In this document: in pieces, positions 1 through 64,000 of the stretch
Numbering within the stretch: the first letter of the stretch is position 1
How the letters are laid out: every line of letters begins with the position of its first letter
NCBI GenBank assembly: GCA_018266555.1
Contig: JAFEAF010000010.1
Coordinates: 107,889-171,888, forward strand
Length of the DNA: 64,000 nucleotides
From: Bacteroidota bacterium
GTDB lineage: Bacteria > Bacteroidota > Bacteroidia > Chitinophagales > Chitinophagaceae
Direction: 5' to 3'
Program-made: the position numbers and the translations under genes
The notes under the pieces: model-generated
What the model was told of the DNA's origin: nothing
What the model saw: the letters and a program-made list of their open reading frames with translations, nothing else
Database searches by the model: none

Positions 1-43
1 AAAGTTTAGGAAACTTCTATTCTATCCATTGAACTACGGGACC
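1..43 (-). tRNA. tRNA-Arg (anticodon CCT), 5' part only
   Basis: The minus strand reads as the 5' part of a tRNA. It has an acceptor strand GGTCCCG starting at 43, T8-A9, a short D arm with GG in the loop, and an anticodon arm GAAGT / TTCCTAA / ACTTT. The seven-base loop holds CCT at positions 34-36, so it reads the arginine codon AGG. The variable arm, T arm and 3' acceptor strand lie beyond the left edge of the window, so the gene is truncated by the window and not broken. A TAnnTTTG box lies 10 bases upstream. Confidence 0.85.
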
Positions 44-52
44 AACGGGCTG

Positions 53-60
53 CAAATATA
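53..60 (-). promoter_or_regulatory. -7 box of the tRNA-Arg promoter
   Basis: On the minus strand the bases read TATATTTG, a perfect match to the Bacteroidota -7 consensus TAnnTTTG. It sits 9 bases before the first base of the tRNA. No -33 TTG at the usual 19-nt spacing was found. Confidence 0.55.
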
Positions 61-185
61 ATAAAGATTTACCCCCGGCCCTGATGCTAAACCCTGCAAT
101 TGTAATTACAAAAACTTTATTGTACCTCTCAGGCAAAATCAGCATTTGTTTTTGTAAGTTGGTGCTCCAATTAACCGGGATTTTA

Positions 186-749
186 TTGAATGAACAAGAA
201 CTGATACAACTACTTCGGGAAGGAAATGAACAGGCATTCAAAACCCTGGTTGAATCTAACCAGGACCTGGTCTATAATACTGCGTTAGGTATTGTGCAGA
301 ATGCAGAAGATGCTGAAGATGTGGCGCAGGACGTATTTATTAAAGTGTATCGTTCTGTCCAATCCTTTAAAGGAGAGTCCAAGATATCTACCTGGTTATA
401 TCGTATAACGGTCTCTACAGCATTGGATCTTTTGCGTAGCAAAAAAAGTAAAAAACGGTTTGGTTTTTTACAACGTCTTTTCAGTGATGGCAATGAGCCG
501 TTGCATGAAATTCCAGATTTCTATCACCCGGGTGTGGCATTGGATCAGAAAGAAAATGCTGCCCGTTTATTTAAAGCCATTGACCGGTTGCCGGAAAACC
601 AGAAAGTGGCTTTTACCTTAAACAAACTTGAAGATCTCAGCTACCAGGAAGTGGGCGAAGTGATGCGTATTTCTGTACCGGCAGTAGAATCATTAATGCA
701 CCGGGCAAAGCAGAATCTTAAAAAAATTCTGGAAAAAGAAAATGAATAA
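186..749 (+). CDS. ECF-type RNA polymerase sigma factor (sigma-70 family)
   Basis: This is an extracytoplasmic-function sigma factor that would direct RNA polymerase to a stress regulon. Sigma region 2 lies at about residues 12-80 and contains the NAEDAEDVAQDVF core and the STWLYRITVSTALDLLR helix. Region 4 lies at about 125-185, with LPENQKVAF, YQEVGEVM and the recognition-helix segment VPAVESLMHRAKQNLKK. The reading frame is open from an ATG at 84, but conservation of the family begins at NEQELIQLL. I therefore prefer the TTG at 186 (187 residues), since the upstream 34 codons look like leader DNA next to the tRNA promoter. It is followed after 35 bases by a one-TM protein and then a Spy/CpxP-like protein, which suggests an envelope-stress circuit. 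The family is certain; the start is not. Confidence 0.88.
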   Translation: MNEQELIQLLREGNEQAFKTLVESNQDLVYNTALGIVQNAEDAEDVAQDVFIKVYRSVQSFKGESKISTWLYRITVSTALDLLRSKKSKKRFGFLQRLFSDGNEPLHEIPDFYHPGVALDQKENAARLFKAIDRLPENQKVAFTLNKLEDLSYQEVGEVMRISVPAVESLMHRAKQNLKKILEKENE

Positions 750-784
750 CAATTCAAACATTCATAAGAATAAATGTTTATACT

Positions 785-1108
785 ATGACTCAAGTAAATT
801 CTGATAACACCAGTGATGTATTGAAGAGTATAGAGGGTATTAAAAAGGTTTCTGCACCGGATTTTTTTTATACCCGGCTCAGGGCAAGAATGGAAAAAGA
901 AACAGATGCCCCCATATTTAAAAAAGGAAACCTGAAATCTGCATTTATTTTTTCGGGGCTTGTTTTACTGGTACTAATCAATATGTTGGTACTCTTTAAA
1001 AACAATGAAGACATTGACACTTTATCCACAGGGGATAACGACAATATCCAGGTGGTAGCGAATGACTATCATATCAATAATTTTTTACAAACGGACTTAA
1101 ATCCATAA
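785..1108 (+). CDS. Putative membrane-anchored anti-sigma factor (small, one TM)
   Basis: The protein has 107 residues: a soluble acidic/basic N-terminal segment of about 55 residues, one strong hydrophobic helix at about 57-76 (AFIFSGLVLLVLINMLVLF), and a short polar tail outside. No named domain is recognisable. Its size, topology and position directly after an ECF sigma gene, with the Spy-like gene 3 bases downstream, are what is expected of an anti-sigma factor. That makes the function an inference from context. The N-terminal part (about residues 1-55) would be the cytoplasmic sigma-binding part. Confidence 0.6.
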   Translation: MTQVNSDNTSDVLKSIEGIKKVSAPDFFYTRLRARMEKETDAPIFKKGNLKSAFIFSGLVLLVLINMLVLFKNNEDIDTLSTGDNDNIQVVANDYHINNFLQTDLNP

Positions 1109-1111
1109 AGT

Positions 1112-1582
1112 ATGAGGCCCAATAATAAACTCCTTATTATAGCAGTGATCGTTTTGTTATTGATCAATGTCGTATTGCTGGTATTTATGTGGAAAGGAAA
1201 ATCTTCCGGGCACTCTAACCAACAATACGGCCCAAACAGTATGCTGGAAACGATGTCCCGTGAATTGAACATGACCGATTCGCAAAAAAAGAATTATCAA
1301 ACTTTGAGAGATGAACATTTTGCGGACATAAAGCCATTCATGGATTCAATCCGTGAAATAAGAAAAGGCTTTTTGAAAATGATACAAAGCCCCACAGTAA
1401 ATGACAGCAGCATAAATGCCTACAGCCGCAGGGTTGCGGATCAGCAAGCCATTATAGATCGAATGACGCTGGATCATTTTAGAAAAGTACGAGGGTTATT
1501 CAATGGAGACCAGCAGAAAAAATATGATGATTTTGTTCAGAAAATAATGTTGCGCAAACGGGACTCTGCCAACAAGAAATAA
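1112..1582 (+). CDS. CpxP/Spy/CnrX-like periplasmic protein (heavy-metal sensor type)
   Basis: The protein has 156 residues. An N-terminal membrane anchor (about 6-27, rich in I, V and L) is followed by a helical periplasmic domain carrying the LTxxQ-like segment NMTDSQKKNYQTL and a second repeat FNGDQQKKYDDFV near the C-terminus. These two helix-hairpin motifs are typical of the CpxP/Spy/CnrX superfamily, whose members bind misfolded protein or metal and often regulate an envelope stress sigma factor. The start lies 3 bases after the stop of the putative anti-sigma gene, so the three genes are likely cotranscribed. It could act as a chaperone or as the sensor arm of the sigma circuit; the sequence does not say which. 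Confidence 0.75.
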   Translation: MRPNNKLLIIAVIVLLLINVVLLVFMWKGKSSGHSNQQYGPNSMLETMSRELNMTDSQKKNYQTLRDEHFADIKPFMDSIREIRKGFLKMIQSPTVNDSSINAYSRRVADQQAIIDRMTLDHFRKVRGLFNGDQQKKYDDFVQKIMLRKRDSANKK

Positions 1583-1600
1583 TATCAAAAAACCATTCCA

Positions 1601-3376
1601 TCATTCTCCATAGATGCGTTCTATAGCATCCCGGTATTTTTCCATAATCACTTTTCGTTTCAATTTCAGGGTGGGTGTCAGTTCACCGCCATCCACGGTC
1701 CACTCATCGGGAAGCAGCTCAAATTTTTTTATTTGCTCCACATGGTTAAAAAATTTATTGTAACTCTCCACCAGTTCCTTAAATAAATCGAGCACTTTGG
1801 GATTTTTTATAATTTCCTGGTTATTATTAAAATCTATTTTGTTTTTGTGGCACCATACTTTCAGGTTTGGAAATGAGGGAACGATTAATGCCCCGACAAA
1901 TTTTCTATCGGGCCCCATAAGCATGAGTTGTTCTATATAAATGGATTCTTTCAATTTATTTTCTACGGGCAATGGTGCTACATATTTTCCACCGCTTGTT
2001 TTAAACAATTCTTTTTTGCGGTCTGTGATCCTCAGATAGCGTCCATCCATGGTACCAATGTCTCCTGTGTAATACCATCCATCTTTGATAACTTCCGCAG
2101 TAAGGTCCGGCCTTTTGTAATATCCCATCATGATATTAGGCCCTTTGCAAAGTATTTCACCATCTTCGGCAATTTTTACCTGAACGTTTTCAATCAAAGG
2201 CCCCACAGTTCCGAATTTCCGGTCCGCTTCATGATAATGGTTTACGCTGATCACCGGTGAGGTTTCAGTAAGTCCGTAACCTTCCATAATTACCACTTTT
2301 GCTGCAGTGAATATCCGGATCAGCCGAACCTGGCAGGCAGCACCGCCGCTGATTATTGCATTCACTTCATTGCCCAAACCTTCTCTCCATTTACTAAAAA
2401 TAATTCTGTTGGCAAGCGCAAGCTGTATTTTGTACCACAAGCCCAATTTTTTATTGATCTCAAATTTTTCTGCCAGGGTGTGTGCCCAAAAGAACAGTTT
2501 CCTTTTAATCCCTGTCAGTTCCCTTCCTTTTTGCATGATGCGATCATAAACTTTTTCAAGCAATCTTGGTACAGTTGTGAACATATGTGGTTTCACTTCT
2601 TTCAAATTCTCTCCTATTGTATCCAATGATTCGGCATAGTAAACCGAAACACCTTTATATAAATAGAGGTAAGTGACCATTCGTTCAAAAATGTGATTCA
2701 ACGGTAAAAAACTCAAGGCCCGGTCTCCGGGAGGAAATAAAGACATACAGGCCATGACATTGCTCATGATGTTTCTATGGGAAAGCATCACACCTTTTGG
2801 CTTGCCGGTAGTACCGGATGTATAAATAATCGTAGCAAGGCTTTCAGGATCTATTGTTTCTGCAATGGATAACACTTTGCCTTTTGATTCAGGAGTTGCG
2901 GCAGCAATCACTTCTTTCCAATGGCGTGCATTGGGTATATGTTCAAATGAAAAGATGTCTTTTAAAGTTGCCACCCGGTCTTTTAAACTCAATACTTTTA
3001 AAAACAGTTCTTCATCATTTACAAAAACTGCTTTTACTCCGGCATCGTTCAATACAAATTCCAGTTCATTAACATTGATGGTAGGATATACCGGGACCAA
3101 CACAACGCCGATTTGCTGCACTGCCAGATCCAGCATCATCCATTCTACCCGGTTTTTAGAAAGTATTGCAATTTTATCTCTGCCTTCCAATGTCATATCT
3201 CCGGAACCAAAGCCGAGACTTAATAAGCCGGCGCTGATACTATTCACAGTTTCTGCTACCTGTTGGGTATTGTATTTTTTCCATTGACCGGCTTCTTTGC
3301 CGGCCATCATTACTTCATTAGACTGTTTTTCCGGTTGGTATTGAAGGCAATCAAAAAGCCTTTTGGGTTCTGTCAT
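1601..3376 (-). CDS. Long-chain fatty acid--CoA ligase (AMP-binding enzyme)
   Basis: The protein has 591 residues and belongs to the ANL adenylate-forming superfamily. It activates fatty acids as acyl-AMP and transfers them to CoA. The P-loop-like motif YTSGTTGKPKG is at about residues 185-195. The A5 motif GYGLTETSPV, the A7 aspartate in GWYYTGDIG and the A8 segment DRKKELFKTSGGKYV are all present. The long type with the linker FLPLNHIFER matches the FadD15/FACS group of membrane-associated long-chain ligases, as opposed to short-chain acetyl-CoA synthetase. It converges on the Spy-like gene with an 18-base gap. The start at 3376 gives the expected N-terminus. No beta-oxidation genes are adjacent. 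Confidence 0.9.
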   Translation of the reverse strand: MTEPKRLFDCLQYQPEKQSNEVMMAGKEAGQWKKYNTQQVAETVNSISAGLLSLGFGSGDMTLEGRDKIAILSKNRVEWMMLDLAVQQIGVVLVPVYPTINVNELEFVLNDAGVKAVFVNDEELFLKVLSLKDRVATLKDIFSFEHIPNARHWKEVIAAATPESKGKVLSIAETIDPESLATIIYTSGTTGKPKGVMLSHRNIMSNVMACMSLFPPGDRALSFLPLNHIFERMVTYLYLYKGVSVYYAESLDTIGENLKEVKPHMFTTVPRLLEKVYDRIMQKGRELTGIKRKLFFWAHTLAEKFEINKKLGLWYKIQLALANRIIFSKWREGLGNEVNAIISGGAACQVRLIRIFTAAKVVIMEGYGLTETSPVISVNHYHEADRKFGTVGPLIENVQVKIAEDGEILCKGPNIMMGYYKRPDLTAEVIKDGWYYTGDIGTMDGRYLRITDRKKELFKTSGGKYVAPLPVENKLKESIYIEQLMLMGPDRKFVGALIVPSFPNLKVWCHKNKIDFNNNQEIIKNPKVLDLFKELVESYNKFFNHVEQIKKFELLPDEWTVDGGELTPTLKLKRKVIMEKYRDAIERIYGE

Positions 3377-3452
3377 TCGGCAATCATTATTTGATGAACA
3401 ATTTAACCAAAAAAACAGAATTAAAAACGGAGATTTTCAGCTATAGCAAAAA

Positions 3453-4469
3453 TTATTTTGCCTGGTAAAACTGCCCTGCAGGCATTCTGAAAACACGGGT
3501 GCGTTGAAAAGCAGTGAATGCATTATATTCCTGTTCATGGGTTTTCGTCCAGTTATCATACGCAGCAGGATTTGCAGTAATGCCGAACAACCATTGATTG
3601 TAAGCATCAAACATTCCTTCCTGCAGTAGTTGCCGCTGGAAATCGAAGAGACGATAAGGATATTTTGCAGCATTATGATCAAACCAATCCAATATAAACC
3701 GGGTGCGGATCATTATTAATGATTCCGGAGTGATCCCTTTGGCAGCCAATGAATATTGTTTGCTCATACTCTCCAGGAATGCTTTGGCAAATTCACTCTT
3801 GTTTTTTTCTTCACCTTTCATAATGTCGGGATCAGCAAATAATTTTTCTTTATATGCCTGCAATAGTAATTGCTTCATGGCTGTCCCCCTTTCTGACAGG
3901 CTTTCCATATTCACAAATATTTCCCCATATAGCAGGGTCCAAACTTTATCATTGGTGTAGTAATAGTATAAAGCAGCATTGTAATAATTGCCACTGTATG
4001 CCGGGGCCAATTCAATTCCTTTTTCCCATTGGTCAATAGCTGAATAATCCTTAGTGGCCCAAAGCAGTTCACCATATTCACTATATAAGGGCCCGCTTTT
4101 TGGGAATTTTTTCAATCCTTTCTTGTAAACTTTTTCGCAATCCTTCGGTTGTTCCAATGCTTTGTAAACATTTCCGGCTATCTGGAAACATGCCTCATCA
4201 GCATCATCTCTCTCTATCAGTTTTTTTGCTCCCTCCAATGCTTTGGTGTAATCTCTTTTCAGGTAAAAACACATCACCATGTCCTTTTGCATATCCAGGT
4301 TGTTTTTATCCTGCTCCAATGCATGGCCCAGCACGACGATTGCATTGTCAAAATCACCGGTACGCATAAAGTTTTTTGCAGTTTCATAAAGTGTTTTTGC
4401 ATCATCTGTTTGTGCGAAAGCACTAAAAGTTATGAAAAACAAGAAGGGGAGAACAAATATTTTTTTCAT
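3453..4469 (-). CDS. Secreted/periplasmic TPR-repeat protein
   Basis: The ATG at 4469 begins MKKIFVLPFLFFITFSAFAQ, a clear signal peptide with a cut before TDD, so I use it and not an upstream in-frame start at 4526. The mature part begins with several tetratricopeptide repeats (for example AKTLYETAKNFMRTGDFDNAIVVLGHALEQ and the following DMVMCFYLKRDYTKALEGAKKLIE). The C-terminal half is less regular. The product has 338 residues. TPR proteins of this kind act as periplasmic scaffolds; no partner can be named. It lies 72 bases downstream of the DUF1015 gene on the same strand, so it may share that transcript. Confidence 0.72.
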   Translation of the reverse strand: MKKIFVLPFLFFITFSAFAQTDDAKTLYETAKNFMRTGDFDNAIVVLGHALEQDKNNLDMQKDMVMCFYLKRDYTKALEGAKKLIERDDADEACFQIAGNVYKALEQPKDCEKVYKKGLKKFPKSGPLYSEYGELLWATKDYSAIDQWEKGIELAPAYSGNYYNAALYYYYTNDKVWTLLYGEIFVNMESLSERGTAMKQLLLQAYKEKLFADPDIMKGEEKNKSEFAKAFLESMSKQYSLAAKGITPESLIMIRTRFILDWFDHNAAKYPYRLFDFQRQLLQEGMFDAYNQWLFGITANPAAYDNWTKTHEQEYNAFTAFQRTRVFRMPAGQFYQAK

Positions 4470-4541
4470 AATGCAAATTAAAAGGATCAGGATGGGAACA
4501 GGAACAGGCCTATTGCAAAATAACAAATAATTTAGGAGCGG

Positions 4542-5762
4542 CTACAACAGGTTTGTCAATAAGCCATCCCTGAGTTTTGGTTCAAACCAGGTGCTTTTGG
4601 GAGGCATCACATTTCCACTGTCGGCGATATCAAACAATTGCTGAATACTGACGGGAAACAGGCTGAAAGCGATTTTCATTTCTCCGCTGTTTACTCTTTT
4701 TTCCAATTCACTTAATCCCCGGATGCCACCCACAAAATCAATTCTTTTATCAGTCCTTTGATCCTTGATTCCTAATAGCTTTTTCAAAATATTTTCTGAA
4801 AGAATACTGATGTCCAGAACCCCGATTGGATCTGTATTAAATGTTCCTTCCCTGGCTTTTAGGATATACCACTGCCCGTCCAGGTACATTCCTATTTCAT
4901 GAAGTTGAGATGGCTTTACCGGATGTGGACTCGATGTTATCATAAAATCATCCTGCAATGCACTAATGAAATCATCGGCATCATTTCCATTCAAATCTTT
5001 GACCACACGGTTATAATCAAGAATATTCAGTTCACTGGCGGGAAAAATTGTGGTCAGAAAATATTTTGCATTTTCATTACCGGGGAATTCTTTACTCACT
5101 TTGGCTGCGGATGCGGCCCGGTGATGCCCGTCGGCAATGTATGTGTTGGGTACTTTGGTGGCGAATAATTGCGTAATGGAATTGATCACAATATCCCTGT
5201 CAATAATCCAAATAGTGTGTTGCACTCCATCAACAGCCGTAAAATCATACACCGGTTTTTGAGTGGCTTTCCATCCATTGACAAGTGCATTTATTTCCAT
5301 TACATCCCGGTATGCGAGAAATACATTCCCGGTTTGCGCTTTAATAGCTTTCATGTGATTGATGCGATCCTTCTCTTTATCCGGCCGGGTAAATTCATGT
5401 TTTTTAATCACATCATTGAAATAATCTGCGACGGATGAAACAGAAACAAGCCCTGTTTGACTTTTTCCATCCATCATCAATTGGTAAATATAATAGCAGG
5501 GTTTTTCTTCCCGGAATAAAATACCATTGCTGATAAAGCGATCAAGGTTTTGTTTTGCTTTTTCATAAACAGTTGCACTATACTGATCAACAGAGTCGGG
5601 AAGATCAATTTCAGCTTTTGTAATATGTAAAAATGAGTAAGGATCGCCTTTTGTTTCTGCTTTTGCTTCGGCGCTGTTCAATACATCATAAGGTTTTGAT
5701 GCAACTTGCATCGCTAATTCGGATTTAGGTCTTAAAGCGGAAAAGGGTTTGATAATTGCCAT
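4542..5762 (-). CDS. DUF1015 family protein
   Basis: The protein has 406 residues and matches the DUF1015 family along its length. It has the N-terminal FSALRPKSELAMQVASKPYDVLNSAEA segment, the YIADGHHRAASA motif at about residues 208-219, and the C-terminal FSLFPVSIQQLFDIADSGNVMPPKSTWFEPKLRDGLL block. The biochemical role is not established. In Bacteroidota this family is repeatedly found beside serine biosynthesis genes, and here it follows serC by 26 bases in the same operon, so a link to serine or phosphoserine metabolism is a reasonable inference. The usual middle gene, serA, is not in this interval. Confidence 0.85.
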   Translation of the reverse strand: MAIIKPFSALRPKSELAMQVASKPYDVLNSAEAKAETKGDPYSFLHITKAEIDLPDSVDQYSATVYEKAKQNLDRFISNGILFREEKPCYYIYQLMMDGKSQTGLVSVSSVADYFNDVIKKHEFTRPDKEKDRINHMKAIKAQTGNVFLAYRDVMEINALVNGWKATQKPVYDFTAVDGVQHTIWIIDRDIVINSITQLFATKVPNTYIADGHHRAASAAKVSKEFPGNENAKYFLTTIFPASELNILDYNRVVKDLNGNDADDFISALQDDFMITSSPHPVKPSQLHEIGMYLDGQWYILKAREGTFNTDPIGVLDISILSENILKKLLGIKDQRTDKRIDFVGGIRGLSELEKRVNSGEMKIAFSLFPVSIQQLFDIADSGNVMPPKSTWFEPKLRDGLLTNLL

Positions 5763-5788
5763 TTCTGTTTAAATCTCTATTGTATTTT

Positions 5789-6886
5789 TTATCCTTTATT
5801 GTTTGCAAATTCTTTCATCAGGTCCGTCAATGCTTTTACACTTTCAATGGGTAACGCATTGTACATGGAAACCCGGAAGCCTCCTGAAGAGCGATGGCCT
5901 TTCACGCCGATCATCCCTTCATTTTTACAAAGTTCCAGGAATTCTTTTTCCAACGACGCATCGTTTATGGTAAATGTTGCATTCATTTTACTGCGGTCTT
6001 CCTTTGCCACTCTTCCTTTGAACAGCGGAAGAATGTCCAGCGTATCGTAAAATAATTTTGCTTTGGCATTATTGATCTTTTCAATAGCAGCTACTCCACC
6101 CATATTTTTTAACCAGCGCAAGGTGAGCATACATATATATACGGCAAACACCGGTGGCGTATTCAGCAAGGAGCCTGCTTCAATATGATTCCGGTAATCC
6201 ATGATGGTCGGAATGGTACGGGCAATTTTTCCTAAAATATTTTTATTCACCACCACCATATTTACTCCTGCAGCTCCGGCATTTTTTTGTGCGCCGGCAT
6301 AAATCAGGTCAAACTTATTGAAATCAATTTCCCGGCTCAGGATGTCACTGCTCATATCAGCCACCAGCGGCACATTGAATTGATAAAATAACGAAAGATC
6401 CTGCCATTGCGAACCATAAATGGTATTATTCGTAGTGAGGTGCAAGTATTTTGCGGTAGCAGGTACATGAAAATTTTTTGGCAGCGATGTATAATTGTTT
6501 TCTTTACCACTGCAAACAATTTCCACATGTCCGAAAAGTTTTGCTTCTTTGATGGCTTTAGCAGCCCATACACCCGTATCGGTAAAAGCCACAAGCTCAT
6601 TTTCATTCAGCAAATTCATCGGCACCTGCATGAATTGAGTGGAAGCGCCGCCATGCAGAAACAATACTTCATGATCGTTATCCAGTTGCATTAATTCTTT
6701 GGCAAGGTTCCTGGCTTCGTCCATCACTTGTTGAAACAATGGAGTACGATGGCCAATTTCCAAAATGGATAAGCCGGAGTTATTAAAATCTAAAATAGCC
6801 CGGCTCGCTTCTTCAAAAACTTCTTTGGGAAGAATGGAAGGCCCGGCGTTGAAATTGTGAATAATGGCTCTGGATGTTTGTAACAC
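5789..6886 (-). CDS. serC: Phosphoserine aminotransferase
   Basis: This PLP enzyme converts 3-phosphohydroxypyruvate and glutamate to phosphoserine and 2-oxoglutarate in serine synthesis, and also acts in pyridoxal phosphate synthesis. It is a class-V aminotransferase of 365 residues, the usual length. The N-terminal HNFNAGPSILP signature is at about 10-20, LFLHGGASTQF at about 75-85, and the PLP lysine in YAGAQKNAG at about residue 201. The C-terminal GHRSSGGFRVSMYNA segment closes the substrate site. It is first in an operon with the DUF1015 gene. A TATCTTTG box lies 23 bases upstream of the ATG. Confidence 0.96.
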   Translation of the reverse strand: MLQTSRAIIHNFNAGPSILPKEVFEEASRAILDFNNSGLSILEIGHRTPLFQQVMDEARNLAKELMQLDNDHEVLFLHGGASTQFMQVPMNLLNENELVAFTDTGVWAAKAIKEAKLFGHVEIVCSGKENNYTSLPKNFHVPATAKYLHLTTNNTIYGSQWQDLSLFYQFNVPLVADMSSDILSREIDFNKFDLIYAGAQKNAGAAGVNMVVVNKNILGKIARTIPTIMDYRNHIEAGSLLNTPPVFAVYICMLTLRWLKNMGGVAAIEKINNAKAKLFYDTLDILPLFKGRVAKEDRSKMNATFTINDASLEKEFLELCKNEGMIGVKGHRSSGGFRVSMYNALPIESVKALTDLMKEFANNKG

Positions 6887-6909
6887 TTCAAAACGATTTG
6901 TTGAAACTG

Positions 6910-6917
6910 CAAAGATA
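6910..6917 (-). promoter_or_regulatory. -7 box of the serC promoter
   Basis: The minus strand reads TATCTTTG, a perfect TAnnTTTG match, 23 bases before the serC ATG. An imperfect hairpin (ACCGG and CAGG arms, 6922-6948) lies directly upstream, about where a -33 element or an operator would be. Confidence 0.55.
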
Positions 6918-6993
6918 CGTTACCGGTTACAGGTTTCCTGTTGCCGGTTGAGAAATTTACAAAGCAGGAACAGTATCTAAAATTTATTTGAAC

Positions 6994-7956
6994 TTACTCT
7001 TCTCTTCCTTTTATTGATCCATTTCTCCAGGCTGTATTGAGGTTTTCAAATTCTTTCAGATCTCCTGCAGAAAATTCTTTATTGTTCAGCTTTGTAAGTT
7101 CGGGCTGGCCGGCATTCACCCATGCTGTGTACCAGAAGGAAGCTACCGAATAAATGGCTTGCCGCATCCGGCGCTCTACCATACCTTTCAGTTTTTCATC
7201 GTACGCTTTTGTATATGCAGTGGAATATTGTTTTATCAGAATGCCATTCCTGTTTTCAAAAGAATATTTTTGATCAACAGGAAATTGTTGCGATAATTCT
7301 TTTTCAAATTTTAAAACAGTATCGGCTGCTGCAGCGCTTTCCAGTACCCGCTTCCAGATGAAATCACCGGGATTTTGTATGTAGTCGGCTTTGCCGATAA
7401 AAAAATCCCATTCTTTATCTGCCAGTAATTCAGGAATGCGGCTTTCCCAAAAACCATGAATGCCTAATTGATCAGAGTATTGCCCGTTGTGATTGCTGCT
7501 GGCATGGAGCGGTACATGAGCATCGGCGATGTAATGTCCCAACTCTGTAGAAAGTTTTAAAATTTTTGCCTGGTTTTTTTCTTTGAATGCATCGGTGAGG
7601 CGATATAGCATGCTTTGCACCCACCAGGGCACAATACCATAAGCATTCAATGTGTCTTCTGAAAATTTGTCAACAGCATCTTTCCATTTTCTCGGTAGCT
7701 CAGTATAAGGATATTTTCCATAATGATCAATGTCTATATAGTGTCGTGGTCCTTCCGCCGCTACAGCATATCTTCTTTTATCGGGATCAACAGCATGCAC
7801 CGTTATGAAATCAAGATTCGGCTTATAAAGCATCATCATTTGAGGCGGTAACAGAAAAACCGCATAGCGGTTGATCTCCTGGTGAGCAAAAAATCCCCAG
7901 CAAAAGCAGGTTTGCGATATTAAGGTTAATTGAATTATTAAAACAACTTTTCTCAT
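6994..7956 (-). CDS. Zinc-dependent phospholipase C family protein, secreted
   Basis: The protein has 320 residues with an N-terminal signal peptide of about 19 residues. The first mature residues are CWGFFAHQEINRYA; in this fold the N-terminal tryptophan and the histidine just after it bind zinc. The central GHYIADAHVPLHAS segment (H, D and H ligands) is the hallmark of the phospholipase C / S1-P1 nuclease fold. Downstream histidines such as HGFWESRIPEL complete the site. The product is probably a periplasmic or exported hydrolase, but the substrate (phospholipid or nucleic acid) cannot be read from the sequence. Its start overlaps the stop of the upstream DUF502 gene by 4 bases, so the two are translationally coupled. 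Confidence 0.8.
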   Translation of the reverse strand: MRKVVLIIQLTLISQTCFCWGFFAHQEINRYAVFLLPPQMMMLYKPNLDFITVHAVDPDKRRYAVAAEGPRHYIDIDHYGKYPYTELPRKWKDAVDKFSEDTLNAYGIVPWWVQSMLYRLTDAFKEKNQAKILKLSTELGHYIADAHVPLHASSNHNGQYSDQLGIHGFWESRIPELLADKEWDFFIGKADYIQNPGDFIWKRVLESAAAADTVLKFEKELSQQFPVDQKYSFENRNGILIKQYSTAYTKAYDEKLKGMVERRMRQAIYSVASFWYTAWVNAGQPELTKLNNKEFSAGDLKEFENLNTAWRNGSIKGREE

Positions 7957-8588
7957 TTTGAAACAATTGTTTCATTTTGTCTTACTTGATTTTTATCATC
8001 TTCCAAGTCCACTACACCGCCCGTCACTGCATATTTCATCGCTTCTCCCGGAGCCAGCTTTTCTATTTTTTTAATTTTATTTCTGGGTAAAACATATAAC
8101 TGCCCGGCCCAATGGTAAGCCTGTGGTATATAAATAGAAACCATTTCGGCTCCCATATCCAGTTTTTCTAATTCTTCATCTGTAAGAAAACCCACCACCC
8201 ACACATCCTCTGCAAACACACTGGCAAGAATCGGGTGGCTGAATTTTTTCTTTTCGCCACCAAATGCTTCAAAAAAATCTTTTGTAGAAGTATAAATAAA
8301 CTTGATCACCGGCGTACGATCCATCCAGCGATCAAAAAGATCAATCAGGCTTCCGACAAAAAAACGGGTGCTGACCCAACCCACTAAAATGATGAAAACA
8401 AGTATGATCACAAAACCCAACCCGGGAATATTTACGTAAGGCCGCAAAATACTATCCACCCGGTCAAAAAGCCAATAGATGGCCCATGCCGTAACTCCGA
8501 TAGGAGCTAGCACAATAACTCCCTGAAGGAAAAACCCGAAAATCTTTCTGAGCAATGACCGGGGCTTATGTTTTACAGTGTTTGCCAT
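7953..8588 (-). CDS. DUF502 family inner-membrane protein
   Basis: The protein has 211 residues. Two membrane helices (about 17-41 and 55-78) surround the segment VLAPIGVTAWAIYWLFDRVD, which is typical of DUF502. The motif RTPVIKFIYTSTKDFFEAF follows, and then a soluble domain. The family is widespread and has no firmly assigned role. It precedes the phospholipase C-like gene with an overlapping ATGA. The first gene on the opposite strand is the efflux regulator, separated by 135 bases that contain that regulator's promoter. Confidence 0.82.
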   Translation of the reverse strand: MANTVKHKPRSLLRKIFGFFLQGVIVLAPIGVTAWAIYWLFDRVDSILRPYVNIPGLGFVIILVFIILVGWVSTRFFVGSLIDLFDRWMDRTPVIKFIYTSTKDFFEAFGGEKKKFSHPILASVFAEDVWVVGFLTDEELEKLDMGAEMVSIYIPQAYHWAGQLYVLPRNKIKKIEKLAPGEAMKYAVTGGVVDLEDDKNQVRQNETIVSK

Positions 8589-8666
8589 GTTAAAAGAAAC
8601 GATAAAGGTAACTGAAATAAAGCGCTTTTATTCCCCGAAAAAATGGATAGATGGTAAACAATGAGG

Positions 8667-8705
8667 ATGGAAACTTTGGTAACAAAAATAGTTTCCATAG
8701 TTTTG
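8667..8705 (+). promoter_or_regulatory. Promoter and palindromic operator of the first TetR efflux operon
   Basis: A perfect 9-base inverted repeat, ATGGAAACT (8667-8675) and AGTTTCCAT (8690-8698), has a 14-base spacer. Overlapping it is a complete Bacteroidota promoter: TTG at 8676-8678 and TAGTTTTG at 8698-8705, spaced exactly 19 bases apart. A TetR dimer bound here would cover the -33 to -7 region. This layout also shows that the tetR gene must start downstream, at 8724, and not at an upstream in-frame ATG at 8661. Confidence 0.78.
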
Positions 8706-8723
8706 AGCCCGATTTTGAGAATT

Positions 8724-9365
8724 ATGGAACCCGATATAAAAGAAAGAATACGATCCAAAGCTCATGAGTTGTTCCTGAAATATGGAATCCGTTCTATTTC
8801 TATGGATGACATTGCAGCACAGCTTGCCATGTCCAAAAAGACGCTGTACCAGTATTTCAATGATAAAGATGAGCTGGTAGATACGGCCGTGGAAATTGAG
8901 ATTAAAAAAGGGAAACAGGAATGCCAGGGCTGCTCCATGGAGGCAAAAGATGCTATTGAGGAAATATTGCTGATGATGGAAAATATTGAAGAGCAATTCC
9001 GGAATATGAACCCGACTGTTTTGTACGACCTGGATAAATTTCACCATAACGCATTCCGCAAATTCCAGAAACATAAAAACGAATTTATTCTGGACGTGGT
9101 TCGTAAGAATATTGAAAGAGGAATAAAGGAAGAGTTGTTCCGGCCGGAAATCAATGCAGATATATTATCCAGGTTTCGGTTAGAATCCATGATGATTGCT
9201 TTTAATATGGATATATTTCCCCCACGCAAATACAATCTGGCAAAAGTTACCGTTGAAATTATGGAACACTATCTCTATGGATTGGCTACCATTAAAGGGC
9301 ATAAATTGATTTTGAAATACCAACAGGAAAAAAAATATCAGGCACATGAAACCAAACCGGCTTAA
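8724..9365 (+). CDS. TetR/AcrR family transcriptional regulator of an RND efflux operon
   Basis: This is a repressor-type regulator of 213 residues. The helix-turn-helix lies at about 8-54 (AHELFLKYGIRSISMDDIAAQLAMSKKTLYQYFNDKDEL), which is the TetR_N signature. The C-terminal ligand-binding part is divergent and carries a Cys-x-x-Cys (ECQGCS) at about 67-70, which might be redox- or metal-responsive. The ATG at 8724 is chosen because the promoter and operator lie just before it. The 3' end overlaps the start of the tolC-like gene by 20 bases, so the regulator is the first gene of the operon it most likely represses. Confidence 0.9.
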   Translation: MEPDIKERIRSKAHELFLKYGIRSISMDDIAAQLAMSKKTLYQYFNDKDELVDTAVEIEIKKGKQECQGCSMEAKDAIEEILLMMENIEEQFRNMNPTVLYDLDKFHHNAFRKFQKHKNEFILDVVRKNIERGIKEELFRPEINADILSRFRLESMMIAFNMDIFPPRKYNLAKVTVEIMEHYLYGLATIKGHKLILKYQQEKKYQAHETKPA

Positions 9366-10692
9366 GGTACGATTACTACCGGCAATACTTTTATTGTCTC
9401 ATTCCGTTTTTGCACAACCTGCACCAGTCATACATGAATTTTCGGTACAGCAGGCTGTGGACTATGCAAAGAAAAACAGTGTACAGGTAAAAAATGCATT
9501 GCTGGATGTCCAAATACAGGATCAAACCAACCGGGACTTCACATCGGCAGCTTATCCAAAAATCAATGGGAGTTTTAATATGGTGTATAATGCCAAAGTT
9601 CCTGTGACATTAGTGCCGGCTGAATTTTTTGGAGGTACTCCCGGTACGTATGAAAAATTTCCGTTCGGAATAAAATGGAATGCTACCGGCGGAATATCAC
9701 TGGATCAATTGCTGTTTGATGGCCAGGTGTTTGTTGGCTTGCAGGCAAGAAAAACAGTTCTTGATTTTACAATGAAAAATGTAGAAGTAACCGAAGAACT
9801 GATCAAGTCTAATATTTATAAAGTGTACTACCAGTTGCTGGCCGGAAAAACACAGATCGGTCTGCTGGACGCCAATATTGATCGTTTGCAAAAATTACTT
9901 AGCGATACTAGAGAGATATATAAAAATGGATTTGCAGAAAAACTGGATTTGGATAAAGTATCTGTTCAGATAGCCAACCTGGAAACAGAAAAACTAAAAG
10001 TAATCAACCAGATTGGTAATGGCTATCTCGGCCTGAAACTATTGATGGGTATGCCGGTTCACGATTCATTGCGGCTTACCGATACCATCAGTTATGAACA
10101 GGTACGTGAAAACTTACCACAGGTTTCTGACTTTAAATACATCGAACGGAAAGAGTATCAATATGCAGAATTAGGCATTAAACTTGGCCGGTATAATATC
10201 AGGCGGTATAAACTGAGCCGGTACCCAACAATAAGTCTTAATGCTTATTACAATGAAAATGCACAGAGGAATAAGTTTACTTTTTTTAGTAATGGTGATT
10301 GGTTCCCTGTTTCAGCAATTTCATTGCATATAAATGTGCCGATATTTAATGGATTTTCTACCCGTGCAAAAATTCAACAAGCCACCTTGGAACTTCAAAA
10401 AAGCATCAACCAGCAGGAGGCACTGAAACTTTCCATTGATAATGAGATTGAAACGGCAAAAAATAATTTTACTGCAGCTGTAGCTACATTGGATTTTCAG
10501 AAAAAAAATATGGAACTGGCGGAGCAGGTATATAACCAAACCCGGAAAAAATTTGATGCCGGCGTAGGATCCAATACTGAGATTACAGCAGCGCATACAG
10601 ATTTGAAAGCAGCCCAGGGCAATTACATCAGTGCATTATATGATGCGATCATTGCCAAAGTAGATTATTTAAAAGCTCTTGGAAAACTTTAA
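9346..10692 (+). CDS. TolC family outer-membrane efflux channel
   Basis: The protein has 448 residues and an N-terminal signal peptide ending in SHSVFA/QP. It has two OEP repeats with long helical hairpins: EFSVQQAVDYAKKNSVQVKNALLDVQIQ starts the first and RKEYQYAELGIKLGRYNIRRYKLSRYPTISL the second. This is the trimeric outer-membrane and periplasmic tunnel of a tripartite pump. It overlaps tetR and is followed by the adaptor and pump genes, so all three layers of the pump are encoded together. Confidence 0.9.
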   Translation: MKPNRLKVRLLPAILLLSHSVFAQPAPVIHEFSVQQAVDYAKKNSVQVKNALLDVQIQDQTNRDFTSAAYPKINGSFNMVYNAKVPVTLVPAEFFGGTPGTYEKFPFGIKWNATGGISLDQLLFDGQVFVGLQARKTVLDFTMKNVEVTEELIKSNIYKVYYQLLAGKTQIGLLDANIDRLQKLLSDTREIYKNGFAEKLDLDKVSVQIANLETEKLKVINQIGNGYLGLKLLMGMPVHDSLRLTDTISYEQVRENLPQVSDFKYIERKEYQYAELGIKLGRYNIRRYKLSRYPTISLNAYYNENAQRNKFTFFSNGDWFPVSAISLHINVPIFNGFSTRAKIQQATLELQKSINQQEALKLSIDNEIETAKNNFTAAVATLDFQKKNMELAEQVYNQTRKKFDAGVGSNTEITAAHTDLKAAQGNYISALYDAIIAKVDYLKALGKL

Positions 10693-10717
10693 TTCAAATA
10701 ACATAATAATAAATTTT

Positions 10718-11878
10718 ATGAAGAAAATTCTTTTCTTGATTACGGGCGGATGCATTCTTATGATTACCGGTTGTAATGGAGGATCCAAAGACGATAATGC
10801 TAATCTTGCCAGCCTGAAGAAAAAGCTGGAAGCAAAAAAGAAAGAACAAAGCAGTTTGGAATCTGAAGTTAGAAGCCTGGAAGAACAAATTGCAAAGCTG
10901 GATACTTCGGCTGCAGAATTACAAAACCGAAGACTGGTAGCTGTGAGTGCAGTAGCGTCTCAGGATTTTGTTCATTATATCGAACTTCAGGGGAAGGTAG
11001 ATGCAGATAATATTGTGGTGGTTATGCCACGGGGTATGCCGGCACAGGTAAAAGGATTGTTTGTAACGCAGGGAGACTTTGTAAAACAAGGCCAGTTACT
11101 GGTTAAATTGGATGATGCCATAATCCTTCAGCAATTGGATGGGTTAAATACTCAATTGGCTTATGCAGAAAATATGTATAACCGCCAGAAAAATTTATGG
11201 GATCAGGGTATTGGCACAGAAGTACAACTGATCACAGCAAAAAATAATGTGGATGGCTTGAATAAACAGATTGCAACATTAAAAGAAAACTGGAAAACAT
11301 ATTCTGTTTATGCGCCTATCTCCGGTAAAGCAGATGTTGTGGATATTAAAGTGGGAGAAACGTTCACCGGTGCCACTGCCACAGGTCCACAGATTCGGAT
11401 TGTAAATACCAACAGTATGAAAGTGGTTACAGAAGTTCCTGAAAATTATCAGAAAGGAGTTTCAACAGGGACAACCCTGCAGGTTTCAGTTCCTGATATC
11501 GGCAAAAATTTTACAACAAAAATAAAAGCGACAGGCGCCATCATCAATCCCAATACGAGGGCTTTTACAACAGAAGCTAAAATCCCTTCAGATCCGGCAT
11601 TGCGGGTAAATCAGAATGCCGTGGTGCGCATTGAAGATTATGCTTCTAAAAATGTAATTGTAATCCCGGTGAACATTGTACAATCTGATGAAAAAAATAA
11701 ATATGTCTATGTGATGGTAAAAGAAGGGGATCGTCTTGTAGCAAGAAAAAAAATAGTGGAAACCGGCATGTCTTATAACAGCCAGATCGAGATTAAAAGC
11801 GGATTGAATGCCGGTGACCAGATCATAACAAGCGGGTACCAGTTGGTGTATGACGGACAGGCAGTAACCACGGAATAA
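10718..11878 (+). CDS. RND efflux periplasmic adaptor (membrane-fusion protein), lipoprotein
   Basis: The protein has 386 residues. The ATG at 10718 begins MKKILFLITGG with a lipobox ending at Cys19 (MITGC), so the protein should be lipid-anchored. A coiled coil (about 27-67, LASLKKKLEAKKKEQSSLESEV and beyond) is followed by the barrel-sandwich/biotinyl-lipoyl-like halves GRVDADNIVVVMPRGM... and the second half VYAPISGKADVVDIKVGETF. A beta-barrel and membrane-proximal domain follow (KKIVETGMSYNSQIEIKSGLNAGDQIITSGYQLV). It links the TolC channel to the inner-membrane pump encoded next. An in-frame start upstream at 10679 would fall inside the tolC gene and ahead of the signal, so it is rejected. 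Confidence 0.9.
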   Translation: MKKILFLITGGCILMITGCNGGSKDDNANLASLKKKLEAKKKEQSSLESEVRSLEEQIAKLDTSAAELQNRRLVAVSAVASQDFVHYIELQGKVDADNIVVVMPRGMPAQVKGLFVTQGDFVKQGQLLVKLDDAIILQQLDGLNTQLAYAENMYNRQKNLWDQGIGTEVQLITAKNNVDGLNKQIATLKENWKTYSVYAPISGKADVVDIKVGETFTGATATGPQIRIVNTNSMKVVTEVPENYQKGVSTGTTLQVSVPDIGKNFTTKIKATGAIINPNTRAFTTEAKIPSDPALRVNQNAVVRIEDYASKNVIVIPVNIVQSDEKNKYVYVMVKEGDRLVARKKIVETGMSYNSQIEIKSGLNAGDQIITSGYQLVYDGQAVTTE

Positions 11879-11924
11879 AAAATTTAAGCTGAAGTATCAA
11901 ACAGTATTGCAACAAAACTATTTT

Positions 11925-14900
11925 ATGAAAGCATTGGAAGGACTCAGGGAGAAATTCAAACAATTCAGGCCTACCAGTTGGGCAGTGGATAACCGTACGG
12001 CTATCTATATCATCACCATCATTATTACTTTATACGGCTTAAATAAGTTTAATACATTACCCAAAGAACAGTATCCTGATATTGTAGTACCCACTATTTC
12101 GGTCACTACAGTATATGTGGGCAATTCTCCAAAGGATATTGAGAATTTGGTTACAAGACCAATCGAAAAACAAATCAAAGGTATCAGCGGTGCCAAAGTA
12201 AATAAAGTACAATCAATATCGCAACAGGACTATTCTCTTATTATCGTTGAGTTCAGTACCGATGTAAAAACTGAGGTGGCCAGACAGAAAGTAAAAGATG
12301 CAGTGGACAAAGCACAATCGAATCTCCCCACTGACCTGACCTCCCAACCGGACATACAGGAGTTTTCGTTTAGTGAAATGCCGATTATGTTCGTAAATGT
12401 GAGTGGTGATTATGACGGGATAAAGCTCAAACAGTTTGCTGATAAATTACAGGACCGCTTTGAAGAATTAAAAGAAATCGGCCGTGCAGATATTGTTGGC
12501 GCACCGGAAAGAGAAATACAGGTCAATGTGGATCCATATAAAATGCAAAGCGCCAAAATCACTTTTGATGATATTGAAAATGCTATTTCAAGAGAAAATC
12601 ATGATATCACAGGCGGTCAGATTGAAGTGGGCAATATGAAAAGAAACCTGACTGTGAGAGGCCAGTTTATCACTCCGGCGGATATGCAGAACATTGTGGT
12701 AAAAGGCAGCCAGGCCAATGCGGTTGTTTACCTCAGGGATATTGCACAAATAAAAGATACTGTCAAAGAAAAAGACAGCTATGCAAGATTGGATGGGAAA
12801 AATGTAGTGACTTTAAATATCATCAAACGCTCCGGCGAAAACCTGATCAATGCTGCGGATAAGATCAAAGCCATTGTAGCGGACATGAGAGCAAAAAATG
12901 AATTACCCAATGATCTCCGGGTGGAATTTACCGGTGACCAGAGTGTGCAAACCAAAACATCATTTAATGATCTTGTCAATACGATCGTCATTGGATTTAT
13001 TCTTGTATTGTTGGTATTGATGTTTTTTATGGGGGTGACGAATGCTTTTTTTGTGGCATTGAGTGTTCCGCTCAGTGTTTTTGTCTCCTTTCTCTTTTTA
13101 CCGGTGGCTGATTATATTGTCGGCACATCAGTTACGCTCAACTTCATCGTATTATTTGCATTGCTTTTTGGCTTGGGAATTATTGTGGACGATGCCATCG
13201 TGGTAATAGAAAATACACATCGCATTTATGCCAATGGAAAAGTACCTGTGGCCAGGGCCGCAAAAATAGCGGCAGGAGAGATTTTTGTTCCTGTATTGGC
13301 CGGCACTTTAACAACACTGGCTCCCTTTTTCCCATTACTATTATGGACAGGTTTGATAGGAAAATTTATGATCTACCTGCCTACAATGCTGATACTTACT
13401 TTAGGCGCATCGTTGATTGTAGCATTTGTTTTTAACCCGGTGTTTGCCGTGAGCTTTATGCGCCCTGAGGGCCGGGAGTTTGAACAGCCTAAAAAAGGAT
13501 TGTTTAAGAAATGGTGGTTCTGGACATTTATTGCTTTTGGTATTTTGCTCAATGTAGCAGGCTGGCATGGCTTGGGAAATTTTATGATTTTTATTTCTCT
13601 GTTAGCCATACTAAATGTTTATGTTTTACGGGATGCCATTCATTGGTTTCAGCAACACATGTTGCCCTGGCTGATGAATCATTATGAAAGATTATTGCGT
13701 TGGGCATTACATAAAGCAAGGCCGGTGCGCTTGCTTTTATATTTATTCATATTGTTTATTGTTTCTGTTTTCTTATTGGTGTTAAGAAATAACCCTAAGC
13801 CATTTTTTCCTGACGGCGATCCGCATTTTATTTATGTGTATTTAAAATTGCCTGTTGGAACCAGCGTGAAATACACAGATTCGGTAACGGCGGTATTGGA
13901 GAAAAAAGTGTACCAGGTTTTAGGTAATCAACGCCCGGGTCAGCCGGGTTCTATTGTTGAAAGTGTCATTTCCAATGTAGCATTGGGTGCCAACAATCCA
14001 AGAGATAATAATAAAAGTATTCAACCCAATCTCGGGCGTATCCAGATATCTTTTGTTGAATTTGATAAACGACATGGCATCAGTACCGGAACTTACCTGA
14101 CTAAGATTCGGGAAGCCATGAAGGGAATTCCTGCCGCAGAGATCACTGTCAACAAAGAAGACAATGGCCCGCCAACCGATCCTCCGGTGAATATTGAAAT
14201 TGCCGGAGATAATTTCCAGGAGATTGCTAAAGTGGCAACCGATCTCAACAATTATTTAGATACAAATAAAGTGGAAGGTATTGAAAAGCTCACCATGGAT
14301 GTGGACCTGAACAATCCGGAAATAACTGTTACAGTTGACCGGGAAAAAGCGTTAATGGAAGGGTTGAGTACAGCACAAGTGGGTATGTATTTGCGTACTG
14401 CAGTTTTTGGAAAAGAAGCAAGCAAACTGAAACAAGGAGAAGACGAATATAAAATACAGGTAAGATATAATGACCTAGTCCGAAATAATATCACTGACCT
14501 GATGAATATGCGCATCACATTCAGGGATTTCAATACCATGGCTGTAAAACAAGTACCCTTAAATGCCATTGCTAAAGTGGAATATACTAACACCGCAGGA
14601 GGTATACGCAGAAAGAATGAAAAAAGAACCATCCAACTTCAATCCAATGTACTCGATCCTTCGATGGTGACCCCCATCAACAAGGAACTTGGATTTAAAA
14701 TTGACGATTTTAAGTCCAAATCAAGAATACCCGCCGATGTGAGTATCAGATTATCCGGACAGAGTGAACAGGAGAAAGAAACATTATCATTCTTAGGGCA
14801 GGCGTTAATCATTGCATTGTTGCTGATCTTCCTGATCCTGGTTTTACAATTCAACAGTCTCAGCAAACCGTTTATCGTTCTTACTGAAATTTTCTTTTCG

Positions 14901-15479
14901 GTGATTGGGGTATTCCTTGGTTATGCCATTACCGGTATGAGCATGCCGACTATTATGATCGGGGTGGGCATCGTGGGCCTTGCTGGTATTGTGGTAAAGA
15001 ACGGAATTTTATTAATAGATTTTACTGATGAACTACGAAGCCGCGGCATGCGTACAAGAGAAGCGGCAATACAGGCGGGAAAGATCCGTATCATTCCGGT
15101 ATTGCTGACAGCCCTGGCAACGATACTCGGATTGATACCGCTGGCAGTGGGATTGAACATCAACTTCGTTTCATTGTTCCAGCATTTGAATCCGAAGATA
15201 TTTTTCGGTGGCGACAGTGTAGTCTTCTGGGGGCCTCTCAGTTGGACGATCATCTTCGGCCTCATCTTTGCATTTTTCCTGACGCTGGTGATGGTGCCCA
15301 GCATGTACCTCATCGCTCATAGACTGAGAAGACCGATGGAAAAATTCTATGGAACCAAGTACGTGGCCCTGTTTGGTTTCCTGGGCCCGCTGTTTTTCAT
15401 CTTTGTTGGCTTCATGTTCCTGGTAAGGAGGCTGCAGGGTAAAAGGGTATGGCTGGGAAAATTAAAAACAATTTCATAG
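11925..15479 (+). CDS. RND multidrug efflux pump, AcrB/MexB (HAE1) type
   Basis: This is an inner-membrane proton-driven pump of 1184 residues, slightly longer than AcrB because of an insertion after TM6 and a C-terminal tail. Twelve TM segments are arranged 1+5 / 1+5. The proton-relay pair Asp422-Asp423 lies in the TM4 motif GIIVDDAIVVIENTHRI, which is the HAE1 signature. Periplasmic porter-domain blocks (TTVYVGNSPKDIENLVTRPIE, FRDFNTMAVKQVPL) are present. I use the ATG at 11925; a TTG six codons earlier is also in frame. It ends the tetR-tolC-adaptor-pump operon. Substrates cannot be read from the sequence; the pump family exports drugs, bile salts or lipophilic compounds. Confidence 0.93.
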   Translation: MKALEGLREKFKQFRPTSWAVDNRTAIYIITIIITLYGLNKFNTLPKEQYPDIVVPTISVTTVYVGNSPKDIENLVTRPIEKQIKGISGAKVNKVQSISQQDYSLIIVEFSTDVKTEVARQKVKDAVDKAQSNLPTDLTSQPDIQEFSFSEMPIMFVNVSGDYDGIKLKQFADKLQDRFEELKEIGRADIVGAPEREIQVNVDPYKMQSAKITFDDIENAISRENHDITGGQIEVGNMKRNLTVRGQFITPADMQNIVVKGSQANAVVYLRDIAQIKDTVKEKDSYARLDGKNVVTLNIIKRSGENLINAADKIKAIVADMRAKNELPNDLRVEFTGDQSVQTKTSFNDLVNTIVIGFILVLLVLMFFMGVTNAFFVALSVPLSVFVSFLFLPVADYIVGTSVTLNFIVLFALLFGLGIIVDDAIVVIENTHRIYANGKVPVARAAKIAAGEIFVPVLAGTLTTLAPFFPLLLWTGLIGKFMIYLPTMLILTLGASLIVAFVFNPVFAVSFMRPEGREFEQPKKGLFKKWWFWTFIAFGILLNVAGWHGLGNFMIFISLLAILNVYVLRDAIHWFQQHMLPWLMNHYERLLRWALHKARPVRLLLYLFILFIVSVFLLVLRNNPKPFFPDGDPHFIYVYLKLPVGTSVKYTDSVTAVLEKKVYQVLGNQRPGQPGSIVESVISNVALGANNPRDNNKSIQPNLGRIQISFVEFDKRHGISTGTYLTKIREAMKGIPAAEITVNKEDNGPPTDPPVNIEIAGDNFQEIAKVATDLNNYLDTNKVEGIEKLTMDVDLNNPEITVTVDREKALMEGLSTAQVGMYLRTAVFGKEASKLKQGEDEYKIQVRYNDLVRNNITDLMNMRITFRDFNTMAVKQVPLNAIAKVEYTNTAGGIRRKNEKRTIQLQSNVLDPSMVTPINKELGFKIDDFKSKSRIPADVSIRLSGQSEQEKETLSFLGQALIIALLLIFLILVLQFNSLSKPFIVLTEIFFSVIGVFLGYAITGMSMPTIMIGVGIVGLAGIVVKNGILLIDFTDELRSRGMRTREAAIQAGKIRIIPVLLTALATILGLIPLAVGLNINFVSLFQHLNPKIFFGGDSVVFWGPLSWTIIFGLIFAFFLTLVMVPSMYLIAHRLRRPMEKFYGTKYVALFGFLGPLFFIFVGFMFLVRRLQGKRVWLGKLKTIS

Positions 15480-15588
15480 CCATGCAGCAAATTGAAAATT
15501 ACCGTTGTCTTATCCTTGCAACCAATTTTTCAATACTGTCTGTTTAAGCCTGTCGGTGACATAATCGCAGGCGGGGTTTTGGTGAAAT

Positions 15589-15625
15589 AAAAGAGGCTGG
15601 TTCAGCAATGAGCCGGCCTCTTTTT
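15589..15625. terminator. Strong bidirectional rho-independent terminator
   Basis: A 16-base stem with two G-T pairs, 15589-15604 and 15609-15624, closes on a GCAA tetraloop. It is bounded by an A-run on the left and a T-run on the right, so it terminates in both directions. It separates the converging RND efflux operon and the MBL hydrolase gene. Confidence 0.9.
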
Positions 15626-15650
15626 GGTAAAGCATATAACCTGATTTGCC

Positions 15651-16520
15651 TTATCCGAGTGTATCTATTTTAAAAAACTCTTTCGGACGTATTCCTCTTT
15701 CCGTTTGATGAAGAGTGCAACACTCATACGATGGGTCATGTTCAAAAAAAAGGATATAGTTGTTTTCAACAGCTTCTGCCAGGAAACACCTTTTTTCAGT
15801 AAGGGTAGTCAATGGAAACATATCATAAGCCATAACATACGGCATGGGAATATGACCTTGTGAAGGAAGCAGGTCAGCCATGAAGACAACAGTTTTGCCT
15901 TTATAATTTATTTGGGGCAGCATCATGGATGCAGTGTGACCGGAAACAAACCGGACTTTCACTGAAGGAATATCAAAATTTGAAGAAGGGAGTTTTCCAT
16001 CGGCCGGCAAATCAGGTTTATTAATAAACCGAAGCTTTCCGCTTTCCTGAATGGGTAAAATATTTTCTTTTAAAAAGCTGGCTCTCTCTCTTTCATTAGG
16101 ATGCACCGCCCATTGCCAATGATCTTCATTGCTCCAGAAACTTGCATTTCTAAATGCGGGGATTAATTTATTTCCTTCCCGGATAATAGAACCGCCGCAA
16201 TGGTCAAAATGCAGATGCGTCAAAAAAACATCGGTAATATCGCTGCGATGAAAACCATATTTAGCTAATGACTTATCAAGCGTATCATCACCATTCAGGT
16301 AATAATAACTGAAAAATTTTGCATCCTGTTTATCACCCATTCCATTATCAACAAGTATTAAACGGTTTCCATCTTCAATCAGCAGGCAGCGCAAAGCCCA
16401 GTTGCACATATTATTCTCATCTGCTGGATTTATTTTATTCCAAATACTTTTTGGTACCACACCAAACATGGCGCCACCATCTAATTTGAAATAGCCGGTA
16501 TTGATGCTGAAAAGTTTCAT
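15651..16520 (-). CDS. Metallo-beta-lactamase fold hydrolase (lactonase-like)
   Basis: The protein has 289 residues. The di-zinc motif HLHFDHCGG is at about residues 104-112, with further ligands at SGHTASM, the bridging Asp in FMADLLPS, and a final His in FFEHDPSYEC. The long N-terminal strand pair and the absence of a signal peptide resemble AttM/AiiA-type lactonases and related cytoplasmic MBL hydrolases, more than glyoxalase II or beta-lactamases. The substrate is not known. It lies 18 bases downstream of the MFS transporter gene on the same strand, so transporter and hydrolase may handle one compound. Confidence 0.82.
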   Translation of the reverse strand: MKLFSINTGYFKLDGGAMFGVVPKSIWNKINPADENNMCNWALRCLLIEDGNRLILVDNGMGDKQDAKFFSYYYLNGDDTLDKSLAKYGFHRSDITDVFLTHLHFDHCGGSIIREGNKLIPAFRNASFWSNEDHWQWAVHPNERERASFLKENILPIQESGKLRFINKPDLPADGKLPSSNFDIPSVKVRFVSGHTASMMLPQINYKGKTVVFMADLLPSQGHIPMPYVMAYDMFPLTTLTEKRCFLAEAVENNYILFFEHDPSYECCTLHQTERGIRPKEFFKIDTLG

Positions 16521-16538
16521 GAGACCAGTAATAATTTT

Positions 16539-17894
16539 TTACAAAAGTGATAATTTTCTCTGAGCCGATTTTGCATAGAGCAATAAAAAAAAACCAATAA
16601 GAAAAAAAACCATTAAAGCTAATACGGAAGTTCGTTGTGAGCCTGTCAGTTCGGTCAGGAATCCAAAAAAGAAAAGGCCGGTTACAATACCTATTTTTTC
16701 AGATACATCATAAAAACTGAAAAAAGAAGCAGTGTCTTTTGTTTCAGGCATCAGTTTGGAATAGGTGGAGCGGCTTAATGACTGAATGCCGCCCATTACA
16801 AAACCCACTACCGAGGCGAGTATTCCAAATTGTACAATATTCCCTTTGGGTACGAAAAATGCATCAATACAAATAAATACCCATACGGCAACACAAACCA
16901 TAAGGGCTTTCAGGTTCCCGATTTTTTCAGACAATTTAGAAATAGCAAATGCACCGGGAATAGCTATTAACTGGATTATCAATATGGCAATGATTAAAAA
17001 TTCTGCCGGTATGGCTAATTCACTTTTACCATATAAAGTGGCGGCAAGCATCACTGTTTGCACTCCCATATTATAAAAAAAATAAGCAACCAAATATCTT
17101 TTCAGCAATGGCATACTGGTAAGTTGCCCCCATACTTTGCGTAATTCTTTGTATCCGTTAAAAAGAATATTTTTTTTATTTCCTTCGCCGGCGGGTATAG
17201 ACCTGGGAAGGCGGCTCAATGAAAATTGTCCAAATCCCCACCACCAGATACCAACTAATAAAAAGGACATTCTGAATTGAATGGTAGAGGCATCAGATTT
17301 AGTTTCATCGCCACCTACGATACCGGGAAAAAAAACCAGAACAAATGAAATAATCTGCAGGATCACACTCCCGATATAACCCATGGCAAATCCTTTGGCG
17401 CTGACACGATCCCTGTCTTTCGGAGCAGCGATTTCAGGAAGGAAAGAATTATAATAAACCAGGCTGGCCCAGAATCCGACGCAGGCAACAATAATGCTCA
17501 ACAAACCAAAGCCGAGATGAGAAGCGATGGCGTTGGTGCGTCCTGTTGATGTATTAAATAAAAAAAGCGAAGCACAGGCAAGGCTTCCCATCGTCAGAAA
17601 AAAATTCATAAAACTTTTCTTATTACCCCGGTAATCCGCAATAGAAGATAAAATAGGAGAGATGATGGCTACCACCAGGAAAGCGATTGCCAATGTATAA
17701 TTATAAAGAGCAGAACTGACAAACTCCCGCCCCATAAAATGTATATACGCTGTTCCCGACTCATCTACTCTTTGTTTGGTGATGGCATCATAATATGCAG
17801 GCAAAATAGTAGAAGAAATGACAAGGCTGTACACCGAGTTGGCCCAATCATACATAGCCCAGCCATTGATTACTTTTTTAGAAGCAGTTTGCAT
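16539..17894 (-). CDS. MFS transporter, UMF1 (Atg22-like) family
   Basis: The protein has 451 residues with about 12 membrane helices. The N-terminal WAMYDWANSVYSLVISSTILPAYYDAI motif is the diagnostic signature of the UMF1 group, whose eukaryotic relative is the vacuolar effluxer Atg22. A central cytoplasmic loop (residues ~215-245) is basic. The substrate is unknown; amino acid or peptide efflux is suggested only by the eukaryotic homologue. It is the first gene of a two-gene unit with the MBL hydrolase. Confidence 0.85.
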   Translation of the reverse strand: MQTASKKVINGWAMYDWANSVYSLVISSTILPAYYDAITKQRVDESGTAYIHFMGREFVSSALYNYTLAIAFLVVAIISPILSSIADYRGNKKSFMNFFLTMGSLACASLFLFNTSTGRTNAIASHLGFGLLSIIVACVGFWASLVYYNSFLPEIAAPKDRDRVSAKGFAMGYIGSVILQIISFVLVFFPGIVGGDETKSDASTIQFRMSFLLVGIWWWGFGQFSLSRLPRSIPAGEGNKKNILFNGYKELRKVWGQLTSMPLLKRYLVAYFFYNMGVQTVMLAATLYGKSELAIPAEFLIIAILIIQLIAIPGAFAISKLSEKIGNLKALMVCVAVWVFICIDAFFVPKGNIVQFGILASVVGFVMGGIQSLSRSTYSKLMPETKDTASFFSFYDVSEKIGIVTGLFFFGFLTELTGSQRTSVLALMVFFLIGFFLLLYAKSAQRKLSLL

Positions 17895-17953
17895 ATACGG
17901 TTATATATCTGCTCAAAGTACTAAAAAATAATTTCGGTGAAAGATTATTTATC

Positions 17954-18748
17954 TTAGAATATAGCTGCCATTGTTTGTTTGAACAGGTAAAGCATCGGAA
18001 TAAGAAGCAGCACGGTGAGGAACATGACAAGAATATATACTAACACAACAAAGATGGTGGTAATGAAAAATCCTTTCCATGTTTTTTTGTTATACAGCCA
18101 GTCATAAAAAGCATATATATAATAGCAAATGGTAAGCACTACATATATGGTATCCAGGGTATCAACAACATTGGTTTTATTATTAAAATAATAAACCGGG
18201 AAAAAAATAATCCGGATCAGTGAAGCTTCCCCGATAAAATATGCATTGGCGACCAGGTGCTCTCCGAAATAATGTTTTCGTTGCCTGAAAAATAACCATG
18301 TACAAAGAGCCACGATGGGAAACTGCAACATTAAGATTCCAGTGAGGTATTCCTGGTTGATCAGGTCCAGTTGATGCCCCAGTTTTTTATCATCCATCCA
18401 TTCTTCATACATTTTTGAATCAGGCGGGCTGATATGATTGCTGATAAATAAAACGGCAACTATACCACCGATGAACAAAAAGAAATTTATTGGCTTGTAA
18501 TGTTTTTTACGATTGCCTGCAAAATAACCTTTTACCATTTGCCCCGGGTGACGGAGTAATTCATAAATAGTATAAAAGATATTGAAACCGACATGAAATA
18601 TGATTTCAGGAAGAGTTTTTGCAAACCTGAGCAGGGTAACCCGCTCATGCTGCAACTTTTCACCACAATACATACAATAAATACCAGGAGACATTTTGCC
18701 GCAGGCGGGACATTTTTTTTCAATATAAATGGGATCAGGTATCTCCAT
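17954..18748 (-). CDS. DUF3667 family membrane protein with N-terminal zinc ribbon
   Basis: The protein has 264 residues. Two CxxC pairs near the N-terminus (KKCPACGK and YCMYCGEK, residues ~13-33) form a zinc ribbon. The segment TLPEIIFHVGFNIFYTIYELLRHPGQMVKGYFAGNRKKHYKPINFF is typical of DUF3667, and about five membrane helices follow. No function is established. It starts 7 bases after the uppP stop, so it is likely cotranscribed with uppP. Confidence 0.82.
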   Translation of the reverse strand: MEIPDPIYIEKKCPACGKMSPGIYCMYCGEKLQHERVTLLRFAKTLPEIIFHVGFNIFYTIYELLRHPGQMVKGYFAGNRKKHYKPINFFLFIGGIVAVLFISNHISPPDSKMYEEWMDDKKLGHQLDLINQEYLTGILMLQFPIVALCTWLFFRQRKHYFGEHLVANAYFIGEASLIRIIFFPVYYFNNKTNVVDTLDTIYVVLTICYYIYAFYDWLYNKKTWKGFFITTIFVVLVYILVMFLTVLLLIPMLYLFKQTMAAIF

Positions 18749-18755
18749 ATAAATT

Positions 18756-19580
18756 TTATCCTTTAATGACTCCGCTTAATAATAATGTAAGTAATAAAAT
18801 ACCTGCCAGAATGCGATATACACCGAAAACCCTGAACCCCCTTTTTTTTAAATAACCGATAAAAAAACGAATGGCTAATATAGCTACAATAAACGCTACT
18901 GCATTGCCAACTAAAAATGCTGTTGTGCTGTGAGAATCGGCTAAGATAAGTTCATATCCTTTTTTTGCAGCACCATCCTGCCCCCATTTTTTCATAAATA
19001 CGGAATAAAATGTAGCAGCAAACATGGTGGGCACCGCAAGGAAAAATGAAAACTCAGCTGCTACAAAGCGGGTAAACTTTTGTTGCATTCCCCCAATGAT
19101 AGATGCCGCACTGCGGCTCACCCCCGGTATCATAGCTAATACCTGCCAGCAACCAACGATAAATGAATTTCTATAGTGTATCTTTTCATCTGTATCAATC
19201 ACGGGATGTTTAAATAATTTATCAACGAACAACAGGATAATACCACCCGCCAGCATAGTAATGGCCACGGTCATCGGGCTTTCCAGCATTGCATCAATTT
19301 TATCAGAAAAAAGATAGCCGAGTATCAGCGCCGGGATCACACCCACTATAAGTTTGGCATAAAACTGCCAGCGATTGAATTGAAAAAATTTTCGTGCATA
19401 TAAGATGACAACAGCAAGGATGGCCCCGAATTGAATGGATATTTCAAACATTTTGGTAAACTCATCATGCTGAATGCCTAAAATGGAACTGGCAATGATC
19501 ATGTGACCAGTGGAGGAAATAGGAAGAAATTCAGTTAATCCTTCCACGATTCCCAAAACGATTGCTTCGAAGAGGCTCAT
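18756..19580 (-). CDS. uppP: Undecaprenyl-diphosphatase (bacitracin resistance protein type)
   Basis: This integral-membrane phosphatase recycles undecaprenyl pyrophosphate to the monophosphate carrier used for peptidoglycan and LPS sugars. It has 274 residues and about 8 membrane helices. The glutamate-rich GIVEGLTEFLPISSTGHMI motif is at about 10-28, and PGVSRSAASIIGGM, which holds the catalytic Ser/Arg, at about 155-168. It is part of the conserved Bacteroidota neighbourhood ftsX, DUF3098, uppP. A terminator-like hairpin lies between the DUF3098 gene and uppP. Confidence 0.95.
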   Translation of the reverse strand: MSLFEAIVLGIVEGLTEFLPISSTGHMIIASSILGIQHDEFTKMFEISIQFGAILAVVILYARKFFQFNRWQFYAKLIVGVIPALILGYLFSDKIDAMLESPMTVAITMLAGGIILLFVDKLFKHPVIDTDEKIHYRNSFIVGCWQVLAMIPGVSRSAASIIGGMQQKFTRFVAAEFSFFLAVPTMFAATFYSVFMKKWGQDGAAKKGYELILADSHSTTAFLVGNAVAFIVAILAIRFFIGYLKKRGFRVFGVYRILAGILLLTLLLSGVIKG

Positions 19581-19620
19581 GTAAAAAAATTGAATAGTTT
19601 AAATCATAAATTGAATTTAA

Positions 19621-19646
19621 TAAAAAAGCGATGAAACAATCATCGC
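19621..19646 (-). terminator. Rho-independent terminator between the DUF3098 gene and uppP
   Basis: On the minus strand there is a perfect 7-base stem, GCGATGA (19646-19640) and TCATCGC (19634-19628), with a 5-base loop, followed by TTTTTTA. It lies after the DUF3098 stop and 41 bases before the uppP ATG. It would stop or attenuate transcripts coming from ftsX/DUF3098. Confidence 0.8.
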
Positions 19647-19672
19647 CCTGATATTTATAACGCTTATTATAT

Positions 19673-19927
19673 TTATTCAGCCTGCCTCGGTGATTTGAAA
19701 ATGGCAAAGATCTCAATCACCCAGCCAATTATTATTACTATCGGAGCCACAGTTATTCGAACAGGACTATACACTGCTTTGGCATCAAATACGGCCGGGT
19801 TCAAATTGCTTTGCCCGCCGGACATCAGGAACATCCCGATGGCAATTACCACAACGCCGGCAATCATCCAGGTATAATTTTGTTTTCCGAATAAAGATGG
19901 AGATACACTTGTCTTTTTTTCAGGCAT
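19673..19927 (-). CDS. DUF3098 family small membrane protein
   Basis: The protein has 84 residues with two membrane helices (about 18-36 and 57-75) joined by a short loop containing the conserved MFLMSGG and VFDAKAVYSPVRITVAPIVI segments of DUF3098. The family occurs almost only in Bacteroidota, next to ftsX. The function is unknown; a role with the FtsEX system or envelope assembly is inferred from the neighbourhood only. Confidence 0.85.
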   Translation of the reverse strand: MPEKKTSVSPSLFGKQNYTWMIAGVVVIAIGMFLMSGGQSNLNPAVFDAKAVYSPVRITVAPIVIIIGWVIEIFAIFKSPRQAE

Positions 19928-20076
19928 TTGATTTCAATTTGGATATGCAATATAGGGAAAAAACCAAAGTCAACTGATAGCGATAACCTGATTGAAAGTA
20001 TTAAAAAATCTTTAAATACCGGACCTGTTTATAATAAAAAACGCCATTATACTTCCTTCCTCATACTTCATTTCTT

Positions 20077-20949
20077 TTAATACAAATCATCCAATTTCAT
20101 TTTCAGGTATTTCAAGACACTGCGATAGGTACTGAGCAATGTAATGCCAATGCCCACTGCGATCAGGAATAAAAATAATAACAATAAAGTGCCGGTATCA
20201 TGAATGGACTTCAGATCACTCAGCTGACTTTCTGCAAAAAGCACAAGAATATAAACTAATGCGCAGGCAATGATACCCCCGATAGCACCATTGATAATAG
20301 CCCTGATGCTCATGGGACGGGCAATAAACCATCGGGTGGCACCTACCATTTGCATGGTCTTAATCAAAAAACGATTGCTGAACATAGCCAGCCGGATAGT
20401 ATTATCTATAAGAACGATTACAACAATAGATAAAATGATCACCACGATAAGTAATACCAAACTGATCTTCCGGATATTTTCATTCATTTTGCCAACCAAT
20501 GCTTCGGGATATTGTACGTCACTCACATAAGTTTGTTGTTCTATGTCTTTTTTGATAGTAGACAAAGAATCTGTATTGAGGTATTCCTTTTTTACTTTAA
20601 AATAAATGGCATTAGGCAGCGGATTTGCATCCAGCACTTTATTCCAGTCATCATTCCCTTCGCTCAAATAAATTTTTTTACCCATGTCTTTGGTCACAAA
20701 CTGGATGGTTTTGACATAGGGTTTTGTAGAAATATATTCCATCAGCGCTGTACTGTCTTTAGAATTCAGATCGCCCCGCAGGTAAGCCCTTACCTCAATG
20801 CTTTCTTTGAAATAATTAGCCAGTTTTTTGGCATTGATGAATGACCATCCGATAATGCCGAGAAAAAACAATACCAGCGTGACGCCCAGTATTGCCATGA
20901 AATAAGACGGTTTTCCTTTCTTAATGGAAGATTTTGAAGACTGAACCAT
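20077..20949 (-). CDS. ftsX: Cell-division permease FtsX
   Basis: This is the membrane partner of FtsE. The FtsEX ABC-type complex does not transport but activates cell-wall hydrolases at the septum. It has 290 residues, with TM1 at about 16-38, an extracellular domain (SIEVRAYLRGDLNSKDS ... YVSDVQYPEALV), and three C-terminal TMs including the FtsX-fold segment NTIRLAMFSNRFLIKTMQMVGATRWFIARP. I use the ATG at 20949, since the frame is open to 21114 but the upstream part contains GC-rich repeat DNA and no conserved sequence. No ftsE lies adjacent, which is common in this phylum. Confidence 0.9.
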   Translation of the reverse strand: MVQSSKSSIKKGKPSYFMAILGVTLVLFFLGIIGWSFINAKKLANYFKESIEVRAYLRGDLNSKDSTALMEYISTKPYVKTIQFVTKDMGKKIYLSEGNDDWNKVLDANPLPNAIYFKVKKEYLNTDSLSTIKKDIEQQTYVSDVQYPEALVGKMNENIRKISLVLLIVVIILSIVVIVLIDNTIRLAMFSNRFLIKTMQMVGATRWFIARPMSIRAIINGAIGGIIACALVYILVLFAESQLSDLKSIHDTGTLLLLFLFLIAVGIGITLLSTYRSVLKYLKMKLDDLY

Positions 20950-21082
20950 AAGATCTGAATTTGAATTTAATGGACGGATTAACCCGGCTGAATAATTATA
21001 GATTAAATATTTTAAAAACCATTCTTCCGGGCAGGCAAAAATAACAGATTTAGCAGTGCAATCCGTATTTTTGATATCCATC

Positions 21083-21098
21083 CCTGCCCGCAGGCAGG
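21083..21098. repeat. Short GC-rich palindrome (REP-like)
   Basis: CCTGCC (21083-21088) and GGCAGG (21093-21098) are perfect inverted arms around CGCA, in the gap between the divergent ftsX and leuS genes. They stand out in AT-rich surroundings, and related sequence occurs at 35023-35044 and partly near 33835. Confidence 0.6.
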
Positions 21099-21224
21099 CA
21101 AATAACGATTGCATTAAGCCGATATTTTTAAATGAAGAGGTTTAAGTAATGAAAGAATGATTTTTTAAGTCTTCTTTCACAAACGGCATTAATAAATAAT
21201 CAAATAATTCCCAGCAAAAAGAAA

Positions 21225-24221
21225 ATGGAATACAATTTCAATAAAATAGAACGCTACTGGCAGGATCAATGGAGTAAGGATGGAGTATATCATGTAGAAA
21301 ATAATTCTGTAAAGCCTAAATGTTATGTGCTGGACATGTTCCCTTATCCCAGTGGTGCAGGTTTGCATGTTGGTCATCCGCTCGGGTATATTGCCAGTGA
21401 TATTTATGCACGGTACAAAAGATTAAAAGGGTTTAATGTGTTGCACCCGATGGGCTATGATGCATTTGGTTTGCCTGCAGAACAATATGCTATTGAACAC
21501 GGCATTCATCCTGCCGTCTCCACGGAGAATAATATAAAGAACTTTCGAAGCCAGTTAGACAAGATCGGTTTTTGTTTTGACTGGAGCCGGGAAGTGAATA
21601 CGTCGAAACCCGGGTTTTATAAATGGACGCAATGGATCTTTTTGCAATTATTCGATTGCTGGTATAATCGTAAAACTCAAAAAGCAGAACGCATCGATGC
21701 ATTGATTGCAATTTTTGAAAAAGGAGGAAATCAAAACCACCCCGTGCCGGATGCAAAATTTGAAATCCGCAACCCTGATTTTGAAATTCTGAAAGGGCAT
21801 TTCAATGCTGCACAATGGAAGTCTTTTGATGAAAAGACGAAGCATGATATTTTAATGGAATACCGGCTTGCCTATTGTGGCTATGGAGAAGTGAACTGGT
21901 GTGAAGCATTAGGAACAGTTTTGGCCAATGATGAAGTAATTAATGGTGTAAGTGAGCGGGGCGGTCATCCTGTTGTAAAAAAAACATTGCGTCAATGGTA
22001 TTTGAGAATAACAGAATATGCTGATCGCTTACTGGAAGGACTAAACCATGTGGACTTCAGCGATGCCATGAAAGAAATGCAGACAAACTGGATTGGTAAA
22101 AGTTTTGGCGCAAATATTCAATTTTCAATTCTCCATGCTCAACGCACACTGGAAGTATTCACTACAAGACCTGACACCATCTATGGAGTGGACTTTATGG
22201 TGATTGCACCGGAACATGATTTGGTAAATGAAATCACAACAGGTGAACACCGTGCAGAGGTAGACAAATATATTGAGTATGTTCAAAGCCGCAGCGAAAG
22301 GGAGCGGATGTCAGATAAAAAGATAACAGGAGTTTTTAGCGGAGCCTATTGCATTCATCCGTTTACAAAAAAACAAATCCCGGTCTGGATCAGCGAATAT
22401 GTATTGATTGGTTACGGTACCGGCGCCATCATGGCAGTGCCTTGTGGGGATGAAAGAGACCACAAGTTTGCAAAGCATTTTAATATTCCTATCACCAATA
22501 TCATCGGCAGCTACTATAATGGAGAAGAAGCAAACCCCACCAAAGATGCCCTGTTGGAAAATTCCGGTTTCCTGGATGGAATGCTGATGAAAGATGCGAT
22601 TGAAACAGCTATAAAAAAAATAGAAGAAATCGGTATAGGCAAACAGAGAGTGAATTTTAAAATGCGGGATGCAGCATTCAGCCGGCAGCGGTATTGGGGC
22701 GAACCTTTTCCTATTATCTGGAAAAACGGAATAGCCTATCCGTTGGAAGAACAAGAATTACCATTACAATTGCCGCATGTGGATTCTTATAAACCCGGAC
22801 CTGAGGGAGAAGGGCCATTGGCAAATATTCCTGAATGGACCGCAAGACATTTAGAGACGAACACCATGCCCGGCTATGCCGGCAGTAGTTGGTATTTTCT
22901 CCGATACATGGATCCGCATAATGAAAAAGAATTTTGTGATCGCAAAGCAAGCGATTACTGGAACCAGGTGGATTTATATATCGGCGGTACCGAACATGCA
23001 GTAGGGCATTTATTGTACAGCCGCATGTGGACGAAGTTTTTATTTGATCTTGGCTTGATTGGCTTTGATGAGCCGTATAAAAAGTTGGTGAACCAGGGAA
23101 TGATACAGGGAAGCAGCAGGTTTGTATATAGAGTGAATTACATAGTGAATGAACCATTTAGTAAAACAGAAGCACTACCTTTTATTCTTGTTTCTTATGG
23201 TTTAGTAAAGAAAATTGAAGAAAATAACGAAACCGGAAGGACTCAGGTGAATAAAGCGGTTCTTGACATCCTTGATGCAATACATCAGGATTTATCATTT
23301 CTTAATGTGACAGAATTTCCTATTACGAAACATCGTGTGCCAGTGAATATTGTTGACGGAATAGAATTGGATATAAACTCTTTTAGAATACTGAATTCCA
23401 ATTATGCTAATGCGGAATTTATTTTAGAAGATGGTACTGTGTATAGCAAAAATCCAAATGGCAAATATATCTGTGGTACTGAAGTTGAAAAAATGTCCAA
23501 ATCAAAATTCAATACTGTTAGCCCATACAATCCTCCTGAGTTTGACAAAAATGGAAACAAAACCAAAGATGAAAGTGGTTTAGTAATTCAATACGGTGCC
23601 GACACTTTCCGCATGTATGAAATGTTTCTCGGCCCGGTGGAGATGAGCAAACCCTGGGACACCAAAGGAATCGAAGGCGTTCACCGGTTTTTAAAAAAAT
23701 TCTGGCGGTTGTTTTATGATGAAATAAAAGGTAGGATATGGGATAATGAAAAACCGGTAGATGCTGAATTGAAAGTATTACACAAGACTATAAAAAAAGT
23801 AGAAGAAGATACCGAACGGTTTTCTTTCAACACGGCTGTCAGCGCTTTTATGATCGCTACCAACGAACTTACCGACCTGAAATGCCATAAAAAAGAAGTG
23901 CTGGAGCCATTGCTTATTTTATTAGCTCCTTATGCTCCGCATATTTGTGAAGAGCTCTGGCATTTGTTAGGTCATACTGATACCATTCTTGTCCAGTCAT
24001 TCCCGAGATTTGAAGAAAAATATCTTGCAGAAAGCAGTAAAGATTATCCCATCTCAGTAAATGGTAAACACCGCACCACGATCAACATTTCCCTGGATAT
24101 AACCCAGGCAGAGGTGGAGAAAATTGTTTTGGCTAACTCCGTAGTCCAAAAATGGCTGGACGGAAAACCGCATAAAAAGATCATCTTTGTCAAAGGGAAA
24201 ATGGTCAATATTGTTATTTGA
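21225..24221 (+). CDS. leuS: Leucyl-tRNA synthetase
   Basis: This class Ia synthetase charges tRNA-Leu with leucine. The HIGH-type motif HVGH is at residues 48-51 and KMSKS at 756-760. The editing (CP1) domain includes the TTRPDTIYGVDFMVIAPEH segment, and the WYFLRYMDPHN and GGTEHAVGHLLYSRMW blocks are typical of LeuRS. At 998 residues it is longer than the E. coli enzyme (860). The extra length lies in an insertion in the CP1 region (about 137-180) and in one just before KMSKS (about 628-750). Both are seen in Bacteroidota LeuRS. A terminator follows the gene. Confidence 0.97.
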   Translation: MEYNFNKIERYWQDQWSKDGVYHVENNSVKPKCYVLDMFPYPSGAGLHVGHPLGYIASDIYARYKRLKGFNVLHPMGYDAFGLPAEQYAIEHGIHPAVSTENNIKNFRSQLDKIGFCFDWSREVNTSKPGFYKWTQWIFLQLFDCWYNRKTQKAERIDALIAIFEKGGNQNHPVPDAKFEIRNPDFEILKGHFNAAQWKSFDEKTKHDILMEYRLAYCGYGEVNWCEALGTVLANDEVINGVSERGGHPVVKKTLRQWYLRITEYADRLLEGLNHVDFSDAMKEMQTNWIGKSFGANIQFSILHAQRTLEVFTTRPDTIYGVDFMVIAPEHDLVNEITTGEHRAEVDKYIEYVQSRSERERMSDKKITGVFSGAYCIHPFTKKQIPVWISEYVLIGYGTGAIMAVPCGDERDHKFAKHFNIPITNIIGSYYNGEEANPTKDALLENSGFLDGMLMKDAIETAIKKIEEIGIGKQRVNFKMRDAAFSRQRYWGEPFPIIWKNGIAYPLEEQELPLQLPHVDSYKPGPEGEGPLANIPEWTARHLETNTMPGYAGSSWYFLRYMDPHNEKEFCDRKASDYWNQVDLYIGGTEHAVGHLLYSRMWTKFLFDLGLIGFDEPYKKLVNQGMIQGSSRFVYRVNYIVNEPFSKTEALPFILVSYGLVKKIEENNETGRTQVNKAVLDILDAIHQDLSFLNVTEFPITKHRVPVNIVDGIELDINSFRILNSNYANAEFILEDGTVYSKNPNGKYICGTEVEKMSKSKFNTVSPYNPPEFDKNGNKTKDESGLVIQYGADTFRMYEMFLGPVEMSKPWDTKGIEGVHRFLKKFWRLFYDEIKGRIWDNEKPVDAELKVLHKTIKKVEEDTERFSFNTAVSAFMIATNELTDLKCHKKEVLEPLLILLAPYAPHICEELWHLLGHTDTILVQSFPRFEEKYLAESSKDYPISVNGKHRTTINISLDITQAEVEKIVLANSVVQKWLDGKPHKKIIFVKGKMVNIVI

Positions 24222-24259
24222 TGTAGAAACTGAATTTTAAACCAGTTCCTGCATAACAC

Positions 24260-24297
24260 AATCACTTCATTGCTGGGTTAATGTGTGATTTTTTTTA
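24260..24297 (+). terminator. Rho-independent terminator after leuS
   Basis: Arms AATCAC / GTGATT and CATT / AATG with a small bulge close an 8-base loop. The stem is followed by a run of T (24289-24296). It lies 39 bases after the leuS stop. Confidence 0.75.
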
Positions 24298-24353
24298 TTA
24301 GCGGTAAGTATTCAATACTCCTGAGTTGTAATTTCACTCCACAATTGATTTAT

Positions 24354-27300
24354 ATGAAAATATTTTTTTCTATCACAGCCATCCTGCTTATGTATTGTTT
24401 TTCTCCGGCACAAAGCCAGGATGCATTTTTCCTTTCCAATCCTTGTTTGACTCCTGATGGGCAAACGGTGATATTTAGTTTTGAAGGAGATCTCTGGAAA
24501 GCTAATATTAAAGACGGGCAGGCTACAAGGCTCACCGCTATGCAAGGGTATGAAACCAGCCCGAGAGTTTCACCCAATGGAAAATGGATTGCATTTACAG
24601 GAAGGCAATATGGTAATGCCGATGTGTTTGTAATGCCTGTGAATGGTGGCGACATCAGGCAAATTACGTATCACAGTGCGAATGATGAAGTAAACAGTTG
24701 GAGTTGGGATTCTAAATTTATTTATTTCACCAGCGATCGGATGAGTAGGATGTCGGGGTATAAAGTGAGTAAAGACGGGGGCACTCCGCAGCGGGTATTC
24801 GGCGATTACTTTTTTCAATATGATCATAACCTGGTGGAAAATCCTGTCAGTGGTGAAATATTTTTTAATGATACCTGGGAAAGCAGCAACCAGGTACAAC
24901 GTAAACATTACAAAGGGCCTTTTAATCCCGATATTCAGTCATACAATCCCAAAACAAAACAGTATAAAAGATATACAGACTGGATTGGAAAAGATTTTGG
25001 CGCTACCATTGATAAAAACGGGAATGTTTATTTTATTTCTGATGAAGCCAATGATGCATACAATCTATACACATTTGATAAAGGCAAAAAAACAGCGCTT
25101 ACTAAATTCAGCTCATCCATCAAAACACCAGTAGTAAATGCAAATGGCGGGGAAGTAGTTTTTGAAAAAGATTATCAACTATGGTTGTATGATGTGGCAA
25201 GCCGGAAGCCTGAAAAATTGAATATCTCCATTATACGTAATAATGTTTTGCCTAAAGACCAGGATTATAATGTGAAAGGCAGTATCACCGGCTTTGATGT
25301 ATCTCCCGATGGAAAAAAACTGGCGTTTACCTCGAGAGGAGAAATTTTTGTAAGTGATATAGAAGGAAAATTCGTTGAACAGGTTGATAAAGCTTCAGTA
25401 GAAAGGGCAAGGGAAATAAAGTGGCTGAGCGATAATAAGACTTTATTGTTTAATCAAACAAAAGACGGTTACCTGAATTTATATACCATTTCTGCCGATG
25501 GCAGCGGCGGCCTGAAAGAATTGACCAATGATAAAGGAAATGATCGGGGTATTGCCCTGAACAAATCAAGAACGCAGGCTGTTTATCTGAGCGGAAGGAA
25601 TGAAGTCAGGTTGCTCGATCTGAAATCAATGGTAAGCAAAACAATTGTCAAAGATGAAATTTGGGGGTTTCAAAACAGTGCCCCGGGATTTTCTCCCAAT
25701 GATGAATATGTAGTTTTCACGGCTTACCGGAATTTTGAACAGGATATTTTTGTTTATAACATTAAAGAGAATAAAGCAACAGACCTTACTAATACCGGTG
25801 TTACAGAAACGAATCCAATCTGGTCGCCCGATGGAAAATATATTTTCTTCACCTCTTCCAGATTAACTCCCGGTTATCCATTCGGGATGCAGGATCCAAA
25901 AGTGTACCGCATGCCATTGGAAAAACTGGATCAGCCATTCCGCTCGGATAAGTTCAATGAACTTTTCAAAGAAAAAGAAACAAAGAAAGATACCATAAAG
26001 AAAACAGAACCTGTAATACCCATTGTAATTGATTGGGATGGGATCATGGACCGGCTGGAGCAGATCAGTCCTTCTTTTGGCTCGCAGTACCTGCAAGCCG
26101 TATATCAAAAAGGCGATAAAACTTATGTGCTTTATACAAGCAACCATGCTGAAGGAAGGAATTCACTTTGGAAGACCACCATAGAACCTTTTGAAGAAAA
26201 TAAAACAGAAAAAATTTCAGGCACTGATGGTTCTTTCGGGTTTAATATAGTAGAAGTGAATGACAAGCTGTACACTTTGTTCAATAGAAATATTTCGAAA
26301 TTAAATCTTGATGCCAGCAAAACGGAACCCGTCAGCATTTCTTATACATTCCGACGGAATTTGCAGGAAGAATTCAGCCAGATGTTTGAGGAAGCCTGGG
26401 CACAGATGCAGGAAAATTATTATGACGGGAATTTTCACGGGGTGGACTGGACAAAGATTAAAGAAAAATATCAGCCTTTCATTGCACACCTTAATAACCG
26501 GTCCGATCTCCGGATTTTATTAAACGATATGCTGGGTGAATTAAATTCATCGCACCAGGGATTTGGCACTTTTGGAGACGATGAAAATGTAGCGTTGCAA
26601 AACCGGACCATGGAGACAGGAATCGTCTTTGAAAACACCGATCCCTATAAAGTAAAATATATCATTAAGAAAACAAACGCCGATAAATCGAGCATTGAAG
26701 TTCAACCCGGTGATGTTCTTACTAAAGTGGATGATGTGGTAGTTGATAAAAACACGAACAGGAATTTTTATTTTACCAAACCTTCATTGGATCCGGAGTT
26801 AAAGCTTACGTTTAACCGTAATGGCCGGGATTATTCTGTAAAGATTCATCCGCAAGGCAGTTTATTAAATGACCTGTACAATGAGTGGATTGACAATAAT
26901 CAGAAAAGAGTGGACGAAGAAAGCAAAAACCGGATTGCTTATGCCTGCATGAAAAATATGGGACAAGATGAGCTGGAGAATTTTATTATTGATATGACCA
27001 AGGAATTGAATAATAAAGATGCACTGATCCTTGACATTCGGTACAACACAGGAGGTAATGTACATGATGAAGTGCTTCGATTCCTGGAACAACGTTCCTA
27101 CCTGCAATGGAAGTACCGGGATGGAAAACTGACGAAGCAGGGAAATTTCACTCCGAGTGATAAACCCATTGTTTTATTGACGAATGAACAATCTTTAAGC
27201 GATGCTGAAATGACAGCACAGGGTTTCAAAGCGCTGAAGCTTGGAACGATCATTGGAAACGAAACATATCATTGGATCATTTTTACCAGCAGTGTCAGCC

Positions 27301-27482
27301 TGGTAGATGGCTCCACCGTTCGTATGCCTGCATGGGGTTGTTATACCCTGGATGGAAAAGACCTGGAATCTACAGGTGTGCAACCGGATATTCTTGTCAT
27401 CAACACATTTGAAGATAAACTCAACGGCCGTGATCCGCAAATTGACCGGGCTGTTCAGGAGATAATGAAGAGGTTGAAATAA
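24354..27482 (+). CDS. Tricorn-like S41 serine protease with beta-propeller, secreted
   Basis: The protein has 1042 residues. The ATG at 24354 starts a signal peptide (MKIFFSITAILLMYCFSPAQSQ). The N-terminal two thirds hold PD40/WD40-like repeats (CLTPDGQTVIFSFEGDLWKA, SPRVSPNGKWIAFTGRQYG, PIWSPDGKYIFFTSSR) of the tricorn beta-propeller. A C1-like helical segment (MFEEAWAQMQENYYDGNFHGVDW), a PDZ domain (about 790-850) and the S41 peptidase core follow, with LILDIRYNTGGNVHDEVL and the catalytic serine in NEQSLSDAEMTAQGF. The protein would be a periplasmic or exported oligopeptidase working downstream of other proteases. No interacting factor is adjacent. Confidence 0.9.
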   Translation: MKIFFSITAILLMYCFSPAQSQDAFFLSNPCLTPDGQTVIFSFEGDLWKANIKDGQATRLTAMQGYETSPRVSPNGKWIAFTGRQYGNADVFVMPVNGGDIRQITYHSANDEVNSWSWDSKFIYFTSDRMSRMSGYKVSKDGGTPQRVFGDYFFQYDHNLVENPVSGEIFFNDTWESSNQVQRKHYKGPFNPDIQSYNPKTKQYKRYTDWIGKDFGATIDKNGNVYFISDEANDAYNLYTFDKGKKTALTKFSSSIKTPVVNANGGEVVFEKDYQLWLYDVASRKPEKLNISIIRNNVLPKDQDYNVKGSITGFDVSPDGKKLAFTSRGEIFVSDIEGKFVEQVDKASVERAREIKWLSDNKTLLFNQTKDGYLNLYTISADGSGGLKELTNDKGNDRGIALNKSRTQAVYLSGRNEVRLLDLKSMVSKTIVKDEIWGFQNSAPGFSPNDEYVVFTAYRNFEQDIFVYNIKENKATDLTNTGVTETNPIWSPDGKYIFFTSSRLTPGYPFGMQDPKVYRMPLEKLDQPFRSDKFNELFKEKETKKDTIKKTEPVIPIVIDWDGIMDRLEQISPSFGSQYLQAVYQKGDKTYVLYTSNHAEGRNSLWKTTIEPFEENKTEKISGTDGSFGFNIVEVNDKLYTLFNRNISKLNLDASKTEPVSISYTFRRNLQEEFSQMFEEAWAQMQENYYDGNFHGVDWTKIKEKYQPFIAHLNNRSDLRILLNDMLGELNSSHQGFGTFGDDENVALQNRTMETGIVFENTDPYKVKYIIKKTNADKSSIEVQPGDVLTKVDDVVVDKNTNRNFYFTKPSLDPELKLTFNRNGRDYSVKIHPQGSLLNDLYNEWIDNNQKRVDEESKNRIAYACMKNMGQDELENFIIDMTKELNNKDALILDIRYNTGGNVHDEVLRFLEQRSYLQWKYRDGKLTKQGNFTPSDKPIVLLTNEQSLSDAEMTAQGFKALKLGTIIGNETYHWIIFTSSVSLVDGSTVRMPAWGCYTLDGKDLESTGVQPDILVINTFEDKLNGRDPQIDRAVQEIMKRLK

Positions 27483-27514
27483 AGAAATAACATCAATTCG
27501 CTTTAACTAAGGTA

Positions 27515-27522
27515 TACCTTTG
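27515..27522 (+). promoter_or_regulatory. -7 box before the M23 peptidase gene
   Basis: TACCTTTG matches TAnnTTTG perfectly and lies 18 bases before the ATG at 27541. A weak TTC is present where the -33 TTG is expected. Confidence 0.5.
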
Positions 27523-27540
27523 AAATGTGCCTTAATTTTT

Positions 27541-28248
27541 ATGAAAAAAGTGGAAGCGTTGATTGCGATTTTGAAAAAGCACAGGAAAAGTTTTTATCCT
27601 GTTGTTCCCTTTAATCCCGGGAAAGAAAAAATTTGTTTACTTGATTTTACTGAAAACAATAAAGAACTAAATGAAGCTATGGTAGCACATACGAATCGTT
27701 TTATTCATTACATAAATGAAAAATTATATCAAGGCGGCGCTAAATACGGCATTGGCGGATATGCAGAACACAGAGTTTTGTATAAAGTAAGTAAAGTTTT
27801 TGATGCCACAGAACCGGGTGAAGAGCCGAGAAGATTACATCTTGGTGCAGATATTTGGGGAAAGCCACATACTGCCGTGATGGCACCGTTAGACGGTATT
27901 GTTCACAGTTTTGCCTTCAATGATCGTTTCGGTGATTATGGTGCCACCATCATTTTATCTCATAGGCTGGATGAATTTTCCTTTTATACATTGTACGGCC
28001 ATCTTAGTTTGAATTCCATTAAAAACCTTGATGGTGGTGAACGAATGGAAGCCGGTGATGTATTTGCAGAATTTGGTATTCCGTTAGAAAACGGACATTG
28101 GCCGCCACATCTTCATTTCCAAATCATCATTGACATGGAAGACAGGGAAGGAGATTATCCCGGCGTCTGTAAATATTCGGAGAAAGAAAAATATTTAGAA
28201 AATAGCCCCGATCCGGATTTAATTGTACAATTGAATCAGCATTTGTGA
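27541..28248 (+). CDS. M23 family (LytM-like) metallopeptidase
   Basis: The protein has 235 residues. The zinc ligands are in place: His100 and Asp104 in RLHLGADIWG, His154 in LYGHLS, and His190-x-His192 in PPHLHFQ. The fold cleaves peptidoglycan cross-bridges or endopeptide bonds. There is no obvious signal peptide after the chosen ATG at 27541, which is unusual for a cell-wall hydrolase. The acidic C-terminal tail follows the family pattern of cytosolic-looking Bacteroidota M23 proteins. It converges on the broken oxidoreductase gene with only a 2-base gap. Confidence 0.85.
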   Translation: MKKVEALIAILKKHRKSFYPVVPFNPGKEKICLLDFTENNKELNEAMVAHTNRFIHYINEKLYQGGAKYGIGGYAEHRVLYKVSKVFDATEPGEEPRRLHLGADIWGKPHTAVMAPLDGIVHSFAFNDRFGDYGATIILSHRLDEFSFYTLYGHLSLNSIKNLDGGERMEAGDVFAEFGIPLENGHWPPHLHFQIIIDMEDREGDYPGVCKYSEKEKYLENSPDPDLIVQLNQHL

Positions 28249-28250
28249 TT

Positions 28251-28898
28251 TTACTTTTTCAAAAGCCTGAATGCATGTGTCCATGTATTATGAATAAAGC
28301 CGGGAATACACCAAAGGATACAGAGAGGTTCAATAGCTCTTGCCGCTTCAATTTTCCCCATATCTTCCGTATCAAATCCAAATACCGAAAGAATATCAGT
28401 TACAATTTTCTTTGCTCCTTCATCATTTCCGCAAATGAACATGGAGGGTTTTCCTTCTGGGAAATTTGGTTTATACATCAAGGCATTTCCGATACTATTA
28501 AATGCTTTTACAACTTTAGCATCCGGAATTTGCTTTTGAATTTTTTCCATCAGCGATTCTTCAAGCGAAGTGAAAAAGTGAATTACTCCGTTTGCAGGAG
28601 CGGCAGCCGTAATAGGATTCGTAGTATCAATGACCACTTTTCAGCTAAAGTTTTTTTCTCCAGCCGATTTAATGATCTCACCAGTGGCAAGACCATTTGA
28701 AGCCAGTACCAGCATTTCTCCAAACCGGGCAGTTTCTTCAAAGGATCCCGTTTTTCCGCTTTTGTTTTCAGATTTCCATTTTACCACTTCCTCTTTAGCT
28801 GTATTACGGGTGCCCAGCATGACCTCGTATCCTTCTGATAGAAATGCGCTGCCTAAAACACGACCTACGATACCGGAGCCTATAATTCCTATTTTCAT
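28251..28898 (-). pseudogene. NADPH-dependent F420 reductase-like oxidoreductase, interrupted by an in-frame TGA
   Basis: A single continuous reading frame of 216 codons encodes a Rossmann-fold protein. The N-terminal MKIGIIGSGIVGRVLGSAF dinucleotide motif, MLGTRN, the VIDTTNPI block and KAFNSIGNALM are typical of the NADPH-dependent F420 oxidoreductase / NADP-binding group. A TGA at 28641-28643 stops it after residue 85 (GEKNFS-stop-KVVIDTTNP). The family normally has a glycine codon here (NFSGKVVIDTTNP), so one base change from GGA to TGA explains the stop. Sequence on both sides is otherwise intact, so this is either a recent nonsense mutation or a base error. TGA is a normal terminator elsewhere in the window, so recoding is unlikely. 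A GTG at 28637 could restart the C-terminal part but would lack the NADP site. Confidence 0.8.
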
Positions 28899-28910
28899 AA
28901 TTAATAAGTT

Positions 28911-28918
28911 TAAATTTG
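28911..28918 (+). promoter_or_regulatory. -7 box of the ruvB promoter
   Basis: TAAATTTG matches TAnnTTTG perfectly, 26 bases before the ruvB ATG. No convincing -33 TTG is seen. Confidence 0.5.
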
Positions 28919-28944
28919 TTTACAAATAAGAATCAAAAAAGTTC

Positions 28945-29979
28945 ATGACCAATCCCAATTTAAATAATGATAAAGAAGTGCTGACCGCAGCCGATAAGGA
29001 ATTTGAAAATAATATCCGCCCCAAACAGATTGAAGATTTTGCAGGGCAGTCACAAATCATCGAAAACCTGAAAATTTTTATCAAAGCGGCAAAGCTGCGT
29101 GGCGAAGCGCTGGATCATATTTTATTTCATGGGCCTCCGGGATTAGGAAAAACAACACTATCAAGAATAGTTGCCAATGAATTAGGCGTGAATATCAGGG
29201 AAACTTCCGGGCCGGTGATTGAAAAACCAGGAGATCTTGCCGGGTTACTTACAAATCTAGAAGCCAATGATGTCTTATTCATTGATGAGATACACCGGCT
29301 CAGCACCGTGGTGGAAGAATATTTGTATAGCGCAATGGAAGATTACCGCATTGATATCATGATTGACAGCGGGCCCAATGCAAGAAGCATTCAGATCAAC
29401 CTGAATCCTTTTACCCTTGTTGGTGCTACCACCCGCAGCGGATTGCTGACTGCACCTTTATTATCAAGGTTTGCCATAAAATCAAGATTGGAATATTACA
29501 ATGCTGAAACTTTGAGAAGCATTATTCACCGCTCTGCAAAAATTCTCGGATCGAAAATTTCAAAAGATGCCATTAATGAAATTGCCGGGAGAAGCCGGGG
29601 CACTCCCCGTATTGCTAATGGACTGCTGCGGAGAGTGAGAGATTTTGCACAGGTTTTAAAAGACGGGGATATTGACCTGGAGATCACGCAACATTCATTA
29701 AAAGCATTGAATGTGGATGAATACGGCCTGGATGATATGGATAATAAAATCATACTGACGATCATTGAAAAATTCAAAGGCGGGCCCGTGGGCATTACTA
29801 CCATTGCCACTGCTGTGGGTGAAGAACCGGGAACTTTAGAAGAAGTATATGAGCCGTTTTTAATCCAGGAAGGGTTTTTAAAAAGAACACCTCGTGGAAG
29901 AGAAGCTACTCATAAAGCTTATGAACATCTTGGAAGAAAACCAATAACCGGAATGGAAGGTAATCTATTCGATACATAA
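28945..29979 (+). CDS. ruvB: Holliday junction branch-migration helicase RuvB
   Basis: This AAA+ motor forms hexameric rings that drive branch migration with RuvA on Holliday junctions. It has 344 residues, the usual length. Walker A is [10 protein letters not shown] (about 64-73), Walker B is LFIDEIHRL (about 112-120), and sensor I is [10 protein letters not shown]. The C-terminal winged helix ([37 protein letters not shown]-like) is intact. ruvA is not adjacent. A bidirectional terminator follows. Confidence 0.97.
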
Positions 29980-29980
29980 A

Positions 29981-30011
29981 AAAGGGATAAAAATTTCCTA
30001 TTTATCCCTTT
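29981..30011. terminator. Bidirectional terminator between ruvB and the response regulator
   Basis: A perfect 11-base stem, AAAGGGATAAA (29981-29991) and TTTATCCCTTT (30001-30011), surrounds a 9-base loop. It is flanked by A on one side and T on the other, in the gap of two convergent genes. Confidence 0.85.
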
Positions 30012-30036
30012 CAATCAAATAAATCAGAGTACAAAA

Positions 30037-30735
30037 CTACTCCTGTACCACCAGCCTGAATCCATTGCCATGAATATTCACAATCTCAATTTTAGAATCG
30101 TCTTTTAGATATTTTCTCAGTTTGGCAATATACACATCCATGCTGCGGCCGTTGAAATAGGTATCGCTGCCCCAGATCTTTTTTAAGGCCTGTTCCCTCG
30201 GAAGTAAATCATTGAGGTGTTCCGCCAGCAATTTCAGCAATTCATTTTCTTTGGGCGATAATGTTTGTGTAATACCATTATGAACCAGTTGGCGCAATTT
30301 GGGATTGAAGTGATAACCGGCAAGATTAAATTCTTTATTCTCACTTTCTTTGGTAAGCTCTTCGTTCCGTTTCAGGATGGCTTTGATCTTCAGCAGCAAT
30401 ACTTCACTATCAAACGGCTTGGTGATATAATCATCAGCACCGAGTTTATATCCCTGGATAATATCTTCTTTCATTGTTTTAGCGCTGAGAAAAAACAATG
30501 GAATATCGGGGTCTACATCACGAATTTCTTCTGCCAGTGTAAAGCCGTCCATATTCGGCATCATTACATCTAACAGGCAGAGTTCAAACTTTTCACGTTG
30601 GAACGCAGCAAGGCCGAGACGGCCATCCCGTTCCAGCGTTACATCATAATCATTTAACTCCAGGTAATTTTTTAATACACTTCCAAGATTAGGATCATCT
30701 TCGCAAAGTAAAATTTTGTGTTTTTTTCCTTCCAT
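30037..30735 (-). CDS. OmpR/PhoB-type response regulator (RprY-like), orphan
   Basis: The protein has 232 residues. The receiver domain (1-~120) has the acidic pocket EDD near residue 12, the phospho-acceptor Asp in LLDVMMPNMDG at about residue 56, the Thr/Ser switch in FLSAKT and the lysine in YITKPFD. The C-terminal winged-helix DNA-binding domain (about 135-230) has LSPKENELLKLLAEH and SMDVYIAKLRKYLKDD. It resembles the Bacteroidota RprY group. No histidine kinase gene is in the window, so its partner must be elsewhere. It is monocistronic and separated from ruvB by a terminator. Confidence 0.9.
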   Translation of the reverse strand: MEGKKHKILLCEDDPNLGSVLKNYLELNDYDVTLERDGRLGLAAFQREKFELCLLDVMMPNMDGFTLAEEIRDVDPDIPLFFLSAKTMKEDIIQGYKLGADDYITKPFDSEVLLLKIKAILKRNEELTKESENKEFNLAGYHFNPKLRQLVHNGITQTLSPKENELLKLLAEHLNDLLPREQALKKIWGSDTYFNGRSMDVYIAKLRKYLKDDSKIEIVNIHGNGFRLVVQE

Positions 30736-30847
30736 GATTACAGGTTTTGTTAATGAGACAAATAAAGGTAAAGCATTTGCTTTATTTCCGGTTACCCGGA
30801 TAATTTTTTGTTAAGAGTAGCTATATGAGCGATTTCGTTGCAATGAT

Positions 30848-30855
30848 TATTTTTG
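30848..30855 (+). promoter_or_regulatory. -7 box of the GroES-like gene
   Basis: TATTTTTG matches TAnnTTTG perfectly, 16 bases before the ATG at 30872. Confidence 0.5.
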
Positions 30856-30871
30856 CTTCTCAATTTTTTCT

Positions 30872-31249
30872 ATGGCCATGCACATTACCCCGGATAACCG
30901 GTTAAAAAAACTTGTTGTAATTGGTGACAGGGTGCTGATCAAACCCACCAAACCCGATGAAAGAACTGCAAGTGGCTTATACCTGCCACCGGGCGTTCAG
31001 GAAAAAGAAAAAGTGCAGCAGGGCTATGTGATAAAGACAGGACCTGGCTATGCCATCCCCATACCAGTAGAAAATGAACCATGGAAAAGCGATGAAGAGC
31101 AGGTAAAATATCTTCCATTACAGGCAAAAGAAGGCGATCTTGCTATTTTTTTAGTCAGCGGCGCTACTGAGGTGATGTATGAAAAAGAAAAATATTTCAT
31201 TGTACCTCAAGGAGCGATCTTGATGCTGGAGCGGGAAGAGGATTTGTAG
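30872..31249 (+). CDS. GroES-like co-chaperone family protein, diverged
   Basis: The protein has 125 residues in the GroES beta-barrel fold. The core motif VVIGDRVLIKPTKPDERTASGLYLPP at about 14-38 matches the GroES signature, and GDLAIFLVSGATEVMYEKEKYFIVPQGAILML forms the C-terminal strands. It is about 30 residues longer than a standard GroES, with the mobile-loop region replaced by a longer insert (about 50-80, including PIPVENEPWKSDEEQVKYL). No groEL follows, so this is not the normal groESL operon; it is a paralogue with an unclear client. A second ATG two codons later (30878) is equally possible as start. Confidence 0.78.
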   Translation: MAMHITPDNRLKKLVVIGDRVLIKPTKPDERTASGLYLPPGVQEKEKVQQGYVIKTGPGYAIPIPVENEPWKSDEEQVKYLPLQAKEGDLAIFLVSGATEVMYEKEKYFIVPQGAILMLEREEDL

Positions 31250-31284
31250 CTTGATTTTAATATTTTCGGTTTAAATATTTTTCA

Positions 31285-32847
31285 GTGGCAGATACTTCAA
31301 GGTTTTTACAGGCCGTAAAAGACGGGTACAATTTCAAAGGCGAAAGCCTGAAGATCGGTTGTGCCATACTGGATGGAAATGTAATCAGCGGGGCCGATGT
31401 TCTGATTCCCTTAAAAACTTTAAATCGTCATGGATTGATAGCCGGCGCTACCGGCACCGGGAAAACAAAAACACTCCAGGTATTGAGTGAAGGATTGAGT
31501 GATGCGGGTATTCCTGTGGTGGTGATGGATATCAAAGGTGATTTCAGCGGCATTGCTGCTGCAGGAACTGTAAATGATAAGATAAACGAACGATGCAAGC
31601 TTCTGAGCGTTGAATTCAAACCTTCGGCATACCCGGTAGAGTTACTGACTTTGAGCAACCAAAAAGGGACCCGCCTTCGAGCCACCGTAAGTGAATTTGG
31701 CCCTGTATTACTTTCCAAAATTTTGGGATTGAATGATACGCAGGAAAGTTTTGTGTCCATGATTTTTAAATATTGTGATGACAGCAAACTTCCATTACTT
31801 GACCTGAAAGATTTTATCAAAATTCTTCAATATATCAGTGATGAAGGAAAAGAAGAGATGGAAAAGAGTTATGGAAAAATTTCAACTTCTTCCACCGGAA
31901 CGATTCTTCGTAAAGTAATCGAATTACAGCAACAGAAAGCTGATCTTTTTTTTGGCGAAAAAAGCTTTGAAGTGGATGACCTGATGCGTCTCAATGATGA
32001 CGGAAGAGGAATGGTTTCTGTAATTCGGGTAACCGATCTGCAGGATCGCCCAAAATTATTTTCCACATTCATGTTGCAATTGCTGGCGGAATTATATGCC
32101 ACTTGTCCGGAAGTAGGTGACCTGGATAAACCCAGGCTTGTCTTGTTTATAGACGAAGCACATCTTATTTTCCAGGAAGCAAGCAATGCGTTACTTCAAC
32201 AAATAGAGACCATCATAAAACTGATTCGCTCCAAAGGTATCGGGATTTATTTTTGTACACAAAACCCAATGGATGTGCCTTCGTCTGTGTTGGCACAGTT
32301 AGGTTTGAAAGTGCAACATGCTTTAAGGGCATTTACTGCTGCTGATAGAAAAACGATCAAACAGACATCGGAAAATTATCCGGAAACGGAATTTTATAAA
32401 ACCGAAGAGCTGATCACTCAGTTGGGAATTGGCGAAGCATTAGTAACTATTTTGAATGAAAAAGGAATTCCAACGCCATTGGTGCATTGCATGATGTGCC
32501 CGCCACGAAGCAAGATGGATATTTTAACCGATGTTGAAATTGACGCAGTAATAGCAAAATCAAAAATTGCTGCAAGATATAACCAGGTCATAGATAGCCA
32601 AAGCGCTTATGAAATTCTGAATGGTAAATTAGAAGATGCTGCAAAAAAGAGCGAAGAAATAAAACAAGAGCAACAACAGCAAAAGGAACAACGGCCAAAA
32701 CCACCGGGAAGAGTTTCTAAAAAAGATGATTCTATTTTTGATAATCCGGTTTTAAAACAAGTAGGCAGAACGGCTGCCAGTGTTATTACCAGAAGCCTGC
32801 TAGGTGTTTTAGGCCTGGGGGGGCGCAGAAGAAAAAGTATATTCTGA
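31285..32847 (+). CDS. HerA-like ATPase (DUF853 family)
   Basis: The protein has 520 residues and starts with GTG at 31285; the start is supported by the typical family N-terminus ADTSRFLQAVKDGYNFKGESLKIG. Walker A is AGATGTGKTKTL at about 51-62 and Walker B is LVLFIDEAHLIF at about 287-298. This is the FtsK-HerA superfamily, of which DUF853 members are thought to be DNA-translocating ATPases or helicases. The C-terminal tail is rich in Gln/Lys and ends with a glycine/arginine-rich stretch (LGLGGRRRKSIF), likely nucleic-acid binding. Its cellular role is not established. It lies 35 bases after the GroES-like gene. Confidence 0.88.
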   Translation: MADTSRFLQAVKDGYNFKGESLKIGCAILDGNVISGADVLIPLKTLNRHGLIAGATGTGKTKTLQVLSEGLSDAGIPVVVMDIKGDFSGIAAAGTVNDKINERCKLLSVEFKPSAYPVELLTLSNQKGTRLRATVSEFGPVLLSKILGLNDTQESFVSMIFKYCDDSKLPLLDLKDFIKILQYISDEGKEEMEKSYGKISTSSTGTILRKVIELQQQKADLFFGEKSFEVDDLMRLNDDGRGMVSVIRVTDLQDRPKLFSTFMLQLLAELYATCPEVGDLDKPRLVLFIDEAHLIFQEASNALLQQIETIIKLIRSKGIGIYFCTQNPMDVPSSVLAQLGLKVQHALRAFTAADRKTIKQTSENYPETEFYKTEELITQLGIGEALVTILNEKGIPTPLVHCMMCPPRSKMDILTDVEIDAVIAKSKIAARYNQVIDSQSAYEILNGKLEDAAKKSEEIKQEQQQQKEQRPKPPGRVSKKDDSIFDNPVLKQVGRTAASVITRSLLGVLGLGGRRRKSIF

Positions 32848-33054
32848 TCTGTCATTTTATCAGCCCTGAATTATTTTTCTTTCGTTATTAATTAATATGT
32901 GATTTGAATTATAGCAACCTGAATAAGCCTGATACAAAAATGTTTTCCGGGCAAATCAATATTTCAGGTAAAGGCTTATATTAGTATTTAAATAGAAGCA
33001 GCGTTGAATTGAAGTCATTACTTTTTCAATAAATAAAAATTTAAAACAACTGTT

Positions 33055-33774
33055 ATGCCCGAACAAAAAGTTTTTGTTGCAAGCGATGAGAGTAAAGCGA
33101 AAGCAAAACAATTACGCCTCTTTGCAATCCTTGCATGGCTGATTGCCATTGCCGGGGAAATTTTTGCCATATTTAAATTAATCCACAATAATACTTTGGT
33201 ATGGCTGATTGTAGCCATCGTAGTGATTTTGATTTTAGCTGTCACCGGTTCGATGCTTTGGAAAAAAGCCAACCGTCTGGATCCTGCATCGGAAAAAGAT
33301 AAAGTGAAATTTTTTATTCAAAACCAGTTAGGAGCCATTATTGGTGTCCTGGCTTTTTTGCCTTTGGTGATTGCCATATTCATGAACAAAGACATTGATA
33401 AAAAAACCAAAGGCATTGCGGGTGTGATAGCTGTTATAGCCATGCTAATAGCTGGTATCACAGGTATTGATTTTAATCCGCCTTCGATAGAAAAATATAC
33501 GAGGGAGATTAATCAGCAGGATAGTGTATTAAGTAAATTGACCCCGGGCAATAACCTGGTGTATCTGGCAAAAGAAGGGACAGTATATCATATTTATCCA
33601 GATTGCCAGTATATCAAAAACAGGGATGGTGTTACTCAAGTAACCATAAAACAAGCGTTTGATCAAAGAGGCCTTTCACAATTATGCAAGGTCTGTGAAA
33701 AACGGGCAATGAAAGAAAAGAATCTGACACCTGAGGAAACAGGAAATAAAAATGATACGGATAATACACAATAG
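33055..33774 (+). CDS. Uncharacterised membrane protein with C-terminal Cys/His motif
   Basis: The protein has 239 residues. Four membrane helices (about 22-40, 46-66, 91-107 and 117-135) are followed by a soluble tail. The tail has the pattern G-x3-H-x4-C, then about 25 residues, then LCKVCEKR (residues ~178-220), which looks like a small zinc or metal site. The same G..YH...C / GL..C..C pattern is a C-terminal appendage in many unrelated bacterial proteins, so no function follows. It is probably not a shadow gene: the frame is long, begins with a strong ATG, and has coherent hydrophobic segments. No operon partner is evident. The name cannot be given. Confidence 0.65.
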   Translation: MPEQKVFVASDESKAKAKQLRLFAILAWLIAIAGEIFAIFKLIHNNTLVWLIVAIVVILILAVTGSMLWKKANRLDPASEKDKVKFFIQNQLGAIIGVLAFLPLVIAIFMNKDIDKKTKGIAGVIAVIAMLIAGITGIDFNPPSIEKYTREINQQDSVLSKLTPGNNLVYLAKEGTVYHIYPDCQYIKNRDGVTQVTIKQAFDQRGLSQLCKVCEKRAMKEKNLTPEETGNKNDTDNTQ

Positions 33775-33869
33775 AAATGTAACGGTGTGCGGGTTATTTG
33801 ATTATTTTATTACTTCAGCATGGTTCTGAAGCGGAGGGCAGGCAAGAGAAATTTTATAGATTATCCTTT

Positions 33870-34991
33870 CTACAGTTTAACAAACTTAAGATTTTCAATT
33901 CTGCTGCTCAACAATATCCTTAGATAATACATGCCTGACGGAAGCGCCTGGATTGCTATATTTTTCTGGTTAATAAAGCTGGCTACTACCGTACCTTCCA
34001 TGTTAATGATTTGCGCTTTAAAATTATTTTCCTGTGTCACTATTGATAAAAAATTACCGGCAGGATTTGGAAAAATGGATGTATGCTCTGAATATTGTAC
34101 GTGTACACTCCTGATAGTGGAATACTCATATTTACCATCAATATCCTCCTGTCTTAACCTGTAATAGTTTAACCCAATTGCGGGATTTGTATCTATGTAT
34201 TGATATTGATTGTTGATCCCACTACCCGGGCTTGCTGCAGCTACAAAACCTAAAGTCACCCATGATATACCATTAGCAGATCTTTCTACATAAAATCCTT
34301 TGTTATTTATTTCGTCAGCAGTTTGCCATTTCAACAAACAACCCGTTGGTACAGTCGCAGCAGTAAAAGAAATAAAATTGACTGGAAGTATGATAGTGGC
34401 GGTAAGCGAAAGGTTATCAAAATAGCTGTCAACAGAAGTACCATTATTTGAAGTTCCTATCAACCGGATCCTTATAGTTCTTGTGTTGGCAGGAGCTACC
34501 CTGGTATCGGTGTACTGCACCCATCCTCCGGTATTAGTTTTCGTTCCGGTAGTATATGAGAAAAGCACTGTCCCCGAACCATTCCGGTATTCTGCAATCA
34601 TTTCTGTCCCATCTGCCGGAGATTGGTTATATGAAGACATATATCCGGAAAATGTTACACTATATTTACCAGCATCAATTGAAACAGCGTTGGCTGAGAC
34701 ATTAATGTCCTGGTATAATTCATATTTTCCACCAGTACCGAGGCCTCCGCAACCGGGGTAAAAAAAATAATTACCGTTTTGAGCAACTGGAAAACCGTTT
34801 TGATTACCCTGTATACGCCAGCCGCTGGATGTATAACAGTTTGATCCCACATTTTGTGCTGTAGTCCAGCCATTAGAAGTAGGAACAGATTCTGCAGACG
34901 GATCAGAAATCATATTTTGGGATGAAGCAGAAAAAAAAACAAACAGGAGTACCAGAAACAAAAAAAAACTGAAAAAGCGATTTTTTTTCAT
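33870..34991 (-). CDS. T9SS-secreted protein with C-terminal sorting domain
   Basis: The protein has 373 residues. The ATG at 34991 starts a signal peptide (MKKNRFFSFFLFLVLLFVFFSASSQ). An N-terminal beta-sandwich domain (about 30-205, NSADPSAESVPTSNGWTTAQNV-like and GKYSVTFSGYMSSYNQSP) resembles a carbohydrate-binding or adhesin module. A middle FN3-like strand region (VNFISFTAATVPTGCLLKWQTADEINNKGFYVERSANG) and a type A sorting domain at the C-terminus follow (SIFPNPAGNFLSIV ... PSGMYYLRI ... LKFVKL). The sorting domain directs type IX secretion and attachment or release at the cell surface. The cargo role is unknown. It is alone on its strand, with GC-rich repeat DNA at its 5' side. Confidence 0.88.
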   Translation of the reverse strand: MKKNRFFSFFLFLVLLFVFFSASSQNMISDPSAESVPTSNGWTTAQNVGSNCYTSSGWRIQGNQNGFPVAQNGNYFFYPGCGGLGTGGKYELYQDINVSANAVSIDAGKYSVTFSGYMSSYNQSPADGTEMIAEYRNGSGTVLFSYTTGTKTNTGGWVQYTDTRVAPANTRTIRIRLIGTSNNGTSVDSYFDNLSLTATIILPVNFISFTAATVPTGCLLKWQTADEINNKGFYVERSANGISWVTLGFVAAASPGSGINNQYQYIDTNPAIGLNYYRLRQEDIDGKYEYSTIRSVHVQYSEHTSIFPNPAGNFLSIVTQENNFKAQIINMEGTVVASFINQKNIAIQALPSGMYYLRILLSSRIENLKFVKL

Positions 34992-35302
34992 GTAAATATT
35001 TTTTATTGTTTTATTTGTTATATGCCCGCCTGACCGGACGGGCAGGGAATTCGTCATATAATTTTCATTGCTCTGAAATAATAGCTCGAAAATTTTATGG
35101 CTCATTTCATAACAAAAGGTTTTAAATGGGTTGTGACGTAAAATTAAGTGAAAGGTTTAATTTCGGTACGTATAAACACTTATTTTTATTAACAAAAAAG
35201 GATGAGGAATAAACCAAGACTTAGGAAAGAGGAATTAAAAAAGTTATTATGACGGAGAAGGTATTACATATTAGAAAAGTAAAGTTTCCCCGTTTGTACT
35301 GA
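34992..35302. other. Non-coding gap between T9SS protein and recQ
   Basis: About 311 bases carry no supportable gene. It holds the GC-rich inverted repeat at 35023-35044 and otherwise AT-rich DNA with poly-A/T runs. No TAnnTTTG box is obvious for the T9SS gene. The region probably contains that gene's promoter and the 3' region of the recQ transcript. Confidence 0.5.
35023..35044. repeat. GC-rich inverted repeat
   Basis: Arms TGCCCGCC and GGCGGGCA-like halves (TGCCCG 35023-35028, CGGGCA 35039-35044, inner CC/GG with one bulged base) form a hairpin in the leader of the T9SS gene. It resembles the palindrome at 21083-21098. Confidence 0.6.
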
Positions 35303-37237
35303 CTATTTTATTCTTACCAAACCATCTTTATCCATTTCAATTTTATTTTCAGCCTGGAGAAATTCAATTACTTTCCAGGCTTTTTCTTTTTTTACATCAA
35401 AGAGTCTGAGCAATAGATCCTGGGCAGGTATCGGCTTGTCTTTTACAGAATTGATAATACGGGTATTGATATTTTCAAATTCTTCTTTACTTAGTACAAA
35501 TGCTTTTTGCCGAAGGCAATTATCACAAATACCGCAGCGGGATAAAGAGGTATCACCAAAATAAGAAGCGATCATCCGGCTCCGGCATTCCGTTTTTTCC
35601 CGGATAAAATGAATTAGTTCTTTGCACCGCAATCTGAATTTTTCTTTCCGGTGATTGTAATCGGACATGTTAATGGTAAGGTCTTCAGTTTTTATGCGAT
35701 TGCGAAGAAGGAATAATTGCGGTATGTCTTTTTGTGGTTGATAAAAAATGATTCCGGAACGATGCAATTCCTGCAACTGTTTTTTTACTTCTTCTGGATT
35801 TTTTTTGATCAAACTGGTAAGCACTAATTCAGAAATGGGAACTTCATGGTCAAATATTCCTTCATACGCTCTCAGTAGCGACTTGATAGCAGCTTCCAGT
35901 TCCGGATGTGATTTTTCAAACTCATACAATGGCGCCTTACCGGTTATGAACTGAACAGTAGATGGAATAAACGCCTGCTCATTAAATGCCAGCCAGCCTT
36001 CCTGCTCCAGTGCTTTTAAAGAAAATAAAACAATATGGCTATTGAGTTTGAATTTTTTTAGAAAATCTGCGATATCAAAATCAAAAGATTCTCCCTGGCC
36101 GCCGCCAGACGGAATTTGTAAATAGTTTGAAACAGCCTGGTACACATTTTTTATTTCTGATAAAGGAGGAAATCGCTGTGCAGTCAGGTTTTCCAAGTCA
36201 TGCAGATCTTTTTCATCATAAAGCAAAACTGCATAAGATTTTTTTCCATCCCGGCCGGCCCGGCCTGCTTCCTGGTAATAATTTTCCAAACAATCCGGAA
36301 CATCAGTATGAATCACTGACCGGACATCCGGTTTGTCAATCCCCATTCCGAATGCATTGGTGCAAACAATCACTCTTGTTTTATTTTCAATCCATGCTTC
36401 CTGTTTCCGGTTACGATCATCCTGAACTAATCCGGCATGATAATAATCGGCTGCAATATTTTGCAGCTGTAAAAGCTCACTGATTTCTTTTGTTCGCTTA
36501 CGGCTTTTACAATATACTATGGAACTGCCCGGCACTTTTGTGAGAACTTCAATTATTTTATTGATTTTTGAATCTATTTTAAAAACACTGAATGAAAGAT
36601 TAGGGCGTTCAAATGATTGTCGAAAAATATGTTGAGTCTTGAAATATAATTTTTCACAAATATCAGTTTGCACTTCAGGCGTGGCAGATGCAGTGAGTGC
36701 AAGAATAGGAACATCTGGTAATTCTTCTTTTAATGCAGCGATACGTAAATAAGGTGGGCGAAAATCGTAACCCCACTGAGAAATGCAGTGTGCTTCATCC
36801 ACGGCAATCAAATTTATATCCATGCCCGGCAGATATTCTTTGAATAAAGCAGTCTCCAGTCTTTCAGGCGAAACATAAAGGAATTTGCAATTGCTGTTTG
36901 ATGCAACTTTTAAAGTATTTACAATTTCTTTTCTGCTCATTCCGGAAAAGATGGCGAATGCCGTAATTCCTTTTTTACGAATATTCTCTACCTGGTCTTT
37001 CATTAATGCGATAAGCGGGGAGATCACTAAACACATTCCTTCTTTCGCCAAAGCCGGCACTTGGTAACAAAGCGATTTTCCGCCGCCTGTTGGCATCAAT
37101 GCAAGCGTATCATTTCCGTTTAAAACGGATTCAATGATTTCTTTTTGTAACGGGCGAAATGAATCAAATCCCCAATATTGTTTGAGTATCTCGTGAATCA
37201 TGAGACGTGAATCGTCAGGTAAAGAATGATCAGACAT
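35303..37237 (-). CDS. recQ: ATP-dependent DNA helicase RecQ
   Basis: This superfamily-2 3'-5' helicase acts in recombination and fork repair. It has 644 residues. Walker A is MPTGGGKSLCYQ (Lys at about 54), the DEAH box lies in AVDEAHCISQWGYDFRPPY, and the aromatic-rich loop and motif VI (QEAGRAGRDG) are present. The zinc-binding cysteines follow (CRSRMIASYFGD ... RCGICDNC), then a winged-helix domain. I cannot clearly identify an HRDC domain at the C-terminus. An alternative ATG at 37201 would remove 12 poorly conserved residues. No recombination partner is adjacent. Confidence 0.95.
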   Translation of the reverse strand: MSDHSLPDDSRLMIHEILKQYWGFDSFRPLQKEIIESVLNGNDTLALMPTGGGKSLCYQVPALAKEGMCLVISPLIALMKDQVENIRKKGITAFAIFSGMSRKEIVNTLKVASNSNCKFLYVSPERLETALFKEYLPGMDINLIAVDEAHCISQWGYDFRPPYLRIAALKEELPDVPILALTASATPEVQTDICEKLYFKTQHIFRQSFERPNLSFSVFKIDSKINKIIEVLTKVPGSSIVYCKSRKRTKEISELLQLQNIAADYYHAGLVQDDRNRKQEAWIENKTRVIVCTNAFGMGIDKPDVRSVIHTDVPDCLENYYQEAGRAGRDGKKSYAVLLYDEKDLHDLENLTAQRFPPLSEIKNVYQAVSNYLQIPSGGGQGESFDFDIADFLKKFKLNSHIVLFSLKALEQEGWLAFNEQAFIPSTVQFITGKAPLYEFEKSHPELEAAIKSLLRAYEGIFDHEVPISELVLTSLIKKNPEEVKKQLQELHRSGIIFYQPQKDIPQLFLLRNRIKTEDLTINMSDYNHRKEKFRLRCKELIHFIREKTECRSRMIASYFGDTSLSRCGICDNCLRQKAFVLSKEEFENINTRIINSVKDKPIPAQDLLLRLFDVKKEKAWKVIEFLQAENKIEMDKDGLVRIK

Positions 37238-37284
37238 TGAAAAAACAGATGTTCTATGAAGTTAGACAAAGAAATTTTTTTTAA

Positions 37285-39399
37285 CTATTCTACTTTTTTA
37301 ACAAACAACCTCACCGAATTGATGGCAAGTATGACATCACTAAAACCCATAGCCAATGCGCTGAATGAAGGAGTGAGCAAACCTAATGCAGCAACTGGTA
37401 TTGCAATGATGTTATAAAAAAATGCCCAGAAAAGGTTTTGTTTGATGGTGATAAATGTATGCCTGCCCAATCCAAGCGCTTTAGGTAAATTTTTTAGTCC
37501 ATGACTCATTAAAACAACCTGTGCAGTTTGCATGGCAAGTTGTGAAGCCTCGCTGATAGAAATTCCGATAGTGGCTTTTGCCAATGCAGGAGCATCATTG
37601 ATGCCGTCTCCGATCATGATGGTTGGAGCGGCAGCAGCCAGCTTCTCGACTGTTTCCATTTTTTGTTGGGGTGATTGTTCTGCAATCACTTCGTCAATTC
37701 CTAATTCCCCAGCTAATTCTTTACTTTTTTGCCAGCGGTCGCCGGTCAATAAAAATGTTTTAATTCCTTTTGAATGTAAATAGTTAACAACAGTTTTTGA
37801 TTCGGGACGCAGTTCATCTTTAATGTCAATCCATCCTATGATTTTCTCATTTTTTAGAATATACACGTTATGAGATTCATCTTTCGCCAATATATCTGTT
37901 ATTATTTTGAAAGAACCTGCCGCATAGTTATTCCCCTCCTTATCTTCAGCTTTTATCCCGGATCCTTTTATTTCCTCCACATTCTTCCATCTTATTTCAT
38001 CTTTTGATTTCCATTCTTTCAATATGGATTGGGCTATCGGATGATTGGAATATTTTTCCAGCGAGTAAACTATCTTTTTAAATTCGGCTTCAGAAACGTT
38101 TTCAAATTTAAAATCGGCGATTTCAAATTTTCCGGTTGTCAAGGTTCCTGTTTTATCAAAAACCACTTGTTTGATATTTTTAAATAGTTCCAAACTGGTG
38201 GCATTGCGAAATAAAATTCCGTTTCTTGTACCACGTCCCAATCCAACTGCAATGGCTGCCGGAGTAGCCAATCCCATAGCACAGGGACAGGCAATCACCA
38301 ATACAGCAATAGCCCGCATGATAGATGGAGTAAAGTCTCCTAAGAAAATCCAGTTTGCTGCTAAAGTGATTGCTGCGATCACTAAAACCACAGGAACGAA
38401 TATCGCACTGATTTTATCAGCTACCTGTTGAACCGGAGGCTTTTCTCCCTGTGCTTGTTTTACGAGATTGATAATACCCGAAAGAATGGTATCATCACCG
38501 GCGGCTGTTACCTGTGCTTTCACTGCTCCGTCACTCAATATGCTTCCGCCGATCAACAGGTCTTTGGATTGTTTAGGAATGGGAAGACTTTCACCGGTAA
38601 TAATGGATTCGTTTACTGTTGCTGTCCCCCAAAGTATTTTGCAATCTGCAGGCACTTGCTCTCCTGTTTTAATCAACAACAGGTCTCCTGCTTTTAGTTG
38701 AGTGTTTTCTAATGGAAAAATGTGCTCGGTATGTTCCTCATCAAAAGCGATGATATTCGCCATCACTTTTTGAGATCGTATCAATTTATTCAATGCTTTT
38801 TGAGTGGATTGCACAGAAGAATGCTCCAAATAATTCCCAAGGAAAATTAAAGTGATGATCGTTGCAGTAGTTTCATAAAAAAAATAAGCTTTATCCCATT
38901 GCATCAGGGAAGCTGCTAAGCTATAAACAAATGCAGCAGTAGCGCCGAGCGTAATCAATACATTCATATTAGGAATTCCATTGCGGATACTTTTCCATGC
39001 GCTTCTTCCGAAATATTTCATTCCCAGGAAATATACAGGGATACATAACGCTAAATTGATCCATGGATTCATCAACCATTCAAAATGTACCCGGGGAATC
39101 ATGTGCAGCATCAGCAATAGCGTAAACGGAAGACAAAAAAGAAATCGCTGCAAATGAGACGATAGAAGGACTTTTTTTTCTTTATCAGCCACTTTCATAC
39201 TTACTACTTCATAACCGAGATCATTAATTCCTTTTGCAATTTCTTCTTTTGTAAAATTATCATTTGTGTCAAATAATACATCGCCATTGGCAAAGTTCAC
39301 TTTTACATTCTTCATCCCTTCTTTTTCCAGGTACCTGTGAATAGTAAGTGCACAGTTAGAGCAGTCCATCCCTTCCACTTTCCATTGAACTTTTTCCAT
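37285..39399 (-). CDS. P1B-type copper-translocating ATPase (CopA-like)
   Basis: The protein has 704 residues. The ATG at 39399 begins MEKVQWKVEGMDCSNCALTI, an HMA metal-binding domain with CxxC. The TM6 motif Cys371-Pro-Cys373 (IACPCAMG), the phosphorylated Asp415 in FDKTGTLT, and the hinge MIGDGINDAPALA are all present. The TM7 motif N(x6)YN(x4)P is the P1B-1 (Cu+/Ag+) signature. In TM8 the expected MxxSS reads MGFSD: Met and first Ser kept, second Ser replaced by Asp. Metal is therefore probably Cu+ but with an altered exit site. It is divergent from tsaE with a TACATTTG box on each side. Confidence 0.88.
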   Translation of the reverse strand: MEKVQWKVEGMDCSNCALTIHRYLEKEGMKNVKVNFANGDVLFDTNDNFTKEEIAKGINDLGYEVVSMKVADKEKKVLLSSHLQRFLFCLPFTLLLMLHMIPRVHFEWLMNPWINLALCIPVYFLGMKYFGRSAWKSIRNGIPNMNVLITLGATAAFVYSLAASLMQWDKAYFFYETTATIITLIFLGNYLEHSSVQSTQKALNKLIRSQKVMANIIAFDEEHTEHIFPLENTQLKAGDLLLIKTGEQVPADCKILWGTATVNESIITGESLPIPKQSKDLLIGGSILSDGAVKAQVTAAGDDTILSGIINLVKQAQGEKPPVQQVADKISAIFVPVVLVIAAITLAANWIFLGDFTPSIMRAIAVLVIACPCAMGLATPAAIAVGLGRGTRNGILFRNATSLELFKNIKQVVFDKTGTLTTGKFEIADFKFENVSEAEFKKIVYSLEKYSNHPIAQSILKEWKSKDEIRWKNVEEIKGSGIKAEDKEGNNYAAGSFKIITDILAKDESHNVYILKNEKIIGWIDIKDELRPESKTVVNYLHSKGIKTFLLTGDRWQKSKELAGELGIDEVIAEQSPQQKMETVEKLAAAAPTIMIGDGINDAPALAKATIGISISEASQLAMQTAQVVLMSHGLKNLPKALGLGRHTFITIKQNLFWAFFYNIIAIPVAALGLLTPSFSALAMGFSDVILAINSVRLFVKKVE

Positions 39400-39417
39400 A
39401 GTAATTCTTATAAAATG

Positions 39418-39425
39418 CAAATGTA
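39418..39425 (-). promoter_or_regulatory. -7 box of the copA-like promoter
   Basis: The minus strand reads TACATTTG, a perfect TAnnTTTG match 18 bases before the ATG at 39399. A CCCC-AAA-GGGG hairpin at 39432-39443 sits just upstream, in the region where a copper-responsive regulator could bind. Confidence 0.5.
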
Positions 39426-39491
39426 TCAAAACCCCCAAAGGGGAATTTCCGTTACAAGGAATAATAATACAACAAGGTTGCCGATCCTGTT

Positions 39492-39499
39492 TACATTTG
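39492..39499 (+). promoter_or_regulatory. -7 box immediately before tsaE
   Basis: TACATTTG matches TAnnTTTG perfectly and ends only 4 bases before the tsaE ATG (39504). With transcription starting a few bases after the box, the mRNA would have almost no leader. Confidence 0.5.
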
Positions 39500-39503
39500 C
39501 TTT

Positions 39504-39929
39504 ATGGAATGGATATTTTCATTAAATGAAATTCAGGACACAGCCCTTTCTTTCTGGGAAAAAATAAAAGGTAAAAGAGTGGTGGCTTTTCATGGCCCGG
39601 TGGGAGCGGGAAAAACCACTTTTATTCATGCACTGTGCGATGTAAAAAAAGTAAAAGGAACAGTGGGCAGCCCCACTTTTTCCCTAATCAATGAATATGT
39701 CTTTGATGACAATGGCAAAGAACAAAAAATTTATCATATTGATCTGTATCGCCTCAAAAATGAATCTGAAGCTTTTGATGCAGGCATAGAAGATAGTTTA
39801 TACAGCAACCATATATGTTTTTTAGAATGGCCGGAAAAAGCGCCTTCCCTTTTTCCAGAAGACACTTTGCATGTTTTTATTGAAGCGGTCAACGCAGAAA
39901 GGCGAAGATTGATTATAAAATATAAATAA
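39504..39929 (+). CDS. tsaE: tRNA threonylcarbamoyladenosine biosynthesis ATPase TsaE
   Basis: This is the small ATPase subunit of the complex that makes t6A at position 37 of ANN-decoding tRNAs. It has 141 residues, the usual length. The P-loop FHGPVGAGKTTFIHAL is at about 27-42, and TVGSPTFSLINEY and the aspartate/leucine block YHIDLYRLKNESE are conserved. The segment CFLEWPEKA is the TsaE signature. It is followed by ald after 25 bases, though ald also has its own promoter. Confidence 0.95.
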   Translation: MEWIFSLNEIQDTALSFWEKIKGKRVVAFHGPVGAGKTTFIHALCDVKKVKGTVGSPTFSLINEYVFDDNGKEQKIYHIDLYRLKNESEAFDAGIEDSLYSNHICFLEWPEKAPSLFPEDTLHVFIEAVNAERRRLIIKYK

Positions 39930-39938
39930 GTAATTTTG
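39909..39938 (+). promoter_or_regulatory. Promoter of alanine dehydrogenase gene (-33/-7)
   Basis: A TTG at 39909-39911 and TAATTTTG at 39931-39938 are spaced exactly 19 bases, the Bacteroidota optimum. The -33 part lies inside the 3' end of tsaE, and the -7 box ends 16 bases before the ald ATG. The gene can therefore be expressed independently of tsaE. Confidence 0.7.
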
Positions 39939-39954
39939 GATTAACTCACTCTGC

Positions 39955-41169
39955 ATGGCTCAGCAAAAACCTAACATCATTCCTTCTTTCAGCTACGAAA
40001 CATTAGAAGAAAAACTGGACATAAAGCCGATCGGCGCCCAGATGTATATTGGTATTCCAAAAGAGATTGCCTTCCAGGAAAATCGAATTGCCTTAACCCC
40101 GGATGCTGTGAGTGTATTGGTAAGCAATGGCCACCAGGTGGCTGTTGAACATAACGCCGGAGATGCATCTCATTTTCGGGACAAGGATTACAGCGAGGCC
40201 GGTGCCAGGATTGTGTATGATCGGACAGAAATTTTCAAAGCACCAATTTTGATGAAAAGTGCGCCGGTTATTGATGAAGACATTCCTTTACTGCAACACA
40301 GCCAGGTTATTATATCTCCTATTCATCTTTCGATCCTGAAAGCAGACCTGCTGCAAAAGATGATGGAGAAAAGAATCACCGCCATTTCTTTTGAAAACCT
40401 GAAAGATGACAGCGGTTCATACCCGATTGTTCGCAGCATGAGTGAAATTGCAGGAAGTTCGGTAATGCTCATTGCTGCCCAATACCTGAATTCTTCCAAT
40501 CATGGTAAAGGAGTTTTGTTAGGAGGAATATCCGGTATTGCACCTACAAAGGTTATCATAATAGGTGCCGGCATCGTTGGCGAATATGCTGCACGGGCAG
40601 CGCTGGCGTTAGGAGCCTCAGTAAAAGTTTTTGACAATAATGTATATCGCTTAAAAAGATTGCAGAATAATATCGGCCAACGTTTGTGGACATCCGTGAT
40701 AGAACCCAGGATGCTTGCCAAACAATTAAAGACATGCGAAGTGGCTGTCGGAGCTTTGGGTTCTGAAACAGGCCGCACTCCTATGGTGGTGACAGAAGAA
40801 ATGGTAAGTAATATGCGGGCCGGTTCTGTAATCATTGATGTCAGCATTGACCGGGGCGGATGTTTTGAAACATCAGAGATCACCAGTCATGAACACCCGA
40901 TCTTTTTGAAATATGGAGTGATACATTATTGTGTGCCCAATATTCCTTCAGGGTTTGCCCGAACCGCTTCCCAGGCTATTAGTAATGTATTGATGCCATT
41001 GTTGCTTGAAGCAGGTGAAGAAGGGGGATTTGAAAACCTGCTTTGGCACAATATCCATTTGCGCAGTGGTATCTATCTTTTCAAAGGCGCATTGACTAAT
41101 TTCTATATGAGCGAACGGTTTAACCTGAAGTACACAGACCTGAACCTGCTCATTGCGAGTCAGCGGTAA
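39955..41169 (+). CDS. ald: Alanine dehydrogenase
   Basis: This enzyme of the AlaDH/PNT family interconverts L-alanine and pyruvate plus ammonia with NAD. It has 404 residues with an N-terminal extension of about 30 compared with the classical ~370-residue enzyme. The substrate-side motif GIPKEIAFQENRIALTPDAV is at about 34-53. The Rossmann motif IIIGAGIVGEYAARAALALGA follows at about 203-223, then VIIDVSIDRGGCFETS and the VPNIPSGFARTASQAISN block. The gene has its own promoter. A close alternative would be an NAD(P) transhydrogenase alpha subunit, but the single-chain length, the missing transmembrane segment and the catalytic residues fit alanine dehydrogenase. Confidence 0.9.
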   Translation: MAQQKPNIIPSFSYETLEEKLDIKPIGAQMYIGIPKEIAFQENRIALTPDAVSVLVSNGHQVAVEHNAGDASHFRDKDYSEAGARIVYDRTEIFKAPILMKSAPVIDEDIPLLQHSQVIISPIHLSILKADLLQKMMEKRITAISFENLKDDSGSYPIVRSMSEIAGSSVMLIAAQYLNSSNHGKGVLLGGISGIAPTKVIIIGAGIVGEYAARAALALGASVKVFDNNVYRLKRLQNNIGQRLWTSVIEPRMLAKQLKTCEVAVGALGSETGRTPMVVTEEMVSNMRAGSVIIDVSIDRGGCFETSEITSHEHPIFLKYGVIHYCVPNIPSGFARTASQAISNVLMPLLLEAGEEGGFENLLWHNIHLRSGIYLFKGALTNFYMSERFNLKYTDLNLLIASQR

Positions 41170-41240
41170 TTCTCATTATTAATTCAAACAACTTCGAAAT
41201 CAAAGCTTTACTTTTTAAAGAAAATTTTTTCGCTAAACAC

Positions 41241-41270
41241 TTGTTTTAATTAAACGTTTGTTTAATTTTG
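41241..41270 (+). promoter_or_regulatory. Promoter and operator of the second TetR efflux operon
   Basis: TTG at 41241-41243 and TAATTTTG at 41263-41270 have the 19-base spacing of a Bacteroidota promoter. The perfect inverted repeat ATTAAAC (41249-41255) and GTTTAAT (41260-41266) with a 4-base core sits between and over the -7 box, so a TetR dimer would block RNA polymerase. The structure is the same as for the first efflux operon, with a different operator sequence. Confidence 0.78.
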
Positions 41271-41295
41271 CTGCCTCTTTCCAAAAAAGACAGAG

Positions 41296-41925
41296 ATGGA
41301 GTTTAATGAAAAGCAAATACAGATCATGAAAGTGGCGGAAAACCTGTTTGCTGAGAAGGGATTTACCGGTACTTCTGTGCGGGATATATCAGATGAAGCT
41401 AAGGTCAATCTTGCTATGATCTCTTATTATTTTGGTTCTAAAGAAAAATTGCTCGAATCCATTTTTACTTACCGGGCGGAAAACATCAAGCTCAAGCTTG
41501 AAACTATGCTTCAAAATAAAAAATTGAGTTCCCTGGAAAAAGTGAATATACTGATAGATGATTATATAAGCCGAATAATGGAACAGCAATGTTTTCATAA
41601 GATCATGGTCAGGGAACAAATAATTAATATGCCCGGAGTCACTCATAAACTTATCCATCAACTGAAAAAAACCAACCAGGATTTGGTGAAACAACTCATC
41701 TTGGAAGGGCAAAAAAGAGGGGAGTTTAAAAAATACATTGATGTGCCTTTAATGATGGCTACATTAATTGGTACAACCAGCCACCTTATCACCACGAAAC
41801 ATTATTACAAAGAGATGAACGGATTACAATCCATGGAGGAAGAAGAATTTCAGACTCACCTGAAAAAGAAGTTGAGTCATCATTTAAAACAAATTTTTAA
41901 AGCCATTTTGACTTATGAAGAATAA
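41296..41925 (+). CDS. TetR/AcrR family transcriptional regulator of an EmrAB-type efflux operon
   Basis: The protein has 209 residues. The TetR_N helix-turn-helix is at about 8-54 (AENLFAEKGFTGTSVRDISDEAKVNLAMISYYFGSKEKLLESIF). The C-terminal domain is the variable ligand-binding part (the CefD/FabR-like FHKIMVREQIINMPG region). The gene overlaps the TolC-like gene by 11 bases and has the operator over its own promoter, so it almost certainly represses itself and the three genes behind it. It has little similarity to the first TetR outside the HTH. Confidence 0.9.
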   Translation: MEFNEKQIQIMKVAENLFAEKGFTGTSVRDISDEAKVNLAMISYYFGSKEKLLESIFTYRAENIKLKLETMLQNKKLSSLEKVNILIDDYISRIMEQQCFHKIMVREQIINMPGVTHKLIHQLKKTNQDLVKQLILEGQKRGEFKKYIDVPLMMATLIGTTSHLITTKHYYKEMNGLQSMEEEEFQTHLKKKLSHHLKQIFKAILTYEE

Positions 41926-43249
41926 ACAGAAGGGACTTTTATTTGTAATTGCTTTACTGCTTTCGGGATGGAACGTTAAGGCGCAGGAAAATAAGAGATT
42001 AACGCTGAACGAAGCCATAGAGCTGGGTGTAAAAAACAGCAAGCAGCTAAAAATTAATTTTGCAAAAATTCAGGAAGCAACAGCTGCATTAAAAGAATCT
42101 GAAGAAAAAAGATTACCTGATGCAAGCGTAAGCGGAGCATTTTTGCGTGTTCTGTCATCCAAGTTTGATTTAAAAAGTAAAAGTAATAACAACGGGGGCG
42201 GTAGTAATTCAGAATCGCCATCTGTCAACCAGGCTATTTACGGAATAGCAAACATTTCACTTCCTATTTATACCGGCGGAAGAATTAAATACGGAATCGA
42301 GTCTTCAAAATACCTGGAACAGGCAGCCAGGCTGGATGCAGAAAATAATAAAGACGAAATAATTCAAAATACCATTGAAGCTTTTGCCAATCTTTTTAAA
42401 GCGAATTCTGCTGTAAAGTTGATGTCAGACAACCTGCATCAATCCCAGCAGAGAGAAAAAGATTTCAGCAACCTGGAAAAAAATGGATTACTCGCCCGGA
42501 ATGATCTTTTAAAAGCTCAATTACAAACGTCAAATGTGGAATTGAATTTATTGGATGCACAAAACAATCTTCAATTGGCAAATCTCAATATGGATTTGAT
42601 GCTGGGATTGCCGGCTGCTACAGAGCTGGAACTTGATACAACCGGTATTGAAAAGAAAAACGACGATCGGACATTAGCAGATTACCTGCAAGCAGCTACA
42701 GCAAACCGGAAAGATATCATGGCTGTTGATTTCAGAAAGAAGGCAGCCATCGCACAGGTAAAATCTACTGAAGCAGAATTATATCCTAAAGTTCAGTTGA
42801 CCGGCGGATACATTGCAGCAGACATTCCAAAATTTTTAACCATTAGCAATACGACCAATTTGGGCCTTGGAGTATCATATAATATCAGTTCACTTTGGAA
42901 GACTAAAGCAAAAATGGTACAAGCTGTAGCAAAAGCAAAGGAGGTTGCACTGACGGAAGAAATGATGGGAGATGATTTGCAAAGACAAGTGAACAAAAGT
43001 TTTTTGACTTTTCTAAGCAGCCGAAAGAAAATTGATGTATATGCCAAAGCTGTGGAGCAGGCAGATGAAAATTACAAGATCATAAAAAATAAATTTGATA
43101 ACAGCCTGGCAACTACCACCGATTTGCTCGAAGCAGATGTAGCACAGTTCCAGGCGAAATTGAGTTATACGCTGGCAAGAGCCGATGCCTTTGTAGCTTA
43201 TCATAAACTGTTGCAAACAACCGGCTTGCTGAGCTCCGAGTTAAAGTAA
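41915..43249 (+). CDS. TolC family outer-membrane efflux channel
   Basis: The protein has 444 residues. A signal peptide (MKNKQKGLLFVIALLLSGWNVKA) is followed by two OEP helical repeats; LTLNEAIELGVKNSKQLKINFAK starts the first and RKDIMAVDFRKKAAIAQVKSTEAELYPKVQLTGGYI the second. It is the outer-membrane tunnel for the EmrA/EmrB-type pump encoded downstream. The stretch of Asn/Gly/Ser around residues 90-103 is a loop insertion. Confidence 0.88.
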   Translation: MKNKQKGLLFVIALLLSGWNVKAQENKRLTLNEAIELGVKNSKQLKINFAKIQEATAALKESEEKRLPDASVSGAFLRVLSSKFDLKSKSNNNGGGSNSESPSVNQAIYGIANISLPIYTGGRIKYGIESSKYLEQAARLDAENNKDEIIQNTIEAFANLFKANSAVKLMSDNLHQSQQREKDFSNLEKNGLLARNDLLKAQLQTSNVELNLLDAQNNLQLANLNMDLMLGLPAATELELDTTGIEKKNDDRTLADYLQAATANRKDIMAVDFRKKAAIAQVKSTEAELYPKVQLTGGYIAADIPKFLTISNTTNLGLGVSYNISSLWKTKAKMVQAVAKAKEVALTEEMMGDDLQRQVNKSFLTFLSSRKKIDVYAKAVEQADENYKIIKNKFDNSLATTTDLLEADVAQFQAKLSYTLARADAFVAYHKLLQTTGLLSSELK

Positions 43250-43277
43250 TAAACAAAAAAATCTAATCAGTTTGAAT

Positions 43278-44381
43278 ATGGAAACAAGAACTAACGAAGT
43301 ACAACAACCCCGGAAAAAAAGAAACCCTGTCTTTATGATTATTCTTGTGGCGTTGATCATCGGGGGTGCATGGTTTGGTTTTTCAAAATACCGACATAGC
43401 CTACATCATGAAGAAACAGATGATGCACAAGTGAGTGCAGATATTTTACCGGTGATTCCGCATGTATCCGGTTATATCAAATTGGTTCGTGTGAATGATA
43501 ATCAACTGGTGAAAAAAGGCGATACACTATTGATATTGGATAACAGGGATTATACTATGAAGCTGGAAGAAGCAGAGGCGGCATTAGAAATTGCAAAAGC
43601 AAATTTGCAAAATGCCAGAGCTATGTCTAATGCATCCAAAGCAAATATAGCCACCACAGCTGCTTCGGTTATTACCATTGATTCACAAATTGCTGCTGCA
43701 AAAATTACAGTATGGCGTGCTGACCAGGATTATCAGCGTTATGCCAATCTTATCAAAGATCATTCGATCACCCAACAGCAATATGAACAGGCATGGGCAG
43801 CTAAAGAAACGGCACAAAAGCAGTTATCCATTTTACAAAGCCAAAAAAACCAGGCATCGCAACAAACTAATGCTGTAACAGTGCAAAGCAATGCCACAAC
43901 AGGACAAATTAATGTTGCTGAAGCAGCCATTCGACAGAGAGAAGTGGATGTGGATGCAGCAAAGTTGAATCTTTCTTATACGGTTATTACAGCAGAGGAA
44001 GATGGGCATATTTCAAAAGTAAATGTGCAGCCGGGACAATTTGTGCAGGCGGGCCAGGCATTATTTGCCGTAGTTCATAGCCAGAATGTATGGGTGGTTG
44101 CTAATTTTAAGGAAACACAATTGAATAAAATGAGAGAAGGACAAGCAGTTGTTATAAAAGCTGATGCGTTTCCGAATCACAAATTCCAGGCGACAGTAGG
44201 ATCATTTTCTCCGGCAACAGGTTCTACATTTGCCTTATTGCCACCTGATAATGCAACTGGCAATTTTGTAAAAGTGGTTCAACGTCTTCCCGTAAAAATT
44301 GAATTCACCGATCCTTCTGATACTTTAGTGCGAAAACTAAGAGCCGGATTGAATGTAACCGTGGATGTTCACCTCGATTGA
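43278..44381 (+). CDS. HlyD family efflux adaptor (EmrA-like)
   Basis: The protein has 367 residues. I use the ATG at 43278; an upstream TTG at 43272 is also in frame. One N-terminal membrane helix (about 20-40, FMIILVALIIGGAWFGFSKY) is followed by the lipoyl-like half VIPHVSGYIKLVRVNDNQLVKKGDTLLILDNRDY. A long coiled coil (about 95-210) comes next, then the second half YTVITAEEDGHISKVNVQPGQFVQAGQ and a beta-barrel (FKETQLNKMREGQAVVIKADAF). This is the EmrA-type membrane-fusion protein that pairs with a DHA2 transporter, here encoded next. Confidence 0.9.
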   Translation: METRTNEVQQPRKKRNPVFMIILVALIIGGAWFGFSKYRHSLHHEETDDAQVSADILPVIPHVSGYIKLVRVNDNQLVKKGDTLLILDNRDYTMKLEEAEAALEIAKANLQNARAMSNASKANIATTAASVITIDSQIAAAKITVWRADQDYQRYANLIKDHSITQQQYEQAWAAKETAQKQLSILQSQKNQASQQTNAVTVQSNATTGQINVAEAAIRQREVDVDAAKLNLSYTVITAEEDGHISKVNVQPGQFVQAGQALFAVVHSQNVWVVANFKETQLNKMREGQAVVIKADAFPNHKFQATVGSFSPATGSTFALLPPDNATGNFVKVVQRLPVKIEFTDPSDTLVRKLRAGLNVTVDVHLD

Positions 44382-44407
44382 TTTAAGAATAAACAGACAG
44401 GAAAAGT

Positions 44408-45985
44408 ATGTTGCAACAGGATTCATTGGTAGAATATGGCTCACGCAGAGTAATCGTAACGTTAACGGCAATCATCTGTGCATTACTGGAAATAGTGGAT
44501 ACAACTATTGTCAATGTTGCACTGAATGACATGAAAGGTAATTTAGGTGCAACCACCAGTGAGATTGGCTGGGTGGTGACAGCCTATGCGATCGGTAATG
44601 TGATTATTGTTCCGATGACCAGTTGGCTTTCCCAGCAATTTGGCCGTAAAAATTATTTTGCAGCTTCTATTATATTATTTACCGTCTGCTCTTTTTTGTG
44701 TGGCAATTCATCAACGTTGGTGGAATTGGTACTATTTCGTTTTTTACAAGGGGTGGGCGGAGGCGCATTACTTGTAACCTCACAAACCATTATTACAGAA
44801 AGCTACCCGATTGAAAAGCGAAGCATGTCCCAGGCAATTTACGGCTTAGGTGTGATCATCGGACCCACATTAGGCCCACCATTGGGTGGTTATATTACCG
44901 ATCACTTTCAATGGCCTTATATTTTTTATATCAATATTCCATTGGGTGTAATTGCTGTATTATTAACATTACAGTTTGTTCGAAGCCCTAAGTATGCTGA
45001 AAAAAGCAAAGTAGGCGATATTGACTGGCTGGGAATAGGATTATTGGCAATGTTTATCGGTTCTCTGCAGTATGTTTTGGAAAAAGGTCAGGATGATGAT
45101 TGGTTCAACGATAATTTAATCATAATTCTTACGGTAGTCAGCATTTTAGGTGCATTCCTTTTTATCTGGCGGGAAACAACTTTTCGCAACCCGGTTGTTC
45201 ATCTTCGGGTATTGAAGAATGGTAATTTAAGAGTCGGCACTATATTAACTTTTATACTGGGCTTTGGTTTATATGGTTCCACATTTATTATCCCATTATA
45301 CACCCAATCAGTCCTTGGATGGACAGCAACACAAGCAGGTATGCTGATGATTCCTTCAGCCTTAACGACTGCATTCTTTATGCCGATCATAGGTCAATTA
45401 TTACAAAAGGGAGTGAAACAACAATACCTTGCATCGTTGGGGATGCTGTTGTTCTTTTGTTTTTGCCTCTGGGGGTATAAAATACTTACACCGGATACAG
45501 GAGAGGAAGCATTTTTCTGGATGTTGATTCTTCGTGGAATGGCCATGGGTATGCTATTTATCCCGATAACCACTCTGGCGTTAAGTACATTGAAAGGAAA
45601 AGAAATCGGAGAAGGTGCGGCGTTTACCGGTATGATGCGGCAATTAGGTGGCTCATTCGGCATTGCAGCCATTACCACATTTATGTCCCGCCGGGGTATG
45701 GAACATAGAAATGATCTTGTCAGTAAACTGGATATTACAAACCCGATAATACAAAATAAAATTGATGCATTGCAACATGGGTTTATGGCAAAAGGGTATG
45801 CACCAAATACAGCCTTACATTCTGCATACCAGGCAATGGATTATTCAATTCTGAAGCAGTCTGCTGTAATGGCCTATATGGATGTATTTTTATACATAGG
45901 CCTGATGTTTCTTTTGTGCATTCCTTTTGTATTAATCGTAAAGGATAGCAGGAATAAAAAGATAAATATTGGAGGCGGGCATTGA
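44408..45985 (+). CDS. DHA2 family multidrug MFS transporter (EmrB-like)
   Basis: The protein has 525 residues with about 14 membrane helices, the DHA2 arrangement. The N-terminal helix contains LEIVDTTIVNVALNDMKGNLGATTSEIGWVVTAYAIGNVIIVP, a DHA2 hallmark (the D-x-T-I-V-N-V-A motif). The GRKNYF motif A loop and the motif-C-like GLGVIIGPTLGPPLGGYI helix are present. Proton-driven export of lipophilic drugs through EmrA and TolC is the expected role. The gene ends 7 bases before the convergent ABC gene. Confidence 0.92.
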   Translation: MLQQDSLVEYGSRRVIVTLTAIICALLEIVDTTIVNVALNDMKGNLGATTSEIGWVVTAYAIGNVIIVPMTSWLSQQFGRKNYFAASIILFTVCSFLCGNSSTLVELVLFRFLQGVGGGALLVTSQTIITESYPIEKRSMSQAIYGLGVIIGPTLGPPLGGYITDHFQWPYIFYINIPLGVIAVLLTLQFVRSPKYAEKSKVGDIDWLGIGLLAMFIGSLQYVLEKGQDDDWFNDNLIIILTVVSILGAFLFIWRETTFRNPVVHLRVLKNGNLRVGTILTFILGFGLYGSTFIIPLYTQSVLGWTATQAGMLMIPSALTTAFFMPIIGQLLQKGVKQQYLASLGMLLFFCFCLWGYKILTPDTGEEAFFWMLILRGMAMGMLFIPITTLALSTLKGKEIGEGAAFTGMMRQLGGSFGIAAITTFMSRRGMEHRNDLVSKLDITNPIIQNKIDALQHGFMAKGYAPNTALHSAYQAMDYSILKQSAVMAYMDVFLYIGLMFLLCIPFVLIVKDSRNKKINIGGGH

Positions 45986-45992
45986 CAGCTTA

Positions 45993-46613
45993 TTACTTTT
46001 TATAATCGCTGATATTAATTCTTTCCCCGCAAAACCGGTATTCCACTTCATCATTACTACTTACTATTACCAATCGGTTTTTGCAGAAATCATGTATCAG
46101 TTGACTATAAAGTGAAATCCCCGCCGCATCCAAATTGGTGCAGGGTTCATCTAATAATACGGCAGGAACATCAGAAAAAATCGCCTGGGCAAGCCGAACT
46201 CTCTGTTTCATTCCCGAAGAAAAATTGCGTATCTGCTTACCCTGTGCTTTGTCTAATCCAATGAATGAAATAATTTTTTCAATAGTTAACCCGGATAAAA
46301 AAGGCTTAAAGCCCCGGTGAAAGTTCAGAAACTCTTTTAATGTCATTTCTTCCACCACTTCAAGGTACGGAGCACATAAAGAAACATGTTTGTAAACTTC
46401 TTCAACAGAACATTGCTCATTAAGTATTGAATATTGGATTTTTCCTTCGCTTATTTGCATGGACCCACCGAGTACTTGCAACAGAGTTGATTTCCCTGAA
46501 CCATTTGGACCGATGATGGCATAAGATTTTCCTGCTTCAAAAGTGTAAGTCAGATGACGAAAGATCCAGTCCCGGTTGAAACGTTTCCCGGTATCAGTCA
46601 ACGATACCTTCAT
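45993..46613 (-). CDS. ABC transporter ATP-binding protein
   Basis: The protein has 206 residues. Walker A is IIGPNGSGKSTLL (about 31-43), the signature is FSSGMKQRVRLAQA (about 130-143), and Walker B is AVLLDEPCTNLD, with the glutamate present. The start at 46613 is chosen because the frame upstream is inside lpxA. The gene overlaps the lpxA 3' end by 20 bases, so the two are coupled. There is no membrane partner gene nearby, and the short length is like CcmA or LptB-type ATPases. A role in exporting lipid or heme is possible but not shown. Confidence 0.82.
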   Translation of the reverse strand: MKVSLTDTGKRFNRDWIFRHLTYTFEAGKSYAIIGPNGSGKSTLLQVLGGSMQISEGKIQYSILNEQCSVEEVYKHVSLCAPYLEVVEEMTLKEFLNFHRGFKPFLSGLTIEKIISFIGLDKAQGKQIRNFSSGMKQRVRLAQAIFSDVPAVLLDEPCTNLDAAGISLYSQLIHDFCKNRLVIVSSNDEVEYRFCGERINISDYKK

Positions 46614-47400
46614 CACCGTTAGTTTTAGAGAAACGTTTAATAATACCTCTTTGTGAGTTTCGGATGAATTGTACAATTTCATCTCTCTCATCCGTAGCTG
46701 CAAATTCTTCTTCTAAATATTCAACGGCCTGAGTAGTATTCATTCCATTATTATAAATGATCCTGAAAATATCCAGAATATGATTGATTTTATCTATACT
46801 GAATCCTCGTCTTTTCAAACCAATTGAATTGACTCCGGCATAGGATAAAGGAGTTCGTCCGGCTTTAATATAAGGTGGAACATCTTTACTTACCAGTGAA
46901 CCGCCGCTGATAAATGAATGCTGGCCGATACTGACAAATTGATGAACAGCACACATTCCACCTAACGCTACCCAATCGCCAATGGTAACATGGCCTGCTA
47001 CCTGGGTGTTGTTGCTCATAATGCAGTTATCGCCTACAATACAGTCATGAGCCAAATGGCAATAAGCCATAAGCAGGCAATTATTTCCAACACTTGTTTT
47101 CTCTTTTTCTTTCGTGCCCCGGTTTATTGTAACAAATTCCCTGATTGTAGTATTATCACCAATAAAAACGTTGGAGTATTCTCCCTGATATTTGAGATCC
47201 TGAGGGATGGCAGAAATTACGGCTCCGGGGAAAATGCGACAGTTTCTGCCTATCCTGGCCCCTTCCATGATGGTTACATTGGAACCAACCCAGGTACCTT
47301 CTCCGATTTCAACATCCTGGTGAATTACGGTGAAAGGATCCACTTTCACATTTGTAGCTAACCTGGCATTCGGATGAATATATGCATGTGGATGAATCAT
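46594..47400 (-). CDS. lpxA: UDP-N-acetylglucosamine acyltransferase
   Basis: This is the first enzyme of lipid A synthesis; it transfers a 3-hydroxyacyl group from ACP to UDP-GlcNAc. The protein has 268 residues, the usual length, starting at 47400 (MIHPHAYIHPNARLATN). The left-handed beta-helix hexapeptide repeats run from about 3 to 190. The catalytic histidine segment NCLLMAYCHLAHDCIVGDNC is present, and the C-terminal helices contain the GLKRRGFS segment. The gene is not in the usual lpxD/lpxC-fabZ cluster but is coupled to an ABC ATPase. Confidence 0.93.
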   Translation of the reverse strand: MIHPHAYIHPNARLATNVKVDPFTVIHQDVEIGEGTWVGSNVTIMEGARIGRNCRIFPGAVISAIPQDLKYQGEYSNVFIGDNTTIREFVTINRGTKEKEKTSVGNNCLLMAYCHLAHDCIVGDNCIMSNNTQVAGHVTIGDWVALGGMCAVHQFVSIGQHSFISGGSLVSKDVPPYIKAGRTPLSYAGVNSIGLKRRGFSIDKINHILDIFRIIYNNGMNTTQAVEYLEEEFAATDERDEIVQFIRNSQRGIIKRFSKTNGDEGIVD

Positions 47401-47417
47401 GTAATAAATTATAAAAA

Positions 47418-47447
47418 CCTCCGCCCGGGCGGAGGCGTGCAAAGTTA
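47418..47447 (-). promoter_or_regulatory. lpxA promoter -7 box and 18-base palindrome in the leader
   Basis: On the minus strand TAACTTTG (47447-47440) is a perfect TAnnTTTG box. Just downstream lies the perfect palindrome of two 9-base arms, CCTCCGCCC and GGGCGGAGG (47418-47435), then TTTTT. The predicted transcription start falls inside or just before the palindrome, so the lpxA mRNA would begin with this hairpin, 17 bases upstream of the ATG. Confidence 0.6.
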
Positions 47448-47551
47448 ATCCTAAACGTCAAAAAAGGAATTTTTTTTAGTCATAGATTGTTAAAAGTCAG
47501 TTGATCAGATGCTTTAGCCTGATTCCAAAGGTAAAATAGATTTATCTGTCG

Positions 47552-47559
47552 TAAATTTG
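47552..47559 (+). promoter_or_regulatory. -7 box of the AraC-type regulator gene
   Basis: TAAATTTG matches TAnnTTTG perfectly, 9 bases before the ATG at 47569. The leader would be only a few bases long. Confidence 0.5.
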
Positions 47560-47568
47560 AGGTTCTGA

Positions 47569-48510
47569 ATGCATCAACCACAGGATATATTAACGTTAGC
47601 GTATAAGCAAACCCCTATGCTGGGGGAGTGGGAATTGTTGTATGAAAAAGAACGGCAGATCCCCGGCTCAGTTCAGTATGTTATTAAAAGGTATCAGCGG
47701 AATCAACAATGGAGTATTGACGATATAGGCATGATGGTTTACCACTATGAAAAGGAAGATCCAGGGAAAAATTACTTCGAATTGAAATTCTGTGTAAGTG
47801 GGAATGTGTATTGTCGTCAAAAAGATACTGAATGTGATCGTTGCAAATTCAGCCAGTCGAAAACTTGTGTTGAAAAAGCGGAGAGTGTAGATGTGTTGAG
47901 TTTTCGGTTTTCACCGGTGCATTTATCTCAGTTTGTAAAGCCCCGTCATACGAATGATACTTTGGCAGAAGATATTTTAAATTTTAAGCACCATTCTTCT
48001 TTTACCAAAATGATACCGCTTTGTGGTAAAACAAGATCGGTAATTGAAGGGCTCTTGAATCATAATTTCACAGATAGTCTTGAAAATATTTACATCAATG
48101 CCCAAACACAGATGCTGCTTTTATTCTCTCTGGATTGCATGCTGGGGGAAAAAGAACTGGATGTTATCAACTGTAAATTCCTTGCCAATGAAGCAGACCG
48201 GGAAAAAATATCCCGTGCCAGGGAAATACTCATCGAACATATTGGTGAGCCTATCACCATTAAAGAACTCAGTCGCAAAGTGGCGATCAACGAATGTTAT
48301 TTGAAAAAAGGTTTCAAAGAAATGTTTGGTACCACCATTTTCGATTTTTATCAAAGCCAGCGTATGGAGCATGCCCGTTATTTATTGTATGAAAAAGGAT
48401 TGAGTGTTACTGAAGTCTCCCTGATGCTCGGTTATTCTTCTATTTCACATTTTTCCACTGCATTTAAAAAACATACCGGGTTGAAACCTTGTGAATTGTT
48501 GCTTCGGTAG
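47569..48510 (+). CDS. AraC family transcriptional regulator with Cys cluster
   Basis: The protein has 313 residues. The C-terminal ~100 residues are an AraC HTH pair (EPITIKELSRKVAINECYLKKGFKEMFGTTIFDFYQSQRM, then SVTEVSLMLGYSSISHFSTAFKKHTGLKP). The N-terminal part (about 1-190) has a Cys cluster at 75, 82, 89, 92 and 100 (YCRQKD-TECDRCKF-SQSKTC) that could bind metal or sense redox. It sits directly upstream of and in the same direction as the CusA/CusB operon, with an inverted repeat between, so it is the likely metal-responsive regulator of that operon. A decayed copy of its 3' half lies beyond the operon (55447-55865). Confidence 0.88.
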   Translation: MHQPQDILTLAYKQTPMLGEWELLYEKERQIPGSVQYVIKRYQRNQQWSIDDIGMMVYHYEKEDPGKNYFELKFCVSGNVYCRQKDTECDRCKFSQSKTCVEKAESVDVLSFRFSPVHLSQFVKPRHTNDTLAEDILNFKHHSSFTKMIPLCGKTRSVIEGLLNHNFTDSLENIYINAQTQMLLLFSLDCMLGEKELDVINCKFLANEADREKISRAREILIEHIGEPITIKELSRKVAINECYLKKGFKEMFGTTIFDFYQSQRMEHARYLLYEKGLSVTEVSLMLGYSSISHFSTAFKKHTGLKPCELLLR

Positions 48511-48540
48511 TTTCAGCAATGATACGGGTATTAAATTTCT

Positions 48541-48570
48541 AATATAGTCCTATACTTTTTACACTATATT
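48541..48570. promoter_or_regulatory. Inverted repeat upstream of the metal-efflux operon
   Basis: A perfect 8-base inverted repeat, AATATAGT (48541-48548) and ACTATATT (48563-48570), with a 14-base spacer. It lies 18 bases before the GTG of the DUF6660 gene and overlaps where the promoter -33 to -10 region would be. A near-match -7 box TTATTTTG is at 48574-48581. It is a plausible operator for the AraC-type or another metal regulator. Confidence 0.5.
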
Positions 48571-48588
48571 CTTTTATTTTGCAATCAG

Positions 48589-48903
48589 GTGAAACCTTTT
48601 AGTATTATAATAAGTTTTCTGATATTGACTTTACACTGCATTCCATGTGGTGATAATGTTTTTGCATTCGGGGAAGGAAAAATAAAATCAGAAATCTCCC
48701 AATCCAGTTCCAACAGGGAACCTTTACATTCTGATGCCTGTGCCCCGTTTTGCACTTGTTCCTGCTGTGCAGGGTTTTCAATACATCAATATTCTGCTGT
48801 TTTTAATTATACACCGGTTAGCGGAGTTACTTATTTTTCTTCTTATGCTCCCGGTGATTTAATAGAAGTATCGCTTCCCATTTGGCAACCCCCTCAATTG
48901 TAA
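48589..48903 (+). CDS. DUF6660 family small Cys-rich secreted protein
   Basis: The protein has 104 residues starting at GTG 48589. A signal peptide (about 1-25) with a cut around HCIPCG/DN is followed by the Cys-rich motif DACAPFCTCSCCAGFS at about 49-64, and a Pro-rich C-terminus (IWQPPQL). This pattern fits DUF6660, a Bacteroidota family that occurs before CusA/CzcA metal-efflux operons. It may bind Cu/Zn in the periplasm or deliver it to the pump, but that role is an inference from the cysteines and the neighbourhood. Confidence 0.75.
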   Translation: MKPFSIIISFLILTLHCIPCGDNVFAFGEGKIKSEISQSSSNREPLHSDACAPFCTCSCCAGFSIHQYSAVFNYTPVSGVTYFSSYAPGDLIEVSLPIWQPPQL

Positions 48904-48914
48904 ACTCCTTTTTT

Positions 48915-48956
48915 ACCGGAAATGTTTTCATAGCCTCACCGGAAATGTATTCTATG
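48915..48956 (+). repeat. Pair of imperfect direct repeats before the cusA-like gene
   Basis: ACCGGAAATG begins both copies (48915 and 48938, 23 bases apart), each followed by a similar TTCxT stretch. The pair lies in the 201-base gap between the DUF6660 gene and the CusA-like gene. It could be a regulator site or a remnant of a local duplication. Confidence 0.55.
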
Positions 48957-49104
48957 AAACGATTTGTGAACTTATAAGTTTATGACTTTTTTCAGGAAAC
49001 AAGAAGAGTAGGGTACTCACAATTTCTCATTCCGAGATTCATTGCTTTTACGCTTAAACTTTTTTCTGAAATCAAAGAGGAAGAAAAATCTCAAAAAAAT
49101 TCAA

Positions 49105-52100
49105 ATGCTGAATCGCATCATCCAATTTAGTATAAAACAAAAATTCATTATAGGCTTACTGACGATTGGCCTTATTATTTGGGGAATATGGAGTGCCACT
49201 AAACTTCCTATAGACGCTGTACCCGATATTACCAATAACCAGGTACAGGTGATCACCGTGGCTCCTTCTCAGGCAGCGCTGGATATAGAAAGACTGGTTA
49301 CTTTTCCCGTTGAGCAAACCATGACAACCATACCCGGGATAAAGGAGATGAGAAGTTTTTCCCGTTTTGGTCTTTCAGTAGTTACCATTGTATTCAGTGA
49401 TAAAACGGATGTGTATTGGGCCAGGCAGCAGGTCAACGAACGAATATCCATTGCTAAAAACCAGATACCGCCAGGCGTGGGAAATCCTGAAATGGCACCT
49501 ATTACAACGGGGTTGGGTGAAATATACCAATATATTGTACGGCCCAAAAAGGGATATGAAAAAAAATATACAGCCATGGATCTTCGGACAATCCAGGACT
49601 GGATCATTCGCCGCCAATTATTAGGAACTCCCGGTGTTGCAGATGTTGCAAGTTTCGGAGGTTATCTTAAGCAATATGAGATAGCAATAGATCCGGATAA
49701 ATTAAGAAGCTACAATCTTAGTATTAGTGATTTGTTTACCGCTCTTGAACGTAACAATCAAAATACAGGCGGTGCTTATATTGATCATAAGCCACATGCA
49801 TATTTTATACACAGCGAAGGATTAATTACTTCCATAGATGAGATTAATAAGATAGTGGTAAAAAGCACAACGCAGGGAATACCAATTCTGATAAGAGATA
49901 TTGCAGAGGTTCGGCCGGGCCATGCAACAAGATACGGGGCTATGACCTATAACAATGAGGGGGAAGTAACCGGCGCCGTTACCATGATGCTGAAGGGAGA
50001 AAATTCCAATGCAGTGGTAAACCGGGTGAAAAAAAGAATAAACCAAATTGAAAAAACATTACCGGAAGGCTTGCAGATTGATTCTTTTCTTGATCGCAGC
50101 GAATTGGTAGGGAGAGCTGTAGGGACGGTTGAAAAAAATCTTATCGAAGGAGCACTGATCGTAATTTTTGTACTGGTATTATTTCTTGGCAATTTACGGG
50201 CAGGATTACTGGTAGCATCAGTTATTCCGCTAAGCATGCTGTTTGCTATGGGCCTTATGAATTTGTTTGGAGTGAGTGGTAACCTGATGAGCTTAGGGGC
50301 TATTGATTTTGGTTTGATAGTAGATGGAGCTGTTATAATAATAGAATCCGTACTACACAGGATAACGCAGAGTAATACTCATCAACAGGGGCCAGTCAAG
50401 TTATCTTCTTCTCAAATGAACGACGAAGTTTATAGTTCTGCCAGTAAGATGATGAACTCGGCATCATTCGGCCAGATTATTATTCTTGTTGTGTATTTAC
50501 CCATATTGGCACTTGTGGGTATAGAAGGAAAAATGTTTAAACCCATGGCGCAAACAGTAGCATTTGCCATACTGGGAGCTTTCCTGTTGTCGCTAACTTA
50601 TGTGCCCGTGATGAGTACATATTTTTTGAGTAAAAAAACCAGCCACAAAAAAAATTTTTCAGATCGTATGATGATTTATTTTCAGCGACTTTATAAACCA
50701 GTTATAATTGGAGCATTGAAAAGAAAATTTATTGTGGTACTCAGTGCGGTTGTATTGTTTGTAATAAGCCTCGTAATTTTTATCCGCATGGGCGGGGAAT
50801 TTATTCCTACTCTTGATGAAGGTGATTTTGCAGTGGAGACAAGAGTACTGACAGGGAGCAGCCTTACAGAAACCATCGAAGCTGCACAAAAAGGTGCTGC
50901 ACTTTTATTGAAAGAATATCCGGACGAGGTAAAAGAAGTGGTGGGGAAAATTGGCTCTTCAGAAATTCCAACGGACCCTATGCCTATCGAATCGAGTGAC
51001 ATGATGGTTATATTAACTCAAAAGACAAAATGGAAAAAAGCGAAAAACCGGGAAGAACTATCTGATAAAATGGCTAAATCATTGTCTGTGATTCCGGGTG
51101 TGACTTTTGGATTTCAGCAACCTATTCAGATGCGGTTTAATGAATTGATGACTGGCGTACGACAGGATGTTGCCATTAAAATTTTTGGAGAAGACCTCGA
51201 TAAACTTTCTTTACTGGCTGATCAAACCGGAAAAATTGCTTCTGGTATTACAGGAACAAAAGATATTTATGTAGAGCAGGTAACCGGGCTGCCGCAAATT
51301 ATCATTAAAATTAACCGGGATGAAGTTGCCAAATATGGCCTGGATGTAGAAACGATCAACAGGAATATCAATATAGCTTTTGCGGGGCAGGCTGCCAGTG
51401 TAGTATATGAAGGAGAAAGAAAGTTTGATCTTGTCGTTCGTTTGCAACAGGCAAGCCGGCAAAATATCGGAGATGTAAGTAATTTGTATATCACAACACC
51501 AACGGGTAACCAGGTTCCTTTAAGCCAGCTGGCTGATGTTCAATTTAAAGTGGGGCCCAATCAAATTCAACGGGAAGATGCAAAGCGAAGAATCATTGTC
51601 GGTTTCAATGTCCGGGGCCGTGATGTAGCCAGTGTTGTACAAGAATTACAGGAAAAAATAACCACACAGGTAAAAATGCCACCAGGATATTATACCACTT
51701 ATGGCGGCCAGTTTCAAAACCTGCAGGAAGCGAATGCAAGATTATCAGTCGCTGTGCCGGTTGCATTAACGCTTATATTTCTTCTATTGTTTTTTGCTTT
51801 TAACTCATTTAAACATGCTTTGTTAATCTTTACTGCAATTCCTATGGCATCTATTGGCGGCGTATTTTCTTTATTGATACGTGGGATGCCTTTCAGCATT
51901 TCGGCCGGTGTAGGATTTATTGCATTGTTCGGGGTAGCTGTATTGAATGGAATTGTTTTGATCGCTGAATTTAACCGGCTGAAAAAAGAAGGTATCAGTG
52001 ATTTAAAAGAAATAATATTGAAAGGAACCGAATTAAGACTGAGGCCGGTTTTAATGACTGCTTCTGTTGCATCACTGGGTTTCCTTCCTATGGCTATAGC

Positions 52101-53484
52101 TACCAGCGCCGGGGCTGAAGTACAAAGACCGCTGGCTACTGTAGTCATCGGCGGGCTGATTACGTCAACACTGTTGACGCTGATTGTTCTTCCGAGTTTG
52201 TATATCTATTTTGAAAAAATAAAAATCAGGAAAGTGAAACTATATAAGATTCCGCTCGTGCTATTGCCGTTGCTGATCATATTTATTTCGACAAAGGCGC
52301 AGCAACCAAATGGTTTGACAATGGAGCAGGCTGTTCAGCTGGCGCTTGCTAATAATAAGCTGATGCGATCTGCCGATTTGGAAAAACAATACCAGCAACA
52401 ACTTAAATCATCGGTTGGGTATGTCGGAAAAACAGATTTCAATGTAATGTTAGGCCAATATAATAGTTATAGCTGGGACGATAATTATTTTTCTGTTTCA
52501 CAAACCATTCCCAATCCAAAAAATTTCTCAGCTCAGAAAAAGCTGGAACAAGCATTGATCAACTCGGCAGATGCCAGAATAAAAATGACGGCCAATGAGC
52601 TGGCTATGAAAGTAAAAGAAACGTATTATATTTTACTTTACCTCTATAGCAGGGAAAAATTATTGTATCAGCAGGACAGCATCTTCAGCGAATTTTTGAA
52701 AGCAGCAACGCTGCGGTTAAAAACCGGCGAAACAAAATTGCTGGAAAAAACTACTGCGGAAACTCAATTAAATGAAATCAGGAATTTGGTAAAACAAAAC
52801 AATTCAGATCTTCTTGCTTTCAATTATTCCCTGCAACAACTAACAGGTAACGAAACACCGGTATCCATAGTACAGGAAAGTTTGCAGGAAAGAGTTTTTA
52901 CTTTGATTGATGATACGGCGCTTATCTCGCAAAATCCTTATTTGAGGTATTGGCAAGAACAAATTGCTGTATCTAAAGAAGAGAGAGAAGTTATAGCAGC
53001 ACAGCGGCTTCCGGATTTTACTTTGGGTTATTTTAATCAAAGTTTAATAGGTAACCCGCTTAATAGCAGTAGTACAAAATTTGCAACTGCCGGAAACCGG
53101 TTTATGGGACTCAATGCCGGTATTTCAATTTCGATATTTAATCGCCCGCTGAAAGCAAGAATAAAAGCGGCAGAAATAAACAGGCAAGTAGCCGAAACCC
53201 GGTTTGATTATAATCAGTCTGTATTAAAAAATGAATGGCAACAGGCATGGGAAGAATATCAGAAAAATAAAAGCAGCATTACTTATTATAAAACTTCTGC
53301 TTTGCCTAATGCAGATTTAATGTTATACCAGGCCCAAAAAGGTTACCGGGCGGGAGAAACGGATTATGCAGAATACCTACTGGCAGTACGCAGTGCTTTA
53401 CAGATAAAAGAAATGTACCTGAAAACGCTGAATGCACTTAATCAAAGCATCTTCAGGCTGGAATACCTTGCCGGAAACCCATAA
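49105..53484 (+). CDS. CusA/CzcA heavy-metal RND pump fused to a TolC-like outer-membrane domain
   Basis: The protein has 1459 residues starting at the ATG at 49105 (MLNRIIQFSIKQKF). Residues 1-~1045 are an HME-type RND pump with 12 TMs. The TM4 signature has Asp401 and Asp407 in IDFGLIVDGAVIIIES, typical of metal pumps and unlike the DD pair of drug pumps. A second hydrophobic segment at about 1048-1063 (LVLLPLLIIFISTKAQQ), which looks like an internal signal sequence, precedes a TolC/OEP domain (about 1070-1459; LTMEQAVQLALANNKLMRSA and TGETKLLEKTTAETQL). Such fusions are known in Bacteroidota and put the inner-membrane pump and outer-membrane channel in one chain. The metal (Cu/Ag or Co/Zn/Cd) is not determinable with confidence from the sequence. 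Confidence 0.93.
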   Translation: MLNRIIQFSIKQKFIIGLLTIGLIIWGIWSATKLPIDAVPDITNNQVQVITVAPSQAALDIERLVTFPVEQTMTTIPGIKEMRSFSRFGLSVVTIVFSDKTDVYWARQQVNERISIAKNQIPPGVGNPEMAPITTGLGEIYQYIVRPKKGYEKKYTAMDLRTIQDWIIRRQLLGTPGVADVASFGGYLKQYEIAIDPDKLRSYNLSISDLFTALERNNQNTGGAYIDHKPHAYFIHSEGLITSIDEINKIVVKSTTQGIPILIRDIAEVRPGHATRYGAMTYNNEGEVTGAVTMMLKGENSNAVVNRVKKRINQIEKTLPEGLQIDSFLDRSELVGRAVGTVEKNLIEGALIVIFVLVLFLGNLRAGLLVASVIPLSMLFAMGLMNLFGVSGNLMSLGAIDFGLIVDGAVIIIESVLHRITQSNTHQQGPVKLSSSQMNDEVYSSASKMMNSASFGQIIILVVYLPILALVGIEGKMFKPMAQTVAFAILGAFLLSLTYVPVMSTYFLSKKTSHKKNFSDRMMIYFQRLYKPVIIGALKRKFIVVLSAVVLFVISLVIFIRMGGEFIPTLDEGDFAVETRVLTGSSLTETIEAAQKGAALLLKEYPDEVKEVVGKIGSSEIPTDPMPIESSDMMVILTQKTKWKKAKNREELSDKMAKSLSVIPGVTFGFQQPIQMRFNELMTGVRQDVAIKIFGEDLDKLSLLADQTGKIASGITGTKDIYVEQVTGLPQIIIKINRDEVAKYGLDVETINRNINIAFAGQAASVVYEGERKFDLVVRLQQASRQNIGDVSNLYITTPTGNQVPLSQLADVQFKVGPNQIQREDAKRRIIVGFNVRGRDVASVVQELQEKITTQVKMPPGYYTTYGGQFQNLQEANARLSVAVPVALTLIFLLLFFAFNSFKHALLIFTAIPMASIGGVFSLLIRGMPFSISAGVGFIALFGVAVLNGIVLIAEFNRLKKEGISDLKEIILKGTELRLRPVLMTASVASLGFLPMAIATSAGAEVQRPLATVVIGGLITSTLLTLIVLPSLYIYFEKIKIRKVKLYKIPLVLLPLLIIFISTKAQQPNGLTMEQAVQLALANNKLMRSADLEKQYQQQLKSSVGYVGKTDFNVMLGQYNSYSWDDNYFSVSQTIPNPKNFSAQKKLEQALINSADARIKMTANELAMKVKETYYILLYLYSREKLLYQQDSIFSEFLKAATLRLKTGETKLLEKTTAETQLNEIRNLVKQNNSDLLAFNYSLQQLTGNETPVSIVQESLQERVFTLIDDTALISQNPYLRYWQEQIAVSKEEREVIAAQRLPDFTLGYFNQSLIGNPLNSSSTKFATAGNRFMGLNAGISISIFNRPLKARIKAAEINRQVAETRFDYNQSVLKNEWQQAWEEYQKNKSSITYYKTSALPNADLMLYQAQKGYRAGETDYAEYLLAVRSALQIKEMYLKTLNALNQSIFRLEYLAGNP

Positions 53485-53505
53485 AAAATTTTATAAATAA
53501 CTGAA

Positions 53506-54708
53506 ATGAAAAAAATAATGTCAATGAAATTCAGTGTTATTCTGTTAGGAGCTATTGTTTTATTTTCTTCCTGTGACAGTAATAAAAAAACCGAAACAGA
53601 AAACCAGGCCGAGCAAAAGCATACTGCTGCAAGTAATGAAGTTACGCTAACCAATGAACAGTTTAAGACTGCCGGTATTACTTTCGGTACAGCACAGTTG
53701 AAACAAATTAGCGGAACTTTTAAAGCAAATGGTTTGCTGGATGTGCCGCCGCAGCAAAAAGTAAGTATTTCCGTACCCATGGGTGGATTTTTGAAAAGTA
53801 CAAATTTACTCCAGGGCAAAAGGGTAAAGAAGGGTGAACTGATTGCCGTCATAGAAAACCCGGAATACATTCAGATGCAGCAGGATTATCTGGAAGCAAA
53901 AAGCCAGTATGAATATGCACAGGCAGATTATGAACGGCAGCAGGAATTGGCGAAGGAAAATATTAATGCACAAAAGACATTGCAGCAATCAAAAACAAAT
54001 TTCCAGGCGCTAAGCGCAAAGGTCAGCGCCCTGAAAGAAAAAATCAAAGTTTCCGGAATAAATTTAGCAGCAGTAGAAAACGGAACGATACAGTCCTCCA
54101 TCAATATTTATTCACCCATCAATGGCTTTGTTACGGAGGTCAATGTAAATATTGGCAAATTTGTAAACCCTTCCGATATTCTTTTTGAAATTGTAGATAC
54201 AGAACATTTACATGCGGAGTTAACTGTTTTTGAAAAGGATATTCCTAAGTTGCAAATTGGACAAAAAGTTCGGTTCATACTTGCTAATGAAACTTCGGAA
54301 AGAACGGCTACCGTGTACCTGATTGGGCGGGAGATTGATGTAAATCGCTCGGTTCGTATACACTGCCATATTGATAAAGCTGATATCCACCTGTTACCGG
54401 GAATGTATCTGAAAGCAATAGTGGAAACAGGCCAGAACCGGGTTCTGGCTTTGCCAGATGAAGCCTTAGTTGATTTTGAAGGACAGAAATACATTTTTAT
54501 ATTGTCAGAGGAAGCGGGCTACAAAAATGGAAATAACAACCAGGCAGAATATCATTTTAAAATGATAGCGGTTCAAATTGGCAATAGTGATGAAGGATTT
54601 ACCGGAGTAGCATTGCCGGAAGGAATGGACCAGGCAAATGTGGTAATAAAAGGGTCGTATGCATTATTAAGCCAGATGAAAAACAGAAAAGAAGGTGAAG
54701 ACCATTAA
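53506..54708 (+). CDS. Heavy-metal RND adaptor (CusB/CzcB-like), lipoprotein
   Basis: The protein has 400 residues. A lipoprotein signal peptide ends with the lipobox LFSSC (Cys23). The barrel-sandwich half LLDVPPQQKVSISVPMGGFLKSTNLLQGKRVKKGELIAVIENPEYIQMQQDYLEAKSQ is followed by a coiled coil (about 120-175). A second half IYSPINGFVTEVNVNIGKFVNPSDILFEIVDT and a beta-barrel (HAELTVFEKDIPKLQIGQKVRFIL) come next. There is no methionine-rich N-terminal metal site like that of CusB. It bridges the pump and TolC part, and follows the fusion gene by 21 bases. Confidence 0.9.
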   Translation: MKKIMSMKFSVILLGAIVLFSSCDSNKKTETENQAEQKHTAASNEVTLTNEQFKTAGITFGTAQLKQISGTFKANGLLDVPPQQKVSISVPMGGFLKSTNLLQGKRVKKGELIAVIENPEYIQMQQDYLEAKSQYEYAQADYERQQELAKENINAQKTLQQSKTNFQALSAKVSALKEKIKVSGINLAAVENGTIQSSINIYSPINGFVTEVNVNIGKFVNPSDILFEIVDTEHLHAELTVFEKDIPKLQIGQKVRFILANETSERTATVYLIGREIDVNRSVRIHCHIDKADIHLLPGMYLKAIVETGQNRVLALPDEALVDFEGQKYIFILSEEAGYKNGNNNQAEYHFKMIAVQIGNSDEGFTGVALPEGMDQANVVIKGSYALLSQMKNRKEGEDH

Positions 54709-54775
54709 TGGTAGTCTAGTAAATTGAATTCACGAGGGAATACCGAAATTACAGTTCAAATACTTTTTAAAACTA

Positions 54776-55390
54776 ATGCTATCTATACTTACAGGAAGCC
54801 TGTTAATTAGTTTGCTTCATGCAATAATACCCAATCACTGGCTGCCGGTACTGGCTATCGGACGTAAAGAGAACTGGAGCCTGTCCGAAACGACGAAGGT
54901 TACTTTTATTGCCGGGCTGGCTCATGTATTAAGTACAGTAATTATTGGCATTGTACTCGGAATTATCGGGGCGGAACTGCAAAAATCTATTGAACAGTTT
55001 GCCGGCGTCATTGCACCCGCTATCCTTATTTTGCTTGGATTTTATTTTATTCAACAACATTACCGGCACCATCATTTTCACATCAATAAGCATCAACTTG
55101 AAAATAAGCAAAAATCAAAATTGATTACTGCATTGGTATTAGCTATGTTTCTTTCGCCTTGTATGGAAATTGAAGGCTATTTTTTATTAGCAGGGACAAA
55201 AAGTCGCTGGTTTTTATTTTCAATGGTCATCATGTATTCCGTCATTTCACTTGGCGGAATGTTGTTGTGGATACGATTAGCATACAAAGGGTTGATTAAA
55301 CTTAACTGGCACTCACTGGAACATAATGCAGGAATCATAACCGGACTGATTTTAATTGCAACCGGCATTGTTTCATTTCTTATCAGTTAA
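54776..55390 (+). CDS. NicO/HupE/UreH-like membrane protein with His-rich loop
   Basis: The protein has 204 residues and about six membrane helices. An N-terminal LHAIIPNHWLPVLAIGRKENWS motif and a His-rich cytoplasmic or periplasmic loop (HYRHHHFHINKHQ, ~100-112) resemble nickel/cobalt or heavy-metal transporters of the RcnA/NicO and UreH superfamilies. The gene sits 67 bases after the CusB-like gene on the same strand, and is likely the last gene of the metal-efflux operon. It could export the metal to the periplasm for the Cus-type pump. Family placement is moderately certain; the metal is unknown. Confidence 0.68.
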   Translation: MLSILTGSLLISLLHAIIPNHWLPVLAIGRKENWSLSETTKVTFIAGLAHVLSTVIIGIVLGIIGAELQKSIEQFAGVIAPAILILLGFYFIQQHYRHHHFHINKHQLENKQKSKLITALVLAMFLSPCMEIEGYFLLAGTKSRWFLFSMVIMYSVISLGGMLLWIRLAYKGLIKLNWHSLEHNAGIITGLILIATGIVSFLIS

Positions 55391-55446
55391 ATTATTCATT
55401 CTATGAGTCGGGATATTTAATTAACTCCCCAATACCCTTGCAATTT

Positions 55447-55865
55447 TCTGCGTCAATACATAAGCCCGGATGCTGTTGATGTACTCATTGGATTGTATAG
55501 TAGGTGAAAATGAACCTGATGTGGCAACTGTTAGTTCCATGCCAAAGAAGCGGATCATAAAAAATATTCCGGCCGAAGAAACTTTCATCGAATATATAAG
55601 TGTATCCTTCACTATAAAAGAACTCAGGCGTAAAGCGACCAACAACGAGTGTTATTAAAAAAAGGGTTCAAAGAAATATTTGGCACACCTATTTTTGATT
55701 TTTATCAGAGCTAACGGATGGAGCATGCCCGGTAATTATTGTTTGAAAAAGGACTTATTGTAACAGAAGTGTCATTATTACTCGGTTATTCTTCCGTTTC
55801 GCATTTTTCTACTGCATTTTTGAAAGATACCAGGTTGAAGCCTTATGAATCGTTGCTTCGGCAAA
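55447..55865 (+). pseudogene. Decayed fragment of an AraC-family regulator (copy of the gene at 47569)
   Basis: Translated in segments, the region matches the last ~140 residues of the AraC-type regulator upstream of the metal operon: the CIVGENEPDV segment, TIKELRRKATNNECY and the final HTH with VTEVSLLLGYSSVSHFSTAF-like codons. It is broken by stop codons. TAA replaces the leucine codon after NECY, a one-base deletion follows in the A-run, TAA replaces a glutamine codon in the YQSQRM segment and TAA replaces a tyrosine after ARY. The 5' half of the gene is absent. The remnant sits after the NicO-like gene, so the intact gene and this copy bracket the whole metal-efflux operon. Confidence 0.88.
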
Positions 55866-55942
55866 AGTACATTCAACTCATATTTTTTCCTACTTCGTAA
55901 GTCGGTTTTCCGATACCGTAAATGAAGCTGTGTCTGCACAGA

Positions 55943-55950
55943 TAGTTTTG
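55943..55950 (+). promoter_or_regulatory. -7 box of the porin-Rieske-imelysin operon
   Basis: TAGTTTTG matches TAnnTTTG perfectly, 19 bases before the ATG at 55970. It lies after the decayed AraC fragment, so this operon has its own promoter. No -33 TTG was identified. Confidence 0.5.
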
Positions 55951-55969
55951 CAAAAATTAATTGCAAAAA

Positions 55970-57199
55970 ATGAAGAGAGCTTTAATACTACTGCTACCTA
56001 TATTAATATTTCAATATTCGGGATACACCCAGTACAGAACAAATGCACAACAACTTATTACAACGAACGAAGACTCATTACATGCTGGGATTACTAAAAA
56101 CAAAACAGTGATTTCCGGTTACGGAAGCGCTTTTTATCAAAGGGATTTTAATTTCAAACAATCCATAGTTACCCTGGAAAGAGCTGTACTTTTCGTCGGA
56201 CATCAATTCAGCAAAAAAATATCTTTTTTCTCAGAACTTGAACTGGAAAATGCTAAAGTGGAAGGCGGTGAACCCGGCGGCGAAATTTCAATGGAACAGG
56301 CATTCCTAAAATTTAATCTTACATCAAATCAATATATCGTTGCCGGACTGTTTGTTCCCCGCATTGGAATACTTAATGAAAATCATCTGCCCGTAAATTT
56401 TAATGGTGTTGAAAGACCTATTGTTGAGCAAATTGTTATTCCTGCTACATGGAGAGAGTTGGGAATAGGGTTTTATGGCTCTTCAAACCGGCTTCCTTTG
56501 AATTATTCGATAGCAATACTTAATGGTTTGGATGGAGGTCATTTTGTACACGGCAGTGGTATTCGTGAGGGAAAAGCCGAAGGCAGCAATGCATCTGCCA
56601 ACAATCTTGCGATAACGGCATCAGTACAATATTCTATCAGCGATTTTAAATTTCAGTTAGCAGGATATATGGGCGGCACTGTGGCTACAAACAAATATAA
56701 AGCCGACAGTCTTGGTTTAAACAGCGGTGCATTTGGTACACCTTTATACCTGGGAGAAGCAAATATGCAATATTCAAAAAATGGATTTTCATCAAAACTG
56801 CTTGGCGCTTCCATCATTTATCCCGAAGCAAATAAAGTGAATGCAGCTTATGCAAACAATGTAGCAAAAACTATGTACGGAGCTTATGCAGAAATCGGGT
56901 ATGATTGGTTATATCCGAAGAAAAAAAAGGCGCAGTTTATTACGTTTGCCCGTTGTGAGATTCTTGATCTTAATTCAAATATCCCGACGAATGCTATTTA
57001 TGACGGTACATTAAAGCAAACTCATATCATAACAGGATTTAGTTACCTGCCCGTTGCCAATGTAGTCATTAAAGCAGATCTGCGATTGTTGCATACCGGT
57101 CCTCAAAACCCGGCGTTAATTATCAATCCCGCACCCAATGCGTTGGCATACCGTCAATCGAATCAGTTTTTAAATTTTGGTATCGGTTATTCTTTTTAA
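55970..57199 (+). CDS. Outer-membrane beta-barrel porin-like protein
   Basis: The protein has 409 residues. I use the ATG at 55970, which starts the signal peptide MKRALILLLPILIFQYSG; an upstream TTG at 55961 is also in frame. The mature part is rich in alternating strands and ends in FGIGYSF, a C-terminal aromatic typical of outer-membrane barrels. Segments such as KFNLTSNQYIVAGLFVPRIGILNENHLP look like a porin of the Bacteroidota phosphate/acidic-substrate type. It is the first gene of an operon with the Rieske protein, imelysin and di-heme oxidoreductase. The substrate is unknown; by context it may admit a metal or metal chelate. Confidence 0.72.
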   Translation: MKRALILLLPILIFQYSGYTQYRTNAQQLITTNEDSLHAGITKNKTVISGYGSAFYQRDFNFKQSIVTLERAVLFVGHQFSKKISFFSELELENAKVEGGEPGGEISMEQAFLKFNLTSNQYIVAGLFVPRIGILNENHLPVNFNGVERPIVEQIVIPATWRELGIGFYGSSNRLPLNYSIAILNGLDGGHFVHGSGIREGKAEGSNASANNLAITASVQYSISDFKFQLAGYMGGTVATNKYKADSLGLNSGAFGTPLYLGEANMQYSKNGFSSKLLGASIIYPEANKVNAAYANNVAKTMYGAYAEIGYDWLYPKKKKAQFITFARCEILDLNSNIPTNAIYDGTLKQTHIITGFSYLPVANVVIKADLRLLHTGPQNPALIINPAPNALAYRQSNQFLNFGIGYSF

Positions 57200-57211
57200 T
57201 TGTAAACAGTA

Positions 57212-57649
57212 ATGGAAAGAAAAGAATTTATACGCTCTTCGTGCAACGCCTGTTTATTATTGGCGGCCGGTTATTTATTACCAACGGTTGCCGGTTGCGT
57301 TTCCGGTTATTCTGTTTTCAAAACATCAGTCGTGAACAATCTAGTCACAATGCCAATAGCAATGTTTGATAAATCAACATTACAACTTGTTCGGCCTAAA
57401 GGGTGGTTGTATGACATTGCTGTTGAAAAAAGAACAGATGGCTCTTTTGCTGCATTATTATTACAATGCACACACCAGGAAAATCAACTGAAAATACAAG
57501 GAAACGGATTTCATTGCTCTCTTCATGGAAGCGAGTTTGATAAAAACGGCAATGTGACCAAAGGGCCTGCCGAAAGACCACTGCAGCAGTATAAAACTTT
57601 TGTGGACAAGGATCAGATAATTATTCAGATTTTAAAGTCACCTCAATAA
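57212..57649 (+). CDS. Rieske [2Fe-2S] protein, membrane-anchored or exported
   Basis: The protein has 145 residues. A hydrophobic N-terminus with a twin-residue-like start (ERKEFIRSSCNACLLLAAG) looks like a Tat- or lipoprotein-type export signal, with Cys at 30 (VAGC). The Rieske ligands are all present: Cys86-x-His88 in CTHQ and Cys102-x2-His105 in CSLHG, with the usual 13-residue spacing. It resembles the small single-domain Rieske proteins that carry electrons to oxidoreductases, not the bc1 subunit. Its stop overlaps the ATG of the imelysin gene by one base. Confidence 0.88.
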   Translation: MERKEFIRSSCNACLLLAAGYLLPTVAGCVSGYSVFKTSVVNNLVTMPIAMFDKSTLQLVRPKGWLYDIAVEKRTDGSFAALLLQCTHQENQLKIQGNGFHCSLHGSEFDKNGNVTKGPAERPLQQYKTFVDKDQIIIQILKSPQ

Positions 57650-58710
57650 TGAAACGAAACTGTTTTATCATTTTTATCAGCACAGCACTTAGCATATCCT
57701 GTAATAAAGCCCCGGGCACAATTGTTACAGAAGATTTTTCGGTATTAGAGCAAACTGTTCTCAATGATTTTACAAATAATGTGGCATTAAACAGTTACCT
57801 CAACCTAAGCGTAAAAGCAACTGTTTTAAACACCGCCCTTCAGAATCTTGATGCCAATACAACCGATGCAAATCTTAGCATTGCAAGGCAGGCATGGAAA
57901 GATATGCGGACAGTGTGGGAGCAAAGCGAAGGATTCCTTTTTGGCCCGGTTGAAGACAATGACTATGATCCTAACATGGATACCTGGCCTACAGATTATA
58001 TTCAAATGGATTCTTTACTTGCAAGCGGAAATACTTTGGATGTTTCGGATATTCAAAACCTCACTTTATCGCTGCGAGGGTTTCATCCCATTGAATACAT
58101 CATTTTCGGGAACCAGGGAAGTAAAACAGCAGCGCAATTAACAGCAAGACAGAAATTGTATATGAGAAACCTGTCTACAGATATTATGGGTACCTGCAAT
58201 GACTTGTATTTAAGCTGGAGTTCAGCCCCCGTGAATTTTGCACAACATGTAATTACTGCAGGTAAAGGAAGCACAAAATATGCGAAGCGGCAAGAAGTAT
58301 ATATGGCAATTGTTGGAGCACTAAGCGGTATATGTGAAGAAGTGGGTGAAGGAAAAATGAAAGAGCCTTTTGATGCAAAAGATCCGCAATTGGTTGAATC
58401 ACCTTATTCCGGAAACTCCACAACAGATTTTAAAAATAACATCATTGGTATCAGGAATGTGTATATGGGAGTGAATGGAGGTAAAGGATTGAAAGACCTG
58501 GTAGCTGCAAAAAATAAATCATTGGATAATACTATACAGAGCCAGATCGCCGCAGCTATCAACTCATTTGATAATATTACTCAGCCTTATGAGGATGCGA
58601 TCATCAATCAAAGAACACAAATACAGCAAACCATGAACCTGCTTGGTGATTTAAAAGAAACAATAGAGAATAAGCTTATTCCATTTATTCAGCAATATAT
58701 TTTAGATTAA
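57649..58710 (+). CDS. Imelysin family protein (M75-like), lipoprotein
   Basis: The protein has 353 residues. A lipoprotein signal peptide ends in ISC at Cys18. The family motif GxHxxE is present as Gly144-Phe-His146-Pro-Ile-Glu149 (RGFHPIEYIIFG), along with the helical bundle segments of the imelysin fold. Imelysins are surface or periplasmic, iron-regulated proteins with a possible metal or heme-binding site; despite the former name peptidase M75, the proteolytic motif is not established. It is translationally coupled to the Rieske gene and 13 bases before the di-heme gene. Confidence 0.9.
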   Translation: MKRNCFIIFISTALSISCNKAPGTIVTEDFSVLEQTVLNDFTNNVALNSYLNLSVKATVLNTALQNLDANTTDANLSIARQAWKDMRTVWEQSEGFLFGPVEDNDYDPNMDTWPTDYIQMDSLLASGNTLDVSDIQNLTLSLRGFHPIEYIIFGNQGSKTAAQLTARQKLYMRNLSTDIMGTCNDLYLSWSSAPVNFAQHVITAGKGSTKYAKRQEVYMAIVGALSGICEEVGEGKMKEPFDAKDPQLVESPYSGNSTTDFKNNIIGIRNVYMGVNGGKGLKDLVAAKNKSLDNTIQSQIAAAINSFDNITQPYEDAIINQRTQIQQTMNLLGDLKETIENKLIPFIQQYILD

Positions 58711-58723
58711 TAAATTGAAGTCA

Positions 58724-60100
58724 ATGAGAAAAACGGGGTTGGTATTAAGTATCACGGTGCTCAGCATTGCTGTTTTTACAATGTGCAATAAAGCATCCCT
58801 TTTTCCTGAGAGCGGTTATGATGACAGGCTGAGCGGAGGATTTGCAACGGTATTTGACGAAACATCTAAAGCATTTTCTCACCCGGTAAATGGACTGAGT
58901 GATCATGATGCACATATTCATGAACTTGGTGATGCTGCTTTTGAACAAACTTTTGTAACAGCGCCGGCCCCGGTCAACAGTGGACTGGGTACAATTTTCA
59001 ATAACGTTTCCTGCATCTCCTGCCATCATAACGACGGAAAAGGAACTCCGACTTTAGGATTTACCACATCATCCATGTTGTTACGCATAAGTATCCCGGG
59101 CATTGATACTCATGGAGGTCCCTTAGATGCGCCGGGCTTTGGCACACAATTGCAGGACCAGGCTATTTTTGGAAAACAACCTGAAGTGAATACTTCTATT
59201 AATTATTCTGATAAAATCGTTACTTATCCTGATGGCTCTTCAGTTGTTTTGCGCAATCCATCCTATACTATAACAAATTCCTATATTCCATTACCTGCCG
59301 GTTATATGATTTCACCAAGGATGGCGCCGCCTGTTTTTGGCGCAGGTTTACTGGAAAATATCCCTGAGAGTACCATTCTTTCATTTGCTGACGAGAATGA
59401 TGCCAATGGTGATGGAATAAGCGGAAAACCCAACTATGTTTATAACAGCTATTCAGGAAAAACTGAATTAGGAAGATTTGGGTTAAAAGCAAATAACCCG
59501 AATATTTTATTACAGGTAGCAGGAGCATACCAGCAGGATATAGGAATCACCAATTATGTATTCAAAAATGAAAGTAGCGCTGGTCAATCTCAATCTGACG
59601 GGTTGAATGACGATCCCGAACTTCCGGATAGCATATTAAATGCTGTGGCTTTTTATGTTCGAACGCTTGCTGTGCCTGCAAGGAGGAATACAACAGATCC
59701 TGATGTCATGGCAGGAGAAAAAATATTTACACAGATAAATTGCAGCGGTTGTCACAAGCCAACTGTACAGACAGGAGTGAATGTTGCGTATCCATATCTT
59801 TCCAATCAGCGGATACATCCTTACACGGATCTTTTGCTTCATGATATGGGCGATGCGTTGGCTGATAATCGTCCCGATTTTCTTGCTACAGGAAAAGAAT
59901 GGCGGACTGCTCCATTGTGGGGCATTGGCTTATTCCAAAAAACAAATGGTGTCCCGTTTTATTTGCATGATGGAAGAGCCAGAACACTGGAAGAAGCTAT
60001 ACTCTGGCATGGTGGTGAAGCTGAAAAAAGCAAACAGCAGTTCATGCAATTAAGTCAATCAGACAGAAGCAAGCTTATAAAATTTTTAAACTCACTGTAA
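58724..60100 (+). CDS. Di-heme oxidoreductase, DUF1111 (thiol oxidoreductase) family, lipoprotein
   Basis: The protein has 458 residues. I use the ATG at 58724; an in-frame TTG at 58715 is upstream. The signal peptide has a lipobox MCN (Cys21). The two CxxCH heme sites are C97-I-S-C100-H101 and C340-S-G-C343-H344. The segments EWRTAPLWGIGL and YLHDGRARTLEEAILWHGGEA are the C-terminal hallmark of DUF1111, as is FGRFGLKA-like GRFGLKANNP. It is related to the MauG/cytochrome c peroxidase fold but lacks confirmed peroxidase activity. It would receive electrons from, or give them to, the Rieske protein of the same operon. Confidence 0.9.
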   Translation: MRKTGLVLSITVLSIAVFTMCNKASLFPESGYDDRLSGGFATVFDETSKAFSHPVNGLSDHDAHIHELGDAAFEQTFVTAPAPVNSGLGTIFNNVSCISCHHNDGKGTPTLGFTTSSMLLRISIPGIDTHGGPLDAPGFGTQLQDQAIFGKQPEVNTSINYSDKIVTYPDGSSVVLRNPSYTITNSYIPLPAGYMISPRMAPPVFGAGLLENIPESTILSFADENDANGDGISGKPNYVYNSYSGKTELGRFGLKANNPNILLQVAGAYQQDIGITNYVFKNESSAGQSQSDGLNDDPELPDSILNAVAFYVRTLAVPARRNTTDPDVMAGEKIFTQINCSGCHKPTVQTGVNVAYPYLSNQRIHPYTDLLLHDMGDALADNRPDFLATGKEWRTAPLWGIGLFQKTNGVPFYLHDGRARTLEEAILWHGGEAEKSKQQFMQLSQSDRSKLIKFLNSL

Positions 60101-60169
60101 AGTTTCAATCTTAAATTTTCTCCAAAAACAGTTTCACCTAAAGTCATTCGAGTTGTCTTCCTGATGATT

Positions 60170-61057
60170 TTAAAATGTTTTTTTCAGATCAGGATTAGTG
60201 ATGAGAATATAGTCCCCCAGCTTACTGAATTTTTCAAACGCCTGCGGGTCAGAACTGTTATATGATACATCGCTAACACTAGCAATATTCAGTATCCTTA
60301 TTTTTTTACTTCTCATTTTCAATTGTGCAGCAGTGCCTAACTTTTCTGCAGTATGAAAACCGCCGACACAATGAAATATTTTATTGCCTTTATGGTTCCT
60401 ATGGTATTTATAAATACTATAACTCATGCCGGCATCCCAAAGATTCTGACTGTAATAAACATTGGGATTGGAACTACCGGGACTGCCCTGCATCACTTCT
60501 TCAAATTTTTCACGATAACGGCCGCTCAAGGTATCGTAAGGGAGCGGTGGCAGCAATTTCTTTGCTTCTTTTGATAAATTATCCAGGGAAGCCATACCCA
60601 ACCTGCTAACCATGCTTACATACCGGCGAGGAGTATTTGCAGCTATAACTTGAATATGATTTGTTTTTGCAAATTCAATCATGGGCCGGTAATCTTTATA
60701 ATTACTCCAAAGACGTACGTCTTTGGCAAAACGGTCTTCTGGAATAAATCCTTCTAAATATTCATTTAGCGGAAGCTGATTATCTGTTTCAAACATTTCA
60801 AGACTTAATGCAATTTTATCACCAAATCTATTATAAAGCCCTTTTAAGATTTCAGCTTCAAGAAAATGACAGGCACTGTCATTGTGTTCTTCACCGAAGA
60901 ACAGCACATCAGCCCTGGCACAATCAGAAATTATTTTGTCAATGGTTATGATCTGTTTAGTCCTTGTATTATAGATATTATAATTCGCTTCCATACTGTT
61001 TTGAGAAAATGAAAAACCAAAAGACAGCAGGAAAATACATAGTAGAAGGAATTTCAT
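60170..61057 (-). CDS. ChaN family heme/iron-associated protein
   Basis: The protein has 295 residues with a signal peptide (MKFLLLCIFLLSFGFSFSQ) starting at 61057; a TTG six codons upstream is also open. The core motifs FFGEEHNDSACH (about 49-60) and LSLEMFETDNQ, and the central helices around PMIEFAKTNH, match the ChaN/EreA-like fold. ChaN of Campylobacter binds heme in a cofacial dimer and is iron-regulated. It converges on the di-heme operon and lies just downstream of hemL, so it probably takes part in heme or iron handling. Confidence 0.82.
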   Translation of the reverse strand: MKFLLLCIFLLSFGFSFSQNSMEANYNIYNTRTKQIITIDKIISDCARADVLFFGEEHNDSACHFLEAEILKGLYNRFGDKIALSLEMFETDNQLPLNEYLEGFIPEDRFAKDVRLWSNYKDYRPMIEFAKTNHIQVIAANTPRRYVSMVSRLGMASLDNLSKEAKKLLPPLPYDTLSGRYREKFEEVMQGSPGSSNPNVYYSQNLWDAGMSYSIYKYHRNHKGNKIFHCVGGFHTAEKLGTAAQLKMRSKKIRILNIASVSDVSYNSSDPQAFEKFSKLGDYILITNPDLKKTF

Positions 61058-61111
61058 AACAATCAATTTCCGCAAATATCGGTGAGTGTACGAATAATCC
61101 GTTAAAAGTTT

Positions 61112-62404
61112 TTAGTGAAGTATTTCTTTCAGACTTTCATTGGCGGCATTGATGGCAAAGTCAATATCATCTCTTGTCAATGCATAGCATATAAACCAGG
61201 ATTCGAAAGCTGATGGCGGAAGATAAACCCCCCTCTTCAGCATAGCATGAAAGAATTTTTTAAACAATTCAATATTGGATTGGGATGCTGTTGCAAAATC
61301 AACGACTGGTTTTTTACTGAAATGAATACTGATCATCGAACCGACCTGGTTGATAACATAAGGAATACCTGAAGTTTTAAATACTTCATTAAGCCCTGAA
61401 TGAAGCATATTGGTTTTTTCTTCAAGCTCTAGATAAATAGAAGGATTTTCATTTAAGGTTTTCAGTAGTGTATAACCGGCAATCATCGCCACAGGATTCC
61501 CGCTCAGCGTTCCTGCCTGGTACACATTTCCCAATGGTGAAATATGCTCCATAATTTCTTTTTTGCCGCCAAAAGCTCCAACGGGCATACCTCCGCCAAT
61601 CACTTTTCCGTAAGTAACCAGGTCGGCATTTACTTTTAATTTTTCCTGCGCACCACCGGCAGCGAGGCGAAAGCCCGTCATTACTTCATCAAGAATAAAA
61701 ACTATCTCTTCCCTGTCACAGATTTTTCTTAACCCTTCTAAAAATCCCGGTAATGGAGGAATGCAACCCATGTTTCCTGCTACAGGCTCAATGATGATGG
61801 CTGCAATTTGTTTTTTATTTTCTGCAATTAGTTTTTCAACAACAATCAGATCATTGTAGGGAGCGGTAAGCGTATCCGCAGAAACCCCTGCCGTTACACC
61901 CGGCACAGTTTGAATATTAAAAGTCGCTACGCCACTTCCGGCTTTTACCAAAAATGAATCAGCATGGCCATGATAACAGCCTTCGAATTTGATAAATTTA
62001 TTTTTCCCGGTATAACCTCTTGCTAATCGCAAAGCACTCATACATGCTTCAGTGCCGCTGCTCACCATTCGTATTAAATCTATGTTCGGGGCCATGCTTT
62101 TGATAAGCTCCGCCATTTCAATTTCCAATTCTGTAGGCGCACCGAACGAAGTAGAGTCAATAATTTTTTCAGCTATTGCTTTTATCATGGGTTTATATGC
62201 ATGACCCAAGATCATCGGGCCCCATGAATTGATGTAATCAATATATTTATTCCCATCGGCATCATAGAGATATGCGCCATTTGCTTTGCTGATAAAAACA
62301 GGAGTGCCGCCTACACTTTTAAATGCACGGACAGGGGAGTTCACACCGCCGGGAATGGATTGTTGTGCCCGTTCAAATAATTCCTGACTCATTTTATGAT
62401 TCAT
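61112..62404 (-). CDS. hemL: Glutamate-1-semialdehyde 2,1-aminomutase
   Basis: This PLP enzyme converts glutamate-1-semialdehyde to 5-aminolevulinate in the C5 route to heme. It has 430 residues, with the ATG at 62404 ([10 protein letters not shown]). The N-terminal [16 protein letters not shown] motif, the PLP lysine in [18 protein letters not shown] and the [20 protein letters not shown] block are conserved. It is last in the hemF-hemB-hemL order on the minus strand. The C5 route is typical of this phylum. Confidence 0.96.
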
Positions 62405-62470
62405 AAAAAAATATTTTGTGAAATGTGAAAATTGAATTGTCAAAATCTTTTACGTTTATCTTTTCACGTC

Positions 62471-63445
62471 TCACTCTAATAACTTCACCGCATCTTTTGC
62501 AAAATACGTTGCGATCAAATCTGCGCCGGCTCTTTTTATTGCCGTTAATGTTTCCAAAATAGCTTTGCGCTCATCTATCCATCCCATTTTTGCGGCTGCT
62601 TTTATCATCGCATACTCACCACTGATATTATATGCACTCACGGGAATCGTCACCGCATTCTTTACTTCCCGGATCACATCGAGATAAGCTAATGCAGGTT
62701 TTACCATCACAATGTCTGCTCCTTCTTCAATATCCATCAATGTTTCTTTCACGGCTTCAATGCGATTGTGATAATCCATTTGATACGTTTTCTTATCTCC
62801 AAAGCCCGGTGCTGAATCCAGTGCATCACGAAACGGCCCGTAAAAACAAGACGCATATTTAGCGCTGTAACTCATAATACCGGTTTTGGTAAAACTATTT
62901 TCTTCCAATGCTTTCCTGATTGCCCCGATTCTTCCGTCCATCATATCGCTTGGCGCCACAAAATCTGCGCCCGCCTGCGCATGGCTTACACTCATTTTTG
63001 CCAATACATCCACTGTTGCATCATTTACAATCTCCGAACCATCCACAATGCCATCATGCCCATAAGATGAAAATGGATCTAATGCCACATCCGTCATTAC
63101 CAGCATTTCAGGTACGGCATTTTTAATTGCTTTGATACTTCTTTGCATCAGGCCATTTGGATTTAATGCCTCTGTTCCTCTATTGTCTTTCAACTCATCT
63201 TTGCATTTGATGAATAACAAAACAGATTTCAATCCCATACTCCAGAGTTCTTTCACTTCTTTTACTGTAAAGTCTAAACTCATCCGGTAATATCCCGGCA
63301 TGGAAGCGATTTCTGTTTTTACATTCTCACCTTCATCAATAAAAAGCGGAACGATAAAATCACTAGCAGATAGTGATGTTTCCGCCACCATAGATCGGAT
63401 AGTGGGAGACTGTCTTAAAATTCTGTTGCGTCGTTGTAAATTCAT
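62471..63445 (-). CDS. hemB: Delta-aminolevulinic acid dehydratase (porphobilinogen synthase)
   Basis: This enzyme condenses two 5-aminolevulinate molecules to porphobilinogen. It has 324 residues, the usual length. Schiff-base lysines lie in SYSAKYASCFYGPFRDA and in the MVKPALAYLDVI segment. The position where zinc-dependent enzymes have cysteines reads DVALDPFSSYGHDG, with Ala/Asp, so this is the magnesium/potassium-type HemB seen in many bacteria. It is between hemF and hemL with short gaps (49 and 66 bases). Confidence 0.96.
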   Translation of the reverse strand: MNLQRRNRILRQSPTIRSMVAETSLSASDFIVPLFIDEGENVKTEIASMPGYYRMSLDFTVKEVKELWSMGLKSVLLFIKCKDELKDNRGTEALNPNGLMQRSIKAIKNAVPEMLVMTDVALDPFSSYGHDGIVDGSEIVNDATVDVLAKMSVSHAQAGADFVAPSDMMDGRIGAIRKALEENSFTKTGIMSYSAKYASCFYGPFRDALDSAPGFGDKKTYQMDYHNRIEAVKETLMDIEEGADIVMVKPALAYLDVIREVKNAVTIPVSAYNISGEYAMIKAAAKMGWIDERKAILETLTAIKRAGADLIATYFAKDAVKLLE

Positions 63446-63494
63446 AGTACCCTCCTAAATCCTCCCTTATGGGAGAACTTTTGAAATTTAAAAA

Positions 63495-64000
63495 TTAAAA
63501 CTCTCCTTTAGTGGCCTGGGGAACCCATTCTACCGGATTCAAACAAACCTGTAACAATTTATCTTCCTCGCTACCTGGCTCAGGATGGTAGTCATATTCA
63601 AATCGTACAGTTGGCGGCAAACTCATCAGGATGCTTTCGGTTCTCCCACCGGTTTTTAATCCGAATACGGTTCCACGGTCATGAATAAGATTGAACTCAA
63701 CGTATCTTCCTCTTCTTATTTCCTGCCATCGTTTATGATTTGCATTGTAAAGAAAATATTTTCTTTTTTCCACAATAGAAATATAAGCATGAATAAAAGC
63801 TTCACCACATGCTTTTCCAAAATTCATCCAGAATTCTGTATTTCTTTTTTCATCAGGCCTTTTATGATCATAGAATATTCCCCCAATTCCTCTTCGTTCA
63901 TTATTCCGGTGCGTATTCACAAAATAATCGTCACATTCTTTTTTAAATTCGGAATAAAACGACGGATCAAATTCATCGCAAACATTTTTATACGTTTGAT
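63495..64000 (-). CDS. hemF: Oxygen-dependent coproporphyrinogen III oxidase, 5' end beyond the window
   Basis: This enzyme decarboxylates coproporphyrinogen III to protoporphyrinogen IX with oxygen. Conserved segments are GIGGIFYDHKRPDE and RRGRYVEFNLIHDRGTVFGLKTGGRTESILMSLPPTVRFEY. The frame stays open upstream of the first internal GTG to the end of the window (CDEFDPSFYSEFKKECDDYF and the preceding TYKNV are HemF sequence), so about the N-terminal half is cut off by the window edge. It is first in the hemF-hemB-hemL order as seen here. Confidence 0.93.
   Translation of the reverse strand, partial: QTYKNVCDEFDPSFYSEFKKECDDYFVNTHRNNERRGIGGIFYDHKRPDEKRNTEFWMNFGKACGEAFIHAYISIVEKRKYFLYNANHKRWQEIRRGRYVEFNLIHDRGTVFGLKTGGRTESILMSLPPTVRFEYDYHPEPGSEEDKLLQVCLNPVEWVPQATKGEF

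Follow-up and report, generated by a model that had tools for sequence, protein, structure and literature searches.

The window analysed here, a 64,000-nt stretch of a Bacteroidota genome (Chitinophagaceae), contains a dead, 5′-truncated copy of an AraC-type regulator gene at 55437-55861. We read this pseudogene, with a probability of roughly one half, as a recombination scar left by the entry of a metal-efflux block (block 1: DUF6660-CusAC-CusB-NicO-like) via a crossover anchored in AraC. A scar of this kind is recognised by a complete AraC gene on one side of the insert and a 3′ fragment, in the same orientation, on the other.

The AraC remnant and its surroundings

The genes of the locus, in order along the window, are as follows.

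46594-47442, minus strand: LpxA-like acyltransferase, divergent from AraC, the left neighbour in a conserved neighbourhood (we assume the name LpxA from the sequence, not from a family search)
47569-48510, plus strand: intact AraC-type regulator with a Cys-rich N-terminal part and a C-terminal HTH_18 domain (Pfam, E 1.4e-20); its orthologues adjoin LpxA
48589-48903, plus strand: small, Cys-rich DUF6660 protein that opens block 1 (Pfam, E 9.9e-8)
49042-53484, plus strand: RND metal-efflux pump fused to an outer-membrane factor, CusA-CusC type (Pfam ACR_tran and OEP)
53506-54708, plus strand: CusB-type membrane-fusion protein (Pfam)
54776-55390, plus strand: NicO/MntP-like membrane protein that closes block 1 (sub-threshold MntP match; relatives)
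55437-55861, plus strand: AraC pseudogene, 3′ half, approximately residues 171-313 (blastn, six-frame search, MAFFT alignment)
55961-57199, plus strand: porin-like protein that opens block 2 (operon conserved in other genomes); it has no Pfam match and 'porin' is a working label
57212-57649, plus strand: Rieske [2Fe-2S] protein (Pfam)
57649-58710, plus strand: imelysin, peptidase M75 (Pfam)
58715-60100, plus strand: di-haem oxidoreductase (Pfam DHOR)
60170-61075, minus strand: ChaN-like haem-binding protein, right border of a variable gap (Pfam Cofac_haem_bdg); it adjoins AraC in L038, L067 and L073

At the left edge, the minus-strand LpxA reading frame and an ABC transporter reading frame overlap by ~110 nt (46594-46703), which is probably a matter of start-codon choice.

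When the intact AraC gene was compared with the whole window by blastn, the remnant was the single further match, on the same strand (76.5% identity over 430 columns, E 9e-83). It represents the HTH-bearing 3′ half of the gene (HTH_18 covers residues 234-309 of the intact protein in Pfam); the 5′ half is gone, and the right end falls at the exact position of the intact AraC stop codon. There is no open frame: the aligned copy has four in-register stops (TAA at residues 179, 264 and 271; TAG at 203) and three small deletions (1, 2 and 1 nt in the MAFFT alignment; 6 gap columns in blastn), and a six-frame search placed one TGA, one TAG and three TAA within 55514-55861. Beyond the intact gene and the remnant, the next AraC resemblance in the whole genome is 40% over 75 residues. 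Most likely, the remnant has no present function.

A duplication that included flanking sequence was considered and rejected, there being no significant homology on either side of the remnant: equally good matches were given by 0.76 of shuffles downstream and by 0.075 of shuffles just upstream of 55437, where a candidate, decayed junction would lie.

The preliminary description had placed a same-orientation repeat of the HTH half of AraC after the NicO-like gene, with the efflux block between a live and a dead copy, and both the blastn match and the gene order bear this out. Its start for the remnant (55447) has to be moved ~10 nt to the left. The three TAA stops that it listed are there; its one-base deletion is replaced by the three deletions, and the TAG at residue 203 is added. 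As for the names given to block 1, Pfam supports DUF6660, CusA and CusB, whilst for 'NicO-like' there is just an MntP match below threshold (19.9 bits; cut-off 24.4).

Cargo turnover between AraC and ChaN

The pairing of AraC with a divergent LpxA was conserved in 59 of 116 AraC-bearing rows, a tally that includes duplicate rows of one locus and loci with short flanks. ChaN was also present in 17 of these 59 rows (12 distinct loci), and across the 12 loci the AraC-ChaN distance was 6-12 nt in three (L038, which is G003; L067; L073), 224 nt in one and 1.8-9.2 kb in eight. The three short cases are empty sites with no cargo between the two genes; in the congeneric G003 the block 1 operon is absent at this spot and the ends of AraC and ChaN lie a few bases apart. 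In the window the distance is ~11.7 kb (gap 48511-60169), filled by the two blocks.

Other relatives hold other cargo, for which the names, except those of DUF6660, CusA, CusC and CusB, are our assumptions from the sequences. L037 (G002) and L042 (G001) have DUF6660-CusAC-CusB with a P-type ATPase-like gene; L044, L065 and L078 have cytochrome-like genes; L051 and L066 have TonB-receptor-like genes; and further loci hold still others. The CusA block of the congeneric G001 and G002 is a different one in the same gap, with CusA 61-62% identical to that of the window. The nearest NicO-like protein (82-83%) is found in the AraC-ChaN gap of G340 (L044) amid unrelated genes; there was no CusA match in that gap. 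The AraC-ChaN gap is thus a site of cargo turnover in the family, empty in some relatives and variously filled in others. In L066, the start of a metal P-type ATPase-like gene (compare G001 and G002) is seemingly truncated directly before ChaN (L066:6350-6424); read by eye, this may perhaps be another scar of lost cargo.

Judged by kinship, block 1 is foreign when set beside the genes around it. The LpxA of the window is 88-92% identical to those of three congeners. The CusB protein is 35-37% identical to those of G001 and G002; its nearest relative among 394 family genomes is in G186 (72%), where CusA is 77% identical. In none of the three congeners did the porin gene have a match at E <= 1e-60. 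Because the kinship of the cargo differs from that of the LpxA neighbours and the porin gene lacks a congeneric match, both blocks probably came into the AraC-ChaN gap by transfer, the alternative being loss in the congeners.

We also looked for a donor arrangement, i.e. the AraC of another congener followed by the same block, and did not find it in the genomes examined. No AraC match was present beside the nearest block in a 19-kb stretch of G186, nor beside related blocks in four further regions (L290-L293); only less similar blocks follow AraC (G001, G002 and L105). On the left side, nothing clear emerged in the way of a divergence shift that would mark an imported AraC (EmrA, EmrB, ABC, LpxA and the AraC halves). 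Both results speak against the scar that we propose. There, G003 is the nearest genome by protein identity for all genes but the ABC gene. To the right, ChaN (60170-61075) has its closer match in G002 (84%), with G003 at 68%.

A model for the origin of the remnant

In the model that we favour, two diverged AraC copies would have met, one of them brought in with block 1. A crossover anchored in AraC, through which either a circle integrated by a single exchange or a piece joined by homology on one side and illegitimately on the other, would have produced a complete AraC upstream of block 1 and, downstream, the 3′ half of the other AraC, cut at the right edge of the block. The stranded 3′ half would then have decayed. 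The comparisons show the homology and damage of the remnant, its lineage, its uneven change across codon positions and the empty sites in relatives; that there was a crossover, which insertion came first and that the truncation coincided with the entry of block 1 is our inference. The second AraC could be either an in-genome duplicate or a congeneric copy joined by recombination, and the data fit both equally.

The remnant was probably once a working gene

At third positions, the intact AraC and the remnant differ by 0.403, much as the intact AraC and G003 do at the level of species (0.429). With a fixed 18-gene tree and the HKY model, the branch lengths at codon positions 1/2/3 were 0.234/0.136/0.416 for the remnant, 0.075/0.015/0.375 for G003 and 0.006/0.007/0.237 for the intact AraC. 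Counting only sites at which the intact AraC and three congeners agree, remnant-specific changes occurred at 31 of 241 sites at positions 1 and 2 and at 14 of 43 sites at position 3 (Fisher p 0.0026). The species-level change at third positions, together with the extra change at positions 1 and 2, indicates that the remnant still coded for protein during part, or even much, of the time since the two copies separated, and decayed afterwards. With small numbers and leaving third-position mutation bias aside, that history would comprise constrained change of roughly the amount that separates species and then approximately 0.12-0.16 neutral changes per site.

This codon-position result is equally compatible with an old in-genome duplicate that was kept functional, and such a duplicate remains a serious, if somewhat less probable, rival to the scar. 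Here AraC would have been duplicated in tandem long ago, the second copy would have worked, perhaps at the head of the porin-Rieske-imelysin-DHOR operon, and, after block 1 had entered between the two, the copy would have lost its 5′ half and decayed. The signal of past constraint and the sister relationship of the remnant to the window AraC (see below) agree with this history, as do the AraC relatives that precede the same porin operon in L107, L179, L181/L075 and L196. It requires, however, that two functional copies stayed together through most of the history of the remnant, whereas AraC is carried by 280 of 394 family genomes with one match in each of the 280, as counted at E <= 1e-75 with up to five candidates scored per genome and the table read by eye, a threshold that the remnant itself would fail. 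Because AraC is single in all of its carriers, two long-lived copies would be unusual.

Position of the remnant in the AraC phylogeny

By blastn, the remnant matches the window AraC at 297 bits and, next, a congeneric gene of G002 at 209 bits. In a tree of 104 rows the remnant and the intact AraC group together at 100/80 support, within a starred trio with G003. Placed on a backbone of full-length genes, with all 197 branches tried and the long-branch rows L027, L030 and L031 removed beforehand, the remnant had its best position beside the window AraC (AU 0.85); the next four placements were all in the genus cluster (2.0-2.9 lnL lower, AU 0.14-0.52) and were not rejected. These results rest on ~420 columns and the remnant has a long end branch. 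Rare shared bases were also tried as a test of sisterhood and were uninformative: seven states are common to the window AraC and the remnant, yet the distant L026 shares nine.

The four other genomes with an AraC of the same family upstream of the porin operon could instead mean that the remnant is a decayed private regulator, which would have come in from another part of the family together with the porin-Rieske-imelysin-DHOR operon. We consider this improbable. Placements within the L181/L107/L196 clade of porin-linked AraC genes were 17.7-19.8 lnL lower (KH p 0.0075-0.0136), and the best nucleotide match is to the window AraC by far more bits than to any other gene. The AU test rejected only part of these placements: values in that clade ran from 0.007 to 0.087, some placements (0.053 and 0.087) stay above rejection, and a joint clade of the remnant with the porin-linked AraC genes was not rejected (p 0.376). 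Taken on the sequence comparisons, the remnant is a member of the LpxA-linked AraC lineage at genus level and groups there, with the intact gene of the window as its nearest relative, rather than with the porin-linked genes.

A truncated duplicate that was dead on arrival, from a recent and simple tandem duplication in this genome, would account for the orientation and for the single neighbouring copy, but it is very unlikely, fitting poorly because codon-position change in the remnant is uneven, as is not expected of a copy that never coded, and its third positions have diverged almost as far as those of a separate species.

The preliminary description had suggested a tandem duplication, or insertion of the operon into a duplicated regulator gene. 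What survives of this is an origin that is local or internal to the lineage, as given by the tree and by the best placement, since the AraC copy here is indeed closest to the upstream one; a plain, always-dead duplicate does not survive the codon-position test. Among sister genomes, whose comparison it proposed, G003 lacks the operon at this spot.

AraC 3′-end pieces at other loci

To return to the scar that we favour, similar pieces occur at other AraC loci. The scan took in 151 distinct AraC genes for which 1.5 kb or more of downstream sequence was available and looked for same-strand repeats at E <= 1e-5; a second AraC piece was present at five of them: the window, L060, L265 (the G021 locus of L030), L266 (the G018 locus of L025) and L298. 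Apart from that of the window, the pieces are 43-86 nt long, and all five match the gene up to its 3′ end or to within 4 nt of it. A control scan of 17 other genes gave three pieces in 593 (HemF twice, imelysin once), likewise from 3′ ends. The AraC enrichment is modest (Fisher p 0.011), in a comparison in which the window is counted, the flanks are unequal and the window itself prompted the test. The L060 piece sits immediately ahead of ChaN, past a 1.7-kb insert, which is where the displaced end of a resident AraC would be expected.

Taking all genes together, same-strand 3′-end repeats of 24-86 nt were seen downstream of AraC, HemF and imelysin genes in L298, L265, L266, L060, L086, L338 and L185; with that of the window included, eight of eight match their gene up to its 3′ end or to within 5 nt of it.

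DISCUSSION

Partial gene duplication yields bacterial pseudogenes, in which a truncated, frameshifted copy stands beside its intact relative. The remnant differs from ordinary cases of this kind in its past coding constraint, which suggests that it was once a working gene. Judged by title, we found no paper on the AraC-remnant locus.

Two described systems resemble the scar proposed here. In Escherichia coli, duplication of a gene end by a single crossover has been observed in the laboratory, and the same source describes homology-facilitated illegitimate recombination from competent bacteria (PMC3240628). In that case an incoming molecule with a portion of a gene recombines into the resident gene, and complete and partial copies then flank the insert (PMC3240628), as we propose for the window. 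The event in the window would, however, be ancient, its copies are ~25% different and no donor was found. In the T6SS effector arrays of Vibrio, displaced 3′ gene ends occur and homology-facilitated illegitimate recombination has been proposed (PMC5361080). As in the proposed scar, a new module sits there behind a conserved anchor with the old 3′ material displaced downstream, but the immunity genes are retained (PMC5361080), whereas the displaced piece in the window is a dead half of a regulator gene.

The conserved, Cys-rich AraC with its changing cargo is the more interesting part of the locus than the remnant. Ahead of the HTH, the intact AraC (47569-48510) has a Cys-rich stretch, and a loose five-Cys pattern is present in 151 of 161 distinct orthologues; because this pattern is kept, it suggests a metal- or redox-sensing regulator. 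The 3′ end of AraC may even be a recurrent integration point in Chitinophagaceae, where metal and other cargo would be swapped in repeatedly behind the sensor gene, through recombination within its coding sequence, coming under the resident metal-responsive regulator, with leftover 3′ pieces marking past swaps; we regard this broader idea as unlikely, if worth stating.

The remnant itself is most likely a known kind of scar from ordinary genome turnover, and a single pseudogene matters little. It is a sign that the AraC-ChaN gap of this genome was rebuilt, and it illustrates a route by which an efflux block can come to lie behind an existing regulator. Were the 3′ end of AraC truly a recurrent entry point, it would be homology within a regulator gene, and not mobile elements, through which the family exchanges its metal operons.
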